Translations under genes and position numbers: made by a program | Assembly (NCBI RefSeq): GCF_944388875.1 | Contig: NZ_CALXKQ010000002.1 | Span: forward strand, 1 to 64,000 | From: an uncultured Brachyspira sp. | GTDB lineage: Bacteria > Spirochaetota > Brachyspiria > Brachyspirales > Brachyspiraceae | Length of the DNA: 64,000 bases | Direction of reading: 5' to 3' | The notes under the pieces: generated by a model | What the model was told of the DNA's origin: nothing | Database searches by the model: none | The model's input: only the letters and a program-made list of their open reading frames with translations | Shown: in pieces, positions 1 to 64,000 of the stretch | How positions within the stretch are numbered: the first letter of the stretch is position 1 | How the letters are laid out: every line of letters begins with the position of its first letter

Positions 1-227
1 GTAATTAAAATTTTATTTACACACCCCGCCCATCATTTCTTATAATTTAATTAGTCATTTTTGTTTTTCGTTTCTTTACTGTTTAAATAGATATTTCTGT
101 ACCCGCCCTAGTGTTTTTTAGATTAAAAGCTATTATTCACGCACGCAGAACTTATTTTTTATATAAAATAAATTAATAAATTGAATTGAAATTAAGAGTA
201 AAAATTTATTAACCGTGCGTAAAATTG
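1..227 (-). repeat. Modular GC-box intergenic repeat, copy 1 (cut by window edge)
   Basis: This is AT-rich sequence carrying isolated GC-rich boxes. Read on the minus strand the order is box C (ACGCACGGTT, 211-220), box D (TTCTGCGTGCGTG, 138-150), box B' (CTAGGGCGGGT, 101-111) and box A' (GGGCGGGG, 24-31). Box C begins 8 nt after the mnmG stop codon. The same boxes recur in the same circular order at 2168-2488, 6251-6611 and 10488-10930. The copy probably continues to the left of base 1. Function is unknown. Confidence 0.8.
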
Positions 228-2078
228 CTACTTCTTTTTATTTGTAAGTGCCAATATAAGAATATGCACTACTGATTTATCTACTTCAGGTATTCTTAAT
301 GCCTGCGATATATTATAAGGCTTGTACTGCTTTAATTTGTTAATAGCATCTATCTTTACGCTTTTTAAACTAGAATAATCAAAGTCTTCTGGTATAAGCA
401 TGTTTTCATATTTTTCAATGTCTTTTATTTCATTTAAATATCTTACGATATATCCTTCATATTTTATATATATTTCAGCATTGTTTAAAACTTCTTTATT
501 ATACTCATCATCTATTAAAGATGCTAGCATATCAATACTGCATTCTGGACGCTTTATTATAGAAGCTAAACTCATAGTACGGTACTCTTTAGCCTCTTTT
601 GTAAATCCTAAATCCTCAGTTTCTTTCTGCGTGAGAGTTCTTTTATTTAAGTATTCAACGAGTATTTGAGTTTTTCTTTTTTTATCTTTTACTTTCTCAA
701 GTCTTTCTTTGCTGGCAAGTCCTATATTATAAGAAAGTTCTGTAAGTCTTTCATCGGCATTATCCTGTCTTAAAAGCATTCTATGTTCTGCCTGAGATGT
801 AAACATTCTATGAGGCTCTTTAGTTCCTTTAGCAGTTAAATCATCAATTAAAACTCCTATATATCCGTCGCTTCTTTTGAGTATAAAAGGCTCTTCTTTT
901 TTTATTTTTAATGCTGCATTTACTCCAGCCATTAAACCCTGACATGCAGCTTCTTCATATCCGCTTGTGCCGTTAATCTGACCTGCTAGAAATAATCCTT
1001 CTATTTTTTTTGTTTCAAGCGTGGGCTTTAATTCTATAGGATTTACATAGTCATATTCTACTGCATAAGCTGGCTTTAATATTTTCACCTCTTCAAGTCC
1101 TTTTAATGCTCTTATCATCTTTATCTGCACTTCTTCTGGTAAACTTGAAGAAAATCCGTTTATATAAACTTCATTAGTCCTATAGCTTTCTCTCTCTAAA
1201 TGAAGCTGATGTCTTGGTTTATCTGCAAATCTTACAACTTTATCCTCTATACTTGGGCAGTATCTAGGACCTATTCCAGTAATTGCACCGCTGTACATTG
1301 GGGATAAATGTATATTATCCTGTATAAGTTTATGAATATTAGTATCAGTGTATGTTATATAGCAAGGCTCTTGAACTATATCAATTTTTTCATCTAAAAA
1401 AGAAAAAGGTACTATTTCCTCATCGCCTTTCTGAATTTCTAATATATCAAAATTAATAGAATTATAATCTACTCTTGCTGGTGTTCCTGTTTTTAATCTT
1501 CCTACTTCAAGTCCCAAACTTCTCAAATTATCAGAAAGTCCTATAGCAGGAAGCTCTCCAATCCTTCCAGCCTGCTTTTGATATGTTCCTATATGAATAA
1601 GTCCGTTTAAAAATGTTCCTGTAGTAAGTATAACTGCTTGGCATTCGTACTCTCTGCCTCTTTCTGTTTTTAATCCTTTAAGCACATTATTTTCCGCAAT
1701 TATTTCTGTTACTATATCCTGATGAAGTGTGAGATTATTTTGATCATAAAGAGTTTTAGCAGCTTCTTCCTTGTATGCATATTTATCAGCCTGAGCTCTC
1801 GGTGCCCATACAGCTTTACCTTTGCTTCTATTAAGCATTCTAAACTGCATCATAGTTTTATCTATTAAAAGCCCCATCTCTCCGCCTAGTGCATCTATCT
1901 CTTTTACAATAGTTCCTTTTGCTACTCCTCCTATAGAAGGATTGCATGACATTTGCCCTATAGTATCAAGATTTATAGATATAATTAAAGTGTTCATTCC
2001 TAGTCTTGCAGAGGAAAGTGCTGCCTCTATTCCTGCATGACCTGCACCTACAACTATTACATCGTACTTATTATTCAT
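228..2078 (-). CDS. mnmG: tRNA uridine-5-carboxymethylaminomethyl modification enzyme MnmG
   Basis: This is an FAD-dependent partner of MnmE that installs the carboxymethylaminomethyl group on wobble uridine 34 of several tRNAs in the cytoplasm. The 616-residue product has the usual MnmG length. The N-terminal dinucleotide motif [10 protein letters not shown] is intact, as are the CNPSIGG and [18 protein letters not shown] family signatures, and the small helical C-terminal domain is present. The reading frame extends upstream to 2132, but the conserved N-terminus starts at the ATG at 2078 ([11 protein letters not shown]). It stands alone: mnmE and rsmG, its common neighbours, are not in the window. 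A modular repeat lies on each side. Confidence 0.97.
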
Positions 2079-2167
2079 ATATAATATTTCTCTTTTAATA
2101 GATTTTAGTATAAGATGATATATTAAAAACATTATATTGTCAAAGGTGTATTATAATTTAAATAAAA

Positions 2168-2488
2168 CTAGGGCGGGTGTGCTTTTATTATTTAAACAAT
2201 TAAAAAATGATGAAGTTATATTTCTAATCATTAATAATAAAAAATAATGGGCGGGGTATGTAATTTAAGTTAAAAAAATTAGTTACATTTTCCCACCCTT
2301 TAGGCTTATGACTTTCATTTGTAATTGTAATTTTTATTTTCTTTTTTGTTTAATTAGAATCTTTAGCTGCCCACCCAAGATTTTTTTAAATTTATTGTGT
2401 ATATACCGCACGTTTAAACAAAATTAAAAATATTTATTTATTGTTAATTTAAATTTTGATTAAATTAACAATTTCATTAACCGTGCGT
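2168..2488 (-). repeat. Modular GC-box intergenic repeat, copy 2
   Basis: It fills the gap between the mcrC-like stop and mnmG. Minus-strand order is C (ACGCACGGTT, 2479-2488), D (ACGTGCGGT, 2405-2413), B' (CTTGGGTGGGC, 2369-2379), A' (GGGTGGG, 2292-2298), A (CCCCGCCC, 2249-2256) and B (CCCGCCC, 2171-2177). A' and A are joined by the inverted repeat ATGTAA (2283-2288) / TTACAT (2258-2263) on the minus strand. GGGTGGG can pair with CCCGCCC through one G-U, and the outer B' and B boxes are also complementary. It starts 11 nt after the upstream stop codon. Confidence 0.85.
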
Positions 2489-2498
2489 CAATTAAAAT

Positions 2499-3839
2499 TT
2501 ATTTTAAGTCTTTTATTAATTTATTTTCTATATTATTCATCACCTCAGCAAATTCTTTTATGTTTCTAAAATTCTGATTAGGAATTTTTAGAGCGTATTT
2601 ATATATTTTACAATCTGCATTATTATATTTATTATATTTTCTATTTAGCTTTCCTATATAAAAATTGTTTTTATAATTATTACTTTCAATAGGATAAATA
2701 AAACCAGCCTTTTTAGCGTTAAGTGTATAGGCATAAGAGACTATTTGATGTTTATCGTTTCTGTCTATGCTTTCACTGTCTGAATAATTAAGTCTTTTGT
2801 ATTTAGCATCAAGAACTATGTTATTATCATTTTCTATTTTATAAAAGTCAGGATACACCCTCCATCCATTATCAAGAAGTTTGATACCGTTTTTTGAATT
2901 TCTATTCTCAGCATGAACAAAATTTTCTTTGCTTAAAAAACTGTTTAAATATTCTTCAAATAGCCATGCCCCATCAAACAATAATCCATACACTGTATTA
3001 TCCTCTCTACCATACTTTAACTTTTCATGCCTTAATATTTGAATGCATATTTTTCTTAATGGCTCATATTCATAATAGTAGGGGTGCGATAATTTTTTTA
3101 AGTTTTTATTTATAATGCTTTCTCTTTTATTTCTCTCATAGCTGGGTGTAGAATAAAATATCTGATGAGTATAATCTTTTATTTCATTATCACAGCTTAA
3201 AATATATCTGTTTTTATTGTTTATATATTCTATTGTATGTCTTATTAATTGAGTGATATTATTATCATAGCTGTATTCTCTTGTATTATAAGAAATTTTA
3301 CCATTGAAAGGAATATTGTTTTTGATGTATCTATTAATATCAATAGTGCCTTTAACATTAGAATCATTATGCTTTATTAATTTGTATTGCTTAAAAAGCC
3401 CCTGCCTCAATGCTCTCTTAAAAAAACTAATAAACATATAAATTAAAAAATCAAACGAATCATCATAATCCTTACTATGCTCTAAATTAACAATATTAAG
3501 AGAAAGTACTTTCATAAGCATATAATGCAAAAAATAATCTTCATTATCATTTACAGCGAACCTTGAAGAGATTTTTATTTGCGTATTATTGTAGCTTATA
3601 AATCCCATTATATTGTTAGTACGTATTTTATCATCAAGTAAATTGAATATTGTACTTTTTTTATTTATATCTTTAGTCTCATCAAAACTATTTGGAAATA
3701 TTAAAATATTATCTGAAATATTTTCAATAGAATGGCTAGCTATATATTGAATATTGCTTTTATCTATATCGTTTGATAATTGTGATATATCATAATCATT
3801 ATTATCTTTTAATTTAATAATTTTATTGTTTGTATTCAT
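2499..3839 (-). CDS. mcrC: McrC-like nuclease subunit of a McrBC-type restriction system
   Basis: McrC proteins supply the PD-(D/E)XK nuclease and stimulate the McrB GTPase in modification-dependent restriction. The 446-residue protein follows the McrC layout: an N-terminal region, then YPDF (about residue 329) and LDAKYKRL (about residue 345), which fit the D-(X)n-DXK active site. It lies downstream of the McrB-like ATPase on the same strand, 97 nt away, with a palindromic repeat between them. Target specificity cannot be read from this sequence. Family assignment is strong; the exact substrate is inference. Confidence 0.88.
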   Translation of the reverse strand: MNTNNKIIKLKDNNDYDISQLSNDIDKSNIQYIASHSIENISDNILIFPNSFDETKDINKKSTIFNLLDDKIRTNNIMGFISYNNTQIKISSRFAVNDNEDYFLHYMLMKVLSLNIVNLEHSKDYDDSFDFLIYMFISFFKRALRQGLFKQYKLIKHNDSNVKGTIDINRYIKNNIPFNGKISYNTREYSYDNNITQLIRHTIEYINNKNRYILSCDNEIKDYTHQIFYSTPSYERNKRESIINKNLKKLSHPYYYEYEPLRKICIQILRHEKLKYGREDNTVYGLLFDGAWLFEEYLNSFLSKENFVHAENRNSKNGIKLLDNGWRVYPDFYKIENDNNIVLDAKYKRLNYSDSESIDRNDKHQIVSYAYTLNAKKAGFIYPIESNNYKNNFYIGKLNRKYNKYNNADCKIYKYALKIPNQNFRNIKEFAEVMNNIENKLIKDLK

Positions 3840-3846
3840 TTATTAT

Positions 3847-3907
3847 TGCAGGGCTTTGCCCCGCACCCCAGTTCTTTTATTGGTATAAAAGAACCAAAAA
3901 AACTGCA
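3847..3907. repeat. REP-like nested palindrome between mcrB and mcrC
   Basis: There are two hairpins in 60 nt: GGGC-TTT-GCCC (3851-3861) and GTTCTTTTAT-TGGT-ATAAAAGAAC (3871-3894, 10-bp perfect stem). They are bracketed by TGCAG (3847-3851) and CTGCA (3903-3907). The GC-rich first hairpin stands out from its surroundings. The shape suggests a dispersed REP element, but no second copy exists in this window, so repetition is not shown here. It could affect mcrB/mcrC transcript stability. Confidence 0.6.
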
Positions 3908-3936
3908 TTTTTGGCTCTTACTTATTTTAAAATTTA

Positions 3937-5934
3937 TCAATTATCTATATTATTATCATCTATATTAGTAGTATCTTGTTCTATACAATAAGCATTTTCT
4001 AACTTTTTAAGTTTATCATTTATATCAGGCATACCTCTCAAGTACTCAAACAAAAGCCCTTTCAAATGATTCTCCCATAGGCTTTTAAATGCTGTTTTTT
4101 TATTATCACTTGAACTCTTATAATAATTTTTTAGTTTCAAGAAATAAGAAGCTCCTATATGATATGAAGAATTAAAGCCTTCTATTTCACTAATTGCCTT
4201 ATTTAAATTATCCATTCTTTCTTTAGCTTCATCTATAAATGATTGTTTATCTTTTTCTGTAATTTCTTTATTATCATCAAACATACTATCAAGCATATCT
4301 TGCGTATCTTCCGCTTTAATCTCTTTCCAAGCGAATCTCCTACGCATAGCAAAGTCCATACTTTCAACGCTTCTGTCAATGTCATTCATAGTGCCTATTA
4401 TATAAACATTCTCTGGTATATAAAAATATTTTTCTGATTCCTCATCTATTAAATTAGAGTATTGAGTAAGTACTTTTCCTTTAACGCCTCTATATCCGGG
4501 GTCTATAGCAAAAAATAATTCCCCGAAAATTTTTGAAATCTCTCCCCTGTTAATCTCATCTATGATGAATACAAAATTTTTCCTTTCAACTTTTTCTATT
4601 GTATTAGTACTACTATTTTTTAATTCTTCTTCTATAGCAGAATTATATTTTATATAAAAATTATGTAAGAAAGCACATAAATAAGTTACACGACCTGCAA
4701 ATCCTACCGCTTTTTCCATATTGGCTGTAGTTAAACTTCCATTGTCTTTTTGCTTTTTATATATTTTGTACCACTCCACATATTGATACATTTTACCATT
4801 TATAGCGTATTCATATTTTGATTTTGCTGTCATTAATAGTATTTCTTCTTCTTCATCAAAATATATATTTATATATGGTGCAACTGGTTTATTACTAATA
4901 CCAGTTAATATAAGTTCATTATTTTTATTAAATTCTTCATATTTTTCATTTGCAAATTTAATCAAATATTTTTTTATTATAGCATCTTCATTCAATTGTG
5001 AAATATCTTTTTTACTATCAATTAAATTCTTAAGTGCCATTCTACAAAACTCTTTAAAAACTCCGTCCTTTCTTTCAAAGCCAATATTTCCACTGCTGTC
5101 TTTAATAGGTCTTAACCCTTCAACAAAATCGGTATAATCATAAGATGGGTGAAACTGCACAAACTCATATTGATTTTTAAAATTCTCATCTTCTTCTAAA
5201 GCTTCTGTATACTCTTTTTTATCATCACCAAAAATAATCTTAGCTGCTATCTGTTTTGCTAAATAAGTTTTTCCTGTACCGGGTGCTCCTGTGAGTATGA
5301 GGTTGTAACTATTTTCTAATAATGTTTTATAGTCTTCCATTATATTTTCCTTAAATTCAAAATGAGGCTCATTTTTTAATGCTCTTACTATATTTAAAGC
5401 ATCTTCTTTAGAAATTTCTTGTATAGTATCAAGTGCTAATTTATATTCATGGGTATATTCTATTGACTCTCGTTCTATATCACGCCATTTATCTATATCT
5501 ATTCTCTGTCCCCATCCTGATTCTCCATCTTCCAAATTTTCATAAAAACATTGGCAGTCTTCAAATTCTATATAACCATTATAGTTATCAGAACGATATT
5601 TAAAATTATTATGTCTAGTATTTATAACTTCTTCGCAATTTAATTGTACTTTTTCTAAATTGTTTTCAAATCTAGGTTTTATAGCATATCCCCAAGAATA
5701 TTTATAACTGTTACCATAAGCCCCCAATATTATTATATCACCTTCTTTTATTTCTTTTAATAAATGCCATATTCTAGTAACCGTAGCAGGATCTTGAAAT
5801 GTTTTATCTCCATTCGTTATTTCATCATAGGTTCTATATTCATATTGACACATACAAAAATTATTTTCAAGAGCTTTATTTATAATTTCTTCAGCATAAT
5901 CATCATTACCATGTTTAAATACCCAATATCTCAT
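3937..5934 (-). CDS. mcrB: McrB-like AAA+ NTPase with N-terminal EVE/PUA-like domain
   Basis: This is the motor subunit of a McrBC-type modification-dependent restriction system. It has 665 residues. The Walker A GAPGTGKT lies near residues 215-222, Walker B FIIDEINRG near 455, and GTMNDIDRS with the following MRRRF fits the McrB sensor/arginine-finger region. The first ~170 residues (MRYWVFKHGNDD..., EGDIIILGAYG..., YSWGYAIKPR) resemble an EVE/PUA-like fold that could read modified bases; that is my inference from pattern. The start ATG follows a strong GGGGG ribosome site. A promoter is visible at 5969-5996. McrC-like nuclease is downstream. Confidence 0.88.
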   Translation of the reverse strand: MRYWVFKHGNDDYAEEIINKALENNFCMCQYEYRTYDEITNGDKTFQDPATVTRIWHLLKEIKEGDIIILGAYGNSYKYSWGYAIKPRFENNLEKVQLNCEEVINTRHNNFKYRSDNYNGYIEFEDCQCFYENLEDGESGWGQRIDIDKWRDIERESIEYTHEYKLALDTIQEISKEDALNIVRALKNEPHFEFKENIMEDYKTLLENSYNLILTGAPGTGKTYLAKQIAAKIIFGDDKKEYTEALEEDENFKNQYEFVQFHPSYDYTDFVEGLRPIKDSSGNIGFERKDGVFKEFCRMALKNLIDSKKDISQLNEDAIIKKYLIKFANEKYEEFNKNNELILTGISNKPVAPYINIYFDEEEEILLMTAKSKYEYAINGKMYQYVEWYKIYKKQKDNGSLTTANMEKAVGFAGRVTYLCAFLHNFYIKYNSAIEEELKNSSTNTIEKVERKNFVFIIDEINRGEISKIFGELFFAIDPGYRGVKGKVLTQYSNLIDEESEKYFYIPENVYIIGTMNDIDRSVESMDFAMRRRFAWKEIKAEDTQDMLDSMFDDNKEITEKDKQSFIDEAKERMDNLNKAISEIEGFNSSYHIGASYFLKLKNYYKSSSDNKKTAFKSLWENHLKGLLFEYLRGMPDINDKLKKLENAYCIEQDTTNIDDNNIDN

Positions 5935-5968
5935 ATTGCCCCCTTAAAGTAAAATTATATATTACTTA

Positions 5969-5996
5969 AGTATATAAATATTATTAACAAAATCAA
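5969..5996 (-). promoter_or_regulatory. Putative mcrB promoter with palindrome at the -10
   Basis: On the minus strand TTGATT (5991-5996), a 16-nt spacer and TATACT (5969-5974) make a sigma-70-type promoter about 35 nt before the mcrB ATG. The -10 overlaps the palindrome TACTTAAGTA (5963-5972), a possible operator. The rest of the gap up to the repeat at 6251 is AT-rich sequence in which I see no gene or structure. Confidence 0.5.
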
Positions 5997-6250
5997 TATA
6001 CTATAGCATACTTTTTAATATTTAATTATATTTTAAGCATAAAATCAGCTTTTTTAAAGTTATAGTATTAATTAAAATTTAATACACACAGTTATAAAGG
6101 ATTTATAAAAGTTTTGTCATTATGATTTATTTCTAAAAAATGTAAATACTATAATATTAATTTTATAATATATACTAAACATTTGTTAATACTTATAATT
6201 TTTTAATTTATATTCTTTTAATTATAGTTTTTACTTTGCTACAAAACACA

Positions 6251-6611
6251 AAGCCGTACAGTGTATAAACTATAAATTTAAAAAATATTGGGTGGGAAGC
6301 TAAAATAACAGTTAAGATTTTTAAATAATAAAAATACAAAAATAACAAAAATGATTGAAAGCCTAAAGGGTGGGTAAGTGTAAGTAAATTTTAAAACTTT
6401 ATTTTTATCCCCCGCCCTTTATTTTATATTACTTTCTATATGATTATAATTTAAATTGTTTTTATATTTAATCAGAAAATAAAGCACCAGCCCAAGTGCT
6501 GATTGGATTTTCAATCTCTTTAACGCACGGTTAGTTAAATAATCAATATAATAAAAATTTATATTTCAAATAATACTATATTTTTAGTTTTGCTCTGCGT
6601 GCGGTAAGCAG
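6251..6611 (+). repeat. Modular GC-box intergenic repeat, copy 3
   Basis: Plus-strand order is a degenerate D (GCCGTACAGT near 6253-6262), B' (TTGGGTGGG, 6288-6296), A' (GGGTGGG, 6368-6374), A (CCCGCCC, 6411-6417), B (GCACCAGCCCAAG, 6484-6496), C (AACGCACGGTT, 6522-6532) and D (TCTGCGTGCGGT, 6594-6605). The D box ends about 75 nt from the fbp stop codon. C and D are themselves partly complementary (CGCACG / CGTGCG). This is the most complete single copy in the window. Confidence 0.85.
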
Positions 6612-6681
6612 ATTTTAAATTAAAAAAATCTTATAGTAGAAAGCTTACATCAAAAATCATGATATCAGCTTTAATTTTTTA

Positions 6682-8625
6682 TTAATTAATTTTTTCTTTT
6701 ACAATACCGCTTCTGTATGCTTCCAAAAGTTCAGAAAGATCATTTATTCTTTTATATAATTCTTTTCCTGTATCAGTTTCCCCTACAGTTATTCTTTTTA
6801 TAAATCTTTCTACTATTATTGATTTAGGCTGTAATTTAAATCCTGATTCTACAACCTCAGTAAAAGGTCTATGTTCAGCTATTACCATTCTATTGGAGTT
6901 TGATATTAAAGTATATCCGCCAATACCAGTGTTTTTATGATATGCTTTTGAAAGCCCTCCGTCTATTACAAGAAGTATGCCTCCTCCTTTTATAGGACTT
7001 TCCCCTTTATGAGTTTTTACAGGTACATGTCCATTAACTATATGGGAATTTTCAATATCTAAATCGAATTCTTTTAGAATTTTCTGGCAGTACTCTTTAC
7101 TGTCTATATGATAATAATAAGGGTTATAATGTTCTTTATGGGTTTCCTTATCTTCTATAAAATATCTCTCAAAAGTAGTCATTCTGCTTTTTCCAAATAG
7201 AGGAGATTTAGGACCAGACCATAAATACCAGCAATAGTCTAATGCATTTAATTGCTCTTCGCTTCCTATTTCACAGTAGAATGCTTTTCTTACCTTATCT
7301 TCAACCTGCTTTAAATATTTTTTACCAGATAAATATTTTCCGTCTATATAAACATCATCGAAAGTACCATCCTCTTTAGTAGGTATGCATCCATGATAAA
7401 GAAGATTGCCGTTAAATATTCTGTATATTCCTCCTTTAGCATATATGTAATTAGTATGTCTTTGAAGAGTAGGACTGTTTATAAATGAAAATGCTAAGGT
7501 TTGTATTAATGTATTTTCCCCTTCTGTAAGTTCAAAAGGATTATTTTTGTCTATTGTAGGAAAGTTTTTATCTTTAAGTTCATAAGTTTTTCCTTCTATT
7601 GTAATAGTTCCTTTATCATAATCTATTTTATCAAGCAGTATCCTTTCATCCATTCCGTAATTAGGATGTCTTTTTATAAGCTGGCATTCTAATTTCAATT
7701 GTATTATTGATATAGCTTTATGCATTTTAGCAGCCAAATCTTTATCTACTTCATCGTATATATTTTTATCTAATGTATTGGGCTTAAAAACTTCGCATGG
7801 ATCATCTTTATAAACATCATTAGCGAAAGATGATAATGATCTTAAATTAATTCCATAACTGTATTCAAGCAAGTCAAAATTATTATATCTTACAGCCAAA
7901 CGAACGGCATTAGCAACGCATATTAAACTTCCTTTAGCGGCTCCAAGCCAATGTATGTCATGGTTTCCCCAAGCTATATCAACTTCATTAAATGTCATTA
8001 TACTTTCCATAACTTTATCAGGATGAGGACCTCTGTCATAAATATCTCCTACAATATGAAGTCTATCTACACTGCATTGACGTATAAGCTGACAGAGGGC
8101 TGTTATGAATTTATCTGCAGCAGATATTTCTATAATTGAATCTATAATTGAGAAGTAATAATTTTCTTTATTTTCTTCAGCATCTGTTTGAAGAAGCTCA
8201 TCTAATATATATGCAAAGTTCTGAGGCATTTTTTTTCTTATTTTTGATCTAGTATATTTGCTTGTAACTAGTTTGCATATTCTGATAAGTCTGTATATAG
8301 TTATTCTGCACCAATCTGCAAAATCTTCCATATTTGCTCTATTGTTTATTGTGTTTTTAGTATCTACTATTAAAATTTGAAGTTCTACTCTGTCATGTTC
8401 AGGTATAGTGTTTTTAAATAATATCTCTATTTTTTCTTTAATAACCCCAGATGAAGTTCCAAGTAAATATTCAAAACCATCAGATTCTCCGTGTATATCG
8501 CTTAGAAAGTATTCAGTTCCTTTAGGAAGTTTTGAAATAGCTTTAAGATTAATAATTTCTACAGATGCATCATCTATAGTAGGGTATTTTTTTGAGAGTA
8601 ATTCTAAATAATCTTTATCTCTCAT
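6682..8625 (-). CDS. fbp: Class III (Firmicutes-type) fructose-1,6-bisphosphatase
   Basis: It hydrolyses fructose-1,6-bisphosphate to fructose-6-phosphate in gluconeogenesis. The 647-residue length fits the class III family, a calcineurin-like metallophosphatase unrelated to class I. Metal-site motifs are present in order: SDIHGESDGFEYLL, VGDIYDRGPHPDKVM, WGNHDIHWLGAA, then VNGHVPV near the C-terminus. The frame is open to 8670, but the ATG at 8625 has a strong GGGAGGTC ribosome site at 8631-8638 and begins the conserved region, so I chose it. It is a single gene; the downstream region holds a modular repeat. Confidence 0.95.
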   Translation of the reverse strand: MRDKDYLELLSKKYPTIDDASVEIINLKAISKLPKGTEYFLSDIHGESDGFEYLLGTSSGVIKEKIEILFKNTIPEHDRVELQILIVDTKNTINNRANMEDFADWCRITIYRLIRICKLVTSKYTRSKIRKKMPQNFAYILDELLQTDAEENKENYYFSIIDSIIEISAADKFITALCQLIRQCSVDRLHIVGDIYDRGPHPDKVMESIMTFNEVDIAWGNHDIHWLGAAKGSLICVANAVRLAVRYNNFDLLEYSYGINLRSLSSFANDVYKDDPCEVFKPNTLDKNIYDEVDKDLAAKMHKAISIIQLKLECQLIKRHPNYGMDERILLDKIDYDKGTITIEGKTYELKDKNFPTIDKNNPFELTEGENTLIQTLAFSFINSPTLQRHTNYIYAKGGIYRIFNGNLLYHGCIPTKEDGTFDDVYIDGKYLSGKKYLKQVEDKVRKAFYCEIGSEEQLNALDYCWYLWSGPKSPLFGKSRMTTFERYFIEDKETHKEHYNPYYYHIDSKEYCQKILKEFDLDIENSHIVNGHVPVKTHKGESPIKGGGILLVIDGGLSKAYHKNTGIGGYTLISNSNRMVIAEHRPFTEVVESGFKLQPKSIIVERFIKRITVGETDTGKELYKRINDLSELLEAYRSGIVKEKIN

Positions 8626-8754
8626 AATTTGACCTCCCAAATAATAATAGATATTAACAATTATATACAAAAAAGTCGATTAATCTATATAAAATGTAAA
8701 ATATTCCTAAATTAAGTTAGAAAAATTAAATTATAATTTTCACAATTAAACATA

Positions 8755-8782
8755 TTGACAAAAAAAATAATTATTATATAAT
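8755..8782 (+). promoter_or_regulatory. Promoter of the tRNA cluster
   Basis: TTGACA (8755-8760), a 16-nt spacer and TATAAT (8777-8782) match the sigma-70 consensus at all twelve positions. It is placed about 22 nt before tRNA-Pro, as expected for a stable-RNA operon. Confidence 0.85.
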
Positions 8783-8803
8783 GGTTTTAACTGAAAACGA
8801 TTG

Positions 8804-8877
8804 CGGGATGTATTGCAATTGGTTAGCATACCTGCTTTGGGAGCAGGTGGTTGTGAGTTCGAGTCTCACCATCCCGA
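8804..8877 (+). tRNA. tRNA-Pro (anticodon TGG)
   Basis: The cloverleaf closes fully. Acceptor CGGGATG pairs with CATCCCG, the anticodon stem CCTGC/GCAGG encloses TTTGGGA with anticodon TGG, and the T-arm is GTGAG-TTCGAGT-CTCAC. The discriminator base is A at 8877. CCA is not encoded. Confidence 0.95.
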
Positions 8878-8880
8878 TAC

Positions 8881-8954
8881 GCGCTAGTAGCTCAATTGGA
8901 TAGAGCAACTGCCTTCTAAGCAGTAGGTTACAGGTTCGATTCCTGTCTGGCGCA
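8881..8954 (+). tRNA. tRNA-Arg (anticodon TCT)
   Basis: Acceptor GCGCTAG pairs with CTGGCGC. The anticodon stem ACTGC/GCAGT encloses CTTCTAA, giving anticodon TCT for AGA/AGG. The T-arm is ACAGG-TTCGATT-CCTGT. It lies 3 nt after tRNA-Pro and must be processed from the same transcript. Confidence 0.95.
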
Positions 8955-8978
8955 CAGAAGTTTTTATATAACATATAT

Positions 8979-9053
8979 GGCGAATGTAGCTCAGTTGGTT
9001 AGAGCGCCAGATTGTGGATCTGGATGTCGCGGGTTCAAGTCCCGTCTTTCGCC
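8979..9053 (+). tRNA. tRNA-His (anticodon GTG)
   Basis: The anticodon stem CCAGA/TCTGG encloses TTGTGGA, anticodon GTG. The extra 5' G (8979, G-1) facing C at position 73 (9053), typical of tRNA-His, is encoded. The acceptor stem GCGAATG/CTTTCGC has one T-T mismatch. The T-arm is GCGGG-TTCAAGT-CCCGT. Confidence 0.93.
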
Positions 9054-9144
9054 CATTCAAGTACGCAGTTTTTCATCCTAATATTCACTAATTTTTTATT
9101 TATAAAAATATATAAACTATTTCCGATAATATTAACAGTAATTA

Positions 9145-9218
9145 GCGTCTGTGGCTCAATTGGATAGAGCAGCGGATTTCGGTTCCGTCGGTTGGGGGTT
9201 CAAGTCCTCTCAGACGCA
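9145..9218 (+). tRNA. tRNA-Arg (anticodon TCG)
   Basis: Acceptor GCGTCTG pairs with CAGACGC. The anticodon stem GCGGA/TCCGT encloses TTTCGGT, anticodon TCG. The T-stem GGGGG/CCTCT contains two G-T pairs. It is separated from tRNA-His by 91 nt; I see no clear second promoter, so it may belong to the same transcript. Confidence 0.9.
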
Positions 9219-9265
9219 TATAAATTTATTGATAATTTAAACTAAATATGTTAAAATATAAAATA

Positions 9266-9288
9266 TATTTTCTTAATTTAAGAAAATA
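9266..9288. repeat. AT-rich perfect palindrome before a TPR gene
   Basis: TATTTTCTTAA (9266-9276) and TTAAGAAAATA (9278-9288) form an 11-bp inverted repeat around a single T. It lies between the last tRNA and the ATG at 9305. It could be an operator for the TPR gene or part of the tRNA operon end; no T-run follows in the plus direction. Confidence 0.45.
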
Positions 9289-9304
9289 AGGTATTTTGGA
9301 TTGT

Positions 9305-10486
9305 ATGAAAGAAAAAAATTTTAGAAAGTTGAATTTTATAGTATTAATATTATTCCCAATAATGCTGCTTATATTTTCGATAACATATAATATATATAGT
9401 GTAGGTACTACAAATAGAATAAAAAATGAACTGGAAAATTTTACTAACTCTCTTTCTCTTAGAATGGAAAGCAAATATATGGATATGATGAGTTTGTATT
9501 TTAAAGATGAATTAAATAATTATACAATAGCGAATGAATTTACAAATTTAGTAAAAGAACAGGTAAGATTAGGAGTTACACCTCATTTTAATTCACTTAA
9601 ATTCTCTATAGATTATACTATAAAAAAGAATATAAGAAATACAACATACTCTATATTATTTATAGCTGTTTTGATGTTTATATTAACTTTAGTACTTAAT
9701 TTTACTAATAATAATTTTAGTTCAGTTCCTGCTTCTAATGATGCAGCTAAAAATAATAAATCTGAAAATATAAATGAAATAAAAGAAAAGCCTAAAGCAA
9801 TAAATAATGTAATAGATAACTCATTCAGCGATAATGTTAAAGCTGAAATTGAAGAGATGTATAAAAGTCTTGTTGCTGAAATAAAAAATTCCAGAGATGA
9901 AAAAGCATTAGAAATATTAGAGAAGATGTTTCAAATTGATGATAGAAATTATTTAGCTTTAAATGGAGCTGGGGTACTTCATACTAAAATATACAGCAGA
10001 GATAGTAAAGAAGAACAATTTAAAAAAGCAGATCAGTATTTTGAATATGCATTATCATTATTCGGAAGTAATGATAACATACAGAATAATAAAGGCATAC
10101 TGTATTCTATAAGATATGAAATAAAAAAAATGGAAGATGATTATGAAAAGGGATTAATGATGTTTAATGATATATTATCTTCCAATTATTTAGATTCAGA
10201 CTTATTGAATAATAGAGCTACTTTATATGCTGTCAAATATAAGATAAAAGGTGATGATGATTTATTTAAAAAAGCATTGAAAGATTATAATGATTTAATA
10301 GAAATAGACTATAATAATATATATGCCCTTAATAACAGAAGTGCTCTTTTCTTCAATAAATATAAGTACTCAGGTGATAAGGCATATTTTGATAAATCTA
10401 TTGAAGACTGTAACACTGCATTTAAAATCAATTCTTCTGAAGCATTGTACGATAATACTGGCTCTCTTTATATATATAAATTTTAA
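9305..10486 (+). CDS. Membrane-anchored TPR-repeat protein, function unknown
   Basis: The 393-residue protein has a hydrophobic segment near residues 10-31, a short polar stretch, a second membrane segment near 115-135, an Asn/Lys-rich linker, and a C-terminal half of TPR-like helices (ALNGAGVLHTK, ALNNRSALFFNKY). The frame also offers a TTG at 9296, but the ATG at 9305 is the better start. The region between the membrane segments is probably periplasmic and the TPR part cytoplasmic. I do not recognise a specific family. It stands alone, with a modular repeat directly after the stop. Confidence 0.8.
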   Translation: MKEKNFRKLNFIVLILFPIMLLIFSITYNIYSVGTTNRIKNELENFTNSLSLRMESKYMDMMSLYFKDELNNYTIANEFTNLVKEQVRLGVTPHFNSLKFSIDYTIKKNIRNTTYSILFIAVLMFILTLVLNFTNNNFSSVPASNDAAKNNKSENINEIKEKPKAINNVIDNSFSDNVKAEIEEMYKSLVAEIKNSRDEKALEILEKMFQIDDRNYLALNGAGVLHTKIYSRDSKEEQFKKADQYFEYALSLFGSNDNIQNNKGILYSIRYEIKKMEDDYEKGLMMFNDILSSNYLDSDLLNNRATLYAVKYKIKGDDDLFKKALKDYNDLIEIDYNNIYALNNRSALFFNKYKYSGDKAYFDKSIEDCNTAFKINSSEALYDNTGSLYIYKF

Positions 10487-10487
10487 T

Positions 10488-10930
10488 TATATACCCCGCC
10501 CTTATAAATTTACAGCCTTGTAAAAAACAGCATTCTAATTAATTTTGTTATTTAATTAAAAAAGCACCCCCGCCAAAGTTTTGGTTAGATTTGAAATTTG
10601 ATTAACGCACGGTGAATAAATTTCTGTAACATAACAAAATGTGTATTGCAAATAAACTTATATCTTTGATTTTATTCTGCGTGCGGTGATAAAGTATAAA
10701 TTTAAAAAATGCTTGGGTGGGCAGTTAAAAGAACAGAATAAAATGAAAAAGAAAAATAAAATAAAAATTGCAAATGAAATTAAAAACATAGAGGGTGGGA
10801 AAATGTAAATAAATTTAAAAAATTAATTACATACCCCGCCCTCATAAATTTACTGTCTTTATAAAAAACAGCATTTCAACTAATTTTGTTATTTACTTAA
10901 AAAAGCACCCCCACCCAAGTTTTTATTAAG
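10488..10930 (+). repeat. Modular GC-box intergenic repeat, copy 4 (longest, with internal duplication)
   Basis: Plus-strand order is A (CCCCGCCC, 10494-10501), B (GCACCCCCGCC, 10564-10574), C (AACGCACGGT, 10604-10613), D (TCTGCGTGCGGT, 10676-10687), B' (CTTGGGTGGG, 10712-10721), A' (GGGTGGG, 10793-10799), A (CCCCGCCC, 10834-10841) and B (CCCACCCAAG, 10910-10919). The A-to-B blocks at about 10488-10585 and 10828-10925 are near-identical direct repeats. B' and the last B pair over 10 bp without mismatch. A' and A are linked by ATGTAA (10803-10808) / TTACAT (10827-10832). The first box begins 8 nt after the preceding stop. Confidence 0.88.
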
Positions 10931-10947
10931 TTTATAATTTTTCTTAA

Positions 10948-10979
10948 AATAAATAAAGGAGGGCTTTTAACATCCTCCC
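10948..10979 (-). terminator. Terminator of the Vsp-like gene
   Basis: On the minus strand a GGAGG/CCTCC stem (10974-10978 with 10958-10962), with AT pairs possible inside, is followed by TTTATTTATTTT. It lies 27 nt after the stop codon at 11006. Confidence 0.75.
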
Positions 10980-11005
10980 AAACTCTATTTTATCTTAATA
11001 ATAAA

Positions 11006-12064
11006 TTACTGAGCAGTATCTCCTCCAAGTGAAGGCAAGTACCAAGTTATGCCTGTAGTAGTTTCAAAATATATTGGAATAATATTATCTGCAGGAGAAT
11101 TATTATTAATATCCATCTCGAAATACCATTCCAAATCCTGAACTGGATGCACATACATTTCAGCATAAGCTCCCCATACTAAATAATATTCAACTAATTG
11201 ATTTTTATATCCTGTTCCTGCGATTTTGTATCCTATAGAAGGTTCAAAGTATAGAGAAACTATATCGCCGTTTGCTGCTAAAGATAATACTGGTGTTATT
11301 GTTATGTCATACATATTATAATCATACTTTACAATATCAAATATCTTATCTCTATAGTACATAATACTGCTTGATAAAACATGAGTTGATGCTACAGATT
11401 TACCTTCGCTTCCTAATGCTGTATTATATTGAACCTTAATAAAAGGATTAATATTTACATTATTTATTTGACTGTTTAAAAAATACAGTCTGAACTCAAA
11501 ACCTAAAGACTGAGCTAGAAACATATTTTTAAATGAATTATATCCATAGTTAATATACAGCCTTAGAGCATTAATTGAATCTGCACCTGTATAATATCTT
11601 ATTTGTGCCGATGTACTCACGCCTGTATATGCACCTAATTGATCTGTATCAAAAACGGCAGCCTGTATTGGTATTGCTATTCTAAGATTATCATTTAAAG
11701 CATTAATTGTAAGTACTGGGGTATGCACTTGCAAATCATTATACATATAAGTAAAGTTATATCCTAAACCTATACTGAAATCAGGAGAAGTATATCCCAC
11801 TGCGGCAGATAATGTTGAATCTAATTTTATGTTATTTAAAGATGAACTTAATATTGATGATAAATACCCTATATCTGTTCTAAATCCGAATGTTCCTTTA
11901 ACTGTTTCATTTCCAAGTACAAATCCGAATTGATCCATTCTTGCCCTTAATTGATTTCCGTCTGTAAGAAAATCTATCCAATCCTCGCTGTTTCCATACA
12001 TAGCAAATATATATGAACTCATTATAAATAATAAAGTAATTATTGATAATAAAAACTTTCTCAT
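11006..12064 (-). CDS. Vsp-like (variable surface protein family) outer-membrane protein
   Basis: This is a 352-residue protein with a signal peptide cleaved after about residue 21 (SSYIFA|MYGNSEDW). The mature part has alternating aromatic and small residues and repeated Gly-Tyr-rich strands, typical of an outer-membrane beta-barrel. The mature N-terminus (MYGNSEDWIDFLTDGNQLRA, then MDQFGFVLGNETVKGTFGFR) resembles, from memory, the Brachyspira Vsp surface proteins; no alignment was run. It is a single copy here, followed by its own terminator. It is probably an abundant surface antigen or porin-like protein; transport function is not shown. Confidence 0.75.
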   Translation of the reverse strand: MRKFLLSIITLLFIMSSYIFAMYGNSEDWIDFLTDGNQLRARMDQFGFVLGNETVKGTFGFRTDIGYLSSILSSSLNNIKLDSTLSAAVGYTSPDFSIGLGYNFTYMYNDLQVHTPVLTINALNDNLRIAIPIQAAVFDTDQLGAYTGVSTSAQIRYYTGADSINALRLYINYGYNSFKNMFLAQSLGFEFRLYFLNSQINNVNINPFIKVQYNTALGSEGKSVASTHVLSSSIMYYRDKIFDIVKYDYNMYDITITPVLSLAANGDIVSLYFEPSIGYKIAGTGYKNQLVEYYLVWGAYAEMYVHPVQDLEWYFEMDINNNSPADNIIPIYFETTTGITWYLPSLGGDTAQ

Positions 12065-12222
12065 TTTTATTTACCTAATCAATATAGTCTTTTAATATTA
12101 TATCAAGTATCAAAATAAAGTAAATCAAAATTATATTTTTTAATTATTTTATTATATTGTGTTTTATAATGAATAAATCATAATATTTGTTATAGTCTAT
12201 AAGATATCATATTTAAATAAAT

Positions 12223-13434
12223 TTAATTTCTTATATTTTTTGGAATCTCTATTTTTTTTCTTCTTATTCCTAAATTATTTTTTCTATATTCAAATTCTAA
12301 ATTATTCATATTTAATGCATTATTAAATTTTTTAATATCATCAGTATTGTAAAGTACGCTCATATTATCTTCTTTATTTATAAAAAAATAATTATGAAGC
12401 TCCATATCTTCCATACTCATCAAAGTTACATCATGCGTAGAAAGTATTAACTGAGAAGTTTCTTTTTCAATATCATTAAAAGCATTATTTCTAAATAAAC
12501 TGACAGTAAACTTAAGAAGCTCAGATTGAATGGCATTGAACTCATCCAATATTGATAATGTTCCATTCATAATGGAGTATAATATATATATAAGATTTAT
12601 GGCATAAACTTTATTACCCTCAGATTCAACTTCATCAAAATCATTGCTGTAGCAGTCATGTCTTGAAAGCAGTTTTTTATTATCAAATACAAATGAAAAA
12701 TCATTATTATCTTCTGCTTCTGCTATATTTAAATCATCAATATCTGCCATATTAAGCAGCTTTTTATAAGTTTCCCAAACATTATTTTTACTGAAATAAT
12801 TAAAAGCACTCATTATAGCATAAGATGAAAAATCAGCTTCATTAGTAAAAGGAAATAAAAAACAAAGATTTGTAAATAATGATATATAATAATTAGCTTC
12901 TTCTCTATATTTATCTATTATTTCATTATTTTGTATATCATTGAAAAAACTCAATACGGTATTTGTGCTTGGTATATTGCCGTCATATTTAAATATGCCG
13001 TCTGTTATACTATACTTTTTTCTTTCAAATATTATATTATTATCTTTTATTAAAATTTCTGAATATACAGCCTTATTTTCATTATCCAATATTAATTCAT
13101 ATTTGCATAAGCAGCTTTCATCGTATGAGAAGAACTCTATATAGAATTTGCTTTTATCATATTTGCCGTAAATCATATTAGGGTCTAATAGTTTATTAAT
13201 GCTGTCATTACTTGATGATATATATCCGTTATTTGCATAGAATAAATATTTCAATGCATTTATTAAATTGCTTTTTCCGCATCCGTTATGTCCGTATAGA
13301 AGACATATTTTAGATATATATTCATCCTTGATTTTTTTTATATATGGATTTGTGATGCTTTCTGATACTCTGAAGCTGATAGATGTTTCATTATAAAATG
13401 ATCTGTAATTTGACAGGCTAAATTTCAGCAGCAT
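12223..13434 (-). CDS. AAA15/AAA21-type ATPase (RecF/SMC-like nucleotide-binding fold)
   Basis: The 403-residue ATPase has Walker A GHNGCGKSN at residues 48-56, a Walker B-like LSILDEF near 295 and an H-loop LILSTHD near 330. The start MLLKFSLSNYRSF is typical of the 'ATP-binding protein' family that includes abortive-infection and RloC-like proteins. No RloB-like, OLD-nuclease or toxin partner sits beside it. A lone ATPase of this class could act in phage defence or DNA repair; the sequence alone does not decide. It is divergent from the VWA gene, 120 nt away. Confidence 0.8.
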   Translation of the reverse strand: MLLKFSLSNYRSFYNETSISFRVSESITNPYIKKIKDEYISKICLLYGHNGCGKSNLINALKYLFYANNGYISSSNDSINKLLDPNMIYGKYDKSKFYIEFFSYDESCLCKYELILDNENKAVYSEILIKDNNIIFERKKYSITDGIFKYDGNIPSTNTVLSFFNDIQNNEIIDKYREEANYYISLFTNLCFLFPFTNEADFSSYAIMSAFNYFSKNNVWETYKKLLNMADIDDLNIAEAEDNNDFSFVFDNKKLLSRHDCYSNDFDEVESEGNKVYAINLIYILYSIMNGTLSILDEFNAIQSELLKFTVSLFRNNAFNDIEKETSQLILSTHDVTLMSMEDMELHNYFFINKEDNMSVLYNTDDIKKFNNALNMNNLEFEYRKNNLGIRRKKIEIPKNIRN

Positions 13435-13554
13435 AGTGAATTCTCTTTTTAGTTATAAAATATTTTATATATTGATACTTAATATAACAAAAAAGATTAC
13501 AATATGTAAATTCGTATTGCTTTTTTGGTATTTTATTTATAAGATATAAATATT

Positions 13555-14706
13555 ATGAAAGAGAAAAATAATATAGATTATAAGAATTTAAATAGATGGC
13601 GTTTAATACTTGGAAGTTTTGCTGATGATAATATAGAATTGGAAAGAGAATATTCTGAAATAGATGACGCTTTAAGTTTTTTATATGACAGAGAGTACAG
13701 TGAAGAATCAGGATATGCTGACTTTGAAAGCTTAAATGGTCAAAACAAAGATAGGGGAGGCAGGGGCAAAAGTAATTTAACTGTTCCTACTTGGGTGTCT
13801 AAAGTAAAAAAATTATTCCCTAAAAAAACTGCAGAGATAATGCAAAATCAGGCATTAGAAAAATACAATATGACAGAGATGCTTACCAATGAGGATATTT
13901 TAAAAGAAATGGAACCTAATATGGGGCTTTTGAAAAATATTCTTGCCTTTAAGGACATGATGGATGGAAATGTAAAAAGACTTGCTTATGATATAGTGAG
14001 GAAGGTTGTTGAAGATATTAAAAAGAAAATGGAAAGCGATATAAAAAAAGTATTTTACGGTAAAAAGCTGCCTAATTCAACAACTCAAAATAAAATATTC
14101 AAAAACCTAGATATAAAAAAAACTATACGTAATAATCTAAAAAATTATAATACTGAAAATAAAACAATTTTTGTAGATAAACTTTACTTCAATCAAAATA
14201 TAAAAAAATATAATCCTTGGCATATAATAATACTTATAGATGAAAGCGGTTCTATGATTGATTCTGTTATATACTCTTCAATAATGGCTTCTATATTTTC
14301 AAATCTTCCTTTTTTATCTATAAAACTTGTAATATTTGATACATCTATAGTAGATTTAACCGATTATGTAAAAGACCCTATAGATATATTATTTAAAGTT
14401 CAATTAGGAGGCGGTACTGATATTGTTATGGCTTTAGAATATGCTAAAAAAATAACTACAGTTCCAGATAAAACTATAGTTCTTCTTATAAGCGATTTAT
14501 ATGACGGCAGTTATAAAAGTATGTATAAAAGTGCAAAAGATATAATAGAATCAAGAACTAAACTTTTTGTACTTCCTGCTTTGGATTATAGTGCGAGTGC
14601 TAGCTATGATAAAGAGGCAGCAAAACATTTTGCGAAAATTGGTGCTAAAGTTGCAGCCATTACACCTGATGAACTTTCAAAATGGATAAGCAGTGTTATA
14701 TCATAA
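13555..14706 (+). CDS. VWA (von Willebrand A / CoxE-like) domain protein
   Basis: The 383-residue protein has a charged helical N-terminal two-thirds and a C-terminal VWA domain. The MIDAS metal site is complete: DESGS near residues 229-233, Thr in GGGTDI near 287, and Asp in ISDLYDG near 313. Proteins of this kind usually work with a MoxR-type AAA+ ATPase as a metal-dependent chaperone pair, but no MoxR gene is present in the window. There is no signal peptide, so it is cytoplasmic. It is followed after 45 nt by a TPR gene on the same strand. Confidence 0.85.
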   Translation: MKEKNNIDYKNLNRWRLILGSFADDNIELEREYSEIDDALSFLYDREYSEESGYADFESLNGQNKDRGGRGKSNLTVPTWVSKVKKLFPKKTAEIMQNQALEKYNMTEMLTNEDILKEMEPNMGLLKNILAFKDMMDGNVKRLAYDIVRKVVEDIKKKMESDIKKVFYGKKLPNSTTQNKIFKNLDIKKTIRNNLKNYNTENKTIFVDKLYFNQNIKKYNPWHIIILIDESGSMIDSVIYSSIMASIFSNLPFLSIKLVIFDTSIVDLTDYVKDPIDILFKVQLGGGTDIVMALEYAKKITTVPDKTIVLLISDLYDGSYKSMYKSAKDIIESRTKLFVLPALDYSASASYDKEAAKHFAKIGAKVAAITPDELSKWISSVIS

Positions 14707-14751
14707 TTTTATGATATAATGGAAAATCATAAAACATGATTAGGATTTTTT

Positions 14752-15384
14752 ATGGAAAAAAATAATTTATTTGAGAAATATTATGAAGAGGGGGTAAGTT
14801 TTTATAATAATAAAAAATATGAAGATGCATTGAATTCATTTTATAAGGCTTTAGAATATAATACTAATTTTGCTAAGATTTATTTATATATAGGAGTTTC
14901 AAAATTAGTATTGGGAAGAAATAAAGAAGCTATGCTTGAGCTTGATAAAGCTGTAGAATTGAATTCTAATTGTGCAAAGTTCTATTTTTACAGAGGTGTT
15001 TGCAAAATGGCACTGAATGAAAAAGAAGAATCTATATTAGACCTTGATAAAGCCATAGAATTAGATCCTAATTATTCAAAAGCCTATTTATTTAGGGGGC
15101 TTTCTAAAAAATCGTTAAATAAAAGGGAGGAAGCTGTATTAGATTTTGACAAGGCTATAGAACTTAATTCAAATTATTCTGAAGCATATTATCATAGGGG
15201 ATTTTCTAAATTAGGATTTGATGGAAATGATGAAGTGATGGAAGATTTTGACAAAGTTATAGAACTTAACCCTGATGATGCTTTCGCTTATTTTATCAGA
15301 GGCAGCGTCAAAAAAAATCTAAATAAAAGCGAAGAGGCTAAAAAAGATTTTGAAAGGTATGAAGAATTAAAAAAACAAATATAG
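14752..15384 (+). CDS. TPR-repeat protein
   Basis: The 210-residue soluble protein is built almost entirely of 34-residue TPR units with the pattern AY.. RG.SK..L...EEA..D.DKAIEL. Five consecutive copies can be followed from about residue 8 to 180. There is no signal peptide or membrane segment. It is probably a protein-interaction scaffold. The ATG at 14752 follows a weak AGG site. It converges with hisC across an 11-nt gap, with no terminator hairpin visible between the two. Confidence 0.85.
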   Translation: MEKNNLFEKYYEEGVSFYNNKKYEDALNSFYKALEYNTNFAKIYLYIGVSKLVLGRNKEAMLELDKAVELNSNCAKFYFYRGVCKMALNEKEESILDLDKAIELDPNYSKAYLFRGLSKKSLNKREEAVLDFDKAIELNSNYSEAYYHRGFSKLGFDGNDEVMEDFDKVIELNPDDAFAYFIRGSVKKNLNKSEEAKKDFERYEELKKQI

Positions 15385-15395
15385 GATTTTGTAAT

Positions 15396-16457
15396 TTATT
15401 TTTCTATTATTTTTTTTGTTATTTCTATAAATGTATTCATTTCATCATCCGTTCCTATAGTTACTCTTATATAATTGTCTATTAATTTGGATTTGAAATA
15501 TCTTACTAATATGCCTTTTTCTCTTAGTTTGAAATATATTTCTTCAGCGAATATCTCTTTATATGATATAAATAAAAAATTAGATTTTGAATCAAGTACA
15601 TTAAAGCCTAAATCTTTAAGTTCTTTTTTTATTCTTTCTCTTGTATTAATGATTTTAGAAACAGTATCTTCAAAGTATTTTTTATCTTTTATAGATTCTA
15701 TTCCTGCCAGTATTGAAAGTCTGTTTATTGTATATGAGTTAAAAGAATATTTTATATTTTTAAGTCCTTGTATAAGATTTTCATTTCCTATTGCAAAGCC
15801 TAAACGCATTCCTGCCAAGCATCTTGATTTAGAAAATGTTTGTATAATTAATATATTATCATATTTATTTATGAGTTTAACAGCACTTTCTCCTCCAAAA
15901 TCTATATATGCTTCATCAATTATCACTATATTATCTTTATTGCTTTTAACTATATCTTCTATCTCTTCTATAGTTAAAATTATTCCAGTAGGTGCATTAG
16001 GATTTGCTATAAATATTCCAGAGTCCAAGTTTTTATAATCATTTATATCTATAGTAAAGTCATCTTTTAATGGTATTTTTACTTCGTTTAAATCGAAAAG
16101 ATTTGAATATACAGTGTAAAAGCTGTATGTTATATTAGGGTAATATACTTTATCTCCCTTATTAAAAAAAGCCATGAAAGAAAATGCCAGTATTTCATCG
16201 GAACCGTTCCCAATAAAAATATTATTTTCGTTTACATTATAGAAGTCTGCTATTTCTTTTTTTAAATCTCCGACATTAGGATCAGGGTATAATCTTAAAT
16301 CATCAAAGTTTGCTTCTGATATAATTTTTTTTACCAAAGGAGAAGGAGGATATGGAGATTCATTTGTATTTAATTTTATATATTTTTTATCCTTAGGCTG
16401 TTCTCCTGGAGTATACGGTTCTATAGATTTTGCTTTATCACTTAAAAATTTATTCAT
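15396..16457 (-). CDS. hisC: Histidinol-phosphate aminotransferase
   Basis: This is a PLP-dependent aminotransferase of histidine biosynthesis that converts imidazole-acetol phosphate to histidinol phosphate. The 353-residue length is normal. The N-terminal YTPGEQPKD...KLNTNESPYPPSP and the FSKSRCLAGMRLGFAIG segment carrying the PLP lysine (about residue 210) are clear. The open frame extends to 16475, but the ATG at 16457 has an AAAGGAT ribosome site at a good distance, so it is the likely start. No other his genes are nearby; related aminotransferases (e.g. CobD-like) are less likely because of the HisC-type N-terminus. Confidence 0.9.
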   Translation of the reverse strand: MNKFLSDKAKSIEPYTPGEQPKDKKYIKLNTNESPYPPSPLVKKIISEANFDDLRLYPDPNVGDLKKEIADFYNVNENNIFIGNGSDEILAFSFMAFFNKGDKVYYPNITYSFYTVYSNLFDLNEVKIPLKDDFTIDINDYKNLDSGIFIANPNAPTGIILTIEEIEDIVKSNKDNIVIIDEAYIDFGGESAVKLINKYDNILIIQTFSKSRCLAGMRLGFAIGNENLIQGLKNIKYSFNSYTINRLSILAGIESIKDKKYFEDTVSKIINTRERIKKELKDLGFNVLDSKSNFLFISYKEIFAEEIYFKLREKGILVRYFKSKLIDNYIRVTIGTDDEMNTFIEITKKIIEK

Positions 16458-16563
16458 ATAATAAAATCCTTTCATAGATTTTTTGATAATAAATTATATA
16501 TTATTTTTAATATAAATAAAGATATTTCATTATTAAAAAATAAAAAAATTACTCAAATTTAGT

Positions 16564-16591
16564 TTGACTTTGATAATTTAATTGTTATATT
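16564..16591 (+). promoter_or_regulatory. Promoter of the interrupted mcp gene
   Basis: TTGACT (16564-16569), a 16-nt spacer and TATATT (16586-16591) form a good sigma-70-type promoter 58 nt before the ATG at 16650. No sigma-28-type site was found here, unlike before the receptor at 23633. Confidence 0.6.
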
Positions 16592-16649
16592 AAATTTGTA
16601 TTTTCGATTGTTGTCATAATTAAATAATTTTATACAGAGGTTTTTCACA

Positions 16650-18491
16650 ATGAAAAAAATGCACAGCTTATCTTTTAAAGTGCCTATAATAATAAGTTCT
16701 ATTATTTTTATAACAATAACTATATTAGCAATTATATCAATAATTTCATCTTCAAAAGGTATAAGAAAAGCAACATTAGAAGGCTTTACAGCTACAGTTT
16801 CAGGTTATTCTTCAATGATAGATATGATACTCCATGAACAATTATTAGCAATAGCAACATATTCTCAGTCTGCTGCTGTGGTAAATGCTGTTATTAATAC
16901 TAATGATATAAACATAAAAAATGAAGCTATAAAGAGGTTAAAAGATTTTGGTTCAGTTAATACTTATGCTATTAATATAGGTCTTGCCGACATTAACGGA
17001 CGTATTATACTTGATGATGTTAATTCTAATCTTGAAGGTGTTTCTATAGCAGATGTACATCCTGATTTATTTAATAAAATGAAGGCTGATAATTATAAAT
17101 TTACTTTTGATAATTCTACGAGCGTATCATCTACTACAGGAGGACAGGCACTTTTACTTTGCGGAGGATTAAAAAATTCTTTAGGAAATGTAATCGGTTT
17201 AATATATATTAATTTGAATTTGTCTAGTGTTAATGAAGATTTTATAGGAAATCTTAATTTAAATGGACGTATTACAGTAGCAAATAATGACGGAAATGTA
17301 ATATTATCATCAGATAGTGAAAGAATAGGCGATACTTTGCCTGATGTATACAGCGTTATAAAAACAAGTTCTCAAGGCATCATAGAATCATATTATTATG
17401 AAGGAGATAATGGAAAGCGTTCTGCTGCCTATAAAAATGTAAGTATAATGCCTTAGTCTGTTATATTTGCCAAGTCTGACAGCGAGATATATAAAGAGAT
17501 TAGCTACATTATATTACGTACGGTTATAATAGGTCCTTTATTTATAATATTATGTACTATAATAATAGCTATGTATATAAAAACTATAACTAGACCTTTG
17601 AATGATTTAGTTTCTATTTCAAAAGAAATTTCTAATGGCGATTTGACATCTACTCATAGAAATATTAAACGTCAGGATGAATTAGGGATATTGGCTAATT
17701 CTTTCTTTGATATGAGAGATAGGTTATCAGAAATTATTGTTAAGGTTAGAACATCAGTTGATGAAATAAGAATGAATGCTAAGGAGCTTTCTCAGGGAAG
17801 TATGGACCTTTCACGCCATACAGAATCACAGGCTGCTAGTTTGGAGGAAACGGCTTCTTCAATGGAGGAGATGGCATCTACCATTAAATCATCAACTGAT
17901 CAGTCTGTAGAGGGCAATAAGATGATGATAGATTCAAGGACTTCTATTCAAAATGCGGGAGAAATAATTTTAGAAACTACAAAAAATATAGAAGAAGTTT
18001 ACGATGCCAGTGCTAAGATAAAAGATATTACTAAGATAATAGAAGATATTGCTTTTCAAACTAATATACTTGCTTTAAATGCTGCTGTAGAGGCGGCACG
18101 TGCTGGAGATATGGGTAAGGGCTTTGCCGTTGTAGCAAGCGAGGTTAGAAATTTGGCACAGACAACTCAGACTTCTGTAAAAGATATTACTCATTTGGTT
18201 GATAATGCTTATGATAAAATTAATAAAGCTACAGAATCAGCAAGAGAATCTCAGGAGATATTTAATGATCTTCAGCAAAAAATAGAAAATACAGCTAGAA
18301 TAATGCAGGATATTAGTTCTACAGCAGTGGAACAGCAGGCAGGTGTAGATCAGGTTAATAAGGCTGTTTCAGATATGGATACAGTTACACAGCAGAATGC
18401 TGCTTTAGTAGAAGAAGCATCAGCTTCATCTACAGCTTTATTAAATCAGGCTGTAGAACTTGTTGATGCTATGAGTTTTTTCAAAGTTTAA
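16650..18491 (+). pseudogene. Methyl-accepting chemotaxis protein gene interrupted by an amber codon
   Basis: One frame of 613 codons is broken by a single TAG at 17454-17456. In the paralogue at 18729 the same place reads ATGCCTTGGTCTGTT, so Trp TGG has become TAG. The 38 codons up to the next ATG (17571) are open and homologous to the paralogue. The upstream part encodes the N-terminal membrane segment and periplasmic sensor. The downstream part encodes the second membrane segment, HAMP and a complete signalling hairpin ([18 protein letters not shown]). As read, it would yield a truncated 268-residue sensor and possibly a separately initiated signalling fragment. Confidence 0.88.
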
Positions 18492-18513
18492 TAGTTCTCA
18501 ATATATATTTTTT

Positions 18514-18556
18514 AATAAAGGATTGTTTTCTATACGGAGATAGTCCTTTATTTTTT
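18514..18556 (+). terminator. Terminator after the interrupted mcp
   Basis: AATAAAGGA (18514-18522) pairs with TCCTTTATT (18544-18552), and the T-run continues to 18556. It lies 23 nt after the stop. Confidence 0.75.
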
Positions 18557-18637
18557 AAGTTATAATTTTGTATATGTTATGAAATTATCATGATATTAAA
18601 TAAAAAAAACATCAAATTTCAATTTTTTTGTAAAAAA

Positions 18638-18645
18638 AACGATAA
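18638..18645 (+). promoter_or_regulatory. Possible sigma-28-like -10 of the second mcp
   Basis: AACGATAA (18638-18645) resembles the sigma-28 -10 GCCGATAA. Fifteen nt upstream is TCAA (18619-18622) against the TAAA consensus. It is a weaker match than the site before 23633. Confidence 0.35.
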
Positions 18646-18728
18646 TTTTTTTTAGTTTAATATTTTAATTATTCTAATTAATTATATATTAAGAAAATGT
18701 AAATTATATTTTAATAAAGGTTTATATT

Positions 18729-20558
18729 ATGAAGAAAACAGATAGCTTATCTTTTAAAGTTCCATTTATTATATCATTAATTATTTTTATTACTGTAGCA
18801 ATATTGGCTACACTTTCTGTATTATCATCTACAAGGGCAGTAAAAAGATCAACTTTAAATGGTTTTAGATCTACAGTTTCAGGTTATTCTTCGATGATAG
18901 ATATGGTATTGCATGAACAGTTATTAGCTATTGATACTTATGCTAAATCATCAACAGTATTTAATGTTCTTTTTAATACAAATGATACTATTTTAAAACA
19001 GCAAAGCAGAGATAGATTAAAAGATTTTGCTTCTGTTAATAGATATGCTATTAATATGGGGCTTGCAGATATTAACGGCAGAATAATATCAGACAGTGAT
19101 TATCCTAATCTTGAAGGAACATCCATAGCAGATATTGATTCTGAAATGTTTGCAAGATTAAAATCAAATAATTATGACAATACTTATGGAAATAAAACTA
19201 CAATAGATTCTCAGTCTGTTCTACTTAGCAAAGGAATACGATCTTCAGACGGTAAACTGATAGGTATTCTTTATATAAATATAGATTTGGGAAAGGTTAA
19301 TAACGATTTTATAGCAAATATTGCTTTTGACGGAGATATTACAATAGCAAATAATGACGGTATTATTATGCTTTCATCTGATGTAAAAAGAATAGGAACT
19401 GAGCTTCCTGATGTTTATCATATAACAAAAACTACATCAGAAGGCATTATAGAATCCTATACTTATGGAGAAAATGGTGCTAAACGTTCAGCTGCTTATA
19501 AAAATATTAATATTATGCCTTGGTCTGTTATATTTGCAAATTATAATGCTCAAATATACAAAGATATAAGAGGTATAATTTTCCGTACATCTACAATAGG
19601 TCCTTTTTTTATAATATTAGCTAGTATTGTAGTGGCTCTATATATAAAAAGTATAACAAAACCTTTAAATAATTTGGTTTCGATAGCAAGCGAAATATCA
19701 AACGGTAATTTAACTGCTGAATATAAAAGCACTGACAGAAAAGATGAATTAGGCATACTTTTTAATTCTTTCTTTAATATGAAAAATAAATTATCTGAAA
19801 TCATTTTTAAAGTAAGAATATCAGCTGATGAAATAACTAATAGTGCAGGAGAACTTTCACGCGGCAGTGAAGATTTATCTCATAGAACAGAATCACAGGC
19901 TGCAAGTTTGGAGGAAACAGCTTCTTCAATGGAGGAGATGGCATCTACTATTAAGTCATCAACTGAGCAGTCTGTTGAAGGTAATAAAATGATGATAGAT
20001 TCAAGAGATTCTATTCAAAATGCGGGAGAGATAATTTTAGAAACTACAAAAAATATAGAGGAAGTTTATGAAGCTAGTGCTAAGATAAAAGATATCACTA
20101 AGATAATAGAAGATATTGCTTTTCAAACTAATATACTTGCTTTAAATGCTGCTGTAGAGGCGGCACGTGCGGGAGAACAGGGACGCGGTTTTGCTGTTGT
20201 AGCAAGCGAGGTTAGAAATTTAGCACAGACAACTCAGACTTCTGTAAAAGATATTACTCATTTGGTTGATAATGCTTATGATAAAATTAATAAGGCTACA
20301 GAATCAGCAAGAGAATCTCAGGAGATATTTAATGATATTCAGCAGAAAATAGAAGAAACTTCGAAAATTATGCAGGATATTACTTCAACAGCTATAGAAC
20401 AGCAGTCTGGAGTAGAGCAGGTTAATAAGGCGGTTTCTAATATGGATACAGTAACACAGCAGAATGCTGCTTTGGTTGCTGAGGTATCATCATCTTCTAA
20501 TTCGCTTCTTAATCAGGCGGTAGAGCTTGTTAATGCTATGAGTTTCTTTAAAGTTTAA
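18729..20558 (+). CDS. Methyl-accepting chemotaxis protein
   Basis: The 609-residue chemoreceptor has membrane segment 1 at about residues 10-32, a periplasmic sensor of roughly 250 residues, membrane segment 2 near 290-312, a HAMP domain to about 365, then the methylation helices and the conserved hairpin tip ([20 protein letters not shown]). It should signal to CheA/CheW at the cell pole. It is a tandem paralogue of the interrupted gene upstream; the signalling halves are almost identical in DNA while the sensor halves differ more. It has its own terminator. The ligand cannot be predicted from sequence. Confidence 0.95.
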
Positions 20559-20582
20559 ATTTTTAAAAATATAAAAAATTAT

Positions 20583-20620
20583 AATAATAGGCTGTCTTTT
20601 AAAGGCGGCCTATTATTTTT
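20583..20620 (+). terminator. Terminator after the second mcp
   Basis: AATAATAGGC (20583-20592) pairs perfectly with GCCTATTATT (20608-20617), followed by T residues to 20620. It is a strong intrinsic terminator 24 nt after the stop. Confidence 0.88.
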
Positions 20621-20628
20621 CAATATCA

Positions 20629-20692
20629 AATATACAATACTTATGTATTGTATATTAAAAAACTTGACAAGTTATATATTGTATTGTAGTAT
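20629..20692 (+). promoter_or_regulatory. Promoter with upstream palindromic operator
   Basis: TTGACA (20664-20669), a 17-nt spacer and TAGTAT (20687-20692) form a strong promoter for the gene at 20734. Just upstream lies a perfect 12-bp inverted repeat, AATATACAATAC (20629-20640) / GTATTGTATATT (20645-20656). Its half-site GTATTGTA recurs in the spacer (20681-20688). This arrangement suggests a repressor that binds both the palindrome and the promoter spacer. The regulator is unknown. Confidence 0.65.
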
Positions 20693-20733
20693 TGAAAAAG
20701 TTTTTTTATTTATAAAAAAATTAGGAGGTAAAA

Positions 20734-21279
20734 ATGAAAAAACTTTTAATTATTTTTTCTTTTGTTTTTATAGCCGCATGCGCTGCAAATGCAAAAGAGC
20801 AAGTTTCAGTACCTGGAGTTGAGAAAAATAGTAAAGAAGCTTATGAGTTTTTGAAGGCAGTTAAAGGAAAAGCTATTGTACCTTTAAGATCTATAAGAGG
20901 ATTTCCTGCTGGGTATTTTAAGGATAATGGAGATATAGCAAGCCGTTACCATGAGCCTGTTCTACAAGGTGATTTAATTTTTATAGGTATGTACAATAAC
21001 TATGCTGTATATACAAGAAAAATACGAGAGGGAAAGAAACTCGTAGATGCATATACACTTATAACTTTATCTGAAGATAAAAAGCTTTTTAGAGTATATC
21101 TTGAGTCAAATGATTATATTTCTGAAATTTATAAATGGAGAGTAGCAGGTTCTGATTGGAAGAATTATCCTAAAATGGAGATATCAGATATAGGATTAGG
21201 AGAGAGACAATATAATAAAGATGATTATGTTTATAAGATTACAGATGATGAATATGACAAGAATGATTTTAAGAACTAA
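20734..21279 (+). CDS. Small exported protein or lipoprotein, function unknown
   Basis: The 181-residue protein has an N-terminal signal sequence. FIAAC at residues 12-16 could be a lipobox with Cys16; cleavage after ANA is the alternative. The mature protein is hydrophilic and I do not recognise its family. An AGGAGG ribosome site precedes the ATG. It is transcribed alone from a strong promoter with a perfect palindrome, so its expression is probably controlled by a specific regulator. A hairpin follows at 21297-21324. Confidence 0.75.
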   Translation: MKKLLIIFSFVFIAACAANAKEQVSVPGVEKNSKEAYEFLKAVKGKAIVPLRSIRGFPAGYFKDNGDIASRYHEPVLQGDLIFIGMYNNYAVYTRKIREGKKLVDAYTLITLSEDKKLFRVYLESNDYISEIYKWRVAGSDWKNYPKMEISDIGLGERQYNKDDYVYKITDDEYDKNDFKN

Positions 21280-21296
21280 ATAAAATTATTTATAAA

Positions 21297-21324
21297 GCGG
21301 GCAGAAATTATATGTTTTTGCCCG
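21297..21324 (+). terminator. Possible terminator after the exported protein gene
   Basis: GCGGGCAGAAA (21297-21307) can pair with TTTTTGCCCGT (21314-21324) using G-U pairs. No clean T-run follows, so termination is likely but weaker than at neighbouring genes. Confidence 0.5.
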
Positions 21325-21444
21325 TAATTCAAATATAGCAAAGTTTAATTATTTAATTCATAAATCTTCATTTATATTTAGTTTTCAAGTCTATATTTTT
21401 ATTTGATTATGTTACCTTTTGTTACAATAATAATAAAAAAAATG

Positions 21445-21471
21445 TAATAAATTTTTTTATAAATACGATAA
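21445..21471 (+). promoter_or_regulatory. Possible sigma-28-like promoter of flgK
   Basis: TAAT (21445-21448), a 15-nt spacer and TACGATAA (21464-21471) approximate the flagellar sigma-28 consensus TAAA-N15-GCCGATAA with three deviations. The position, 43 nt before the flgK ATG, is suitable for a late flagellar gene. Confidence 0.4.
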
Positions 21472-21513
21472 TTATAGTAATTAGAAGTAAACTATTTTTT
21501 AAGGAGCATAATA

Positions 21514-23427
21514 ATGTCAACAAGCTCATTTTTCGGTATAGAATTAGGTAAAAGATCACTTCAGAACTTCAAAACAGCTTTGGAAGTTACAGGTCATAAT
21601 ATAAATAATGTTGCAACTAAAGGATACAGCAGACAAAGAGTTGTGATGCGTACATTTGATAAGCCTCTTGATGAACCAAGCTTAAACAGAGCGGAGCGTG
21701 CTGGTCAGTTGGGTCAGGGTGCTGAAATTACTACAGTTGAAAGAATAAGAGATCAGTTTATAGATGCAAAAATTATGACTGAACTTGGAACTGACGGCTA
21801 TTGGAAAACTAAATCTGATTATCTTAAGCAATTAGAAGCAGTTTATAATGAACCTGGAAATTCTAATTTGAGAAGCGACTTAGATGCTTTCTGGGATGCT
21901 TGGCAGGAAATGGCTACTAATCCTACTGAAAGAGGAACTAGAATGGTTTTAGTAGAGAGAGCAGACAGAATAAATAATTCTTTAAATCAGATGTTTGATC
22001 AAATGAATGGAATGCGTATTAATTTGAATAATCTTGTTGAAAATAAAGTAAACAGAATAAATAATATTGCCAATTCTATAAAGGATTTAAATACTGAAAT
22101 AGTTAAGCAGCAGGCTTTAGGTCAAAGTCCTAATGATCTTTTAGATAGAAGAGATTTGCTTGTAGATGAACTTTCTTCCCTTGCCAATGTTGATATAAAA
22201 TCTATAGACCCCGATGAAACTATGGTTTATATAGGCGGAAGGGCATTGATTCAAGGAAATATTGTAAGTGAATTGAGTGCTGAAAGAAATATAAACAATG
22301 AAGGAATGTATGATATTTATTGGAAAAAAGATCATGTTCAAGTTCAATTTGAGGGAGGAGAATTAAAAGCATTATTAGAATTAAGAGATATTGATACAGT
22401 TGATGCTCTTAATGATTTGGATACTTTTGCTATGAATTTGGCTGACAGCGTAAATGAAGTTCATAGAAGCGGTTTCGGACTTAATCAGGAAACTGGTATT
22501 GATTTCTTTACAATGACAAAAGCATCTCCTTCTGTAATAGGAAATTATGATATTAATAATGACGGACAGGAAGATTCTACTATAATGTTTAAAGTAAGCG
22601 GTGTTAATTCTGTAGATTCTACAGACAGTATAGGAAGCAGCGGAACTTTAATATTCGGAAACAGATCTAGAGAAGGTGCTGATGTAGCAATAGATTATAC
22701 TGCTCAAATGAAAGTAGGCGATTTAATAGATAAAATTAATTCAAGTGAAGCTAATGTATCAGCTTATTTGGATGATAAAAACAGACTTGTACTTAAAGCA
22801 AGGGGCTTTGATGATTATATGCGACCTTCATATTTCATTAAACATATAGAAGATTCAGGGGATTTCTTGGTAGGTATAACAGGAGTATTAAATCAATCAG
22901 GTGCTGCTGGTGCTTATACTTGGCAGACAACTGATCAGGTGAATCAATTAGCAGGCGATTTTAGAAACTTTACTACTACTCCTTACAGACATCCTGCATC
23001 AGCTATTGCGGTTAATGATATTATAAGAAATGATGTAAATTATATAGCGGCTTCAAAAGGTATAGATACCACAGGAAACGGATTTAATGATAAATGGAAT
23101 GGTATTGGAGATGGTTCTAATGCCTTAGCTATTGCTAACTTAAAAAATAAAGAAATAATGGTAGAAAGCAAATCTACATTCAATGATTTCTATACAGGAA
23201 GCATAGCAAGAATAGCCTCAAGAACAGAAACAGCAAATGCAGAAACAGAAAAACAAACTGTTGTTATGGAATATCTTGAAAAATTAAGACAATCTGTATC
23301 AGGTGTTAATTTGGACGAGGAAGTTGCACAGATGGCTATGTATCAGCATGGATATAATGCTTCTGCTAGGGTTGTAAGTGTGATGGATCAGCTCCTTGAT
23401 GTTGTGATTAACAGAATGGGTGTGTAA
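21514..23427 (+). CDS. flgK: Flagellar hook-associated protein 1 (FlgK)
   Basis: FlgK forms the first junction zone between hook and filament; in spirochaetes the filament is periplasmic. The 637-residue protein has the flagellar rod/hook N-terminal signature (LQNFKTALEVTGHNINNVATKGYSRQ, read in two parts) and the C-terminal heptad region (GVNLDEEVAQMAMYQHGYNASARVV) needed for polymerisation. It starts at an ATG after AAGGAG. flgL, fliW and csrA, which often follow flgK, are not here: a terminator at 23450 closes the unit. Confidence 0.95.
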   Translation: MSTSSFFGIELGKRSLQNFKTALEVTGHNINNVATKGYSRQRVVMRTFDKPLDEPSLNRAERAGQLGQGAEITTVERIRDQFIDAKIMTELGTDGYWKTKSDYLKQLEAVYNEPGNSNLRSDLDAFWDAWQEMATNPTERGTRMVLVERADRINNSLNQMFDQMNGMRINLNNLVENKVNRINNIANSIKDLNTEIVKQQALGQSPNDLLDRRDLLVDELSSLANVDIKSIDPDETMVYIGGRALIQGNIVSELSAERNINNEGMYDIYWKKDHVQVQFEGGELKALLELRDIDTVDALNDLDTFAMNLADSVNEVHRSGFGLNQETGIDFFTMTKASPSVIGNYDINNDGQEDSTIMFKVSGVNSVDSTDSIGSSGTLIFGNRSREGADVAIDYTAQMKVGDLIDKINSSEANVSAYLDDKNRLVLKARGFDDYMRPSYFIKHIEDSGDFLVGITGVLNQSGAAGAYTWQTTDQVNQLAGDFRNFTTTPYRHPASAIAVNDIIRNDVNYIAASKGIDTTGNGFNDKWNGIGDGSNALAIANLKNKEIMVESKSTFNDFYTGSIARIASRTETANAETEKQTVVMEYLEKLRQSVSGVNLDEEVAQMAMYQHGYNASARVVSVMDQLLDVVINRMGV

Positions 23428-23449
23428 GTTTTATATAAATTTTTTGATG

Positions 23450-23481
23450 GGCGGTGTCTTTTATTAGGATGCCGCCTTTTT
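23450..23481 (+). terminator. Terminator of flgK
   Basis: GGCGG (23450-23454) pairs with CCGCC (23472-23476); the stem extends inward with G-U pairs, and a T-run follows to 23481. Confidence 0.8.
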
Positions 23482-23581
23482 ATATGAAATTTACTGATTT
23501 ATTTTTAAGTAAAATATTATCTTTTTTTATAATATCTCTTTACAGTTATTGTTTTTAAGTATATATTATAGAACAAATCTT

Positions 23582-23608
23582 TAAAAAATATGCTTATAAT
23601 GCCGATAC
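23582..23608 (+). promoter_or_regulatory. Sigma-28 (FliA-type) promoter of the 943-residue receptor
   Basis: TAAA (23582-23585), exactly 15 nt, then GCCGATAC (23601-23608) matches the flagellar sigma-28 consensus at 11 of 12 positions. It lies 24 nt before the ATG, with AGGAG at 23619-23623 as ribosome site. Confidence 0.8.
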
Positions 23609-23632
23609 TAAAGTTCATAGGAGCATTTTGCA

Positions 23633-26464
23633 ATGGGTATAAAAATTCGTATAATTTTAATGATAGTTGGGGTAATGGCTCTAGTAGCATTAAGTACTAA
23701 CTTTCTAAGTAATACTTTAAATACAGAAACTTTTTATTCTATAACAGAAAGAAGTCTTGATAATAGATTCAGGCTCATAGAAAAAGAGTTTGAATATAAT
23801 ATTATAGCAGCAAGAGAGGAAATTTCAAAAATATCTGCTGCTCTCTCTATAAATTATAATAATATTAGAAATGCTGATTCTGCTTATATCAATAATTATT
23901 TTAAAGATTTCCTTTCAGCTTCAATAAGCGAATCTCAGCTCTATTTTAATAGAACTATCGATATATTAATTCATCCTTCTGCTATAAGCAATGCAAACAG
24001 AGTTTTTACAGCATATAGATATTCAACTATTGATAATCAATATTCATATATGAATGTTAATACTAATGAAATAATATATAATTATTTAATAACTAATTAT
24101 AATTTAGAAAGCAGAAGAATATTAGCACATCAATTATTAAAGCCTTATATTAATAACGAAAATAATATAACTACATTGAATATGGCTTCTACTATATCCG
24201 ATCTTGCCAATAATAGAATTATTGGTATAGCAAATATTGGTATAGTATTTAATTATAATACAGATGATATAAAAGAAATATTTAATATAGATGGTGCTGA
24301 ATTATTAATTGTAGATAAATCAAATTTAACTATTATTAATTCTAAAAATGGAAAATTAAATAATGTAAAATTAGATATATTATATCCAGATGATTATGAT
24401 ATTTTGAATTCTAATCTGTCAGCAGGAAATATTAAAGTTGAAGATATTATGATAGGCGATGTTCTTTACAAATCATATATTGCAACTATATCAGGCACTA
24501 TAAATATTGTAATGCTTATACCTAATTTATATTATACTTCTCAAATTAAGGATATGAATAACTCTATATTCTATACTATAATTATAGCATTTTTAATGGC
24601 AATAGTGGCTATAATTTTCTTTATAAAAATGCTATTTAAATCTATTACAAAGATATCAGATGCCATAGGAGATTCTGTAAATAATAAAGATTTAACTATT
24701 GATATACCAGAGATTTCAGGAAGCGATGAAATAGGAGAGATGACTAAATGGGTTGTGCTTTTAAATAATTCTCTTCAGTCTGTACTTTCCAGCGTAAAAA
24801 GAACTATTTTGACTTCAAAAAAACAGAGTGATACGCTTTCAGAAAAATTAAGTACAAATTTAGAAGTAATATACGGAATTAATAACAGCATAGAAGCAAT
24901 TAGAAATAATGTAAATGATGAATTAACTCAGGTTGAAGTTGTAGAGAGCAGCAATAAAAACATTCAGGAATATATAGCAACTAATACAAGCAATATTGAT
25001 GATATAGAAAGAGATACAAGAGAGCTTCAAAATAAAATTATAGAAGAAGGCGAAAGTATTGAACAGATAGCAACAGCTGTAGAAGAGATGAGCAAAACTA
25101 TTGAAAATATAGATTCGATTATTTCTAAAGCCACTAATAAGGCTAAAGATTTGTCCATAGCTTCTATTAAAAGTAAAGAGAAAATGCAGGCTACTTCTAT
25201 GGCTACAGGCGATTTAAGAAATGCTCTTGGCTTCATTTCTAATTTCGTAAGCTCCATTAGAAATATAGCCCATCAAACAAACCTTTTGGCTATGAATGCT
25301 GCTATTGAGGCTGCTCATGCTGGTAAATATAGTTCTGGTTTTGCTGTAGTTGCTGAAGAGATACGTAAATTATCAGAAGTATCCAATGAACAGGCAGATA
25401 ATGCAAATAAAGTTCTTCAAAACATAGAAGATAAAATAATAATCACTACCAATGATTTAACAGAATCTACTGAACAGTTTGATATTTTAACAAGAGATGT
25501 TCAAGAGGTTACAGAGATTATGGGAAGCGTTCATTTATCTTCTGTAGAACAATTAAAGGCTATCAATGAAATAGTAAGTTCTATTACAACTATTTCTGAA
25601 TATAGTGAACATATTAAAACTCAATACATAGATGTGGCTGATAAACTTACTAATATAAGAGAAAATCTTGAATCTTTAAATAATATATCTGTAAATGCTT
25701 CTAAGACTATGAATAAACTTAAAGCAATATCTGAGTCTATTCATAGTAGTGTAGAAAATATTTCTGAGAGTTCTAATGATCTTTCTACTTCTGCAAATAC
25801 AATGAATAAATTTGCTTCTGACAATAATAGATTATTATCAGAGCTCGAATCTGAAATATCAAAATACAAAATCAAAGATGTTAAAGGCAAAAAAGATGCT
25901 GTAACTCAGAGGGTAAGAGGTATTACTTTAATTATATTAAAAGAGTTTGTTAAAACTAAATTTGGTGAAGAGGGATATCAAAAATGGCTTGCAGCAATGG
26001 AGCCTTCATCTGCTTTAATATTTAAAAATGAAATATCAAGTAAAGAATGGTATCCTTATATGACTTCTTTCCATAAAACTTATAAATTGGTATGCGATAT
26101 GTTCTATGCTGGAACTAATACTGGTATTAAAGAAATATCAGAATACCATTTTAGTCAGATAATACCTAAATATTTAAGACCTATATTATTTTTGGTGCCT
26201 AAACATGTTGCTTTAGCTTATGCTGCAGAACATATATTCCCTAATTTGTTCGACCCTGCAAAAATAGAACTTATAAAGGCTAGAAAAAAATTATTAGTTG
26301 TACATCTTACTAATTTCAATGAAAACCCTGAAGTTATTGAGCTTGCAATACTTGCTTGGGCTAGTCTATTGCTTGAATCTATTACGCATATTAGGGCTAC
26401 TATGGAAATAAGTAAATCTACTAAAGATGGTGAGATTTATACTGAGTTTGTTCTTAAATGGTAA
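23633..26464 (+). CDS. Methyl-accepting chemotaxis protein with extra C-terminal cytoplasmic domain
   Basis: The receptor is unusually long, 943 residues. Membrane segments lie at about residues 5-25 and 312-335, enclosing a large periplasmic sensor. HAMP and the methylation helices follow, with a divergent hairpin tip ([18 protein letters not shown] near residues 547-564). After the receptor core ends near residue 755, a globular domain of about 185 residues follows ([19 protein letters not shown]..., [16 protein letters not shown]..., ending VLKW). Its pattern recalls heme-NO-binding or DUF2378-like folds, but I cannot assign it. Sigma-28 control ties it to motility. Confidence 0.88.
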
Positions 26465-26480
26465 TAAATTAAAAAATATG

Positions 26481-26518
26481 TATGGAGTTTGGAAATTTTT
26501 TCAAGCTCCATATTTTTA
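26481..26518 (+). terminator. Terminator after the 943-residue receptor
   Basis: TATGGAGTTTG (26481-26491) pairs with CAAGCTCCATA (26502-26512) with one G-U pair, followed by TTTTT. Confidence 0.82.
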
Positions 26519-26551
26519 TAATAATGTTTTAGTATTTTTATGGAGGTTATT

Positions 26552-27916
26552 ATGATAAAAAATATTAATGAGATTACAAAGACTTTAGGATTTAAAATAC
26601 TTATAATAGTGATATTGGGTCTTTTGCTTTTAATTCCTATGAGTTTTATCAATGGTGTTGTAAGAGATAGAATACGATATCAGAATGAGGCAGTATCTTC
26701 AATAATAGAGCCTGTTGGAAATAGTGCCAATATACAGGGTATTGTTATAGCTATTCCGTATTTAAATATAGTTATTGATAGTGAAACAAAAGAAATAAGC
26801 TACATAAGAAAATATATTTTCTATATGCCTAATGAGTATAATGTTGAAGGGGATATTGAAGTTTCTAGTTTAAGCAGAGGAATATTTAAAGCTCCTATTT
26901 TTAATTCTAAATTAAATATTACAGGAAGATTCGATAAATATAATGCTGAAATATTTAATTTGGATGAAAATAATAATACCATACTTTATGATGAGGCTAT
27001 GCTTATATTAGGTATAGGAAATAAAAAAAATCTTATGAAACTTCCTAATATATCAGTTAATCAAAATGAAGAGCTTCAATATTATGAGAAAAACATTAAT
27101 ATATCTTTGAATATGTTTAATAATAAGTTTTTATATACTATTTCAAGAGATAAAATATTAAACGGTTTTGATTTTAATATAACAATGGATATTCAAGGTG
27201 GAAACTCTCTTATAATAACACCTTTAGCTTCTGAAAACACTTTCAAAATATCTTCAAAATGGAAAGACCCTAGTTTTACAGGCGGATTTCTTCCTACAAA
27301 AAGAGAAGTTAACAATGAAGGATTTAATGCTGAGTGGAATATAGCAAGTTTTAATACGGCATTTACAAAGTACTGGACTAGCGATGAGAATGCCAATAGA
27401 ATAAATGATAATGAATATTTGAGAGTTGGTGATGAAAATTCTAATAATGTATTAGTATCTTTTCTTCTTCTCAATGACAATTATCAGAAAACTTCAAGAA
27501 GTGTAAAGTATGCAATACTTTTTATATTCATACCGTTTTTTGTATTATTTCTATGCGAAGTTCTTTCAAAGAAACGCATACACCCAGTGCAGTATATATT
27601 AATAGGTATAGCAAATGCAGTATTCTATTTGCTTTTATTAGCTATATCAGAGCATTTGATATTTAATTTAAGCTATTTTTTAAGTGCATTAATGGTAACA
27701 GCCTTAACTTCAATTTATATAGGCTACATTATAAAATCTAATAAATATGCTTTTTCAATGGCTTTAGTAAATGCATTAATCTATATATTCTTATTCGGTA
27801 TACTTCAGCTTACGGACTATGCATTGCTTATGGGAACATTGGGATTGTTTGCTGTTATTGCCCTTGCCATGTACTTTACACGTAATGTAGATTGGTATGG
27901 AGGAAATATCAATTAA
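26552..27916 (+). CDS. creD: CreD-family inner-membrane protein
   Basis: This is a 454-residue protein, close to the ~450 of the family. There is one N-terminal membrane segment (about residues 13-33) with the CreD hallmark MSFINGVVRDR, then a large extracytoplasmic beta-rich region and a cluster of about five C-terminal membrane segments (from about residue 320). CreD is linked to envelope stress and beta-lactam tolerance where the CreBC system exists; no creBC genes are here, so its role in this organism is open. The ATG at 26552 is preferred because GGAGG (26542-26546) precedes it; the in-frame ATG at 26540 overlaps that ribosome site. Confidence 0.88.
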   Translation: MIKNINEITKTLGFKILIIVILGLLLLIPMSFINGVVRDRIRYQNEAVSSIIEPVGNSANIQGIVIAIPYLNIVIDSETKEISYIRKYIFYMPNEYNVEGDIEVSSLSRGIFKAPIFNSKLNITGRFDKYNAEIFNLDENNNTILYDEAMLILGIGNKKNLMKLPNISVNQNEELQYYEKNINISLNMFNNKFLYTISRDKILNGFDFNITMDIQGGNSLIITPLASENTFKISSKWKDPSFTGGFLPTKREVNNEGFNAEWNIASFNTAFTKYWTSDENANRINDNEYLRVGDENSNNVLVSFLLLNDNYQKTSRSVKYAILFIFIPFFVLFLCEVLSKKRIHPVQYILIGIANAVFYLLLLAISEHLIFNLSYFLSALMVTALTSIYIGYIIKSNKYAFSMALVNALIYIFLFGILQLTDYALLMGTLGLFAVIALAMYFTRNVDWYGGNIN

Positions 27917-27920
27917 TAAT

Positions 27921-27972
27921 TTAATAAAAAATATAAAATTACTATTGAAAATATTTTTTATTAATATATAAT
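27921..27972 (+). promoter_or_regulatory. metYX promoter, within an AT-rich inverted repeat
   Basis: TTGAAA (27945-27950), a 16-nt spacer and TATAAT (27967-27972) form a sigma-70-type promoter, predicting a start near 27979. A 14-bp perfect inverted repeat, TTAATAAAAAATAT (27921-27934) / ATATTTTTTATTAA (27951-27964), surrounds the -35. It could act as the creD terminator or as an operator. Confidence 0.7.
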
Positions 27973-28009
27973 GTTACTCGTAATATATACATATTAGGAA
28001 ATAATAGAA

Positions 28010-28084
28010 ATGAAAAGCCTTATCGTTATAAACAAAATGTTTTGCCTCATGCAAATGCGTCTTTTTATAATGATGGCTGTATAG
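28010..28084 (+). CDS. Methionine-rich leader peptide of metYX
   Basis: The 24-codon open frame with AGGA at 27996-27999 has Met at residues 1, 10, 14, 16, 21 and 22 and Cys at 12, ending in TAG. Six Met codons in 24 is far above expectation. It lies between a clear promoter and an intrinsic terminator just before metY, the layout of classic leader-peptide attenuators such as trp and his. The inference is that ribosome stalling at Met codons senses charged tRNA-Met. Confidence 0.8.
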   Translation: MKSLIVINKMFCLMQMRLFIMMAV

Positions 28085-28139
28085 TATAATTTATATTTTG
28101 TTTAGTTGTTTCAGCCGTCATAGTTTTGACGGCTTTTTT
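28016..28139 (+). promoter_or_regulatory. Predicted transcription attenuator of metYX
   Basis: Four pairing segments are visible. Segment 2 (ATGATGGCTG, 28070-28079, the last Met codons) can pair over 10 bp with one G-U with segment 3 (CAGCCGTCAT, 28112-28121): the antiterminator. Segment 3 also pairs with segment 4: AGCCGTCA (28113-28120) / TGACGGCT (28127-28134) plus a T-run to 28139, the terminator. A weak segment 1 (AGCC...ATC, 28016-28024) can pair with segment 2. Stalling at Met codons 10-16 would leave segment 2 free and allow read-through. Completed translation to the stop would cover it and allow termination. Confidence 0.78.
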
Positions 28140-28179
28140 ATTTTTAAATTATGAATTTATATTTTAAGGAGAATTAATA

Positions 28180-29475
28180 ATGTCAAGAGAATTAAAGTTT
28201 GAAACATTAGCAGCACATGCAGGGCAGGATTACAGCGATACATTTGCAAGCAGGGGAGTACCCGTTTACAGAACAAGCTCTTATTTATTCAGAGATTCTA
28301 AACATGCCGCTGATCTATTTGGATTAAAAGAATTAGGCTATATTTATACAAGGCTTGGAGATCCTACTGCAGATGTTCTTGAAAAAAGAATAACAGCATT
28401 AGAAGGAGGCAAGGCTTCAATAGCAGTTTCATCTGGTACTAATGCAATATTTTATACTATAATTACTATATGTGAGGCTGGAGATGAGATAGTTTCTTCA
28501 TATAGTTTATACGGCGGTACTTATTCTCAGTTTGCTGCTATACTTCCAAAATTAGGTATTAATACAACTTTTGTGGATGCTAGAAATCCTGAAAATTTTG
28601 CAAAAGCAATTACAGATAAGACTAAAGCAATATATATAGAAACGATTTCAAATCCTTCATTAGATTTTACAGATATAGAAGAAGTTTCCAAAATTGCTCA
28701 TAATGCAGGAATACCTTTAATAGTTGATGCCACATTTACAACTCCGTATTTGCTTCAGACTATTAAGCATGGTGCTGATATAGTAATTAATTCTCTTACT
28801 AAATGGATAGGAGGACACGGCAATGCTATAGGAGGTATTATAACTGATTCTGGAAACTTTAATTGGCAAAGCGATAAATTTCCTCTATTTTCAAAGCCAG
28901 ACTCTAATTATCATGGACTTCGCTGGGCTTATGATCTGCCTGATGAACTTAAAAGTATAGCGTTTGCTTTAAGAGTTAGAACTGTGCCTCTTAGAAATTT
29001 AGGTGCATGTCTTTCACCTGATAATTCTTGGATATTCATTCAAGGCATAGAATCTTTAGCCTTAAGAATGGAAAGACATTCATATAATGCATTGAAAGTA
29101 GCAGAGTTCTTGGAAAAAGACAGCAGAGTTGAATGGGTGAGATATCCAGGACTTCAAAATGATCCTTCATATAAAACAGCAAGCAAATATTTAAAAGATA
29201 AATTCGGCGGTATGGTGGTATTTGGTATTAAAGGTGGCTATGAAGCTGCTGTTAAGTTTATAGATAATATAAAGTTATTTTCACATTTGGTTAATGTAGG
29301 CGATGTTAAGAGTTTGGTGGCTCATCCTGCTTCTACTACTCATTCACAACTATCAGAAGAGGAGCTTATAAAAGGAGGAATAAGCAAAAACTTTATAAGG
29401 CTTTCTATTGGTATAGAGCATATAGACGATATACTTTATTATTTGGATGAGGCTTTATCTATAGCAAGCAAATAA
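28180..29475 (+). CDS. metY: O-acetylhomoserine aminocarboxypropyltransferase (sulfhydrylase)
   Basis: This is a PLP enzyme of the Cys/Met-metabolism family that makes homocysteine from O-acetylhomoserine and sulfide. The 431-residue length and long form fit MetY rather than the ~390-residue MetB/MetC. The PLP lysine lies in [11 protein letters not shown] near residue 208. [10 protein letters not shown] at the start and SVGIEHIDD-like [10 protein letters not shown] near the end are typical. It starts after AAGGAG. metX follows after 32 nt, so the pair runs acetylation then direct sulfhydrylation. Expression is predicted to be under the Met leader-peptide attenuator upstream. Confidence 0.94.
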
Positions 29476-29507
29476 TAAGATGAATTAAGGATAATGAAGG
29501 ATAATTT

Positions 29508-30614
29508 ATGAAAAAAATAATAAATAATAAAAAAGATACAAATAGTAATAAAGAAAGTATTTCTCCCGAACTTAAATTTTTTAATTATGAAAAAAAATTT
29601 AAATTTGAAAACGGTGCTTTTATAGAAGATTTAACTATAGCTTATACTACAAACGGACATTTAAATATTAACAAAGATAATGCTATTTTGATATGCCATG
29701 CTTTTACAGGGGATTCGGATGTTCTTTCTTGGTGGAGCAATTTTGTAGGTAAGAAAAAAGCTATAGATACGGATAAATATTTTGTAATATGTTCAAATGT
29801 TCTAGGAGGATGCTCTGGAACTACAGGACCTTCATCCAAAAAACCTGACAGTAATTTATGCTATGGAACTGATTTTCCTACTTTTACTATTAGGGATATA
29901 GTTAATGTTCAGAAGATATTAGTTGATTCACTTGGAATAAAGAAGCTTTATTGTGTTGTAGGAGGCTCTATGGGAGGCATGCAGGCTTTACAGTGGACAG
30001 CTTCTTATCCTAATATGATGGAGAAAGCTATTATAATAGCAAGTTCTATGTGTCATTCTCCTATGCAAATAGCTTTAAATGAAATAGCAAGACAGGCTAT
30101 AACTGAAGATACTGAATGGTACGGCGGAAAATATTACGGCATGTCATCTCCTGACAGGGGACTTGCTTTGGCTAGAATGCTTGGACATATTACATATATG
30201 AGCGAAGAGTATATGAGAAAGAAATTCGGAAGAAAGAGAAAGAAGGCTCTCAAATATTTTACTCCTTCATTTGAGGTAGAAAATTATCTTCACTATAACG
30301 GAGAAAAATTTACATCAAGATTCGATGCAAACAGCTTTTTATACCTTACCAAAGCTATGGATTTTTTTGATGTTAAAGATGAGATAAAAAAAATTAAAAA
30401 TAAAAAAAATGTTTCTCTTAAAAGGGTTTTGGTGATATCTTTTATATCGGATTGGCTTTATCCCAGCTCTCAGTCAGCTGATATGGTGCTTACATATAGA
30501 AATGCTAATATAGATACATTATTCTATGAGATAGAATCCAATTACGGACATGATGCTTTTTTAATAAAGAATGCTGAGCAGACAAAGTTTATTAAAGAGT
30601 TTTTAAATAATTAA
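29508..30614 (+). CDS. metX: Homoserine O-acetyltransferase
   Basis: It transfers acetyl from acetyl-CoA to homoserine, supplying the MetY substrate. It is a 368-residue alpha/beta-hydrolase-fold enzyme with a complete catalytic triad: Ser in GGSMGGMQ (about residue 154), Asp in SFISDWLYP (about 313) and His in NYGHDAF (about 347). The ENGAFIEDLTIAY and CHAFTGDSD segments fit the family. AAGGATAATTT precedes the ATG. It is in an operon with metY. The last gene of the operon ends 7 nt from the convergent YidC-sulfatase gene, without an obvious terminator. Confidence 0.94.
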   Translation: MKKIINNKKDTNSNKESISPELKFFNYEKKFKFENGAFIEDLTIAYTTNGHLNINKDNAILICHAFTGDSDVLSWWSNFVGKKKAIDTDKYFVICSNVLGGCSGTTGPSSKKPDSNLCYGTDFPTFTIRDIVNVQKILVDSLGIKKLYCVVGGSMGGMQALQWTASYPNMMEKAIIIASSMCHSPMQIALNEIARQAITEDTEWYGGKYYGMSSPDRGLALARMLGHITYMSEEYMRKKFGRKRKKALKYFTPSFEVENYLHYNGEKFTSRFDANSFLYLTKAMDFFDVKDEIKKIKNKKNVSLKRVLVISFISDWLYPSSQSADMVLTYRNANIDTLFYEIESNYGHDAFLIKNAEQTKFIKEFLNN

Positions 30615-30621
30615 TAATTAT

Positions 30622-33324
30622 TTACGGTCTAAAACCTAGAGAGAGATCTATTTCTTTGCTGTAATTGCTTTTGGGATACCATTGATAAAGTTTCCAATTA
30701 TTTATATTAAATATATTATCATGCACATGATAATATGTGTCAAAGTCATAAGAATTTCTTTCCTGATTTTCAGGCTTCCAGCTTCTTATGCGTACTATAT
30801 TTGCTCCGTTAGTTTTATAGTCATTGGTTATTAATTTATTATTGAATGGATTTTTTATATTATCTATATGCTTTGCGGCTAAATACGGCATATCAGCTAC
30901 TGTCATAAAGTTGGTGTTTAATTTTATTTTGCCTCTTGAATTAAAGTCCTTATACATTAATAAGGCATTGTATAATCCTATAAATTTCATATTATCATTT
31001 TTTAAATACTGAGAGTTTATTCTATATCCATGATCTGAAATTATTATTATTTTTGTATTATCATAAACATTATTTATTTTTAAAAACTGTATTATCTCAG
31101 CAATACAATTGATAGAAGCAGTATTGGCATAAAAATGTTTTACGCTGTTTGTATCTTTATATATAATCAGATCATTATTATTTATATAATTTGATGAAGC
31201 CGAAGGCGTATAATCTGGCAGAAAATAATGAGGCTCATGTGTAACATTATTATGAAGTATATTATAATTGTTTCCGTATTTATTTATATTTATTAAATCC
31301 TTAATTGAACTTAGCATGGCATAAGTACTTAAGCTTGTATTTATTATATTATTTTTATTTATAAGCCATTCTTTATCGCTGTATAAAGCATTCCTAAGCC
31401 ATACAGGAATCATCTTAAAAATTGAAAAACGTATCATTCTGTCGCTGTCTAAATTATAAAGGTATATATTATTTTTATTTGTATATTCATTTATACTGTA
31501 ATCGTAAATATAATCTTCGCTGTATGCTTTTATATTTTTGTAATTAGAGAATATACTTAAATCTCCTTTATATGACATATTAGCATAAACAGGATCAAGC
31601 ATATATGATTTATAGCCGTATTTCTCTAAAGCCAAAGGCAGAGTCAGTATTGACTGATTATGAATATTAGTTATATTATAATTTCCATTTGTACTTACTT
31701 CATAAGGCAGATAATCGTATCCTCCGTAAAGAGATGCTATTGTTATTGTATTGTAATTATATGATACTGTGTTTGGATAAAATTCAAAGCCTTCAAATAT
31801 CTTTTTATATTTATGATGTCTTTTAAAAGCATCATACCAGTATGAAGGTATTGCTCTGTCTAATATTATAACAAATATATTCTCTCCTTCTTCAGACACA
31901 TTAAATATTTTTTCATTTTTATCTATTTTGTCTTTAGTACTTATTAAATTATAGTATGAATTATAATTAAATATATTTACCATATAAAAAACAGATATGC
32001 TTATTAATGCCAATATTATCACTAAATAAATATTAATTAATAAATTATATTTTATTTTTTTTATTATTATATATATGAAAGCAGCAGAAAAAAATATCAA
32101 TATTATATTTATGATTATATCTTTTTTATCTGCTATTATAGACATTTGATTCTCAAATACGAAATCCGATGTCATATTTGAATAGCTTGCTGATGAAGTA
32201 AATGTTTCTAATATAAATATTAATGCGGCAAATGATAATAATAAACTTATATAATTTTTTACTTTGCTTGAAAACAGAATATATATAAATATTGGATAAA
32301 ATAAAAACATTCCTAAACTTATTGAGAAATTATTTAATATCAGATTAAAATGATTATCAAAATCTGATATTGAACTATTTATAAGAGAGCTTGGTATGAA
32401 TAATCCTGATAGTATGGATATTGTTAAAGATGATATTATAAGAAGTTTGAATCTATTTTTTATGAAGTGATAATATAAGTTTTTATTTTTGAATATTATT
32501 TTTTGTATATAGTTAAAGTTTAATGTTAATAATATTATAACAGAAAATGTTAATATATTTTTTATATCATATTTATTTATAATCAATACTACTATCAATA
32601 AAATAGATAAAATATTTAAAAGTATTGATATTTTAATTTTTCTGTAGAATTTATATTCTAGTATTATATTTTTTATTAATGAAAATAGGCAGTTAATATT
32701 CCAATAAAAAAGCAGTCCTGACGGCGAATTATATAGAAGAATTAAGAATATAAGTGATGTTATATATATAGGCATGCTTTCTTTAAAGTTTAATTTTTTG
32801 CTGTATACTATTGCAGACATTATGCTTAGTATAGTCATTGTTATAGGAAGCACATTTATATGAATATTTGATATATTTATTAAATTATCAGGCATTGAGA
32901 AATCTTTTATAAAAAGGAAATGTCCTTCTGGTAAATTATTTAATCCGTAGACAAAGTAATATGCCGCCATAAAGAAAGGTATTTGTATTAATAGTCCTAA
33001 AATACCTCTAAAAGCATATATTGTTTTATATCCGTTTATTTTATGGCAGGTTTTTATGAGCAAATATCTTTGATCTCCTTTATACACTGCTTTAATGTTA
33101 TTTATCATAGGCTTCATTTTATTTTGAATATCTCTCTCTTTTTGCTGCCAATTTTCTGCTATATTATATAGAGGAAGAGATATGAAATTTACAGATAAAC
33201 TTAAAAAGAATATGCTTGTACTAAAAGAAAAATTAAATACTCTATTAAATATAAAAAATAAAGTTTCTATAATAAATTCTATTGGGTAAATTGTGATATT
33301 ATAAAGCATATCAAATATGATCAT
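30622..33324 (-). CDS. YidC/Oxa1-like membrane domain fused to a sulfatase/phosphoglycerol-transferase domain
   Basis: The 900-residue product has an unusual domain pair. Residues 1 to about 230 resemble the YidC/Oxa1/60KD_IMP fold (FNFSFSTSIFFLSLSVN, LLIQIPFFMAAYYFVYG, NSPSGLLFYWNINCLFS). Several more membrane segments follow to about 430. From about 460 an extracytoplasmic alkaline-phosphatase-fold domain begins: NIFVIILDRA, a candidate nucleophile Thr in YNYNTITIASLYGG, and the metal ligands IISDHGYR. LTA-synthase-like enzymes of this fold transfer polar head groups. The frame starts at TTG 33339, but ATG 33324 with GGAA upstream is the likelier start. The substrate is unknown. Confidence 0.8.
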   Translation of the reverse strand: MIIFDMLYNITIYPIEFIIETLFFIFNRVFNFSFSTSIFFLSLSVNFISLPLYNIAENWQQKERDIQNKMKPMINNIKAVYKGDQRYLLIKTCHKINGYKTIYAFRGILGLLIQIPFFMAAYYFVYGLNNLPEGHFLFIKDFSMPDNLINISNIHINVLPITMTILSIMSAIVYSKKLNFKESMPIYITSLIFLILLYNSPSGLLFYWNINCLFSLIKNIILEYKFYRKIKISILLNILSILLIVVLIINKYDIKNILTFSVIILLTLNFNYIQKIIFKNKNLYYHFIKNRFKLLIISSLTISILSGLFIPSSLINSSISDFDNHFNLILNNFSISLGMFLFYPIFIYILFSSKVKNYISLLLSFAALIFILETFTSSASYSNMTSDFVFENQMSIIADKKDIIINIILIFFSAAFIYIIIKKIKYNLLINIYLVIILALISISVFYMVNIFNYNSYYNLISTKDKIDKNEKIFNVSEEGENIFVIILDRAIPSYWYDAFKRHHKYKKIFEGFEFYPNTVSYNYNTITIASLYGGYDYLPYEVSTNGNYNITNIHNQSILTLPLALEKYGYKSYMLDPVYANMSYKGDLSIFSNYKNIKAYSEDYIYDYSINEYTNKNNIYLYNLDSDRMIRFSIFKMIPVWLRNALYSDKEWLINKNNIINTSLSTYAMLSSIKDLININKYGNNYNILHNNVTHEPHYFLPDYTPSASSNYINNNDLIIYKDTNSVKHFYANTASINCIAEIIQFLKINNVYDNTKIIIISDHGYRINSQYLKNDNMKFIGLYNALLMYKDFNSRGKIKLNTNFMTVADMPYLAAKHIDNIKNPFNNKLITNDYKTNGANIVRIRSWKPENQERNSYDFDTYYHVHDNIFNINNWKLYQWYPKSNYSKEIDLSLGFRP

Positions 33325-33472
33325 AGATATTATTTCCAATGCATTTATGATTATAATGAATAATAACAGATTATATAATAAAAGGTTAATTATGTTAATT
33401 ATTTTTATAAAAGTCTTGTTTTTTTATCAATATTAGTTAGTATATACAAATATATATTTAAGGTTTTTAGCT

Positions 33473-34141
33473 ATGAAATTTATATTTTCAAGATTTTTGA
33501 TAGGCAGTATAATAATAGTAATAGGTGCATATATACTAATGCAGTATGTTTTTCATATTTATATTCCTGCTTTGGCATATACTCCAGTATTTACTATAAT
33601 AGTTTCTCTTTTGATAATAGCTTGGGGATTTGCAATGATTTTAGGCAGAGGATTTTATGCTTCAAAAGTACTTTTAGGGTTGGTAGTTATATGTTTAGGC
33701 ATATACATTCTTATAAGATACTGCTTTAATGTAAATATGCCTTTTATATTATATACTCCTATATTTAGAATGATTATAGGAATGATAATAATATTTTTGG
33801 GAGTTTATATATTAGTAGGAAAGCATTATTTAGGCGACAGTGTTCCTAGAAGCGGAAAGTACGATGTTTATTTCAAGACTACTACAATAGATTTGTATGA
33901 TTTAGAAATAGACAGAAATAGAAAAATAAGTGTTAATACTGCATTTTCTGATACGGTAATATTGATTAATGATTCTATTCAGGTTCATATAAAAGCGTCC
34001 AGTGCTTTCGGCAGTGTTTCTCTTCCTACTGGGGACAGCGTAAGTTTTGGAGAAACTAATTTTGTTATTGGAAGCTCTGATAAAATATTATATTTAAATG
34101 TAAATGCAGCTTTTGCTCAAATTAGGGTTTTATATAAATAA
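33473..34141 (+). CDS. LiaF-like membrane protein
   Basis: The 222-residue protein has four membrane segments in about the first 110 residues, arranged as two similar hairpin pairs (FLIGSIIIVIGAYIL and VLLGLVVICLGIYIL), followed by a ~100-residue beta-rich tail (VNTAFSDTVILIND, ASSAFGSVSLPTGDSV, VNAAFAQIRVLY). This matches the LiaF-type 'cell wall-active antibiotics response' architecture. No LiaRS two-component system is adjacent. It runs into rsmD with a 21-nt gap, so the two are probably cotranscribed. Confidence 0.75.
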   Translation: MKFIFSRFLIGSIIIVIGAYILMQYVFHIYIPALAYTPVFTIIVSLLIIAWGFAMILGRGFYASKVLLGLVVICLGIYILIRYCFNVNMPFILYTPIFRMIIGMIIIFLGVYILVGKHYLGDSVPRSGKYDVYFKTTTIDLYDLEIDRNRKISVNTAFSDTVILINDSIQVHIKASSAFGSVSLPTGDSVSFGETNFVIGSSDKILYLNVNAAFAQIRVLYK

Positions 34142-34162
34142 TTATTAAGGCAGTTTTGTTTT

Positions 34163-34726
34163 ATGCATATTATATCTGGAAGCAAAAAGGGAAGAAAGAT
34201 ACTAACTCCTAAAAGGGATTTCAGACCTACTCAGGCTAAGGTTAGGGAGGCTTTTTTTAACATAGTTGATATTGAAGGTAAAACATTATTAGATCTTTGC
34301 TCTGGAAGCGGTGCTATTGGGTTTGAGGGATTAAGCAGGAATGCTAAATATGCCGTTTTTATAGAGATAGACAGAGAGGCTGTTAAAACTATATTTGAAA
34401 ATGCAAAAATTATATTTGAAAACTATAATGATATATGCAAAATAAAAAGAGTATCGGCTGATGATTATGTAAAAAAAACTAATGATAAATTTGATATTAT
34501 ATATTTCGATCCTCCTTATCATTCAAAGATTTATTTGGATGTAATCAGTTTTGTAATAGAGAGAAAACTTTTAAATGATAATGGTATTTTTGCTGCAGAG
34601 TTTGGTGCTGATTATTATAAAAAGTTTTTGGAAGATGAAGCATTTAAGAGTATTATAAAAGATAAAATGGAATATGATATAAAAAGCTACGGCGAGAGTA
34701 TACTGATTATTTTTCATTATTGCTAG
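34163..34726 (+). CDS. rsmD: 16S rRNA (guanine-966-N2)-methyltransferase
   Basis: It is a SAM-dependent methyltransferase that modifies G966 of 16S rRNA during 30S assembly. The 187-residue length is standard. Signatures are MHIISGSKKGRKI, RPTQAKVREAFFN, the SAM site LDLCSGSGAIGFEGLSR, and the catalytic YFDPPY. Its stop codon abuts the stop of the convergent methylase gene at 34727. The companion coaD gene, often adjacent, is not here. Confidence 0.94.
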   Translation: MHIISGSKKGRKILTPKRDFRPTQAKVREAFFNIVDIEGKTLLDLCSGSGAIGFEGLSRNAKYAVFIEIDREAVKTIFENAKIIFENYNDICKIKRVSADDYVKKTNDKFDIIYFDPPYHSKIYLDVISFVIERKLLNDNGIFAAEFGADYYKKFLEDEAFKSIIKDKMEYDIKSYGESILIIFHYC

Positions 34727-35401
34727 CTAGCTTATAACCAATACAAACTCTCTTTTTTTATTATCCTGATATTTACTGCATATATTATTTATTTCATCTA
34801 TTATTATTTCTTCGTTATCAGTTGTAATATCCAAACATAATGCTGCTGTTTTATCTTTTGAATACACTTTTTTTACGGCATTTAATACCTTTGAAAGTCT
34901 GTATGGAGTATCTAAAATAATAACAGGTACATTTAATTTTTTTAAGTATGATAATTTTTTTTCTCTTTCTCTGTCATCTCTAGGTAAAAGCCCAGCATAA
35001 TAAAACTCTTTGAAATTAAAAGGCAGGCACATAATAGCTGCTGTAACGCTGCTTACACCTGCTACAGGCTTTACTTTTATATTATGAGAATAGCAGTATT
35101 CCAAAAGCAGCCTCCCAGGGTCTTCTAAAACAGGTGTACCGCAATCGCTTATTAATGAAACGGTTTTGCAGTTTATAATTTTCGTTATTATGTCATCAAT
35201 ATCCTTTGATTTTTTAGTATGCTCGCTGAACTCTATTAAGCATTCTCTATCCTTTTTTATATTCAAAGCCTTAAAAAGTGTAGTAGCCTCTCTGAAACTT
35301 TCAGCTAGTATAATATCACTTTCTATAAGTACCTCTTTTAATCTCTCTGTATTATCTTTATAATTTCCTATATCTCTTGCTGCAATATAAACAGTAACCA
35401 T
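34727..35401 (-). CDS. RsmI-like tetrapyrrole-methylase-fold methyltransferase
   Basis: The 224-residue SAM methyltransferase is of the TP_methylase fold. The arrangement (start IAARDIGNYKDNTERLKEVL, then SLISDCGTPVLEDPG and VKPVAGVSSVTAAIMCLPF) matches RsmI, which 2'-O-methylates C1402 of 16S rRNA. The N-terminal TPIGNL and EDTR motifs are altered (ARDIGN, AESFRE), so it may be a divergent paralogue rather than RsmI itself. It lies 8 nt downstream of the amidase gene on the same strand and is likely in one transcript with it. Confidence 0.75.
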   Translation of the reverse strand: MVTVYIAARDIGNYKDNTERLKEVLIESDIILAESFREATTLFKALNIKKDRECLIEFSEHTKKSKDIDDIITKIINCKTVSLISDCGTPVLEDPGRLLLEYCYSHNIKVKPVAGVSSVTAAIMCLPFNFKEFYYAGLLPRDDREREKKLSYLKKLNVPVIILDTPYRLSKVLNAVKKVYSKDKTAALCLDITTDNEEIIIDEINNICSKYQDNKKREFVLVIS

Positions 35402-35409
35402 TTTTTATA

Positions 35410-36450
35410 CTACTTCCTTTTTAATAAACTATTTGTATACATATAATTCCAATTAGTGCTTATCATATAATTGCTTATAAAAATATTTGTAAAGAATGTA
35501 TTAGTTAGGAAGTTATTAGCTTTGGATCGTTCTTCTCTTTCATTTATTTTCTTTACTTTTTCATTTAATGCTCTTATTATAGCATAAGTTTCATTATCTA
35601 TATTTCCGTCCATTTCATTAGTTCTGAAACGGCATTGAAATGCATATAATACCTTCCTTGAATCAAAATCCCAAATATTATTTGTAGGCATGCTTGTATA
35701 ACCATATTTTATAAACTCATCTTTTATTTGCTTTACAGTTGCTCTTCTGTATTTATTATCATTTAGAAAATTAGTATAGTCTTCTTCATCATACCATATA
35801 CCAATATCATATTCATCATAAAGTCTTTTCCAAGGGAATTTAGGACCTGGGTCTTTCTTTCTAAATGGTGCTACATCGGAATGTCCCAATATATTATAAG
35901 GCTTTATATCATATTTTTTTATTAAATTTTTAAGAAGGTATGCTATCTTTTCTATTTGGCTTTCATTATAGTCTATATACTCATCATAAGGTATAAAAAA
36001 TAAATTTTCTCTCTGTAATTTAGTCATTCTTCTTAATTGTTGTCTTGTATTAGTAACTTTCTGTAAAAATCCTAAGTTTACCACTTCTATTCCTATTGAA
36101 CTGTCATTCATGCTGTATCTGTTATTAAACATCGTTATGCCCGCATGCCAAGCTCTGTTGCTGTCATCTACAAGTTTATATATAGGATCATCTTCTCTTG
36201 TAGTTACTAAATAATGTACCGATACTCCAGGGCCTGTAAGTATTTTTAATGATAGATCATCATCCAAAGCTGTATAATGCATTATAATATAATTTATTCT
36301 AAGATTATATGACTGAGCTTTATATACGCTTGAAATTTTAGGAGCTATTTTTCTTTGTTTTATGGGCGTCATATCATAAGAATTACTGCATGAGAGAATC
36401 AGAATTGATGATATTAATATAAAAATAATTCTTTTAAATATTTTATACAT
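35410..36450 (-). CDS. N-acetylmuramoyl-L-alanine amidase, lipoprotein (AmpD/amidase_2 type)
   Basis: The 346-residue exported protein has a signal peptide ending in lipobox LILSC, so it is probably lipid-anchored. The amidase_2 domain has its zinc ligands in IIMHYTA, GHSDVAPFRKKDPG and the DSSIGIEVVN strand. The C-terminal ~90 residues (ATVKQIKDEFIKYGY..., KVLYAFQCRF) look like a peptidoglycan-binding repeat. The ATG at 36450 overlaps the last codons of the CHAT-protein gene (ATGTATAA), implying translational coupling. The family cleaves the MurNAc-L-Ala bond of peptidoglycan. Confidence 0.88.
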   Translation of the reverse strand: MYKIFKRIIFILISSILILSCSNSYDMTPIKQRKIAPKISSVYKAQSYNLRINYIIMHYTALDDDLSLKILTGPGVSVHYLVTTREDDPIYKLVDDSNRAWHAGITMFNNRYSMNDSSIGIEVVNLGFLQKVTNTRQQLRRMTKLQRENLFFIPYDEYIDYNESQIEKIAYLLKNLIKKYDIKPYNILGHSDVAPFRKKDPGPKFPWKRLYDEYDIGIWYDEEDYTNFLNDNKYRRATVKQIKDEFIKYGYTSMPTNNIWDFDSRKVLYAFQCRFRTNEMDGNIDNETYAIIRALNEKVKKINEREERSKANNFLTNTFFTNIFISNYMISTNWNYMYTNSLLKRK

Positions 36451-37756
36451 AAGCAGGAACTCCATTAAATCTATAACGCATAAATCCGTTATACAAATCT
36501 TTTATTTCAAGATAGGCAAAATAATAAGCCTGTGCCGTATTTATTCTGGCATGTTTATGAAATAAGTTGCTGTAGAAACTATATATAAAATTTATGTATA
36601 ATCCGTCAGCTAAAGACCCTACGCCTGATATAACCGTATTAACTCCAGAAGATAATAATGATTTTGACAATTTATTATTTATCTCTTCCATATTGCATGC
36701 ATTAATAAAAACTAAAGAAGGAGGATTTTCTAATGCTCCTATAGAGTTTAATAAATAATCATCGCTTAATTTTATACCGCTTTTGTATCCATGCGTAATT
36801 ATATGAACAATATCATAGTTCTCTAATACTTTTATAAACTCTAAATAATTATGCTCTTTTTTGTATATATCTATTTCTATATTTTTAATACGGCTTATAT
36901 ATTCTATTTCATTTTTATCATCAATGTCGTCATTAGGTATAGAAATAACAGCCATTTTTATTTTTTTATTGGATATTCTGCTTTTATTTTTATGTATAAC
37001 ATTTGAAGCATTATTGTATGAGAAAATTATATTCTCAGATATAAATTTGCCGTTATAGGAAAGTATATCCCAAGGTATATTATATGTGCTGTCATCAAGA
37101 TGAAGATAAACTATTCTAAAGCCTTCTAAAAGATGCTTTCTAAAATCTTTTTCAGGTATCAGCATATTCATTAAATAGCTTCCGATTTCTATATATTTGC
37201 CTGAATTATCATTTTCGCTGTTGGAATATTTTATTAAACGTAAGTATTCTTTGTATATACTTTCATAAGCCTGATAATCAAAACTTTTTTCATAATCGGC
37301 AACATATAAAGAAGGATATGTTTCTATGGCTTTATATTTAAAAATATTATTTTCTATAGAGCATGAAAAAAATGTTTGAGATATATTGTCATTTAAAATA
37401 ATTAATCTGTCTTTTAATTTTGAAAACGTTTTATAATCTATCTCATATATTGAAAAGTCAGAATACTTATTTTCAAGATTATAGTATATTCCTCTTCTTC
37501 TTTTGTAATTATCTGATATATAAATATTTGTATAGTCTTTATCTTCTTGTATATTGTTTTTTAAATCTATTTCATAATATCCGTATAATTTATTTTTTTC
37601 ATTATCATATAAAAATATATTTACATGGTTATTATCTTTCTTTATTATTTTTAGAATCTTTTTTAGAGATGAATTTTTTAAAGATATATATTCCATATTA
37701 TGAGATAAAAAATAATCTCTGTTTTGAGTTACAATATACGATTTACTTTCTTCCAT
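36443..37756 (-). CDS. CHAT-domain (caspase-like) protease
   Basis: The 437-residue protein has a C-terminal CHAT domain. The candidate catalytic dyad is His in VHIITHG (about residue 319) and Cys in VFINACN (about 352), followed by SLLSSGVNTVISGVGSLADG and the alpha-helical end TAQAYYFAYLEI. The N-terminal ~270 residues are not a recognisable repeat domain, unusual because CHAT proteins often carry TPRs. There is no signal peptide. The stop codon overlaps the start of the lipoprotein amidase gene. CHAT proteases act in several bacterial defence and cell-death systems; what activates this one is unknown. Confidence 0.8.
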   Translation of the reverse strand: MEESKSYIVTQNRDYFLSHNMEYISLKNSSLKKILKIIKKDNNHVNIFLYDNEKNKLYGYYEIDLKNNIQEDKDYTNIYISDNYKRRRGIYYNLENKYSDFSIYEIDYKTFSKLKDRLIILNDNISQTFFSCSIENNIFKYKAIETYPSLYVADYEKSFDYQAYESIYKEYLRLIKYSNSENDNSGKYIEIGSYLMNMLIPEKDFRKHLLEGFRIVYLHLDDSTYNIPWDILSYNGKFISENIIFSYNNASNVIHKNKSRISNKKIKMAVISIPNDDIDDKNEIEYISRIKNIEIDIYKKEHNYLEFIKVLENYDIVHIITHGYKSGIKLSDDYLLNSIGALENPPSLVFINACNMEEINNKLSKSLLSSGVNTVISGVGSLADGLYINFIYSFYSNLFHKHARINTAQAYYFAYLEIKDLYNGFMRYRFNGVPAYV

Positions 37757-37856
37757 AAATTTTAATTTTTATATTTTACACTGATAAATTATTATATAAT
37801 AATTTTTTATATAATCAAATAAAATGTTTATCAAATAATGAATAATAAGACATAAA

Positions 37857-38091
37857 TTATTTTGTTTCAAATCCGTCAAAAGTGCATTTATATGTATCAT
37901 TATCAGGATATAAAACTATAGATATTAAAGCTGTATTATTATATTTGTCTTCATCAAAGTTAGTTATAGGTATAGTAACAGAGAAATTATTTCTACAAAA
38001 GCCTTTTCCTGAATTTAAAATCCAAATATATCCATTAAAAGTTACATTAGTATTTTTATCATTGTATACTTATAATTAATAGTTTCTTCAT
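37857..38091 (-). pseudogene. Remnant of a small exported-protein gene
   Basis: From ATG 38091 the frame reads MKKLLIISIQ and stops. A second frame then encodes about 67 sense codons of credible protein (NVTFNGYIWILNSGKGF ... KCTFDGFETK) to a stop at 37857-37859, with no Met of its own. The signal-peptide-like start followed by a shifted C-terminal part suggests a gene with an internal deletion or frameshift. TTGACA and a poor -10 (38098-38126, minus) lie upstream. I do not recognise the family. Confidence 0.5.
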
Positions 38092-38286
38092 CTAAAAAAT
38101 CTAACAAATTTGATAGTTTTTGTCAATATCTTTGTTATATTTAAATAATAGTAAATGTAAATCTATTGTAAAATTTTAAAAATAATATAACATATTATGT
38201 TAATATATTATTGCAATAATTTTACATTAAATATATATTTATTAGTAATTATTATTAATAATATAAAAAATTTTAGGAGGTTCAAC

Positions 38287-39651
38287 TTGAGTTGGATAGG
38301 TGCTATTATACTATTAAGCGTATTAGTATTCGTTCATGAAATGGGTCATTTACTTGCTGGTTTAGCAGTTGGAATAAAGGCTGAGGCTTTTTCTATAGGA
38401 TTTGGTCCTATAATTTTTAAAAAAGAAATAAAAGGAATAGATTTTAGGCTTTCAATTATACCTTTCGGAGGATACTGCAAGTTTAAAGGCGAGATTTCTG
38501 AGGATGGAAAAACAGAAGAGGGAGATTTTTTAAATATGTCCCCTCTTAAAAGAATAATAGTTTATTTTGCAGGACCATTATTTAATTATTTATTTGCTTT
38601 TCTGCTTCTTGCTGTATTGGTATCATTGCCTTCAAAATTGGAATTGTATTCGCCTACAGTTTCGGTATTTAAAGACGGAAGATATATGCATGCAGAATCT
38701 GGAATGACATTGGCTTATGAATACGGAATACAAAGCGGAGATACTATTACTGCTATAAACGGAAGAGCTGTTAACTCTGATAATGATATATTAAAAACTA
38801 TTAATGATGAAGCTATACAAAAGGCTGCAAATGAGATAACATTTACATTAAACAGAAACGGAGAAACCATTAATGTAACAGTACCTTCTGTTGAAATGCT
38901 TAAGGCATTAAGCGGAGAGAGAGTATTAGGTTTATACTTCGGAGATGATCTTATAATAAAAAATGTTATAGCTGATTCTGCTGCTTCTGAGGCTGGGCTT
39001 ATGGCTGGAGATAAAATAATTGCTATTAACGGAATGAATGCAAGAAATATAGCTGATTTCAGACCTATAGTTATGGATAATGCCTCTCAGAAGATTAATA
39101 TAACAGTGATTAGAAACGGAGAGGAGATTACAAGAGAGGCTATACCAGTTCCTTTAACTTCAAAAACTATAGGCACTTACGGAAGTTTAGGTGTGGAATT
39201 TGAAAGTACTCCTATGAGAGTTGAAAGAGTAGATGGAGTTCCTTTTCCTAAATGCATACCAGAGGCTTTTAAAGAAACTGGAAATTATTTAGTTTCCTAT
39301 ATAAACGGACTTAAACTTCTTTTCACTGGAAAGCTGTCAGTACGCGAAAATTTAGGAGGACCTGTAAGAATAATACAGCTTTCTTCTCAGGTTATTTCTG
39401 TTGATATAGAATACAGATTGAGAACTATACTTTCATTTACAGCTACTATAAGTTTAATATTATTTATAATGAATCTTCTTCCTCTTCCTGTAGTAGACGG
39501 AGGCATGATAGTGTTTTCATTTATAGAGCTTGTTATGAGAAGACCTATAGACAGAAAAGTTTTAACCAAAATACAAACTGTTGGTGCGGCATTCTTAATA
39601 ACTCTTGCTATATTCATAACTATTAATGATATAACACAATTATTTAAATAG
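38287..39651 (+). CDS. rseP: RIP metalloprotease RseP (site-2 protease)
   Basis: It is an inner-membrane zinc protease that performs regulated intramembrane proteolysis. The 454-residue product has HEMGH at residues 17-21 in the first membrane segment, two PDZ-like domains (AYEYGIQSGDTITAINGRAV and ASEAGLMAGDKIIAINGMNA), and the LLPLPVVDGG motif near the C-terminus that completes the active site. The frame is open to 38197, but TTG at 38287 is preceded by AGGAGG (38275-38280) at the right distance and begins the conserved N-terminus, so a TTG start is assigned. No dxr or uppS is adjacent. Confidence 0.93.
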   Translation: MSWIGAIILLSVLVFVHEMGHLLAGLAVGIKAEAFSIGFGPIIFKKEIKGIDFRLSIIPFGGYCKFKGEISEDGKTEEGDFLNMSPLKRIIVYFAGPLFNYLFAFLLLAVLVSLPSKLELYSPTVSVFKDGRYMHAESGMTLAYEYGIQSGDTITAINGRAVNSDNDILKTINDEAIQKAANEITFTLNRNGETINVTVPSVEMLKALSGERVLGLYFGDDLIIKNVIADSAASEAGLMAGDKIIAINGMNARNIADFRPIVMDNASQKINITVIRNGEEITREAIPVPLTSKTIGTYGSLGVEFESTPMRVERVDGVPFPKCIPEAFKETGNYLVSYINGLKLLFTGKLSVRENLGGPVRIIQLSSQVISVDIEYRLRTILSFTATISLILFIMNLLPLPVVDGGMIVFSFIELVMRRPIDRKVLTKIQTVGAAFLITLAIFITINDITQLFK

Positions 39652-39675
39652 TATATTTTTGTGTATAAAAATTAT

Positions 39676-39708
39676 AGAGGTTTGTAAAAAAATACGAACC
39701 TCTTTTTA
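39676..39708 (+). terminator. Terminator of rseP
   Basis: AGAGGTTTGTA (39676-39686) pairs with TACGAACCTCT (39693-39703) with one G-U pair, followed by TTTTT. Confidence 0.88.
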
Positions 39709-39812
39709 TCATATTAAATATTAATTATAATTTTTAAAGCGATAAACATGCATCTTATAATATACAAATATTTTAGCAAGTTTACCGCTAGCAGTAATAA
39801 TAAGTTATTATT

Positions 39813-41589
39813 TTATCTTAATGGTGCTTTTGAAAAAGTTACAGGTATAGTGTGTAATTCTTTATTTAGTTTATTTGATAATAATTTTCTAATATATTCA
39901 GTATAGGATTCTGGATTTTCAACTTTAGCCCCTATAATAATTTTTTTTATATAGTTTGATTTATTATCAAATAATTTAATATAATCAAGATATAATTTTT
40001 TTATATTTGTATCTAATTTTATATTTTCTGATTCAATATCAGATATAGTTAATATTCTTAGTTCCTGCTCTTCAAAAAAGCCTCATGTTTAATGAGATAT
40101 CTTATATTTTCAAATAAATAACTAAATATATCTGATTTAATATTTTCACCTTTTATATTATTGTTTATATAATCTATAGTTTCAAAAATATTATTAAAAA
40201 CACTTTTTATAATATTAACTATATACTCATATCTTTTATCTTCATATTCTTTTGTGTCAATTTTATTCAGATCTATTACAACATTTGTATATTTAGAATT
40301 GGTAGGATTAAAAATTAATATATTTTCTTCTTCATTATAATATAAAATCCAATATAAATTTTTCTTGAAATTAATATTTTTACTAAAAATATCATTGGAA
40401 TTGTATTGGAAATTATCATCATCACTATTGAAATAATCATTTTTTATTACCAATGATGCACCTGTAAATTCCTGATTATTTGATTTTCCGTATAATCTGA
40501 ACATAGTTAAAGAATCTGTATTTCTTGAAAAGGATGTTTGAAATGATATTAAATTATCTATATTTTTCATTTTTACCTTTTTTCCTTTTTTGGCAAAAAT
40601 ATCTTCTAACATTTTTCCTTCTTTTGAATCATTGGCTGTTATTATATTCGTTATTCTCATATTATTTGAATTTACTTTATCATTTTGATTTTCATTCAAT
40701 AATATCATTAATGTATTTAGTGTTAAATAATGGTTTATATTAATTTTATTACTATAATATTCGCTTAATAAAGGATTATTGAAAGAAAGTACTGAAAGCA
40801 GTCTATATTGATAAAGTAAATTAGTTTTTATATTGTTTTTTATTATATTAAATTGTGAATCATTATTGATACATTTCATTATACTTGCAAATATTTTATT
40901 GTTTTTCCATATATTATCCTTATTTATTAATATTTTAAAAATATTATCTATATAGTTTTCTCCTTTCTCCATTCCGCTAACTATATTTATAATACTCATA
41001 ACAGCATTTGTTGCAAAATTATCAATTTTATCGAGATAGTTTAATATATTTTCATAATTACATATATTATTTTTTAATTCTAATATAATTTTACAGTAAT
41101 AAAAATATTCTATATGATATTAGAATATTCATTGTCCTGATTAGCAGTACTTTTTTTATATTCTTCAATTATATTTATAGCTTCATCATATTTTTTTAAC
41201 ATAGATAAAGACATAGCTTTAGCATATATAGCATAATAATGATTTTTATATAATACCAGTGTTTGATCATATTCTTCAATAGCATCTGCATATTTTCCAG
41301 CATAATAATTTACAAATCCTTTAATATAATGTGCATTAGCCTTATTATTTGTTTCTTTATTAATGGATTCATCACAAAATTTTATTGCTTTATTATAATA
41401 ATCTTCATTGTAATCAGCTCTATACAAATAATAATATGATAAGGCTAAATTATAAAAAGTATTAGCATTAGTTTGCTTTTGTTCAATATTTTTTTCTTCT
41501 TTTTCTATAATATCATTACATTTATCTTTAACTTTTTGGATATCATTATTTTTTAATAATCTCTCAATTTCTTTAATAAAATTATCCAT
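39813..41589 (-). pseudogene. TPR / DUF2971-like gene broken by two frameshifts
   Basis: Three consecutive frames read as one protein of about 590 residues. 41589-41110 encodes 159 residues of TPR repeats ending NEYSNII. The next frame continues without any Met or ribosome site (EYFYYCKIILELK..., then from 40999 MSIINIVSGM) through a DUF2971-like region (FSRNTDSLTMFRLYGKSN, EFTGASLVI). It breaks at a six-A run (40074-40079, plus strand). Adding one base there restores HEAFFEEQELRIL and a frame to the stop at 39813-39815. The first break, near 41112, also needs one base. The intact TPR part might still be translated alone. Confidence 0.68.
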
Positions 41590-41744
41590 AATTATTAACT
41601 CCTTAAATATATATTTAATATTAATTATTTAATAATAAATATTTAATAAATACCAAAAATTTAGATATTTTTTATAAATTTGTATAATAATAAACTTTAC
41701 TATATAATACTAATTCAAAAAATAATTAGGATAATTATAATAAA

Positions 41745-44156
41745 ATGAGCGGAAATTTAAAAAATGAAATACTAGAACTTGTTAAAAGCGAGGATATAAT
41801 AAAACCAACCAGATATTTAGGCGGCGAGATAAATGCTATAATAAAACCAGACATGCCTTTTAAATTTGTTATGTGCTTTGCTGATATGTACGAAATAGCT
41901 ATAAGCAATTTGGGGCTTTCTATACTTTATGAGGTTATTAACTCTATTGAGTATGCATCATGCGAGAGGGTGTATGCTGTTGCCGAAGACTTTGAAAAAC
42001 TTTTAAGAGAAAAAAATATACCGCTTTATACTTTGGAAACTTTCAGCAGGGTAAAAGATGCTGATGTTTTGGGGTTTACTTTGCAGTATGAGCTTATATA
42101 TACAAATATACTTCAGGTACTAGAATTAAGCCAAATACCTATACATAGAGATGAGAGGGGAGAAGATGTACCTATAATAGCGGCAGGAGGACCTAGCGTA
42201 TTTAATCCTTTCATGCTTGCTGATTTTATAGATGTATTTTTATTCGGCGAGTTTGATATTGAGATGAAGAACTTCGTTGATATAATTTATAATCTCAAAA
42301 AAAATGGAGCAAAAAGAGATGATATATTAAAAGAGCTTTCAAAACTTGAGTATGCTTATGTGCCGAAATACCCAAGAGAGCATGTAAAAAGAATATTTGT
42401 AGAAAATATTAATGATATGCCTTATGTTAAAAAACCTTTAGTTCCTCTTGTAGAGGGCATACAAAACAGAATATCTGTTGAAATAGCTAGGGGCTGTACT
42501 CATAGCTGCCGATTTTGTTTGGCTGGTATTACTTATCGCCCTGTAAGAAACCGTACTATAGAAAAAATTGTAGAAATATCTATGGAATCATTAGAAGCTA
42601 CTGGAGCTAATACTTTAAATTTATTTTCTCTTTCTGCTGACGATTATCCGCATATTGCTGATTTGATAGAATATCTGCAGACACTTGGAGAGCATAAGGG
42701 GTTTTCTTTATCTCTTCCATCTCTTAGAATAGATTCATTTGATAAAGAAACTGCCAATAGAATAGCACAGTTTAGAAAGACTGGGTTAACATTTGCATTA
42801 GAGGTAGGAAGTCATGAATTAAGAGAAAAAATCAATAAGGAAATGGACGAAGATGCCATATACAATATACTTGCTGATGTTCAGAAGATGGGCTGGAAAA
42901 TAGTAAAGATATATTTTATGATAGGTTTTACTGATAATCCAGAGAAAGAAGCAGATGAGATAATAGAAGCACTTGAGAAGATGATTAAAGTGTCAAAAAA
43001 TAAGGTAAAAATCAATGCGGCAATTAATGTATTTATTCCAAAGCCTCATACCCCTTTAGAAAATACTAATCAGCTTACAGATGAGGAGGCTATAAAATAT
43101 ATAGGAAAAATCAGAGATCATTTCAAAGGTACGAAGGTTGCTATAAAGTATCATCCTCCTAGAATGGCAGAAATTGAGGGAATAATATCTAGAGGCGATG
43201 AGAAAATAGGCGATATTATTTATAAAGCTTATAAAAAAGGTGCCAGATTCGATGCTTGGGTTGAGCATTTTAATTATGATATTTGGAAAGAAACTATAGA
43301 AGAAAGCGGATATACTATAAAAGAATTATTAAGCAAAAAAATAAATATGCCTTGGAAATGTATTGATACTCTTGTAAGTCAGAAGTTTTTTGATAAAGAA
43401 TATGATAGATTTCAAAACGGTAAGTTTACAGACTACTGTTTTACAGGGAATTGTCAAAACTGCGGTATAGATTATAAAAAATACTGCCATAAATACAAAA
43501 AAGAAGTTTTAAATACAAACTTCACTCAAATGGCTGAAGAATTAAAAACATTAAAAAAACGCGATATATTTGCTGTAAATTATAAAGTATTAATGAAATT
43601 CAAAAAAGAGGGTATATCATCATTATTAGGTATGCATGATTTATCTCGTGTTATGATATGTGCTTTAAAAATTGCAGGGGCTAGCATATCATTAAGCAAA
43701 GGTTTTCACCCATTGGAGAAAGTAGTATTTACGCCTCCTACTCCTTTTGCCTGCGAGAGTGAGGCAGAGTATATGGAAGTGAGTTTAACTGAAGCCATAG
43801 ACATAGATTTATTAAAAAATAAAATTAATAATTTGCTTGCTCATATAGGTATTGAAATAATTAATGCCGTTTCTGCACCTGTAAATGCTAAAAATATACA
43901 AGCACTTCCAAAAAATACGGTTTACAAACTTATAACAAACGATGATAAAAATGCTTTTGATATACTTTCAAATAAAGAAGATTTAAAAGTAAGCGAAGAG
44001 AGAAAAGGCGATTATTTAATTATAAATAAAGATAATGACTTAATTATAACTCTTTTAGAAAGCAGTGAAAAGGCTGTTAGGGTACGGGACATAAAAAGCT
44101 ATCTTTCAAAAAACAATATTAATATAAAAAATATCAGAAAATTGGAGCTTGTATAG
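41745..44156 (+). CDS. TIGR03960-type radical SAM protein fused to DUF2344 domain
   Basis: The 803-residue protein begins with a ~200-residue Rossmann-like (B12-binding-like) region. A radical-SAM core follows with the 4Fe-4S motif ARGCTHSCRFC (Cys250, Cys254, Cys257) and GFTDNPEKEADE downstream. The last ~210 residues match the DUF2344/TIGR03936 pattern (LMKFKKEGISSLLGMHDLSR..., SISLSKGFHPLEKVVFTPP). This fusion is known in many anaerobes and spirochaetes, but its substrate is not established as far as I know; RNA modification has been suggested by association with ribonuclease G. A small DUF2314-like gene follows after 49 nt. Confidence 0.88.
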   Translation: MSGNLKNEILELVKSEDIIKPTRYLGGEINAIIKPDMPFKFVMCFADMYEIAISNLGLSILYEVINSIEYASCERVYAVAEDFEKLLREKNIPLYTLETFSRVKDADVLGFTLQYELIYTNILQVLELSQIPIHRDERGEDVPIIAAGGPSVFNPFMLADFIDVFLFGEFDIEMKNFVDIIYNLKKNGAKRDDILKELSKLEYAYVPKYPREHVKRIFVENINDMPYVKKPLVPLVEGIQNRISVEIARGCTHSCRFCLAGITYRPVRNRTIEKIVEISMESLEATGANTLNLFSLSADDYPHIADLIEYLQTLGEHKGFSLSLPSLRIDSFDKETANRIAQFRKTGLTFALEVGSHELREKINKEMDEDAIYNILADVQKMGWKIVKIYFMIGFTDNPEKEADEIIEALEKMIKVSKNKVKINAAINVFIPKPHTPLENTNQLTDEEAIKYIGKIRDHFKGTKVAIKYHPPRMAEIEGIISRGDEKIGDIIYKAYKKGARFDAWVEHFNYDIWKETIEESGYTIKELLSKKINMPWKCIDTLVSQKFFDKEYDRFQNGKFTDYCFTGNCQNCGIDYKKYCHKYKKEVLNTNFTQMAEELKTLKKRDIFAVNYKVLMKFKKEGISSLLGMHDLSRVMICALKIAGASISLSKGFHPLEKVVFTPPTPFACESEAEYMEVSLTEAIDIDLLKNKINNLLAHIGIEIINAVSAPVNAKNIQALPKNTVYKLITNDDKNAFDILSNKEDLKVSEERKGDYLIINKDNDLIITLLESSEKAVRVRDIKSYLSKNNINIKNIRKLELV

Positions 44157-44205
44157 ATATCAAATATTGTCCTAAATGATTAATTAATTTATAGGAATTT
44201 TTATT

Positions 44206-44499
44206 ATGAGTAAATATTATTTAGAAAATGCATTCGAATTAAATAAAGAGTATCCAGACACTTTTAAAATCCCATCTAAAAAAGAAATTAATTCTTTAAA
44301 AACTGATGATTATGTTAAATTAATTTTTACTGAAGAAAATGCTGTACCTGAGAGAATGTGGGTAAAAATTACAAATATAAATGGGGATAATTTTAGAGGT
44401 ATATTAGACAATGATCCTTATAATTTGAAAAGTGTAAAATGCGGCGATGAGATAGTTTTTAAAACTGAAAATATAATTGATACAGACTTAAATTTTTAA
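44206..44499 (+). CDS. Small DUF2314-like protein
   Basis: The 97-residue soluble protein has a C-terminal half (ERMWVKITNINGDNFRGILDN, then LKSVKCGDEIVFKTENIID) that follows the DUF2314 pattern, a small beta-rich domain of unknown function. A GGAATT site precedes the ATG. It is probably cotranscribed with the radical SAM gene and is closed by the bidirectional terminator at 44548. Confidence 0.65.
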   Translation: MSKYYLENAFELNKEYPDTFKIPSKKEINSLKTDDYVKLIFTEENAVPERMWVKITNINGDNFRGILDNDPYNLKSVKCGDEIVFKTENIIDTDLNF

Positions 44500-44547
44500 A
44501 TTTGCATCATTTAAATTATCTTTTGATATATAAATGTTATTATAAAA

Positions 44548-44576
44548 AAATGCCTGATAAAAACTATCAGGCATTT
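44548..44576. terminator. Bidirectional terminator between convergent genes
   Basis: AAATGCCTGATA (44548-44559) and TATCAGGCATTT (44565-44576) form a perfect 12-bp stem with a 5-nt loop, with T-runs on either strand (the minus side is better). It separates the plus-strand DUF2314-like gene from the minus-strand mcp. Confidence 0.9.
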
Positions 44577-44598
44577 AAGTTTTTATATTTTTATAAAA

Positions 44599-46437
44599 TT
44601 ATCTTAATTTAAAGAAACGCATTGCCTGTTCAAGTTCTTTTGCTTCATTTAATAATGAGTCAGCAGCTGCAGATGACTGTTCAACTAATGCAGCATTCTG
44701 CTGTGTAACCGTATCCATTTGTGCAACTGCTGTATTTACCTGATCAACACCAACCTGCTGTTCAACGGCCGTTTCGCTTATATCACGCATTATATTTGAA
44801 GTTTCTTCTATCTTTTTCTCTAAATCTTCAAATATCTGCTGAGATTCTTTTGCTTTTTCTGCTGATTTATTAATTTTTTCATATATAACATTAATTAAAT
44901 TTGTTATGTCTTTTGCAGAAGTTTGAGAGTTTTGTGCCAAGTTTCTAACCTCACTTGCTACAACAGCAAAACCTTTACCCTGTTCACCAGCACGGGCTGC
45001 TTCAACTGCAGCGTTTAAAGCCAGTATATTAGTTTGGAATGCTATATCTTCTATAACTTTTGTAATATTTTTTATTTTTTCACTGTCTTCATTAACTTCT
45101 TCTATACTTTTTGTAGTTTCTGCTATTATAGAGCCTGCATTTCTAATAGAATCCATAGATTCCTTCATCATATTATTACCCTCTACAGAATGTGAAGTTG
45201 AAGATTTTATTGTTGATGCCATCTCTTCCATAGAACTTGCTGTTTCTTCAAGGCTTGCAGCCTGTGCTTCGGTTCTTCTAGATAAATCAGCATTTCCATT
45301 TGATAATTCCTGAGCAGCACAAGTTATTTTTTGAGAAGAATCATTAACTTTAGATATGATTTCTGTTAATTTTTGACGCATTCCTTTGAATGACTCAAAC
45401 AATATTCCAAGTTCATCCTTTCTTTTATGCTCATTAGCAACATAAGTCAAATTACCTATTTCTATTTCTTTAGCTTCTCTTATGATACTATTCAAATGTC
45501 CCATTAATCTTTTAATAAATAAATAAACAAATGCCGCTAATAAAGCAATAGCTATTATAGCTACTATAGAACTTATTATTATTAAATCTCTATTTGTAGA
45601 ATATATTTCACTGTCAAACATACTCATAGCTACAATCCAGTTCATATTTTTCATTTTAGTGTATGATCCAGTTCTATCCTGACCCATATATATGTATGAT
45701 AATCTTCCTTGTGATAAATTATTATCAAATACTGTTTTGTATGCTGAAACTGCTGTTGAACCTATTTGATCGTATAAATTATCCATCATATCAGTTAAAG
45801 TAGAATCTATTGCTAGTATTCTTCCTGTTTTTCCAAGTGCTATATCTGTGAAATAATTATTATGTATTAACTTCCAATCTATTATAACAAATACAACTCC
45901 TATTAAATTATTAGATGAATCTTTTATTCCTCCTCCTACAGCTATAGAATGTACTCCAGTATCTTTTGAAGTAACCAATTTATCATCAAATGTAAACTCA
46001 TAATTATTAGATTTTAACTTGCCCCATAAGGTAGGTCTTCTGTCAGTCATGCTTCCCGATGTATTTCCAATAGCATCCATAACAACATTTCCATCCAAAT
46101 CAGTAACTACTGTATTTATAGAATATTCATTAGCATTATTAAATTGTTTTAGGGAGTTCAAAAGATTTCTTAATGTGTTTTCATTTCTGTTTACTAATGA
46201 GTCAATAATTGCAGGTGCCACAGAATATGTTTTTGCCAATGCAATTTGACTTACCAATATAGAATCAAATAATTTTGCATAAGCCTGTACAGTGTTTTGG
46301 AAGCCTTCAAATCGGCTTTTGCTTATTCCTATATTAGCAAAGTTTACTGCTATTGATAATATAATCACTATAAGTACAATAGATATCAATGTTATAATAA
46401 CTGGTATCCTGAAAGATAAACTATTTATTTTTTTCAT
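44599..46437 (-). CDS. Methyl-accepting chemotaxis protein
   Basis: The 612-residue chemoreceptor has membrane segments at about residues 10-32 and 285-308, a periplasmic Cache-like sensor between them, HAMP, methylation helices and a conserved hairpin tip ([18 protein letters not shown]). Its signalling part is close to the receptors at 16650 and 18729, but the sensor differs (contains [14 protein letters not shown] and [13 protein letters not shown]). The frame extends to 46449; ATG 46437 follows GGAG at a good spacing and matches the MKK start of its paralogues. No CheW-binding partner genes are near. Confidence 0.95.
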
Positions 46438-46449
46438 AAAAAACTCCAA

Positions 46450-46927
46450 ATAAACGATTTAGATTAAATTTTACATTAATATTGGTTAATAATTATATAT
46501 CAAAAAAAAATAAAGTGTAGATTTTTTATACTAATTTTTTATGAAAAATAAAAATCAAATTTTATAAAAAAATTTAAATTTTATTATTTTTTTATTACAC
46601 TTTTTTAAAAACTTTTGTATATTTACAATATATCAGAATTGATTTGTATCTAATTTTATAAATTTTTTTCTTCATAATTTACCTTAATAGCGGATATAAT
46701 ATGTGTTATATCCGCTGATTTTTATAATTTCATATTTATTATATACATAAGTCTTATTTTTTATATGAATCTATCATAAATATTATTATTACATCATAGC
46801 TTTTATATGAAAATTAATATACAATGTTTATTCTTATACTGACAATACCAAAAAATATTATGATTGACTATTATATTTTAATATGACTAATTACTAAAAA
46901 ACCGCTGATTTTAAGGAGAAATTAAAT
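46450..46927. other. AT-rich intergenic region before the restriction island
   Basis: No gene is seen in this 478-nt stretch. It contains a strong hairpin, AGCGGATATAA (46689-46699) / TTATATCCGCT (46706-46716) followed by GATTTTTA, resembling a plus-strand terminator with no gene upstream to end. The end of the hairpin, CCGCTGATTTT (46712-46722), is repeated at 46902-46912, next to the hsdM ribosome site. A TTGACT (46864-46869)-N16-ACTAAT (46886-46891) promoter for hsdM is plausible. Confidence 0.55.
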
Positions 46928-48424
46928 ATGAAAACTACAAAAGAAACTGTTGAAAATATAGTATGGAAGGCATGCGATACTTTTAGGGGTTCAATAGATT
47001 CTTCTGTTTATAAAGATTATATATTGAGTATGCTTTTTGTTAAATATTTATCAGATTTTGTTAAAGAAAAAACTGCAGAATTAAAAAAGAAATATGGAGA
47101 AAATGAAGGTATTTTATCGAGAAGTTTATTAAGAATGGCATATAAAATAAGCGAGGTATCCAGTTTTGATTATCTTTATTCTATGCGTGAGGAGAACAAT
47201 ATAGGAGAGATAATAAATACTGCATTGCGTGAAATAGAAAAGCAGAACCCTGATAAATTTGAAGGTATTTTTAACAATATAGATTTTAATGATTCAAATA
47301 AATTCGGAAATACAAAGACCAGAAATTCCATATTAAAAAATTTATTAGAAGACTTCAATGATCCTGCCTTAGATTTAAGTCCAAGTGCATTAGATAATAA
47401 TGATGTTATGGGTGATGCTTATGAATATTTAATAAAGAACTTTGCAGGCGATGCGGGTAAAAAGGGAGGGGAATTCTTTACGCCCCCTGAAGTGTCTATG
47501 TTAATGGCAAAGATAGTAAGCTATAATAGAGAGGGCGGATTAAAGGTATATGATCCTACATGCGGCAGCGGTTCTTTGCTTGTAAAGGTGTATAAAGAGC
47601 TTGGAGGAAATAACTGTACTATATACGGTCAAGAGAAGAACAGTCAAACGTATTCTTTATGCAGAATGAATATGTATTTGCATGAGATTAGAGATAAGGC
47701 AATAATAGAGTGGGGAGATACTATTAAAGAGCCTAAATTTTTAGATAAAAATGGCAATTTGGAAAGATTTGATATAGTGATAGCGAATCCTCCTTTTAGT
47801 TTGGATAAATGGGGCGAAGAAATAGTAGAAAAGGATAATTACAAAAGATTCGAGTACGGGATACCGCCTAAGAGCAAAGGAGATTATGCTTTTGTACTTC
47901 ACATGATAAACAGCATGTCATCCAATGGAATAACTGCTGTTGTAATGCCTCATGGTGTATTATTCAGAGGGGCAAGCGAAGGTACTATACGCGAAAGAAT
48001 AATAGAGGATAATCTGCTTGATGCTGTTATAGGTTTGCCTAATAATTTATTTTACGGCACTTCTATACCTGCATGTATATTAATATTAAAAAAAGACAGA
48101 AAAGAAAAGGATATTTTATTTATAGATGCAAGCGTGGAATATGAGAAAGGCAAGAATCAAAACCGTTTAAGAGAAGAGGATATAGAAAAGATAGCACAGG
48201 CATATAAAGACAGAAAAGACATAGAAAAGTACTGCAGAAGAGCGTCAATAGAAGAAATAAAAGAAAATGAGTACAATCTAAATATACCTAGATACATAGA
48301 TTCATTTGAAGATGAAGACAATGTTAATTTAAAAAGCATCAATAAAGAAATAGATGTTTTGTATAAAGAGCATGATGATTTAAGCATGAAATTAGGAAGT
48401 ATTTTAAAGGATATAAAGCTTTAA
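46928..48424 (+). CDS. hsdM: Type I restriction-modification system methyltransferase subunit HsdM
   Basis: The 498-residue N6-adenine methyltransferase has an N-terminal HsdM domain (DTFRGSIDSSVYKDYILSML) and then the SAM motif DPTCGSGSLL near residues 208-217. The catalytic IANPPF lies near 285-290. FFTPPEVSMLMA before motif I is typical. It assembles with HsdS to methylate the target and with HsdR to cleave. AAGGAG precedes the ATG. It opens an apparent operon running to 55478, but 158 nt separate it from the XRE gene, where a second promoter may lie. Confidence 0.95.
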   Translation: MKTTKETVENIVWKACDTFRGSIDSSVYKDYILSMLFVKYLSDFVKEKTAELKKKYGENEGILSRSLLRMAYKISEVSSFDYLYSMREENNIGEIINTALREIEKQNPDKFEGIFNNIDFNDSNKFGNTKTRNSILKNLLEDFNDPALDLSPSALDNNDVMGDAYEYLIKNFAGDAGKKGGEFFTPPEVSMLMAKIVSYNREGGLKVYDPTCGSGSLLVKVYKELGGNNCTIYGQEKNSQTYSLCRMNMYLHEIRDKAIIEWGDTIKEPKFLDKNGNLERFDIVIANPPFSLDKWGEEIVEKDNYKRFEYGIPPKSKGDYAFVLHMINSMSSNGITAVVMPHGVLFRGASEGTIRERIIEDNLLDAVIGLPNNLFYGTSIPACILILKKDRKEKDILFIDASVEYEKGKNQNRLREEDIEKIAQAYKDRKDIEKYCRRASIEEIKENEYNLNIPRYIDSFEDEDNVNLKSINKEIDVLYKEHDDLSMKLGSILKDIKL

Positions 48425-48478
48425 TTTAATGCATTTAGAATATAATACCATAATATATAATACTGGTTTACTTAATTT

Positions 48479-48505
48479 TATCATAGTGATATAATTCAAT
48501 TATAT
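48479..48505 (+). promoter_or_regulatory. Candidate operator palindromes before the XRE gene
   Basis: Two overlapping inverted repeats occur in the hsdM-XRE gap: TATCA-TAG-TGATA (48479-48491) and ATATAATT-C-AATTATAT (48489-48505, 8-bp perfect arms). Such sites would suit binding by the XRE regulator encoded next. AT-richness makes chance palindromes possible. Confidence 0.35.
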
Positions 48506-48582
48506 AGTAAATTATATTTTATAATTAGATTTATTTTGTATCAATCTATACTATTGGAAATTTATTTTTTTAGGAAAGCTTT

Positions 48583-48888
48583 ATGAAAAAAAATATTGGC
48601 GAAATTTTGAGTGAGTTTAGAATAAGTAAATTTTTAAGTTTAAGAGATTTATCTGAAAAAATGAATTTAGGAAATGAAGGACATGTATATTTAAGTGATA
48701 TAGAATGCAGCAGGATAATACCCTCTAAAGATGAAGTTATAAGTATATTAGAAGCATTAAATGTAAATTATAATTTAAATGAAATAATTGATATACTTGA
48801 ACATTCAAAAATAGATAATAGTATAGATGAAGATGCAGACTATTATGAAGAAACATATTTTAAAACTTTTGAAAAATTTGGTAGATAA
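48583..48888 (+). CDS. XRE-family HTH regulator of the inserted module
   Basis: The 101-residue protein has an N-terminal Cro/CI-type helix-turn-helix (ILSEFRISKFLSLRDLSEKM, then HVYLSDIECSR) and an acidic C-terminal tail. Its TAG stop is 2 nt from the next ATG, so it is tightly coupled to the ImmA/IrrE-MNT gene. XRE repressors next to ImmA/IrrE proteases are commonly the protease's substrate; that relation is inferred here from gene order. Confidence 0.85.
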   Translation: MKKNIGEILSEFRISKFLSLRDLSEKMNLGNEGHVYLSDIECSRIIPSKDEVISILEALNVNYNLNEIIDILEHSKIDNSIDEDADYYEETYFKTFEKFGR

Positions 48889-48890
48889 TT

Positions 48891-50045
48891 ATGAAAAATA
48901 GTGAAATTATAGATATAATCGAAAAAAATTTAACAAACTATATAAATAAAGGCGGAATAATAAAATATCCATTCCCTGTTGCAGATTTTGCTATTAGAAC
49001 TTTTGGTTTAAATGTAATATATGATGAAAAACTATTTTCTAAATATAAGAATAAGGCAGGAATGATAAATATAAAAAAATCTATTATAAATATTAATCCA
49101 AAAAGAGAAGATTTTAAAATAGGAGATTTCGTAGTACCTAAAGAGCTGTATATAGAAGAATCTGAAAATCAAATTATAGCTCATGAAATTGGGCATTATG
49201 TTAAATATGTAAATATAGACAGCAGAGAGCTTTTTGATAAAGCTTATTATGTTGATGAATATTCCAATATAATGTTCAGCAATGAGGTATTTGCTAATAA
49301 ATATGCAAGAAATTTATTAGTTCCTAAAGATGAATTAAATAAATTTCTTGGTAAAAATGAAATAATAGGTACTATAGATATTTTAAGAGAATCTTCAATT
49401 ATAAGAAAGTATTTTGGTATAACAGAGTTTATGCTTGAGGTAAGGCTGAAAGAGCTTAAAATACCATTTGTAAATGGATATTATATACCAGATCAACTAA
49501 AAAAAGATAATTTAATATATAGCAGAGAAAATTTATTAAAACTATTAGAAATTTCAATAGGAAATGGATTTGGATTAAGCCCTGACTACAGCGATTCTGA
49601 AAAAATAGCATATTTATATAATAAAGCAGCAGGCGAAAACATAGACAGCGGTCCGATATATATTACATTATGTAGAATAGCAGAAGGAAAATATGATCAT
49701 TTTGAAGAAATATGTGAAAGAAGATTAAGGTTTATAAATGAGCAAAGAAAAAAAATACCAGATATACAGAAACAAATAATATTAAAAAAGTTGGAGAAAG
49801 AGGGAGCAGGCAAAATAACCATATTTGGATCATTTGTAAAAAAAGGAAAAGCAGCTTTCAATGATAAAAGCGATATTGATATATTAGTTGATTTTAAAGA
49901 AACTAAGAGCATATTTGAGATAATGAGGATAAAAAATGAATTAGAACAGATGCTTTCAAGAAAAGTTGATTTGGTTACAGAAAATAATATAAAAGATTAT
50001 ATTGCTGAGTCAATAGAAGACAATAAAGAAGTATTATTACAGTAA
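48891..50045 (+). CDS. ImmA/IrrE metalloprotease fused to an MNT nucleotidyltransferase
   Basis: This 384-residue two-domain protein is the oddest gene in the window. N-terminal residues ~1-190 form an ImmA/IrrE (COG2856) zinc-protease domain with HEIGH in IIAHEIGHYVKY (near residue 104) and the downstream EVFANKYARNLLVP. The C-terminal ~100 residues (from about 290) form an MNT nucleotidyltransferase with GSFVKKGKAAFNDKSDIDIL, the GS(X)nDID active site of MntA antitoxins, and RKVDLVTENNI. An unassigned helical stretch lies between. HEPN follows 15 nt downstream. ImmA proteases inactivate XRE repressors and MntA adenylylates HepT; fusing the two is the novelty. Confidence 0.85.
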   Translation: MKNSEIIDIIEKNLTNYINKGGIIKYPFPVADFAIRTFGLNVIYDEKLFSKYKNKAGMINIKKSIININPKREDFKIGDFVVPKELYIEESENQIIAHEIGHYVKYVNIDSRELFDKAYYVDEYSNIMFSNEVFANKYARNLLVPKDELNKFLGKNEIIGTIDILRESSIIRKYFGITEFMLEVRLKELKIPFVNGYYIPDQLKKDNLIYSRENLLKLLEISIGNGFGLSPDYSDSEKIAYLYNKAAGENIDSGPIYITLCRIAEGKYDHFEEICERRLRFINEQRKKIPDIQKQIILKKLEKEGAGKITIFGSFVKKGKAAFNDKSDIDILVDFKETKSIFEIMRIKNELEQMLSRKVDLVTENNIKDYIAESIEDNKEVLLQ

Positions 50046-50060
50046 TCTAGGTAAAACAAA

Positions 50061-50396
50061 ATGAAAAAAAGTGATGTTTATTTTATTAATGATATAAAAA
50101 AATGTATAAATTCAATAGAGAAATATTTATTAGAAATAAAAGATAAAGATGATTTTATGAATAATGAAAGGATGCAGAAGCTAATGATGTTCGAAATAAT
50201 TATTATAGGAGAGGCTAGTAATAAAATATCATCAGCAACAAAAAACAATAATCCTCAAATAGAATGGCGTTTATTATCGGATATGAGGAATTTTTTAATA
50301 CATCAATACCATGATGTTTGTAATGATATAATATGGGCAACAGTAAATAGAGATATTCCTAAATTGAAAGAAGATATTTATAGTATAAAACTATAG
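50061..50396 (+). CDS. HEPN (DUF86/HepT-type) toxin-like ribonuclease
   Basis: The 111-residue helical protein of the DUF86 family carries the HEPN active-site motif RNFLIHQY (RX4HXY) near residues 79-86, and GEASNKIS in the middle. HepT toxins are RNases silenced when the partner MntA adds AMP to the motif tyrosine. Here the partner domain is at the C-terminus of the preceding gene. The stop overlaps the ribosome site of hsdS (TAGGAGA), so its translation is linked to restriction specificity expression. Confidence 0.88.
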   Translation: MKKSDVYFINDIKKCINSIEKYLLEIKDKDDFMNNERMQKLMMFEIIIIGEASNKISSATKNNNPQIEWRLLSDMRNFLIHQYHDVCNDIIWATVNRDIPKLKEDIYSIKL

Positions 50397-50404
50397 GAGA
50401 TACA

Positions 50405-51538
50405 ATGACTCAATGGCTTCCGAAAGGCTGGCAGGAAAAGAAGTTAAAAGATATTTGTACTATACAGGACGGAATACATACTACGCCAAATTATACGGAT
50501 AGCGGAATAAGATTTATAAGTGCAGAAAATATTAATAATATATATGCAAGCAATAAATTTATATCAGAAGAAGATTATAATAATTTATATAAAATTAAAG
50601 CAAAAAAAAATGATATTTTTATGACAAGAATAGGCGATATAGGAACCCCCGCAGTCATCACTAAAGATGAAAAATTAGCCTATTATGTTACAATAAGTTT
50701 ATTTACAAATATAAGCGAAGAAGTTTATTATCTCTATCTTTATTATGCAATGCAGTCATATTATTTTCAAAAGGCATTATATTCAAGAACTCTTCATGCT
50801 GCATTTCCAAAAAAAATAAATTTGAGAGAAATAGGCGAATGTAAATTGCTGCTTCCTCCTATTGATGAACAAAAACGCATAGTCAACATACTTTCATTAT
50901 GCGATGATATTATAGAGAATCTTACTAAACTTATAGAAAAAAAAGAACTTTATAAGAAGGGTGTAATGCAGAGGGTTTTAACAGGCAAGGCTAGATTTAA
51001 TGGTTTTAATGATGATTGGAAAATAAAAAAATTGTCTGATATTTGCAAAACTATAAAGACTGGAAAATTGGATGCTAATGCTATGGAGCAGGATGGTAAG
51101 TATAGATTTTACACTTGTGCCAAAGATTATTATAAAATAAACACTTATGCTTTTGACGGAGAGGCTTTATTAATATCTGGGAACGGTGCTTATGTTGGTT
51201 ATATACACTACTATAACGGCAAGTTTAATGCCTATCAGAGAACTTATGTATTAATGGATTTTACAGAAAACATTAAATATATAAAATACTATCTTGACGA
51301 ATATTTAAAATATAGAATAAAGAAGGAAAGACATGAAGGTAATACACCATATATAGTTATAAGTACATTAACCGATATGGAAATAAAATTGCCTAGTATT
51401 GAAGAGCAAAAAAGAATAGCTGAACTTCTTTCTGTGATAGATGCTGAAATAGATAATATAAAAAAACAGTTAGAATTACGCAAACTTCAGAAGAAAGGGC
51501 TTATGCAAAGGCTTCTTACAGGTAAAGTTAGGGTTTAA
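50405..51538 (+). CDS. hsdS: Type I restriction specificity subunit HsdS
   Basis: The 377-residue protein has two target-recognition domains in tandem: residues ~1-150 (GWQEKKLKDICTIQDGIHTT) and ~195-330 (DDWKIKKLSDICKTIKTGKL). Each is followed by a conserved spacer helix (PPIDEQKRIVNILS... GVMQRVLTGKARF and PSIEEQKRIAELLS... GLMQRLLTGKVRV). It sets the bipartite DNA target of the HsdM/HsdR complex. It lies directly after the HEPN gene rather than after hsdM. Only one hsdS and no recombinase are visible, so no shufflon is evident. Confidence 0.93.
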   Translation: MTQWLPKGWQEKKLKDICTIQDGIHTTPNYTDSGIRFISAENINNIYASNKFISEEDYNNLYKIKAKKNDIFMTRIGDIGTPAVITKDEKLAYYVTISLFTNISEEVYYLYLYYAMQSYYFQKALYSRTLHAAFPKKINLREIGECKLLLPPIDEQKRIVNILSLCDDIIENLTKLIEKKELYKKGVMQRVLTGKARFNGFNDDWKIKKLSDICKTIKTGKLDANAMEQDGKYRFYTCAKDYYKINTYAFDGEALLISGNGAYVGYIHYYNGKFNAYQRTYVLMDFTENIKYIKYYLDEYLKYRIKKERHEGNTPYIVISTLTDMEIKLPSIEEQKRIAELLSVIDAEIDNIKKQLELRKLQKKGLMQRLLTGKVRV

Positions 51539-51629
51539 GTTTTTTTCTTGTATAAATATTACAGTAGATATAAAAATATAATTACATTATAATAATTTAT
51601 GTCCAAAATTAAAAAATTGGAGAAATATT

Positions 51630-54600
51630 ATGCCTAAAGAATACAGCGAAAGATTTTTACAGGATAAAGTAATAGAGCTTTTTAAGAATATGGGGTATCA
51701 ATATATAAGTCCAGAAGAAGCATTGACAGAAAGGGATAATGATACCAATAATGTGCTTTTAAAAAATATATTAGAAGAACAAATGAAAAAGTTTAATTAT
51801 TTTGTTTATGACGGCAAGAAGATTAATTTTTCTGATGATAATATAAAAAAAGCTGTAAATGATTTAGACATGCCTTTAATAAAAGGGTATTTAATTACTA
51901 ATGAAGAGATAACTTCAAAAATTATAAGGGGAGAATCGTATAAAGAAAAAATAGGAAATAAACAGGAAAGTTTTAATATAAGATATATAGATTTTGATAA
52001 TATAGATAATAATGTTTTTCATATAACAGAAGAGTTTATGGTAAGCAGAAACTGCACAGAAGAGAGAGAAAAAACGAGAAGACCTGATTTAGTAGTATTT
52101 ATAAACGGAATACCAATAGGAGTTATAGAATTAAAAAAAGGAAGTGTAGATTCAATAAATGCTGTAGAGCAGATGGTAAGAAACCAAAATGAAAATGAAA
52201 TAAGACAGCTATTCAAATTCTCTCAGATTCTTATTTGTGCTAACGATGATATTGTAAAATATGGTACGGCAGGTACTCCAGAAAAATTATATAATATATG
52301 GAAAGATAAAGAAAATAATGATAATAAAAGATTAAAGGCTTCAAATAAAGAACAAAGCAAGGTAATGAAAGAGCTTAATAAAATAATAAAAGACAGAATA
52401 ATAAATGAAATAGATATAACATTATATTCATTATTTGAAAAAGAAAGACTATTTGAGATTTTGGAATATTTTATAATATTTGACGGAGCTGTAAAAAAAG
52501 TAACAAGATATAATCAGTATTTTGCAGTAAAAAAGACTATGGAGCGTATTCAAAATATAGTCAAAGAAAAAAGAGAAGGCGGAGTTATATGGCATACTCA
52601 GGGAAGCGGCAAAAGTCTTACAATGTCAATGCTTACAAAAATGATATCCAAAAAAATAAAGAATTCAAAAATAGTTGTTGTTACCGATAGAGTTCAATTA
52701 GATGAGCAGATACATGATACTTTTTTAAATACTGATATTTCAGTGGCAAGGGCAGAAACGGGGGCTAATCTTGTCAAATTAATAGAAAGCGGAAAAAGTG
52801 TGATAACTACTGTAATAAATAAATTTGATAAGGTATTTGAAAAAAAAGTTATAATAGATTCTTCTGATATTTTTATTTTGGTAGATGAAAGTCATAGAAG
52901 TCAGTATGGTGATTTTGCTTTTAAGATGAGAAAAATTTTTCCAAATGCATGTTATTTAGGATTTACAGGAACCCCTTTATACAAATCTGAAAAAAGTACG
53001 GCAGAAAAATTCGGAGGCTTTATAGATTCTTATACTATAAGGGATGCATTAGAAGACAATGTAATAGTGCCTTTATATTATGAAAGCAGATTTATAGAAC
53101 AGAAAATACATGATAAAAAAGGACTTGATTTCAGATACGATTTAATTACAAAAAATTTAACTCAAGAGGAAAAAGAGGATTTAAAAAATAAAAAAGTTAC
53201 GGAAAAAGTTATATTAGAAAGCGAGCAGAGATTGGTATTGTTAGCTGATGATATAGTTAAGCATTATAATAAAAATTTGCTAAATACAGATTTTAATGCC
53301 ATGCTTGCCGTTTCAAGTAAGTATCAGGCTATGAAGATGAAGGAAATATTTGATGTTTATCATAATCTTGAAACTGCCGTTGTTATATCATCTCAGTATG
53401 ATGAAGGGGAAGATAATAAAAATAATGCAGAAAAGAAAAAATATGTATCAGAAAAATGGAAAGAGCTATACAGTAAATATTCAAATGATGAAAATAATTA
53501 TACTAAAAAAGTTACAGACAGCTTTAAAGACGGCAATATAGATATAATTATAGTGGTTGATAAACTTCTTACAGGATTTGATGCACCTAGGGCTCAGGTT
53601 TTATATATAGATAAAGAGTTAAAGGATCATGGACTTTTGCAGGCTATAGCTAGAGTAAATAGAACATATACAGGAAAGGATAACGGAGTATTAATAGATT
53701 ACAGGGGACTTCTTCAAAATTTAGATAAGGCTTTGAATGCTTATGATATATTAGCAAATTATGATTTAGAAGATATAGAAGATGCTGTATTTGACATAAA
53801 AGAAAAAATAAAAGAGTTTAAAGCTGCTTATGATGAATTGGTAAATTTTCTGCCAGAGCTTATTTTGAATGATAAGGATAAAATAAATAAATGCAGTTTA
53901 ATTTTACATGAAGAAAATAAGAGAAAAAAATTTTATGAATTATTTTTGAATTATTCAAAGCTTTTAAATATATGTCAGTTTAGCATGCATTTTTTAGAGA
54001 GTTTTAGTTATGAGGAGATATCAAAATATAAAGAATTATTTAAAACATGTATAGAGCTTAGAAAACGTTTGAGAATTAAATATCATGAGGCAATAGATTT
54101 TAAAGAATATGAATCTAAGATGCAGAAACTTTATGATGAGTTTATAGGTACAGAAAGCGAGGTAAAAGTTTTAAATAGAATACCAAGTATATTTGATGCA
54201 GATTTTGAAGCTGAAATAGATTCTTTAAATGAAGAAAAATCTGATGCTGTATTAAATGCAGCAAGCAGTGTAATAAAAGAAAGAATGGAAGAGAACCCAG
54301 AACTTTATACTAAACTCTCAGAAAAGATATCTGATATAATAGAGAGATATAAAAATCATAGGATAACAGTAGAAGAAAAACTTGAAGAGGCTATGGAAAT
54401 AGCATTGACAGTGAAAGGAGAAAATGAAAAAGAGAATATGAAATATGATGAGAGAATAAGGGATAATAAATGTGCCAGATCAGTTTATGATAATTCAAAG
54501 AAGTATATAGATAATGATGATGCATTGATAGATTTCTCTTTATTTGTTGATAAATTGTTTAAATCAAACAGCACTTTGCCTGATTGGCAGAATATTAAAT

Positions 54601-54776
54601 CTGTAAGGGATAATATAGAAGGCGATATAGATGTAAAATTATTTGAATTGGGAAATGAGAGTAAGGATGAAAAAATATTAAGCATAAGCAACAATGAAAT
54701 GACATCATTTTTAAATGTGCTTTTAAAAATAGGACTTAACATATATTCAAATTATAGTAATAAAAATACAAGGTAG
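51630..54776 (+). CDS. hsdR: Type I restriction endonuclease subunit HsdR
   Basis: The 1048-residue protein has an N-terminal PD-(D/E)XK nuclease (TRRPDLVVFINGIPIGVIEL, catalytic ELKKG near residue 166) and an SF2 translocase with Walker A HTQGSGKS (near 323), DESH box LVDESHRSQYG (near 419), FTGTPL and the motif VI region ARVNRTY. A helical C-terminal domain binds HsdM. All key motifs are present, so the subunit should be active. The stop codon is 3 nt before the YgjP-like peptidase start. Confidence 0.95.
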   Translation: MPKEYSERFLQDKVIELFKNMGYQYISPEEALTERDNDTNNVLLKNILEEQMKKFNYFVYDGKKINFSDDNIKKAVNDLDMPLIKGYLITNEEITSKIIRGESYKEKIGNKQESFNIRYIDFDNIDNNVFHITEEFMVSRNCTEEREKTRRPDLVVFINGIPIGVIELKKGSVDSINAVEQMVRNQNENEIRQLFKFSQILICANDDIVKYGTAGTPEKLYNIWKDKENNDNKRLKASNKEQSKVMKELNKIIKDRIINEIDITLYSLFEKERLFEILEYFIIFDGAVKKVTRYNQYFAVKKTMERIQNIVKEKREGGVIWHTQGSGKSLTMSMLTKMISKKIKNSKIVVVTDRVQLDEQIHDTFLNTDISVARAETGANLVKLIESGKSVITTVINKFDKVFEKKVIIDSSDIFILVDESHRSQYGDFAFKMRKIFPNACYLGFTGTPLYKSEKSTAEKFGGFIDSYTIRDALEDNVIVPLYYESRFIEQKIHDKKGLDFRYDLITKNLTQEEKEDLKNKKVTEKVILESEQRLVLLADDIVKHYNKNLLNTDFNAMLAVSSKYQAMKMKEIFDVYHNLETAVVISSQYDEGEDNKNNAEKKKYVSEKWKELYSKYSNDENNYTKKVTDSFKDGNIDIIIVVDKLLTGFDAPRAQVLYIDKELKDHGLLQAIARVNRTYTGKDNGVLIDYRGLLQNLDKALNAYDILANYDLEDIEDAVFDIKEKIKEFKAAYDELVNFLPELILNDKDKINKCSLILHEENKRKKFYELFLNYSKLLNICQFSMHFLESFSYEEISKYKELFKTCIELRKRLRIKYHEAIDFKEYESKMQKLYDEFIGTESEVKVLNRIPSIFDADFEAEIDSLNEEKSDAVLNAASSVIKERMEENPELYTKLSEKISDIIERYKNHRITVEEKLEEAMEIALTVKGENEKENMKYDERIRDNKCARSVYDNSKKYIDNDDALIDFSLFVDKLFKSNSTLPDWQNIKSVRDNIEGDIDVKLFELGNESKDEKILSISNNEMTSFLNVLLKIGLNIYSNYSNKNTR

Positions 54777-54779
54777 AAG

Positions 54780-55478
54780 ATGAGTGAAGTTATAATAGAA
54801 TACAAGAGGATTAAGAATATATATATAAGAGTGAAGCCTGATTTAAATATATATGTAACAGCACCTAAAAAGGTTGCCAAAAAATATATATATGATCTTT
54901 TAGAAAAGAGAAAAGATTGGATAGAAGATAAAAAAGAAGAGATAAAAAAGAAAAATATTTATGATATAAGCCTTAAAGAATTATCAAGCGGCAATGAGAT
55001 ATATTATCTTGGAAAAAGCTATATGCTTAAGGTATTAAAATGCAGAAAGGAGAATATAATTATTGCAGGCAGAATTATGTATATGTACGTTAATATCAAA
55101 GATGATGAGAATTACAAAAACAGCGATATAAGAAAAAAACATATACTGCTTGATACTTGGTATAAAAAAGAGGCTTTGAAATTATTTGATTCATTGATAA
55201 AAAAGTACAGCTCCCTTATGGAATTGCAAGTTAATACATTCAGTGTGAAAAAATTAAAAAGCAAATGGGGTTCATGCGATGTTAAGAAAAAACATATAAC
55301 ATTTAATTTAGAGCTTATGAAGTACCCTGTTCATGCTGTAGAGTATATAGTTCTCCATGAATTGGCACATCTTTTGCAGGCAAATCACAGCAAACAATTT
55401 TATGATATTGTAAGTCTTTATATGCCTGAATGGAAAAAAGAAAAAAAGATACTGGACACATTTTTTAATAATTTGTAA
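54780..55478 (+). CDS. YgjP-like (DUF45) M48-type metallopeptidase
   Basis: The 232-residue protein has the WLG/YgjP fold: the N-terminal region IEYKRIKNIYIRVKPDLNIYV, then KLKSKWGSCD and zinc motif HELAHLLQANHSKQFY (HExxH near residues 193-197 with a third His). DUF45 peptidases are often encoded beside type I restriction genes, as here (3-nt gap after hsdR), but their role there is not established. It is the last gene of the island. Confidence 0.88.
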   Translation: MSEVIIEYKRIKNIYIRVKPDLNIYVTAPKKVAKKYIYDLLEKRKDWIEDKKEEIKKKNIYDISLKELSSGNEIYYLGKSYMLKVLKCRKENIIIAGRIMYMYVNIKDDENYKNSDIRKKHILLDTWYKKEALKLFDSLIKKYSSLMELQVNTFSVKKLKSKWGSCDVKKKHITFNLELMKYPVHAVEYIVLHELAHLLQANHSKQFYDIVSLYMPEWKKEKKILDTFFNNL

Positions 55479-55602
55479 AAAGTATCTCACTCTATCTTTT
55501 ATTAAGTTTGTAATTTTGTAAAAAATATAAAAATGCTATATAAAATTATTTTTTTATAATGTATAATTATGAAAAAAGTTTATATCAGAGGTTTACATAC
55601 TA

Positions 55603-57018
55603 ATGGATTACAATGAAAAATTATATAATGTATTTTCAAGCGGCGAACAGAGATTAGAATCATGGATGGCTGCTGTATTTAATAAAGAGTATGATCATAA
55701 TATGACTGTTGATGAGCTTAGAGAGATATTGTCTGAATCTGATGAGTATATGGTAATGGATTTAAAAGAGATAGATGAGTCTAATTTCATAAGGGATAAA
55801 TCTAAATGGGAGGTATCGGTAAAGCTTCAGTATTTGCCTATGGTTATAGATGAAGAAGGGCATGAATGCGGATGCAGTAATTCCGATGAAGGATGCGGAT
55901 GCGGATGTCATTGTGAAGAGGAGGGTAACGAAGAGAATAATGATGAACTTAATTTCTATATTGCTTTAGTTGATGCTTCAAGCGTTACAGAGAATGTTCC
56001 AGAAATATTTTCTGTAAATACAGTAAGAGAAGAAGATTATAATGAAGCTTGCAAATGCAAATACGCTGTGCATATATCTACAACATTTGATAATTTTCAG
56101 CTTACGGATTATCAAAGACAATTAAAATTATTGGACAGTTTAGTTCCTGAAGCCTCTATATTTTTGGATATGTCATGCTATACAGCACATTCAGGAGATT
56201 GGCTTTCATACACTTCTACTTTTGCTTTGCCTTCATCTTTGGATTATCTTTATACTATACATGCCGTTTATGATGATGATAAAGACCCTAATAAAATAGA
56301 ATATTGGTTTCATACGCATGGACTTTATAGGGTAGGCTCTATAGAATTGGAGATAGTAGGTGTTGAAGATTCAAATGCTGCTTATGGACAATTATTAAAT
56401 ACATGTGCTAAAATGTTTATAGAAAGAGGAGTTCCTGAGCCTGGATTTAAATTTAATCCTGCATATAATGTTTATGTTTGCTGGCTTCCTTGGGAAGAGG
56501 CTTTGAAAAAACTTAATATTTCTGATGATGTGTCAGGAAGTGCTAAAGATAGAAATGACGGTGTGCATAATACTCCTTCAGGAATATTAGTTGCAGTAGA
56601 TAAAGAAGGAAATTATCACACGCTTGATTTTTATAAAAAAGAACTTACAGATAATCCTATGTTTATGATGAGCAACTTTGAAACTTCACTTATGAGAGAG
56701 GCTGCTTTTGATAAAATAGAATACTTTTTAGAATTATTAAATAAAAATAAAGGCAGTGAAGAAATTTCTTTCCTAGTAAAATTAGGATATGGAGAAACAG
56801 AAGAAAACCCTAATGATTTAGAACATTTATGGTTTGATGTGCATGATTTTACAGATGACGGATATTTTGATGCTACTTTGCTTAATGAACCTTATAAAGA
56901 TTTGGGTATGCATGAGGGCGACAGAGGTATGCATAGTATAGAAAGACTTACAGATTGGGCTATATATACAGGAGAAGAACAGTATAATTCAAGAAATATT
57001 TATTTGCTGTTTGATTAA
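55603..57018 (+). CDS. DUF4026-type protein with Cys-rich insertion
   Basis: The 471-residue soluble protein resembles the DUF4026 family (SWLSYTSTFALPSSLDYLYTIHAV-like segment split around GDWLSYT, and later SPLERLTD-like SIERLTDWAIY). Near residues 87-104 there is an insertion with six Cys and two His (HECGC ... GCGCGCHC) within an acidic stretch, which could bind metal. No signal peptide is present. An AGAGG site precedes the ATG. Function is unknown; the domain call is by pattern. Confidence 0.7.
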   Translation: MDYNEKLYNVFSSGEQRLESWMAAVFNKEYDHNMTVDELREILSESDEYMVMDLKEIDESNFIRDKSKWEVSVKLQYLPMVIDEEGHECGCSNSDEGCGCGCHCEEEGNEENNDELNFYIALVDASSVTENVPEIFSVNTVREEDYNEACKCKYAVHISTTFDNFQLTDYQRQLKLLDSLVPEASIFLDMSCYTAHSGDWLSYTSTFALPSSLDYLYTIHAVYDDDKDPNKIEYWFHTHGLYRVGSIELEIVGVEDSNAAYGQLLNTCAKMFIERGVPEPGFKFNPAYNVYVCWLPWEEALKKLNISDDVSGSAKDRNDGVHNTPSGILVAVDKEGNYHTLDFYKKELTDNPMFMMSNFETSLMREAAFDKIEYFLELLNKNKGSEEISFLVKLGYGETEENPNDLEHLWFDVHDFTDDGYFDATLLNEPYKDLGMHEGDRGMHSIERLTDWAIYTGEEQYNSRNIYLLFD

Positions 57019-57043
57019 TATTTAATATATAAATAAGTTTAAT

Positions 57044-57080
57044 AAAAAACAATGGGATATAAAAAATCTCATTGTTTTTT
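57044..57080. terminator. Bidirectional terminator
   Basis: AAAAAACAATGGGAT (57044-57058) pairs with ATCTCATTGTTTTTT (57066-57080) over 15 bp with one G-U. T-runs exist in both directions, so it serves both the DUF4026 gene and the convergent yjbQ. Confidence 0.88.
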
Positions 57081-57098
57081 ATTGTTTATAATTTTAAA

Positions 57099-57515
57099 TT
57101 ACTCGCCTATTATTTTTATTAACACTCTTTTTAATCTTTTTCCATCATATTCTCCATAAAATATCTGCTCCCAAGTTCCGAAATCAAGTTTTCCATCTGT
57201 AACAGCAACTACAACCTCTCTTCCCATAATCTGCCTTTTCATGTGAGCATCAGCATTATCTTCAAAACCATTATGCTTGTACTGACTATGAGGTTTTTCA
57301 GGAGCTAATTTTTCAAGCCAAACTTCAAAATCATTATGAAGACCATTTTCATCATCATTTATAAATACGCTTGCCGTAATATTCATGGCATTGCATAAAA
57401 CTAACCCCTCTTTTATGCCGCTTTCATCTAAACATTTCTGAACCTCTGGAGTTATATTAATATAGCCTCTTCTTTTAGGATAATTAATCTCTAATACTTT
57501 TCTATAAGATTTCAT
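57099..57515 (-). CDS. yjbQ: YjbQ family (UPF0047) protein
   Basis: The 138-residue protein has the YjbQ pattern: [13 protein letters not shown], an ...[20 protein letters not shown] segment with conserved His and Asp, and a C-terminal [20 protein letters not shown]. Some members have weak thiamin-phosphate synthase activity; the physiological role is not settled. It lies 24 nt after the C_GCAxxG_C_C gene on the same strand, possibly in one operon with fabH. Confidence 0.9.
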
Positions 57516-57539
57516 AATTATTCTCCAATTAAATGATTT

Positions 57540-57959
57540 TTATATTTTTCTATAATCCTTATATTTTTCCATTAAATCATCGAATATTTTGGCTGCTTCA
57601 AATATTAAGTAGCTGCATCCGTTTTCAGGATGTCTGTATTTTTCAACTAAAGTATCGCAGTTAATACTTTTCATCTTATTGTTAAAAGTATTTATAAATT
57701 CAGCCTCAATCTCTTTTAAAAGTGTTCCCTCATGTCCTTTTTCTTTTATGAATGCCTTAGATAAAGCCATTATTCCGCCAGTTAATATTCCGCATGTTAT
57801 TCCAACAGCCATTCCTCCTCCAAACCCTGCGGCTAATTTTAAGTCATTTCTATTTATTCCTAAATTGTATACATCATTTGCACCATAAAGCATTTTTTCA
57901 GCACAATTTAAATCTTCTGCTTTACCGAATCCTGAAGATAAATATTCATATAATGTCAT
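57540..57959 (-). CDS. C_GCAxxG_C_C family protein
   Basis: The 139-residue protein has spaced cysteines of the family: NCAEKML, then FGGGMAVGITCGILTGGIMAL, SINCDTL and NGCSYLIF. The family is common in anaerobes, often near redox genes, and is thought to bind metal or heme through the cysteines; the function is not established. It lies 11 nt downstream of fabH, strongly suggesting cotranscription. Confidence 0.85.
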   Translation of the reverse strand: MTLYEYLSSGFGKAEDLNCAEKMLYGANDVYNLGINRNDLKLAAGFGGGMAVGITCGILTGGIMALSKAFIKEKGHEGTLLKEIEAEFINTFNNKMKSINCDTLVEKYRHPENGCSYLIFEAAKIFDDLMEKYKDYRKI

Positions 57960-57970
57960 AATAAAAACTC

Positions 57971-58945
57971 CTAAAATTTAATTAGTGTAGATCCCCAAGT
58001 AAGACCAGCACCGAATGCAGTTAGAAGTACATAATCTCCGCTTTTTATAGTTCCTGATTCAAATGCTTCTGTAAATGCTATTCCTACACTTGCAGCAGAT
58101 GTGTTGCCGTATTTTTGTATATTAACATAGAACTTATCATCGCCTAATCCCAAATTTTTAGCAACAGCATTCATTATTCTTGTATTAGCCTGATGAGTTA
58201 TTATCAATGATAAATCTTTTAATTCTAAATCAGCATTTTTTACAGTTTTATTTATAGTATCATCAAATGTTTTTACAGCCTTTTTAAATACTTCAGTTCC
58301 TGCCATTTGTATGGTATTGGTTTTATTTTCAACATTTTCTTCAGTAATAGGTGAAACGCTGCCACCTCCTTTAACTATAAGTATTTCATCATTTGATTCA
58401 GCACCTATATCAGTAGATATAATCCCTTTATTAGTATCTTCCGCCTCTAATAAAGCAGCACTTACTCCATCTCCGAAAAGTATTGCTGTTCCTCTGTCAT
58501 CCCAATTAAGTATATCAGAGCATTTCTCAGCAGCAACAATTAAAACCTTTTTACATTCTCCGCTTTCTATTAATGAAGCAGCTGTGTTCAATGCATATAT
58601 ATATCCTGAACATGCAGCCGATATATCGAATGCAAGACATGAATTTTTTATATTAAATGCCTTTTGAATAAGTCCTGCCGTAGAAGGAAAAGTATATGAT
58701 TTAGTTGAAGTAGCTACAATTATTGCATCAGCATCCTCTATAACAGCTCCCTTTTCTTTTAAATTCTCTACAGATTTTATTGCCATATCACCAGAACTCT
58801 CATTTTTGTCAGCAATTCTTCTCTCCTCAATACCAGTTCTGCTGACTATCCAGTCATTATTTGTATCCAATGTTTTCTCTAAGTCATAATTAGTAAGTAC
58901 GTTTTTAGGTAAATACGATGATAAATATTTTATATTAGCCTTCAT
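57971..58945 (-). CDS. fabH: 3-oxoacyl-ACP synthase III (KAS III)
   Basis: It condenses acetyl-CoA with malonyl-ACP to start fatty-acid synthesis. The 324-residue length is normal. The triad is complete: Cys in SAACSGYIYAL (about residue 112), His in ITHQANTRIM (about 250) and Asn in YGNTSAAS (about 280). It starts with the typical LPKNVLTNYDLEKTL and DWIVSRTGIEERR segment. It is away from other fab genes and heads a likely three-gene operon with the C_GCAxxG_C_C and YjbQ proteins. Confidence 0.95.
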   Translation of the reverse strand: MKANIKYLSSYLPKNVLTNYDLEKTLDTNNDWIVSRTGIEERRIADKNESSGDMAIKSVENLKEKGAVIEDADAIIVATSTKSYTFPSTAGLIQKAFNIKNSCLAFDISAACSGYIYALNTAASLIESGECKKVLIVAAEKCSDILNWDDRGTAILFGDGVSAALLEAEDTNKGIISTDIGAESNDEILIVKGGGSVSPITEENVENKTNTIQMAGTEVFKKAVKTFDDTINKTVKNADLELKDLSLIITHQANTRIMNAVAKNLGLGDDKFYVNIQKYGNTSAASVGIAFTEAFESGTIKSGDYVLLTAFGAGLTWGSTLIKF

Positions 58946-59035
58946 ATTTTTTCACTCTCATTCATTTATTTTATTGCATTAATGTCAAAAGATAACAATT
59001 ATATCATTTTATGTCAATAGTATTTTTTGTTATAG

Positions 59036-59656
59036 TTAATTCTTATCTTTTACTAAATAAATCATAGGTACGCTTATTACAGTAACAGCATATTTTACAA
59101 CAAAATTAAATATAAATATTCCAACCAAAGCATCAAAAGGCAAAGCACCCCAGAATGCTATAAGTACAAAAACCAAATTATCCACAGGTATGCTGAATGC
59201 ATTGCTTATTAATACCCTAAGCCATTGGTATTTTTTTGTAATTTTTGTAACAAATAGATGGTATATTTCTGTATCAACAAGTTCTGATAAAGTGGAACCT
59301 AATATAGAAGCTATTGATATTCTAAGTACGGGGCTTAATGTTGCTTTAAAAGCCTCATTAAATTCCCAGCTTGCATCTGCAGGTATTTGAGAAACTATAT
59401 AGAAATATATAGGTGAGAAAATATTTATGATAGCAGAAATTATTATAAGTTTTTGAGTGTTTTTTTTACCTATTGTTTTATGGGCCATATCTCTTATTGT
59501 AAAAGCTAATGGGTATAAAAATGTTCCTCCGTCTACAGCCAAAGTTAATACATTTGCTATTTTTACACTGGCTATATTTGATATCATTTGACAAGCTATA
59601 TATGAACAAATTACCAATATAGTTATAAATGATATTTTGTATTCTTCGTTTTCCAT
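59036..59656 (-). CDS. VUT-family (YhhQ-like) queuosine precursor transporter
   Basis: The 206-residue membrane protein has about six membrane segments. The family pattern is seen in NIASVKIANVLTLAVDGGTF, YPLAFTIRDMAHK, and LGSTLSELVDTEIYHLF followed by RVLISNAFSIPVDNLVFVLIAFWG. YhhQ proteins import queuosine precursors for tRNA modification. The second motif, usually FLLNDVITE-like, reads FTIRDMAHK here, so substrate identity is uncertain. Confidence 0.8.
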   Translation of the reverse strand: MENEEYKISFITILVICSYIACQMISNIASVKIANVLTLAVDGGTFLYPLAFTIRDMAHKTIGKKNTQKLIIISAIINIFSPIYFYIVSQIPADASWEFNEAFKATLSPVLRISIASILGSTLSELVDTEIYHLFVTKITKKYQWLRVLISNAFSIPVDNLVFVLIAFWGALPFDALVGIFIFNFVVKYAVTVISVPMIYLVKDKN

Positions 59657-59820
59657 AATTTCAATCCGTAATTTTTTGTATTAAGAAGCTATATAATATA
59701 CTAAAAAGTGATTTTAGTCTATTATTTTTTACCCTTTATCTATATTTTTTAACTTTCAATTAAATATGATTATGATATACTTAAAAATATAGCATTATAT
59801 TATCTTTTGGGGGATTAAAT

Positions 59821-60648
59821 ATGAAATCATACAATGTATTATTTATAATAGTATTTAATTTAATAATATGTATTCATCAGGCATATTCTCAGAATAATAA
59901 TGAGGCAGATGAAATATTGAAGATGATAAATGAAGAGAGAAAAAAAGCAGGACTTACAGAATATAAAACAGAGAATAGTCTTCAAAATGCTGCTAATCAA
60001 AGGGTTAGAGAAATAGCAAATGGAGTTGGTAAATCTACGGCATTGAAAGATAATAATATACAATTTTCTTCATATTCTGAGAACTCTATAATAGCTAATA
60101 TGAATGTTAATGATATATTTAATCAGGTATTGAAAAATAATAGAAGTCTTATATTAAGCAAAACTTTCACGCATGCGGCTGTTGGTGTTTATGAAAATAA
60201 TGGAAAAAAATACTGGGTGATGATGTATGTTGCATCAAGAAATAATGATATAACAAGAGAAAAATTAGATATAGATAAGGAGAGAAAAAGGGTTACAGAG
60301 CTTGCTAATATTGCTAGAAAAGATAATAGAGTTTCTTCTTCGCTTATACTTGATTCAAAATTGAGCGAGGCTGCACAGAAAAGGGCTGAAGAACTTATAA
60401 AATTATTCTCTCATACAAGACCTAATAATACTTCTTTCATAACAGTTTTAAAAGATTATAAAGTTGAATACACTACCGCTGGAGAAAATATTGCTAATGG
60501 ACAGGCAGATGCAGATGATGTAATGAAATCTTGGCTTAATTCCCCAGGTCATAGGGCAAATATATTAAACGGCAAATTTGGAAAAATAGGTGTAGGAGTA
60601 TTTGAATATAATAATACTTTGTATTGGGTTCAGATATTTACAAATTAA
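59821..60648 (+). CDS. Secreted protein with two CAP (SCP/PR1) domains
   Basis: The 275-residue exported protein has a signal peptide to about residue 23 (CIHQAYS|QNN). The C-terminal half is a full CAP domain: LSEAAQKRAEELIKLFSHTRP, TAGENIANG, SWLNSPGHRANIL and YWVQIF. The N-terminal half (residues ~25-145) is a second CAP-like copy (MINEERKKAGLTEY, SLQNAANQRV, KYWVMMYV) that has lost the histidine/glutamate cavity residues. CAP proteins act extracellularly, sometimes as lipid binders or proteases; the role here is unknown. Confidence 0.85.
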   Translation: MKSYNVLFIIVFNLIICIHQAYSQNNNEADEILKMINEERKKAGLTEYKTENSLQNAANQRVREIANGVGKSTALKDNNIQFSSYSENSIIANMNVNDIFNQVLKNNRSLILSKTFTHAAVGVYENNGKKYWVMMYVASRNNDITREKLDIDKERKRVTELANIARKDNRVSSSLILDSKLSEAAQKRAEELIKLFSHTRPNNTSFITVLKDYKVEYTTAGENIANGQADADDVMKSWLNSPGHRANILNGKFGKIGVGVFEYNNTLYWVQIFTN

Positions 60649-60680
60649 AAGGCTCGCTATTATATCATAACAGCAAGCCT
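60647..60680 (-). terminator. Terminator of the frameshifted small gene
   Basis: On the minus strand AGGCTTGCT (60680-60672) pairs with AGCGAGCCT (60658-60650), one G-U, followed by TTTT. It also lies 2 nt past the stop of the convergent CAP gene. Confidence 0.65.
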
Positions 60681-60693
60681 AAAACAATCATAA

Positions 60694-61060
60694 TTACAGA
60701 TCAGGATGTAAATGGTTTATAAGTTTAAGCAATTCAGCTCTCCATTTTTTTCTATCCCATCCGATGTATTCTATTGCATCAACCTCTCTAGACTTAGATA
60801 TATCACCATTTGGGGATATCAATATTTTATCACCTTTTATATCCAATCTGAAGTTATTATAATTTATATCTTTATAATATAAAAAATCTTCAGTATGACA
60901 ATTATTTTTATCACCATTTCTATAATGGACAAAATATCCGTCATGAAAAAATAGCAGTCCAGTTAGTATTATCCCAAGTAAGATAATCTAAACAATATGA
61001 TGCTGTTTTTATTTCTTTATGTTCTATTCCAGAAAATAAAAACCATTGATTGTTATTCAT
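60694..61060 (-). pseudogene. Small hypothetical gene with a single-base frameshift
   Basis: ATG 61060 follows a GGAG site and opens MNNNQWFLFSGIEHKEIK..., ending early at a TGA near 60945. A second frame then continues credible coding (HDGYFVHYRNGDKNN ... EYIGWDRKKWRAELL, end PDL) to the stop at 60694-60696. The shift falls at a six-A run (60946-60951 plus strand); removing one base joins the frames into about 121 residues. The protein is unknown to me. The lesion may be real or a sequencing error. Confidence 0.65.
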
Positions 61061-61171
61061 AATGATACTCCTTTATTTTGAGTTTATAGTGTTTATTATA
61101 TTTTATATATCTATAAAATAAACAATATATAATTCATTTTCTTTTCATTAAAGTAAATTTTTTAATTTAAT

Positions 61172-61206
61172 AAAAAAGGCTTACTAAATAGAATAGTAAG
61201 CCTTTT
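61172..61206 (-). terminator. Terminator of the DUF2723/TPR gene
   Basis: AAAAGGCTTACTA (61174-61186) and TAGTAAGCCTTTT (61194-61206) form a 13-bp perfect stem. On the minus strand a T-run follows, 19 nt after the stop codon. Confidence 0.88.
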
Positions 61207-61224
61207 ATTCATTGTCTATTTATA

Positions 61225-64000
61225 TTATTGATTAGGAACTCCTACCGTTCCTATATACTGCATTATCTGAACTCTTCTGCTTTCAACATCCTTATCTAAA
61301 TTGGATATAACCTCATTAGTTGAAGCTAAAGGCGACATTCTTTTTTTGAAGTCATTATATACATTTAATGCTTCTATAATTTTATTCTGCTCTATATATA
61401 TATGACCTATAGCATATAGTGCAAAAGCTCCATCCTGTGTTAAGTCATTGGTATATTTTGAATAAGTATATACAGCTTCATCATACATTTTATTATTAAG
61501 ATAAATATTAGCCAAATCAAATTCAAGCCCTGTTCTTTCTTCTTTTGTAAGATCAGGCATTCTTAAAGTTTCATTCAATGTATTAATGGAGTTTGCTGTA
61601 TCTCCTATATTAGCATAAAGTATGGATATATCTTTATTAACACCTATTAAATGATCTCTGCTTCTTGCTCTTTTTTTGGCTTCAAGTTTAGCCCATAAAG
61701 TTTCTTCTATATCCTGTCTGTTTTGATATATATAATTGGCATAAGAAGAATAGCTTTCAAAAGAATCTTCTTTCATAGCCTGCTCTTTAAGATTATCTGC
61801 CTGCTGTCTTGTAGTTTGAAGCTGAGCATCTATTCTAGCCATAAATTGTTTTATCTGCTGATAGGTTTGATTCTGTTCTCTTGCAGCATCTCCCATATCT
61901 TTTCCTCTATGGAAAGTTTTTTCTGCTCTGACAAGTACATCTTTAGCTTTATTCAAATATACTGCCTCTTTCTCATAAGGAGTATCTTTTGAACGTGCTA
62001 AATATTCATAAGAAGCAGCTAAATTGAAGTATGCAGGATAAATAAGTTTTTCTAATTTGATAAGCTCTTCAAACATCAAAGCAGCTCTTTCATAATCATT
62101 ATCCATAATAGCCTGATTGCCCACAGCAAAATAAACATTGGACATATCAAAGCCTATTGTAAGCATTCTCTCTTCTTCTTCTCTTTTTAAGTTTTTAAAC
62201 TCTTCTATTTTTTGATTAGCTTCCGCTCTGGTTATTCCATTTTTGGCAGTATCTCCGTTTCCTATAAAGCCTAATAATTTTTGGTACATTTTTATTTTTC
62301 TATTGTACATATCTATTTTGGCAAGGGAATAAGAACTTACAAATATTTCTCTTGTAAGAAAATCATAATGAGAAATCTCTTCAGCAGTTCCCTGCATAGT
62401 GTAGCTGTTCCAGTAATCTTCTTCTGTTTTAAATTGAGGGAAAGGAAGTTCATACATTTTCACAAATGTTATCTCTTCATTACCATTATAAATATTCTTT
62501 CTTTCAACAGAAATTAATCCCTCATCTAGTAAAGCATTTAAATCAGCGGCAACTTTTTCATTCTCATAATCCCTTTTTAAATGTTCAAATGCTATATTTT
62601 TATAATCATTAACTGTAAGAACTTTAAAGAACTCTAATTCATCAACTAAAGCATATTTTATAGGCTGTACTTTAAATACTAATCCGTAAGCCTTAAAGTA
62701 ATAATCTCCTAATCTGTAAAGTCCGTCACGCCTCCAAGCCATATAATAAGGTCTGCCAGAATCTATAAAATCTTTATCAACAGCATCGCTTATATCTCCA
62801 AGCCATCTGCCGTCAGTTTTCATAAGGTTTCCATATATCCTTTCAAATACATTACCCTTTTGGTCATATATTTTTAAATCTGGTCTTCTTCTTTCAACCA
62901 TAGTGTAATATACAAGTCCGAATACTTGGTTATCGCCTCCCTCTGTAGCAAATATTGCATTATCAGGAAGAGAGTTCATCATATTGTATGAATAGTCATG
63001 GTTGCTGTAATCTTTTGAGTTATTATTACGGCTTAGATTCATAACAAATATAGGTATCATTATCGCAAATATTGCTATAAGCGATATTGCATGATAAGGC
63101 TTTAATTTAGTATCGGCACTCTCTTCTTTAGCAGGCTTCAATACATTTTTTATATTAGTATTAAAGTATTCCATATACCACTGAATACCGAATCCAACTA
63201 TCACAATCATATATAAAGTAGCAGGCAAGAAAAATACTTCTACAAATGATAAAGTTCTTACACTTGGAGGAGGATTAGTATATGCCATGAGCGATACGGC
63301 AAAACTTAAAAGTCCGAATACTGAGAATATACCTATAAATTTATTTTTCTTAAATATTTGAAATAATCCAGGTATTAAGAATAAAAGTCCCAAAGCTGTT
63401 AATTGAGTTTTGAATATATTTATTAATGCACTAACCTGTTCTGGATGAAGTATGAATGCAGCTGCAACATCATTTCCAGAAGCTCCATACTGCTTTCTAT
63501 GTATCATACTAAATAAGTAGCTTAAATTCTCCCATCCTGAAGGTTCATTTAATTGTCCCCAGTTTAGAGGAGGCAAAGCTCTTGCTCTTATAGGCATGTA
63601 GGCATATATCATAACGCCAACTGCAAGCATTAAAAGCATTTTATAATAAACTATTGATATTCCTGTTATAAAGTCATTGTCATTATTAAATTTATCTATT
63701 TTGCATAAGAAGTATCTATAAACTAAACACCAAACTACAACTAAGAATAAAGGCCAGAATACTAAAAACATTCCTTTATAAAGAGTAGGGTATGTAGGAG
63801 CTTTTAAATTCACAAGCATATCAGGTCTTAAATAAGAACCATTTGCAAGAGCTGTAAATATGTCGCTTAATATATCCATATCAGCGAAAGGCTTAAATAT
63901 TATAGAAAATATTGAATCATTAGAAGCTACTCCAGGAGGGAAGTATAAATAAGCTTCATAATTCATAATAAATCTGTAATAACCAAATCCTCCTATAAAT
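61225..64000 (-). CDS. DUF2723 multi-pass membrane protein with C-terminal TPRs (partial)
   Basis: The frame is open to the window edge; an internal ATG at 63966 is not taken as the start because the upstream codons (GFGYYRF) are also open, so the N-terminus is missing. The visible ~925 residues begin with membrane segments and the DUF2723 pattern (MPIRARALPPLNWGQLNEPSG, RKQYGASGND). They continue through further membrane segments to about 63050, then a large soluble part with YFLP-type strands and TPR-like helices to the end (MFEELIKLEKLIYPAYFNLA, NNKMYDEAVYTYSKYTND). DUF2723 proteins resemble GT-C O-mannosyltransferases; a role in envelope glycosylation is inference. Confidence 0.82.
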   Translation of the reverse strand, partial: FIGGFGYYRFIMNYEAYLYFPPGVASNDSIFSIIFKPFADMDILSDIFTALANGSYLRPDMLVNLKAPTYPTLYKGMFLVFWPLFLVVVWCLVYRYFLCKIDKFNNDNDFITGISIVYYKMLLMLAVGVMIYAYMPIRARALPPLNWGQLNEPSGWENLSYLFSMIHRKQYGASGNDVAAAFILHPEQVSALINIFKTQLTALGLLFLIPGLFQIFKKNKFIGIFSVFGLLSFAVSLMAYTNPPPSVRTLSFVEVFFLPATLYMIVIVGFGIQWYMEYFNTNIKNVLKPAKEESADTKLKPYHAISLIAIFAIMIPIFVMNLSRNNNSKDYSNHDYSYNMMNSLPDNAIFATEGGDNQVFGLVYYTMVERRRPDLKIYDQKGNVFERIYGNLMKTDGRWLGDISDAVDKDFIDSGRPYYMAWRRDGLYRLGDYYFKAYGLVFKVQPIKYALVDELEFFKVLTVNDYKNIAFEHLKRDYENEKVAADLNALLDEGLISVERKNIYNGNEEITFVKMYELPFPQFKTEEDYWNSYTMQGTAEEISHYDFLTREIFVSSYSLAKIDMYNRKIKMYQKLLGFIGNGDTAKNGITRAEANQKIEEFKNLKREEEERMLTIGFDMSNVYFAVGNQAIMDNDYERAALMFEELIKLEKLIYPAYFNLAASYEYLARSKDTPYEKEAVYLNKAKDVLVRAEKTFHRGKDMGDAAREQNQTYQQIKQFMARIDAQLQTTRQQADNLKEQAMKEDSFESYSSYANYIYQNRQDIEETLWAKLEAKKRARSRDHLIGVNKDISILYANIGDTANSINTLNETLRMPDLTKEERTGLEFDLANIYLNNKMYDEAVYTYSKYTNDLTQDGAFALYAIGHIYIEQNKIIEALNVYNDFKKRMSPLASTNEVISNLDKDVESRRVQIMQYIGTVGVPNQ

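Follow-up and report, generated by a model that had tools for sequence, protein, structure and literature searches.

The type VII toxin-antitoxin pair HepT/MntA joins an RNase, HepT, to the enzyme MntA, which silences it by AMPylation and is defined by the motif GSX10DXD (PMC7641770). Proteolytic control of XRE-type regulators is known from other systems: CapP is activated by ssDNA and cleaves CapH (reviewed in PMC13373217), and PprI/IrrE is an ssDNA-activated protease cutting XRE-type repressors (PMC10904395). A DNA-damage controller has been co-opted into a toxin-antitoxin system in VapKSC (PMC13373217), and COG2856-Xre together with a toxin was predicted in 2009 to form a three-component system (PMC2701414). 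DarTG2 with its regulator RptR is embedded in a type I RM operon (PMC12255303), and a coupling of RM with toxins has been predicted (PMC3506569). We analyzed a stretch of 64,000 nucleotides (hereafter the window) from an uncultured Brachyspira sp., a gut spirochaete whose closest matches in named collections likewise belong to Brachyspira, in which an ImmA/IrrE protease and an MNT nucleotidyltransferase form a single polypeptide encoded between an XRE gene and a HEPN gene. Each of these elements and the general logic were already known, but the combined fusion is apparently undescribed: the initial annotation knew of no description, and we found none in the literature searched.

The genes considered here all lie on the plus strand. 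The type I DNA methyltransferase gene hsdM (46928..48424; TIGR00497, 6.6e-109) is separated from the specificity subunit gene hsdS (50405..51538; PF01420, 2.3e-36) by an interval (48425..50404) holding the three genes of interest, and the restriction subunit gene hsdR follows (51630..54776; TIGR00348, 6.4e-148). The first gene of the interval (48583..48888) encodes an XRE-family protein of 101 aa with a helix-turn-helix at approximately 48613-48768 and a conserved acidic/aromatic C-terminal tail. Two nucleotides downstream begins the fusion gene (48891..50045), a single open frame of 384 aa carrying an ImmA/IrrE (M78, CapP-like) protease at its N-terminus, where the HEIGH zinc/catalytic motif occupies residues 98-102 (49182..49196) and E132 (49284-49286) is a candidate third zinc ligand. 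A region of approximately 95 residues (196-290; 49476..49760), possibly involved in sensing, leads to the MNT nucleotidyltransferase domain (residues 291-384; 49761..50042), which contains the motif GSX13DXD (GSF...SDID, residues 313-330; 49827-49880) and a third Asp, D360 (49968-49970). After a gap of 15 nt comes the gene for a HepT-like HEPN protein of 111 aa (50061..50396), the predicted RNase toxin, whose RX4HXY motif spans HEPN residues 76-83 (50286-50309); a further 8 nt separate it from hsdS. Coordinates, gaps and motifs agree with those of the initial annotation.

Profile searches and family members back the domains of the initial annotation, with unequal strength. In Pfam, the MNT half of the fusion scored over the cut-off (NTP_transf_2, E=1.5e-10), as did the HEPN protein (HepT-like PF01934, E=6.9e-20). 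The MNT domain additionally matched PADLOC PDC-S09 (5.6e-22), the solved MNT structure 1wot (1.5e-7) and, below the cut-off, the NCBIfam MntA model NF047752 (4.8e-10); the HEPN protein matched the NCBIfam HepT model NF047751, also below the cut-off (4.2e-7). For the protease half, the expectation that both halves of the fusion would match their profiles held in part: the window protein alone gave Peptidase_M78 at E=8.5e-4 and 19.6 bits, under the cut-off of 22, and M78 (PF06114) was matched by all eight members of the family alignment (best 7e-7), with the homologue from genome G017 (locus L008) over the cut-off at 29.4 bits. The protease assignment therefore leans on the family more than on the window sequence. 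The same half matched the defence-controller protease capP of PADLOC (1.6e-7), and H98, E99, H102 and E132 are invariant in the eight aligned relatives, including that of Treponema. The XRE protein scored 20 bits with HTH_3 (E=7e-4), below the cut-off of 23, and 1.3e-4 with the HTH regions of PADLOC HTH_VI and RmrA; its homologue in G017 (L008) gave 1.4e-13 with HTH_3. Full-length matches to RmrA/RmrT (RosmerTA) were absent, only short HTH or peptidase stretches being aligned, with 1.3e-4 as the best value in the window. The region of some 95 residues had no match in Pfam and was found in the alignment to be present also in the stand-alone, MNT-less proteases of G017 and Treponema. AlphaFold2 models were too poor to be used (mean pLDDT 55 for the fusion and 53 for the natural three-domain XRE-protease-MNT frame from G002), and a protease-substrate site was not predictable. 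An Rfam scan of the operon gave nothing, and a promoter scan returned 42 sigma-70-like sites against 32.5 expected, which is uninformative in such AT-rich DNA.

A sequencing or assembly error as the origin of the fusion can be ruled out, since the frame is equally uninterrupted in six further Brachyspira genomes. An intact fusion is thus found in seven of the 26 Brachyspira genomes, those of seven species (G000, the genome of the window, and G002, G008, G014, G020, G021 and G023), with 83-86% identity and no internal stop, and in all seven the HEPN gene lies directly behind it with a full RX4HXY motif. Relative to the window, dN/dS came to 0.12-0.14 in the protease half and 0.11-0.13 in the MNT half, while HEPN gave 0.10-0.23 and XRE 0.11-0.30, from which we conclude that every part of the module is under purifying selection. 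Wherever upstream sequence exists in Brachyspira, the XRE gene is directly 5' of the protease, in keeping with the proposed pairing of the two. In G002 the stop codon of the XRE gene has been lost, so that XRE, protease and MNT form one frame of 486 residues; a separate product is still possible there because the frame has kept its internal ATG and the GGAGG ribosome site. The DNA 5' of the XRE gene is not conserved: it measures 158 bp in G000 and 169 bp in G002, these two being alike over a stretch close to the start codon, and just 38 bp in G020 and 47 bp in G023, which in the latter two genomes leaves little room for an operator. Outside Brachyspira, no fusion was present in 393 Spirochaetota genomes, nor in the plasmids, phages or viral contigs surveyed, where 12 viral-contig relatives proved to be proteases of 159-191 aa without the MNT motif. 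A scan of genome contigs across cellular genomes, made with narrow patterns, yielded five loci, all spirochaetal.

The initial annotation had taken the C-terminal domain for an MNT antitoxin and overlooked the spacing of its motif. The GSX13DXD form is present in the seven fused domains, whereas every other Spirochaetota MNT in which the motif was found (approximately 30 loci), including the free-standing MNTs of Brachyspira, has the X10 spacing. Judged by the strict motif, the predicted MNT domain falls outside canonical MntA. It is still likely to be a nucleotidyltransferase, because GS, DXD and D360, the third Asp, are all retained; with the changed spacing, AMPylation may be altered and need not proceed exactly as in MntA.

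How the MNT domain came to be joined to a protease can be approached through the proteases that lack it. The protease part has its nearest relatives in G017 and Treponema. That of G017 (L008/L104; 46% identity, 303 aa) has an XRE gene directly upstream, no MNT and no adjacent HEPN gene; that of Treponema (G268, L025, also L105; 36%, 313 aa) has neither MNT nor adjacent HEPN either, and an XRE-type gene lies approximately 840 bp upstream. Both sit among RM-type genes. Since these two homologous proteases without MNT have no adjacent HEPN gene, and HEPN follows the fusion in each genome that has it, MNT and HEPN go together, being present or absent as a pair, as the initial annotation implied. 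On these comparisons, the simplest history would be that an XRE-protease controller of a defence locus gained a C-terminal MNT along with its HEPN partner. A local duplication of the MNT/HEPN pair that Brachyspira carries near ackA was considered as a source and rejected: its HEPN belongs to PF08780 rather than PF01934 and its MNT is 35-42% identical, so that this pair appears to represent another subfamily and is not supported as the origin of the fused MNT. Relics of a HEPN gene (residues 61-111, 82% identical to HEPN of the window) were detected in G017 and G018 (L122:4810-4962 and L123:4849-5001), with a chemotaxis gene on one side and an engA-like GTPase gene on the other; they suggest earlier copies, with past gain and loss.

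Measured against the described systems, the locus shares with type VII HepT/MntA the adjacency, 15 nt apart, of a HepT-like HEPN gene with RX4HXY and an MNT with GS...DXD and a third Asp, and differs in that the MNT stands behind a protease, has X13 instead of X10 and, like the HEPN, scores under the NCBIfam equivalog cut-offs. With CapH+CapP, ImmR/ImmA and DdrO/PprI(IrrE) it has in common a small XRE gene beside an M78 zinc protease (HEXXH...E) near defence genes, and its CapP-like protease with an XRE gene 2 nt upstream, inside an RM operon, corresponds to the CapH+CapP layout of such a pair next to a defence operon; here, however, the protease is extended by the region of some 95 residues and by an antitoxin domain, and XRE cleavage and a response to ssDNA are predicted from these relatives. 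In contrast to CapH, the XRE protein of the window had no capH match in PADLOC, only the relative in G017 having one (2.2e-7). VapKSC (PMC13373217) follows the same logic of a DNA-damage controller joined to an RNase toxin module, but uses kinase/STAS proteins in place of protease/XRE and the PIN toxin VapC in place of HEPN/MNT; the fusion may thus be regarded as its protease-based counterpart. In COG2856-Xre systems with RelE or PIN toxins (PMC2701414), a single operon likewise encodes a protease, an XRE protein and a toxin; in the window the toxin is a HEPN protein, and it is the antitoxin, not XRE, to which the protease is fused. Finally, defence or toxin-antitoxin cargo of type I RM operons (DarTG2-RptR, PMC12255303; PrrC; PADLOC PDC) is, as here, located between hsd genes and exchangeable among strains, but in our case it consists of XRE, protease-MNT and HEPN and occupies the interval between hsdM and hsdS.

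That interval is a slot whose cargo is exchangeable. What precedes hsdS varies among orthologous hsdM loci (72-87% identity): a 512-aa PDC-M11A protein and an ASCH protein in G003 and G005, PDC-S31 in G012, PDC-S60 in G014 (contig 152), PDC-M36A in G021 (contig 247), a TPR protein in G006 and G022, and no clear gene in G015. The flanks of G016 and G002 agree (hsdM and, after it, a chemotaxis gene in inverted orientation), with PDC-M11A/ASCH as cargo in the former and the module in the latter. Because the PDC names denote phage-defence candidates of PADLOC, the company kept in the slot is defence-like, and differing defence-candidate genes at the same position of orthologous RM loci are what characterizes embedded defence; the data fit the published case of DarTG2/RptR as well as the link between RM and toxins that has been predicted. 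The slot exemplifies a rapid turnover of cargo at one defined position within type I RM operons. The PDC-M11A gene (1.6e-203 with PADLOC) and the gene for the ASCH-domain protein behind it are found in G003, G005 and G016 at L107:3536-5342, L108:3614-5498 and L109:3501-5388.

It had been suggested that the module perhaps serves as a fallback once restriction has been defeated. In that form the idea finds no support, given that the slot takes unrelated cargo and that the module persists away from working RM genes. In G002, hsdM (L098:2802-4253) has an in-frame TGA just past the NPPF motif and the 15-kb contig shows no hsdS or hsdR after the module, which is itself intact. In G014, contig 94 (L099:5082-8341) carries the module and a split hsdS without hsdM, outside the RM operon and elsewhere on the chromosome, with hsp20 genes on one side and a hisC-like gene on the other; at this site G009, G013 and G004 have a dehydrogenase gene, and G005 has hsdS with a disrupted dehydrogenase gene. 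A short contig of G021 matches the arrangement of G014 (98%), and that of G008 is too short to compare. Since the module is intact with a broken hsdM in G002 and with an orphan hsdS in G014, it does not need the RM system, and these placements indicate that it travels with hsdS or alone. An operational link of the module to the RM system of the window is neither shown nor required; the same facts are compatible with sensing of phage or DNA damage by the module itself. Relative to G020, dS was 0.49-0.81 for the module and 0.77-1.65 for the flanking genes, a contrast that is only suggestive of horizontal transfer of the module.

Considering the observed gene content, intact motifs, purifying selection, co-occurrence of MNT and HEPN, cargo exchange and persistence without working RM genes, we propose, with a probability of roughly 0.55, that the locus is a mobile three-gene toxin-antitoxin module serving as exchangeable cargo, type VII-like and with its antitoxin fused to a CapH/CapP-like damage controller. 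By analogy with the respective families, the HEPN protein would be an RNase toxin, silenced by the C-terminal MNT through AMP addition to the tyrosine of RX4HXY, and the N-terminal M78 domain would be a CapP/IrrE-like protease, with XRE, the product of the preceding gene, as both its partner and its substrate. Stress, for instance from a replicating phage or broken DNA and most likely signalled by ssDNA, would prompt the protease to cut XRE, and the module would be derepressed; newly made, unmodified HEPN, or a change in the fusion lowering its antitoxin activity, could then stop growth of the infected cell. RNase toxicity, AMPylation and XRE cleavage may be expected from family membership, and the trigger and the linkage of the two activities in one chain are considerably more speculative. 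The weakest step is the switch, because in a shared operon derepression would raise antitoxin and toxin both, and the DNA before XRE is not conserved. A direct control of the nucleotidyltransferase by the protease domain would explain the single chain: the state of the protease (substrate or ssDNA bound) could set the AMP-transferase activity of MNT on HEPN, GSX13DXD being an adaptation to this role. We consider such an in-chain arrangement doubtful; if it were true, proteolytic signalling and toxin release would be coupled within one polypeptide and not via transcription. The fusion of an antitoxin to a DNA-damage-sensing protease family offers a concrete and cheap handle on the trigger.

Among other explanations, a plain addiction module is a possible one, which we hold tentatively at best: MNT/HEPN would stabilize the locus, the XRE-protease pair would only autoregulate, and the fusion would be a convenience of gene order, involving neither interdomain signalling nor phage defence. 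Persistence of the module with a nonsense hsdM and missing hsdS/hsdR, or beside an orphan hsdS, is what such a module would show, and the truncated HEPN relics of G017 and G018 point to the gain and loss that it would undergo; yet stand-alone MNT/HEPN pairs need no protease, whereas the fused one keeps its active site under purifying selection, and the slot mainly takes defence candidates. The XRE-protease pair might alternatively control chiefly the surrounding RM genes (hsdS/hsdR), in the manner of CapH/CapP or of C proteins, with MNT-HEPN as a safeguard. This is rather improbable, because the module is kept in G002, where functional RM genes are missing, and most orthologous loci run their RM genes without this pair, even though homologous proteases adjoin other RM-type genes in G017 and Treponema and only 8 nt separate HEPN from hsdS in the window.

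Two further readings concern the proteins themselves. The protease could trigger the toxin directly by cutting its own linker or the MNT/HEPN complex and so destroying the antitoxin, XRE being an inhibitor or sensor and not a DNA-bound repressor. With antitoxin and protease in one chain such a switch would be simple, and the poorly conserved region 5' of XRE speaks against a simple operator; we nevertheless judge it unlikely, as XRE-type repressors are what the known M78 proteases (ImmA, PprI/IrrE and CapP) cut, the fusion shows no evident site for self-cleavage and MNT-less proteases have the linker region too. Still less credible is a HEPN protein that would be a non-toxic, substrate-binding partner of the nucleotidyltransferase, the pair modifying another target (tRNA, a protein or a small molecule). 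In other nucleotidyltransferase pairs, HEPN proteins that lack RNase activity act as partners, and the GSX13DXD loop differs from that of MntA, but the full RX4HXY is kept in every genome with the fusion and the protein belongs to PF01934, the HepT family.

Other features of the surrounding RM loci were noted. A half-length hsdS-like gene of 198 aa lies just 5' of hsdM in several species, the window not being among them (L100:1481-2077, L101:1428-2024 and L107:1362-1958). The genome of the window itself carries on contig 9 an orphan hsdS of 391 aa (L137:1607-2782) with no adjacent hsdM or hsdR, possibly a reservoir for specificity exchange. Directly 3' of hsdR in the window is a YgjP-like metallopeptidase gene (54780-55478), which is kept at this position in the orthologous loci of G003, G005, G014, G015 and G020.
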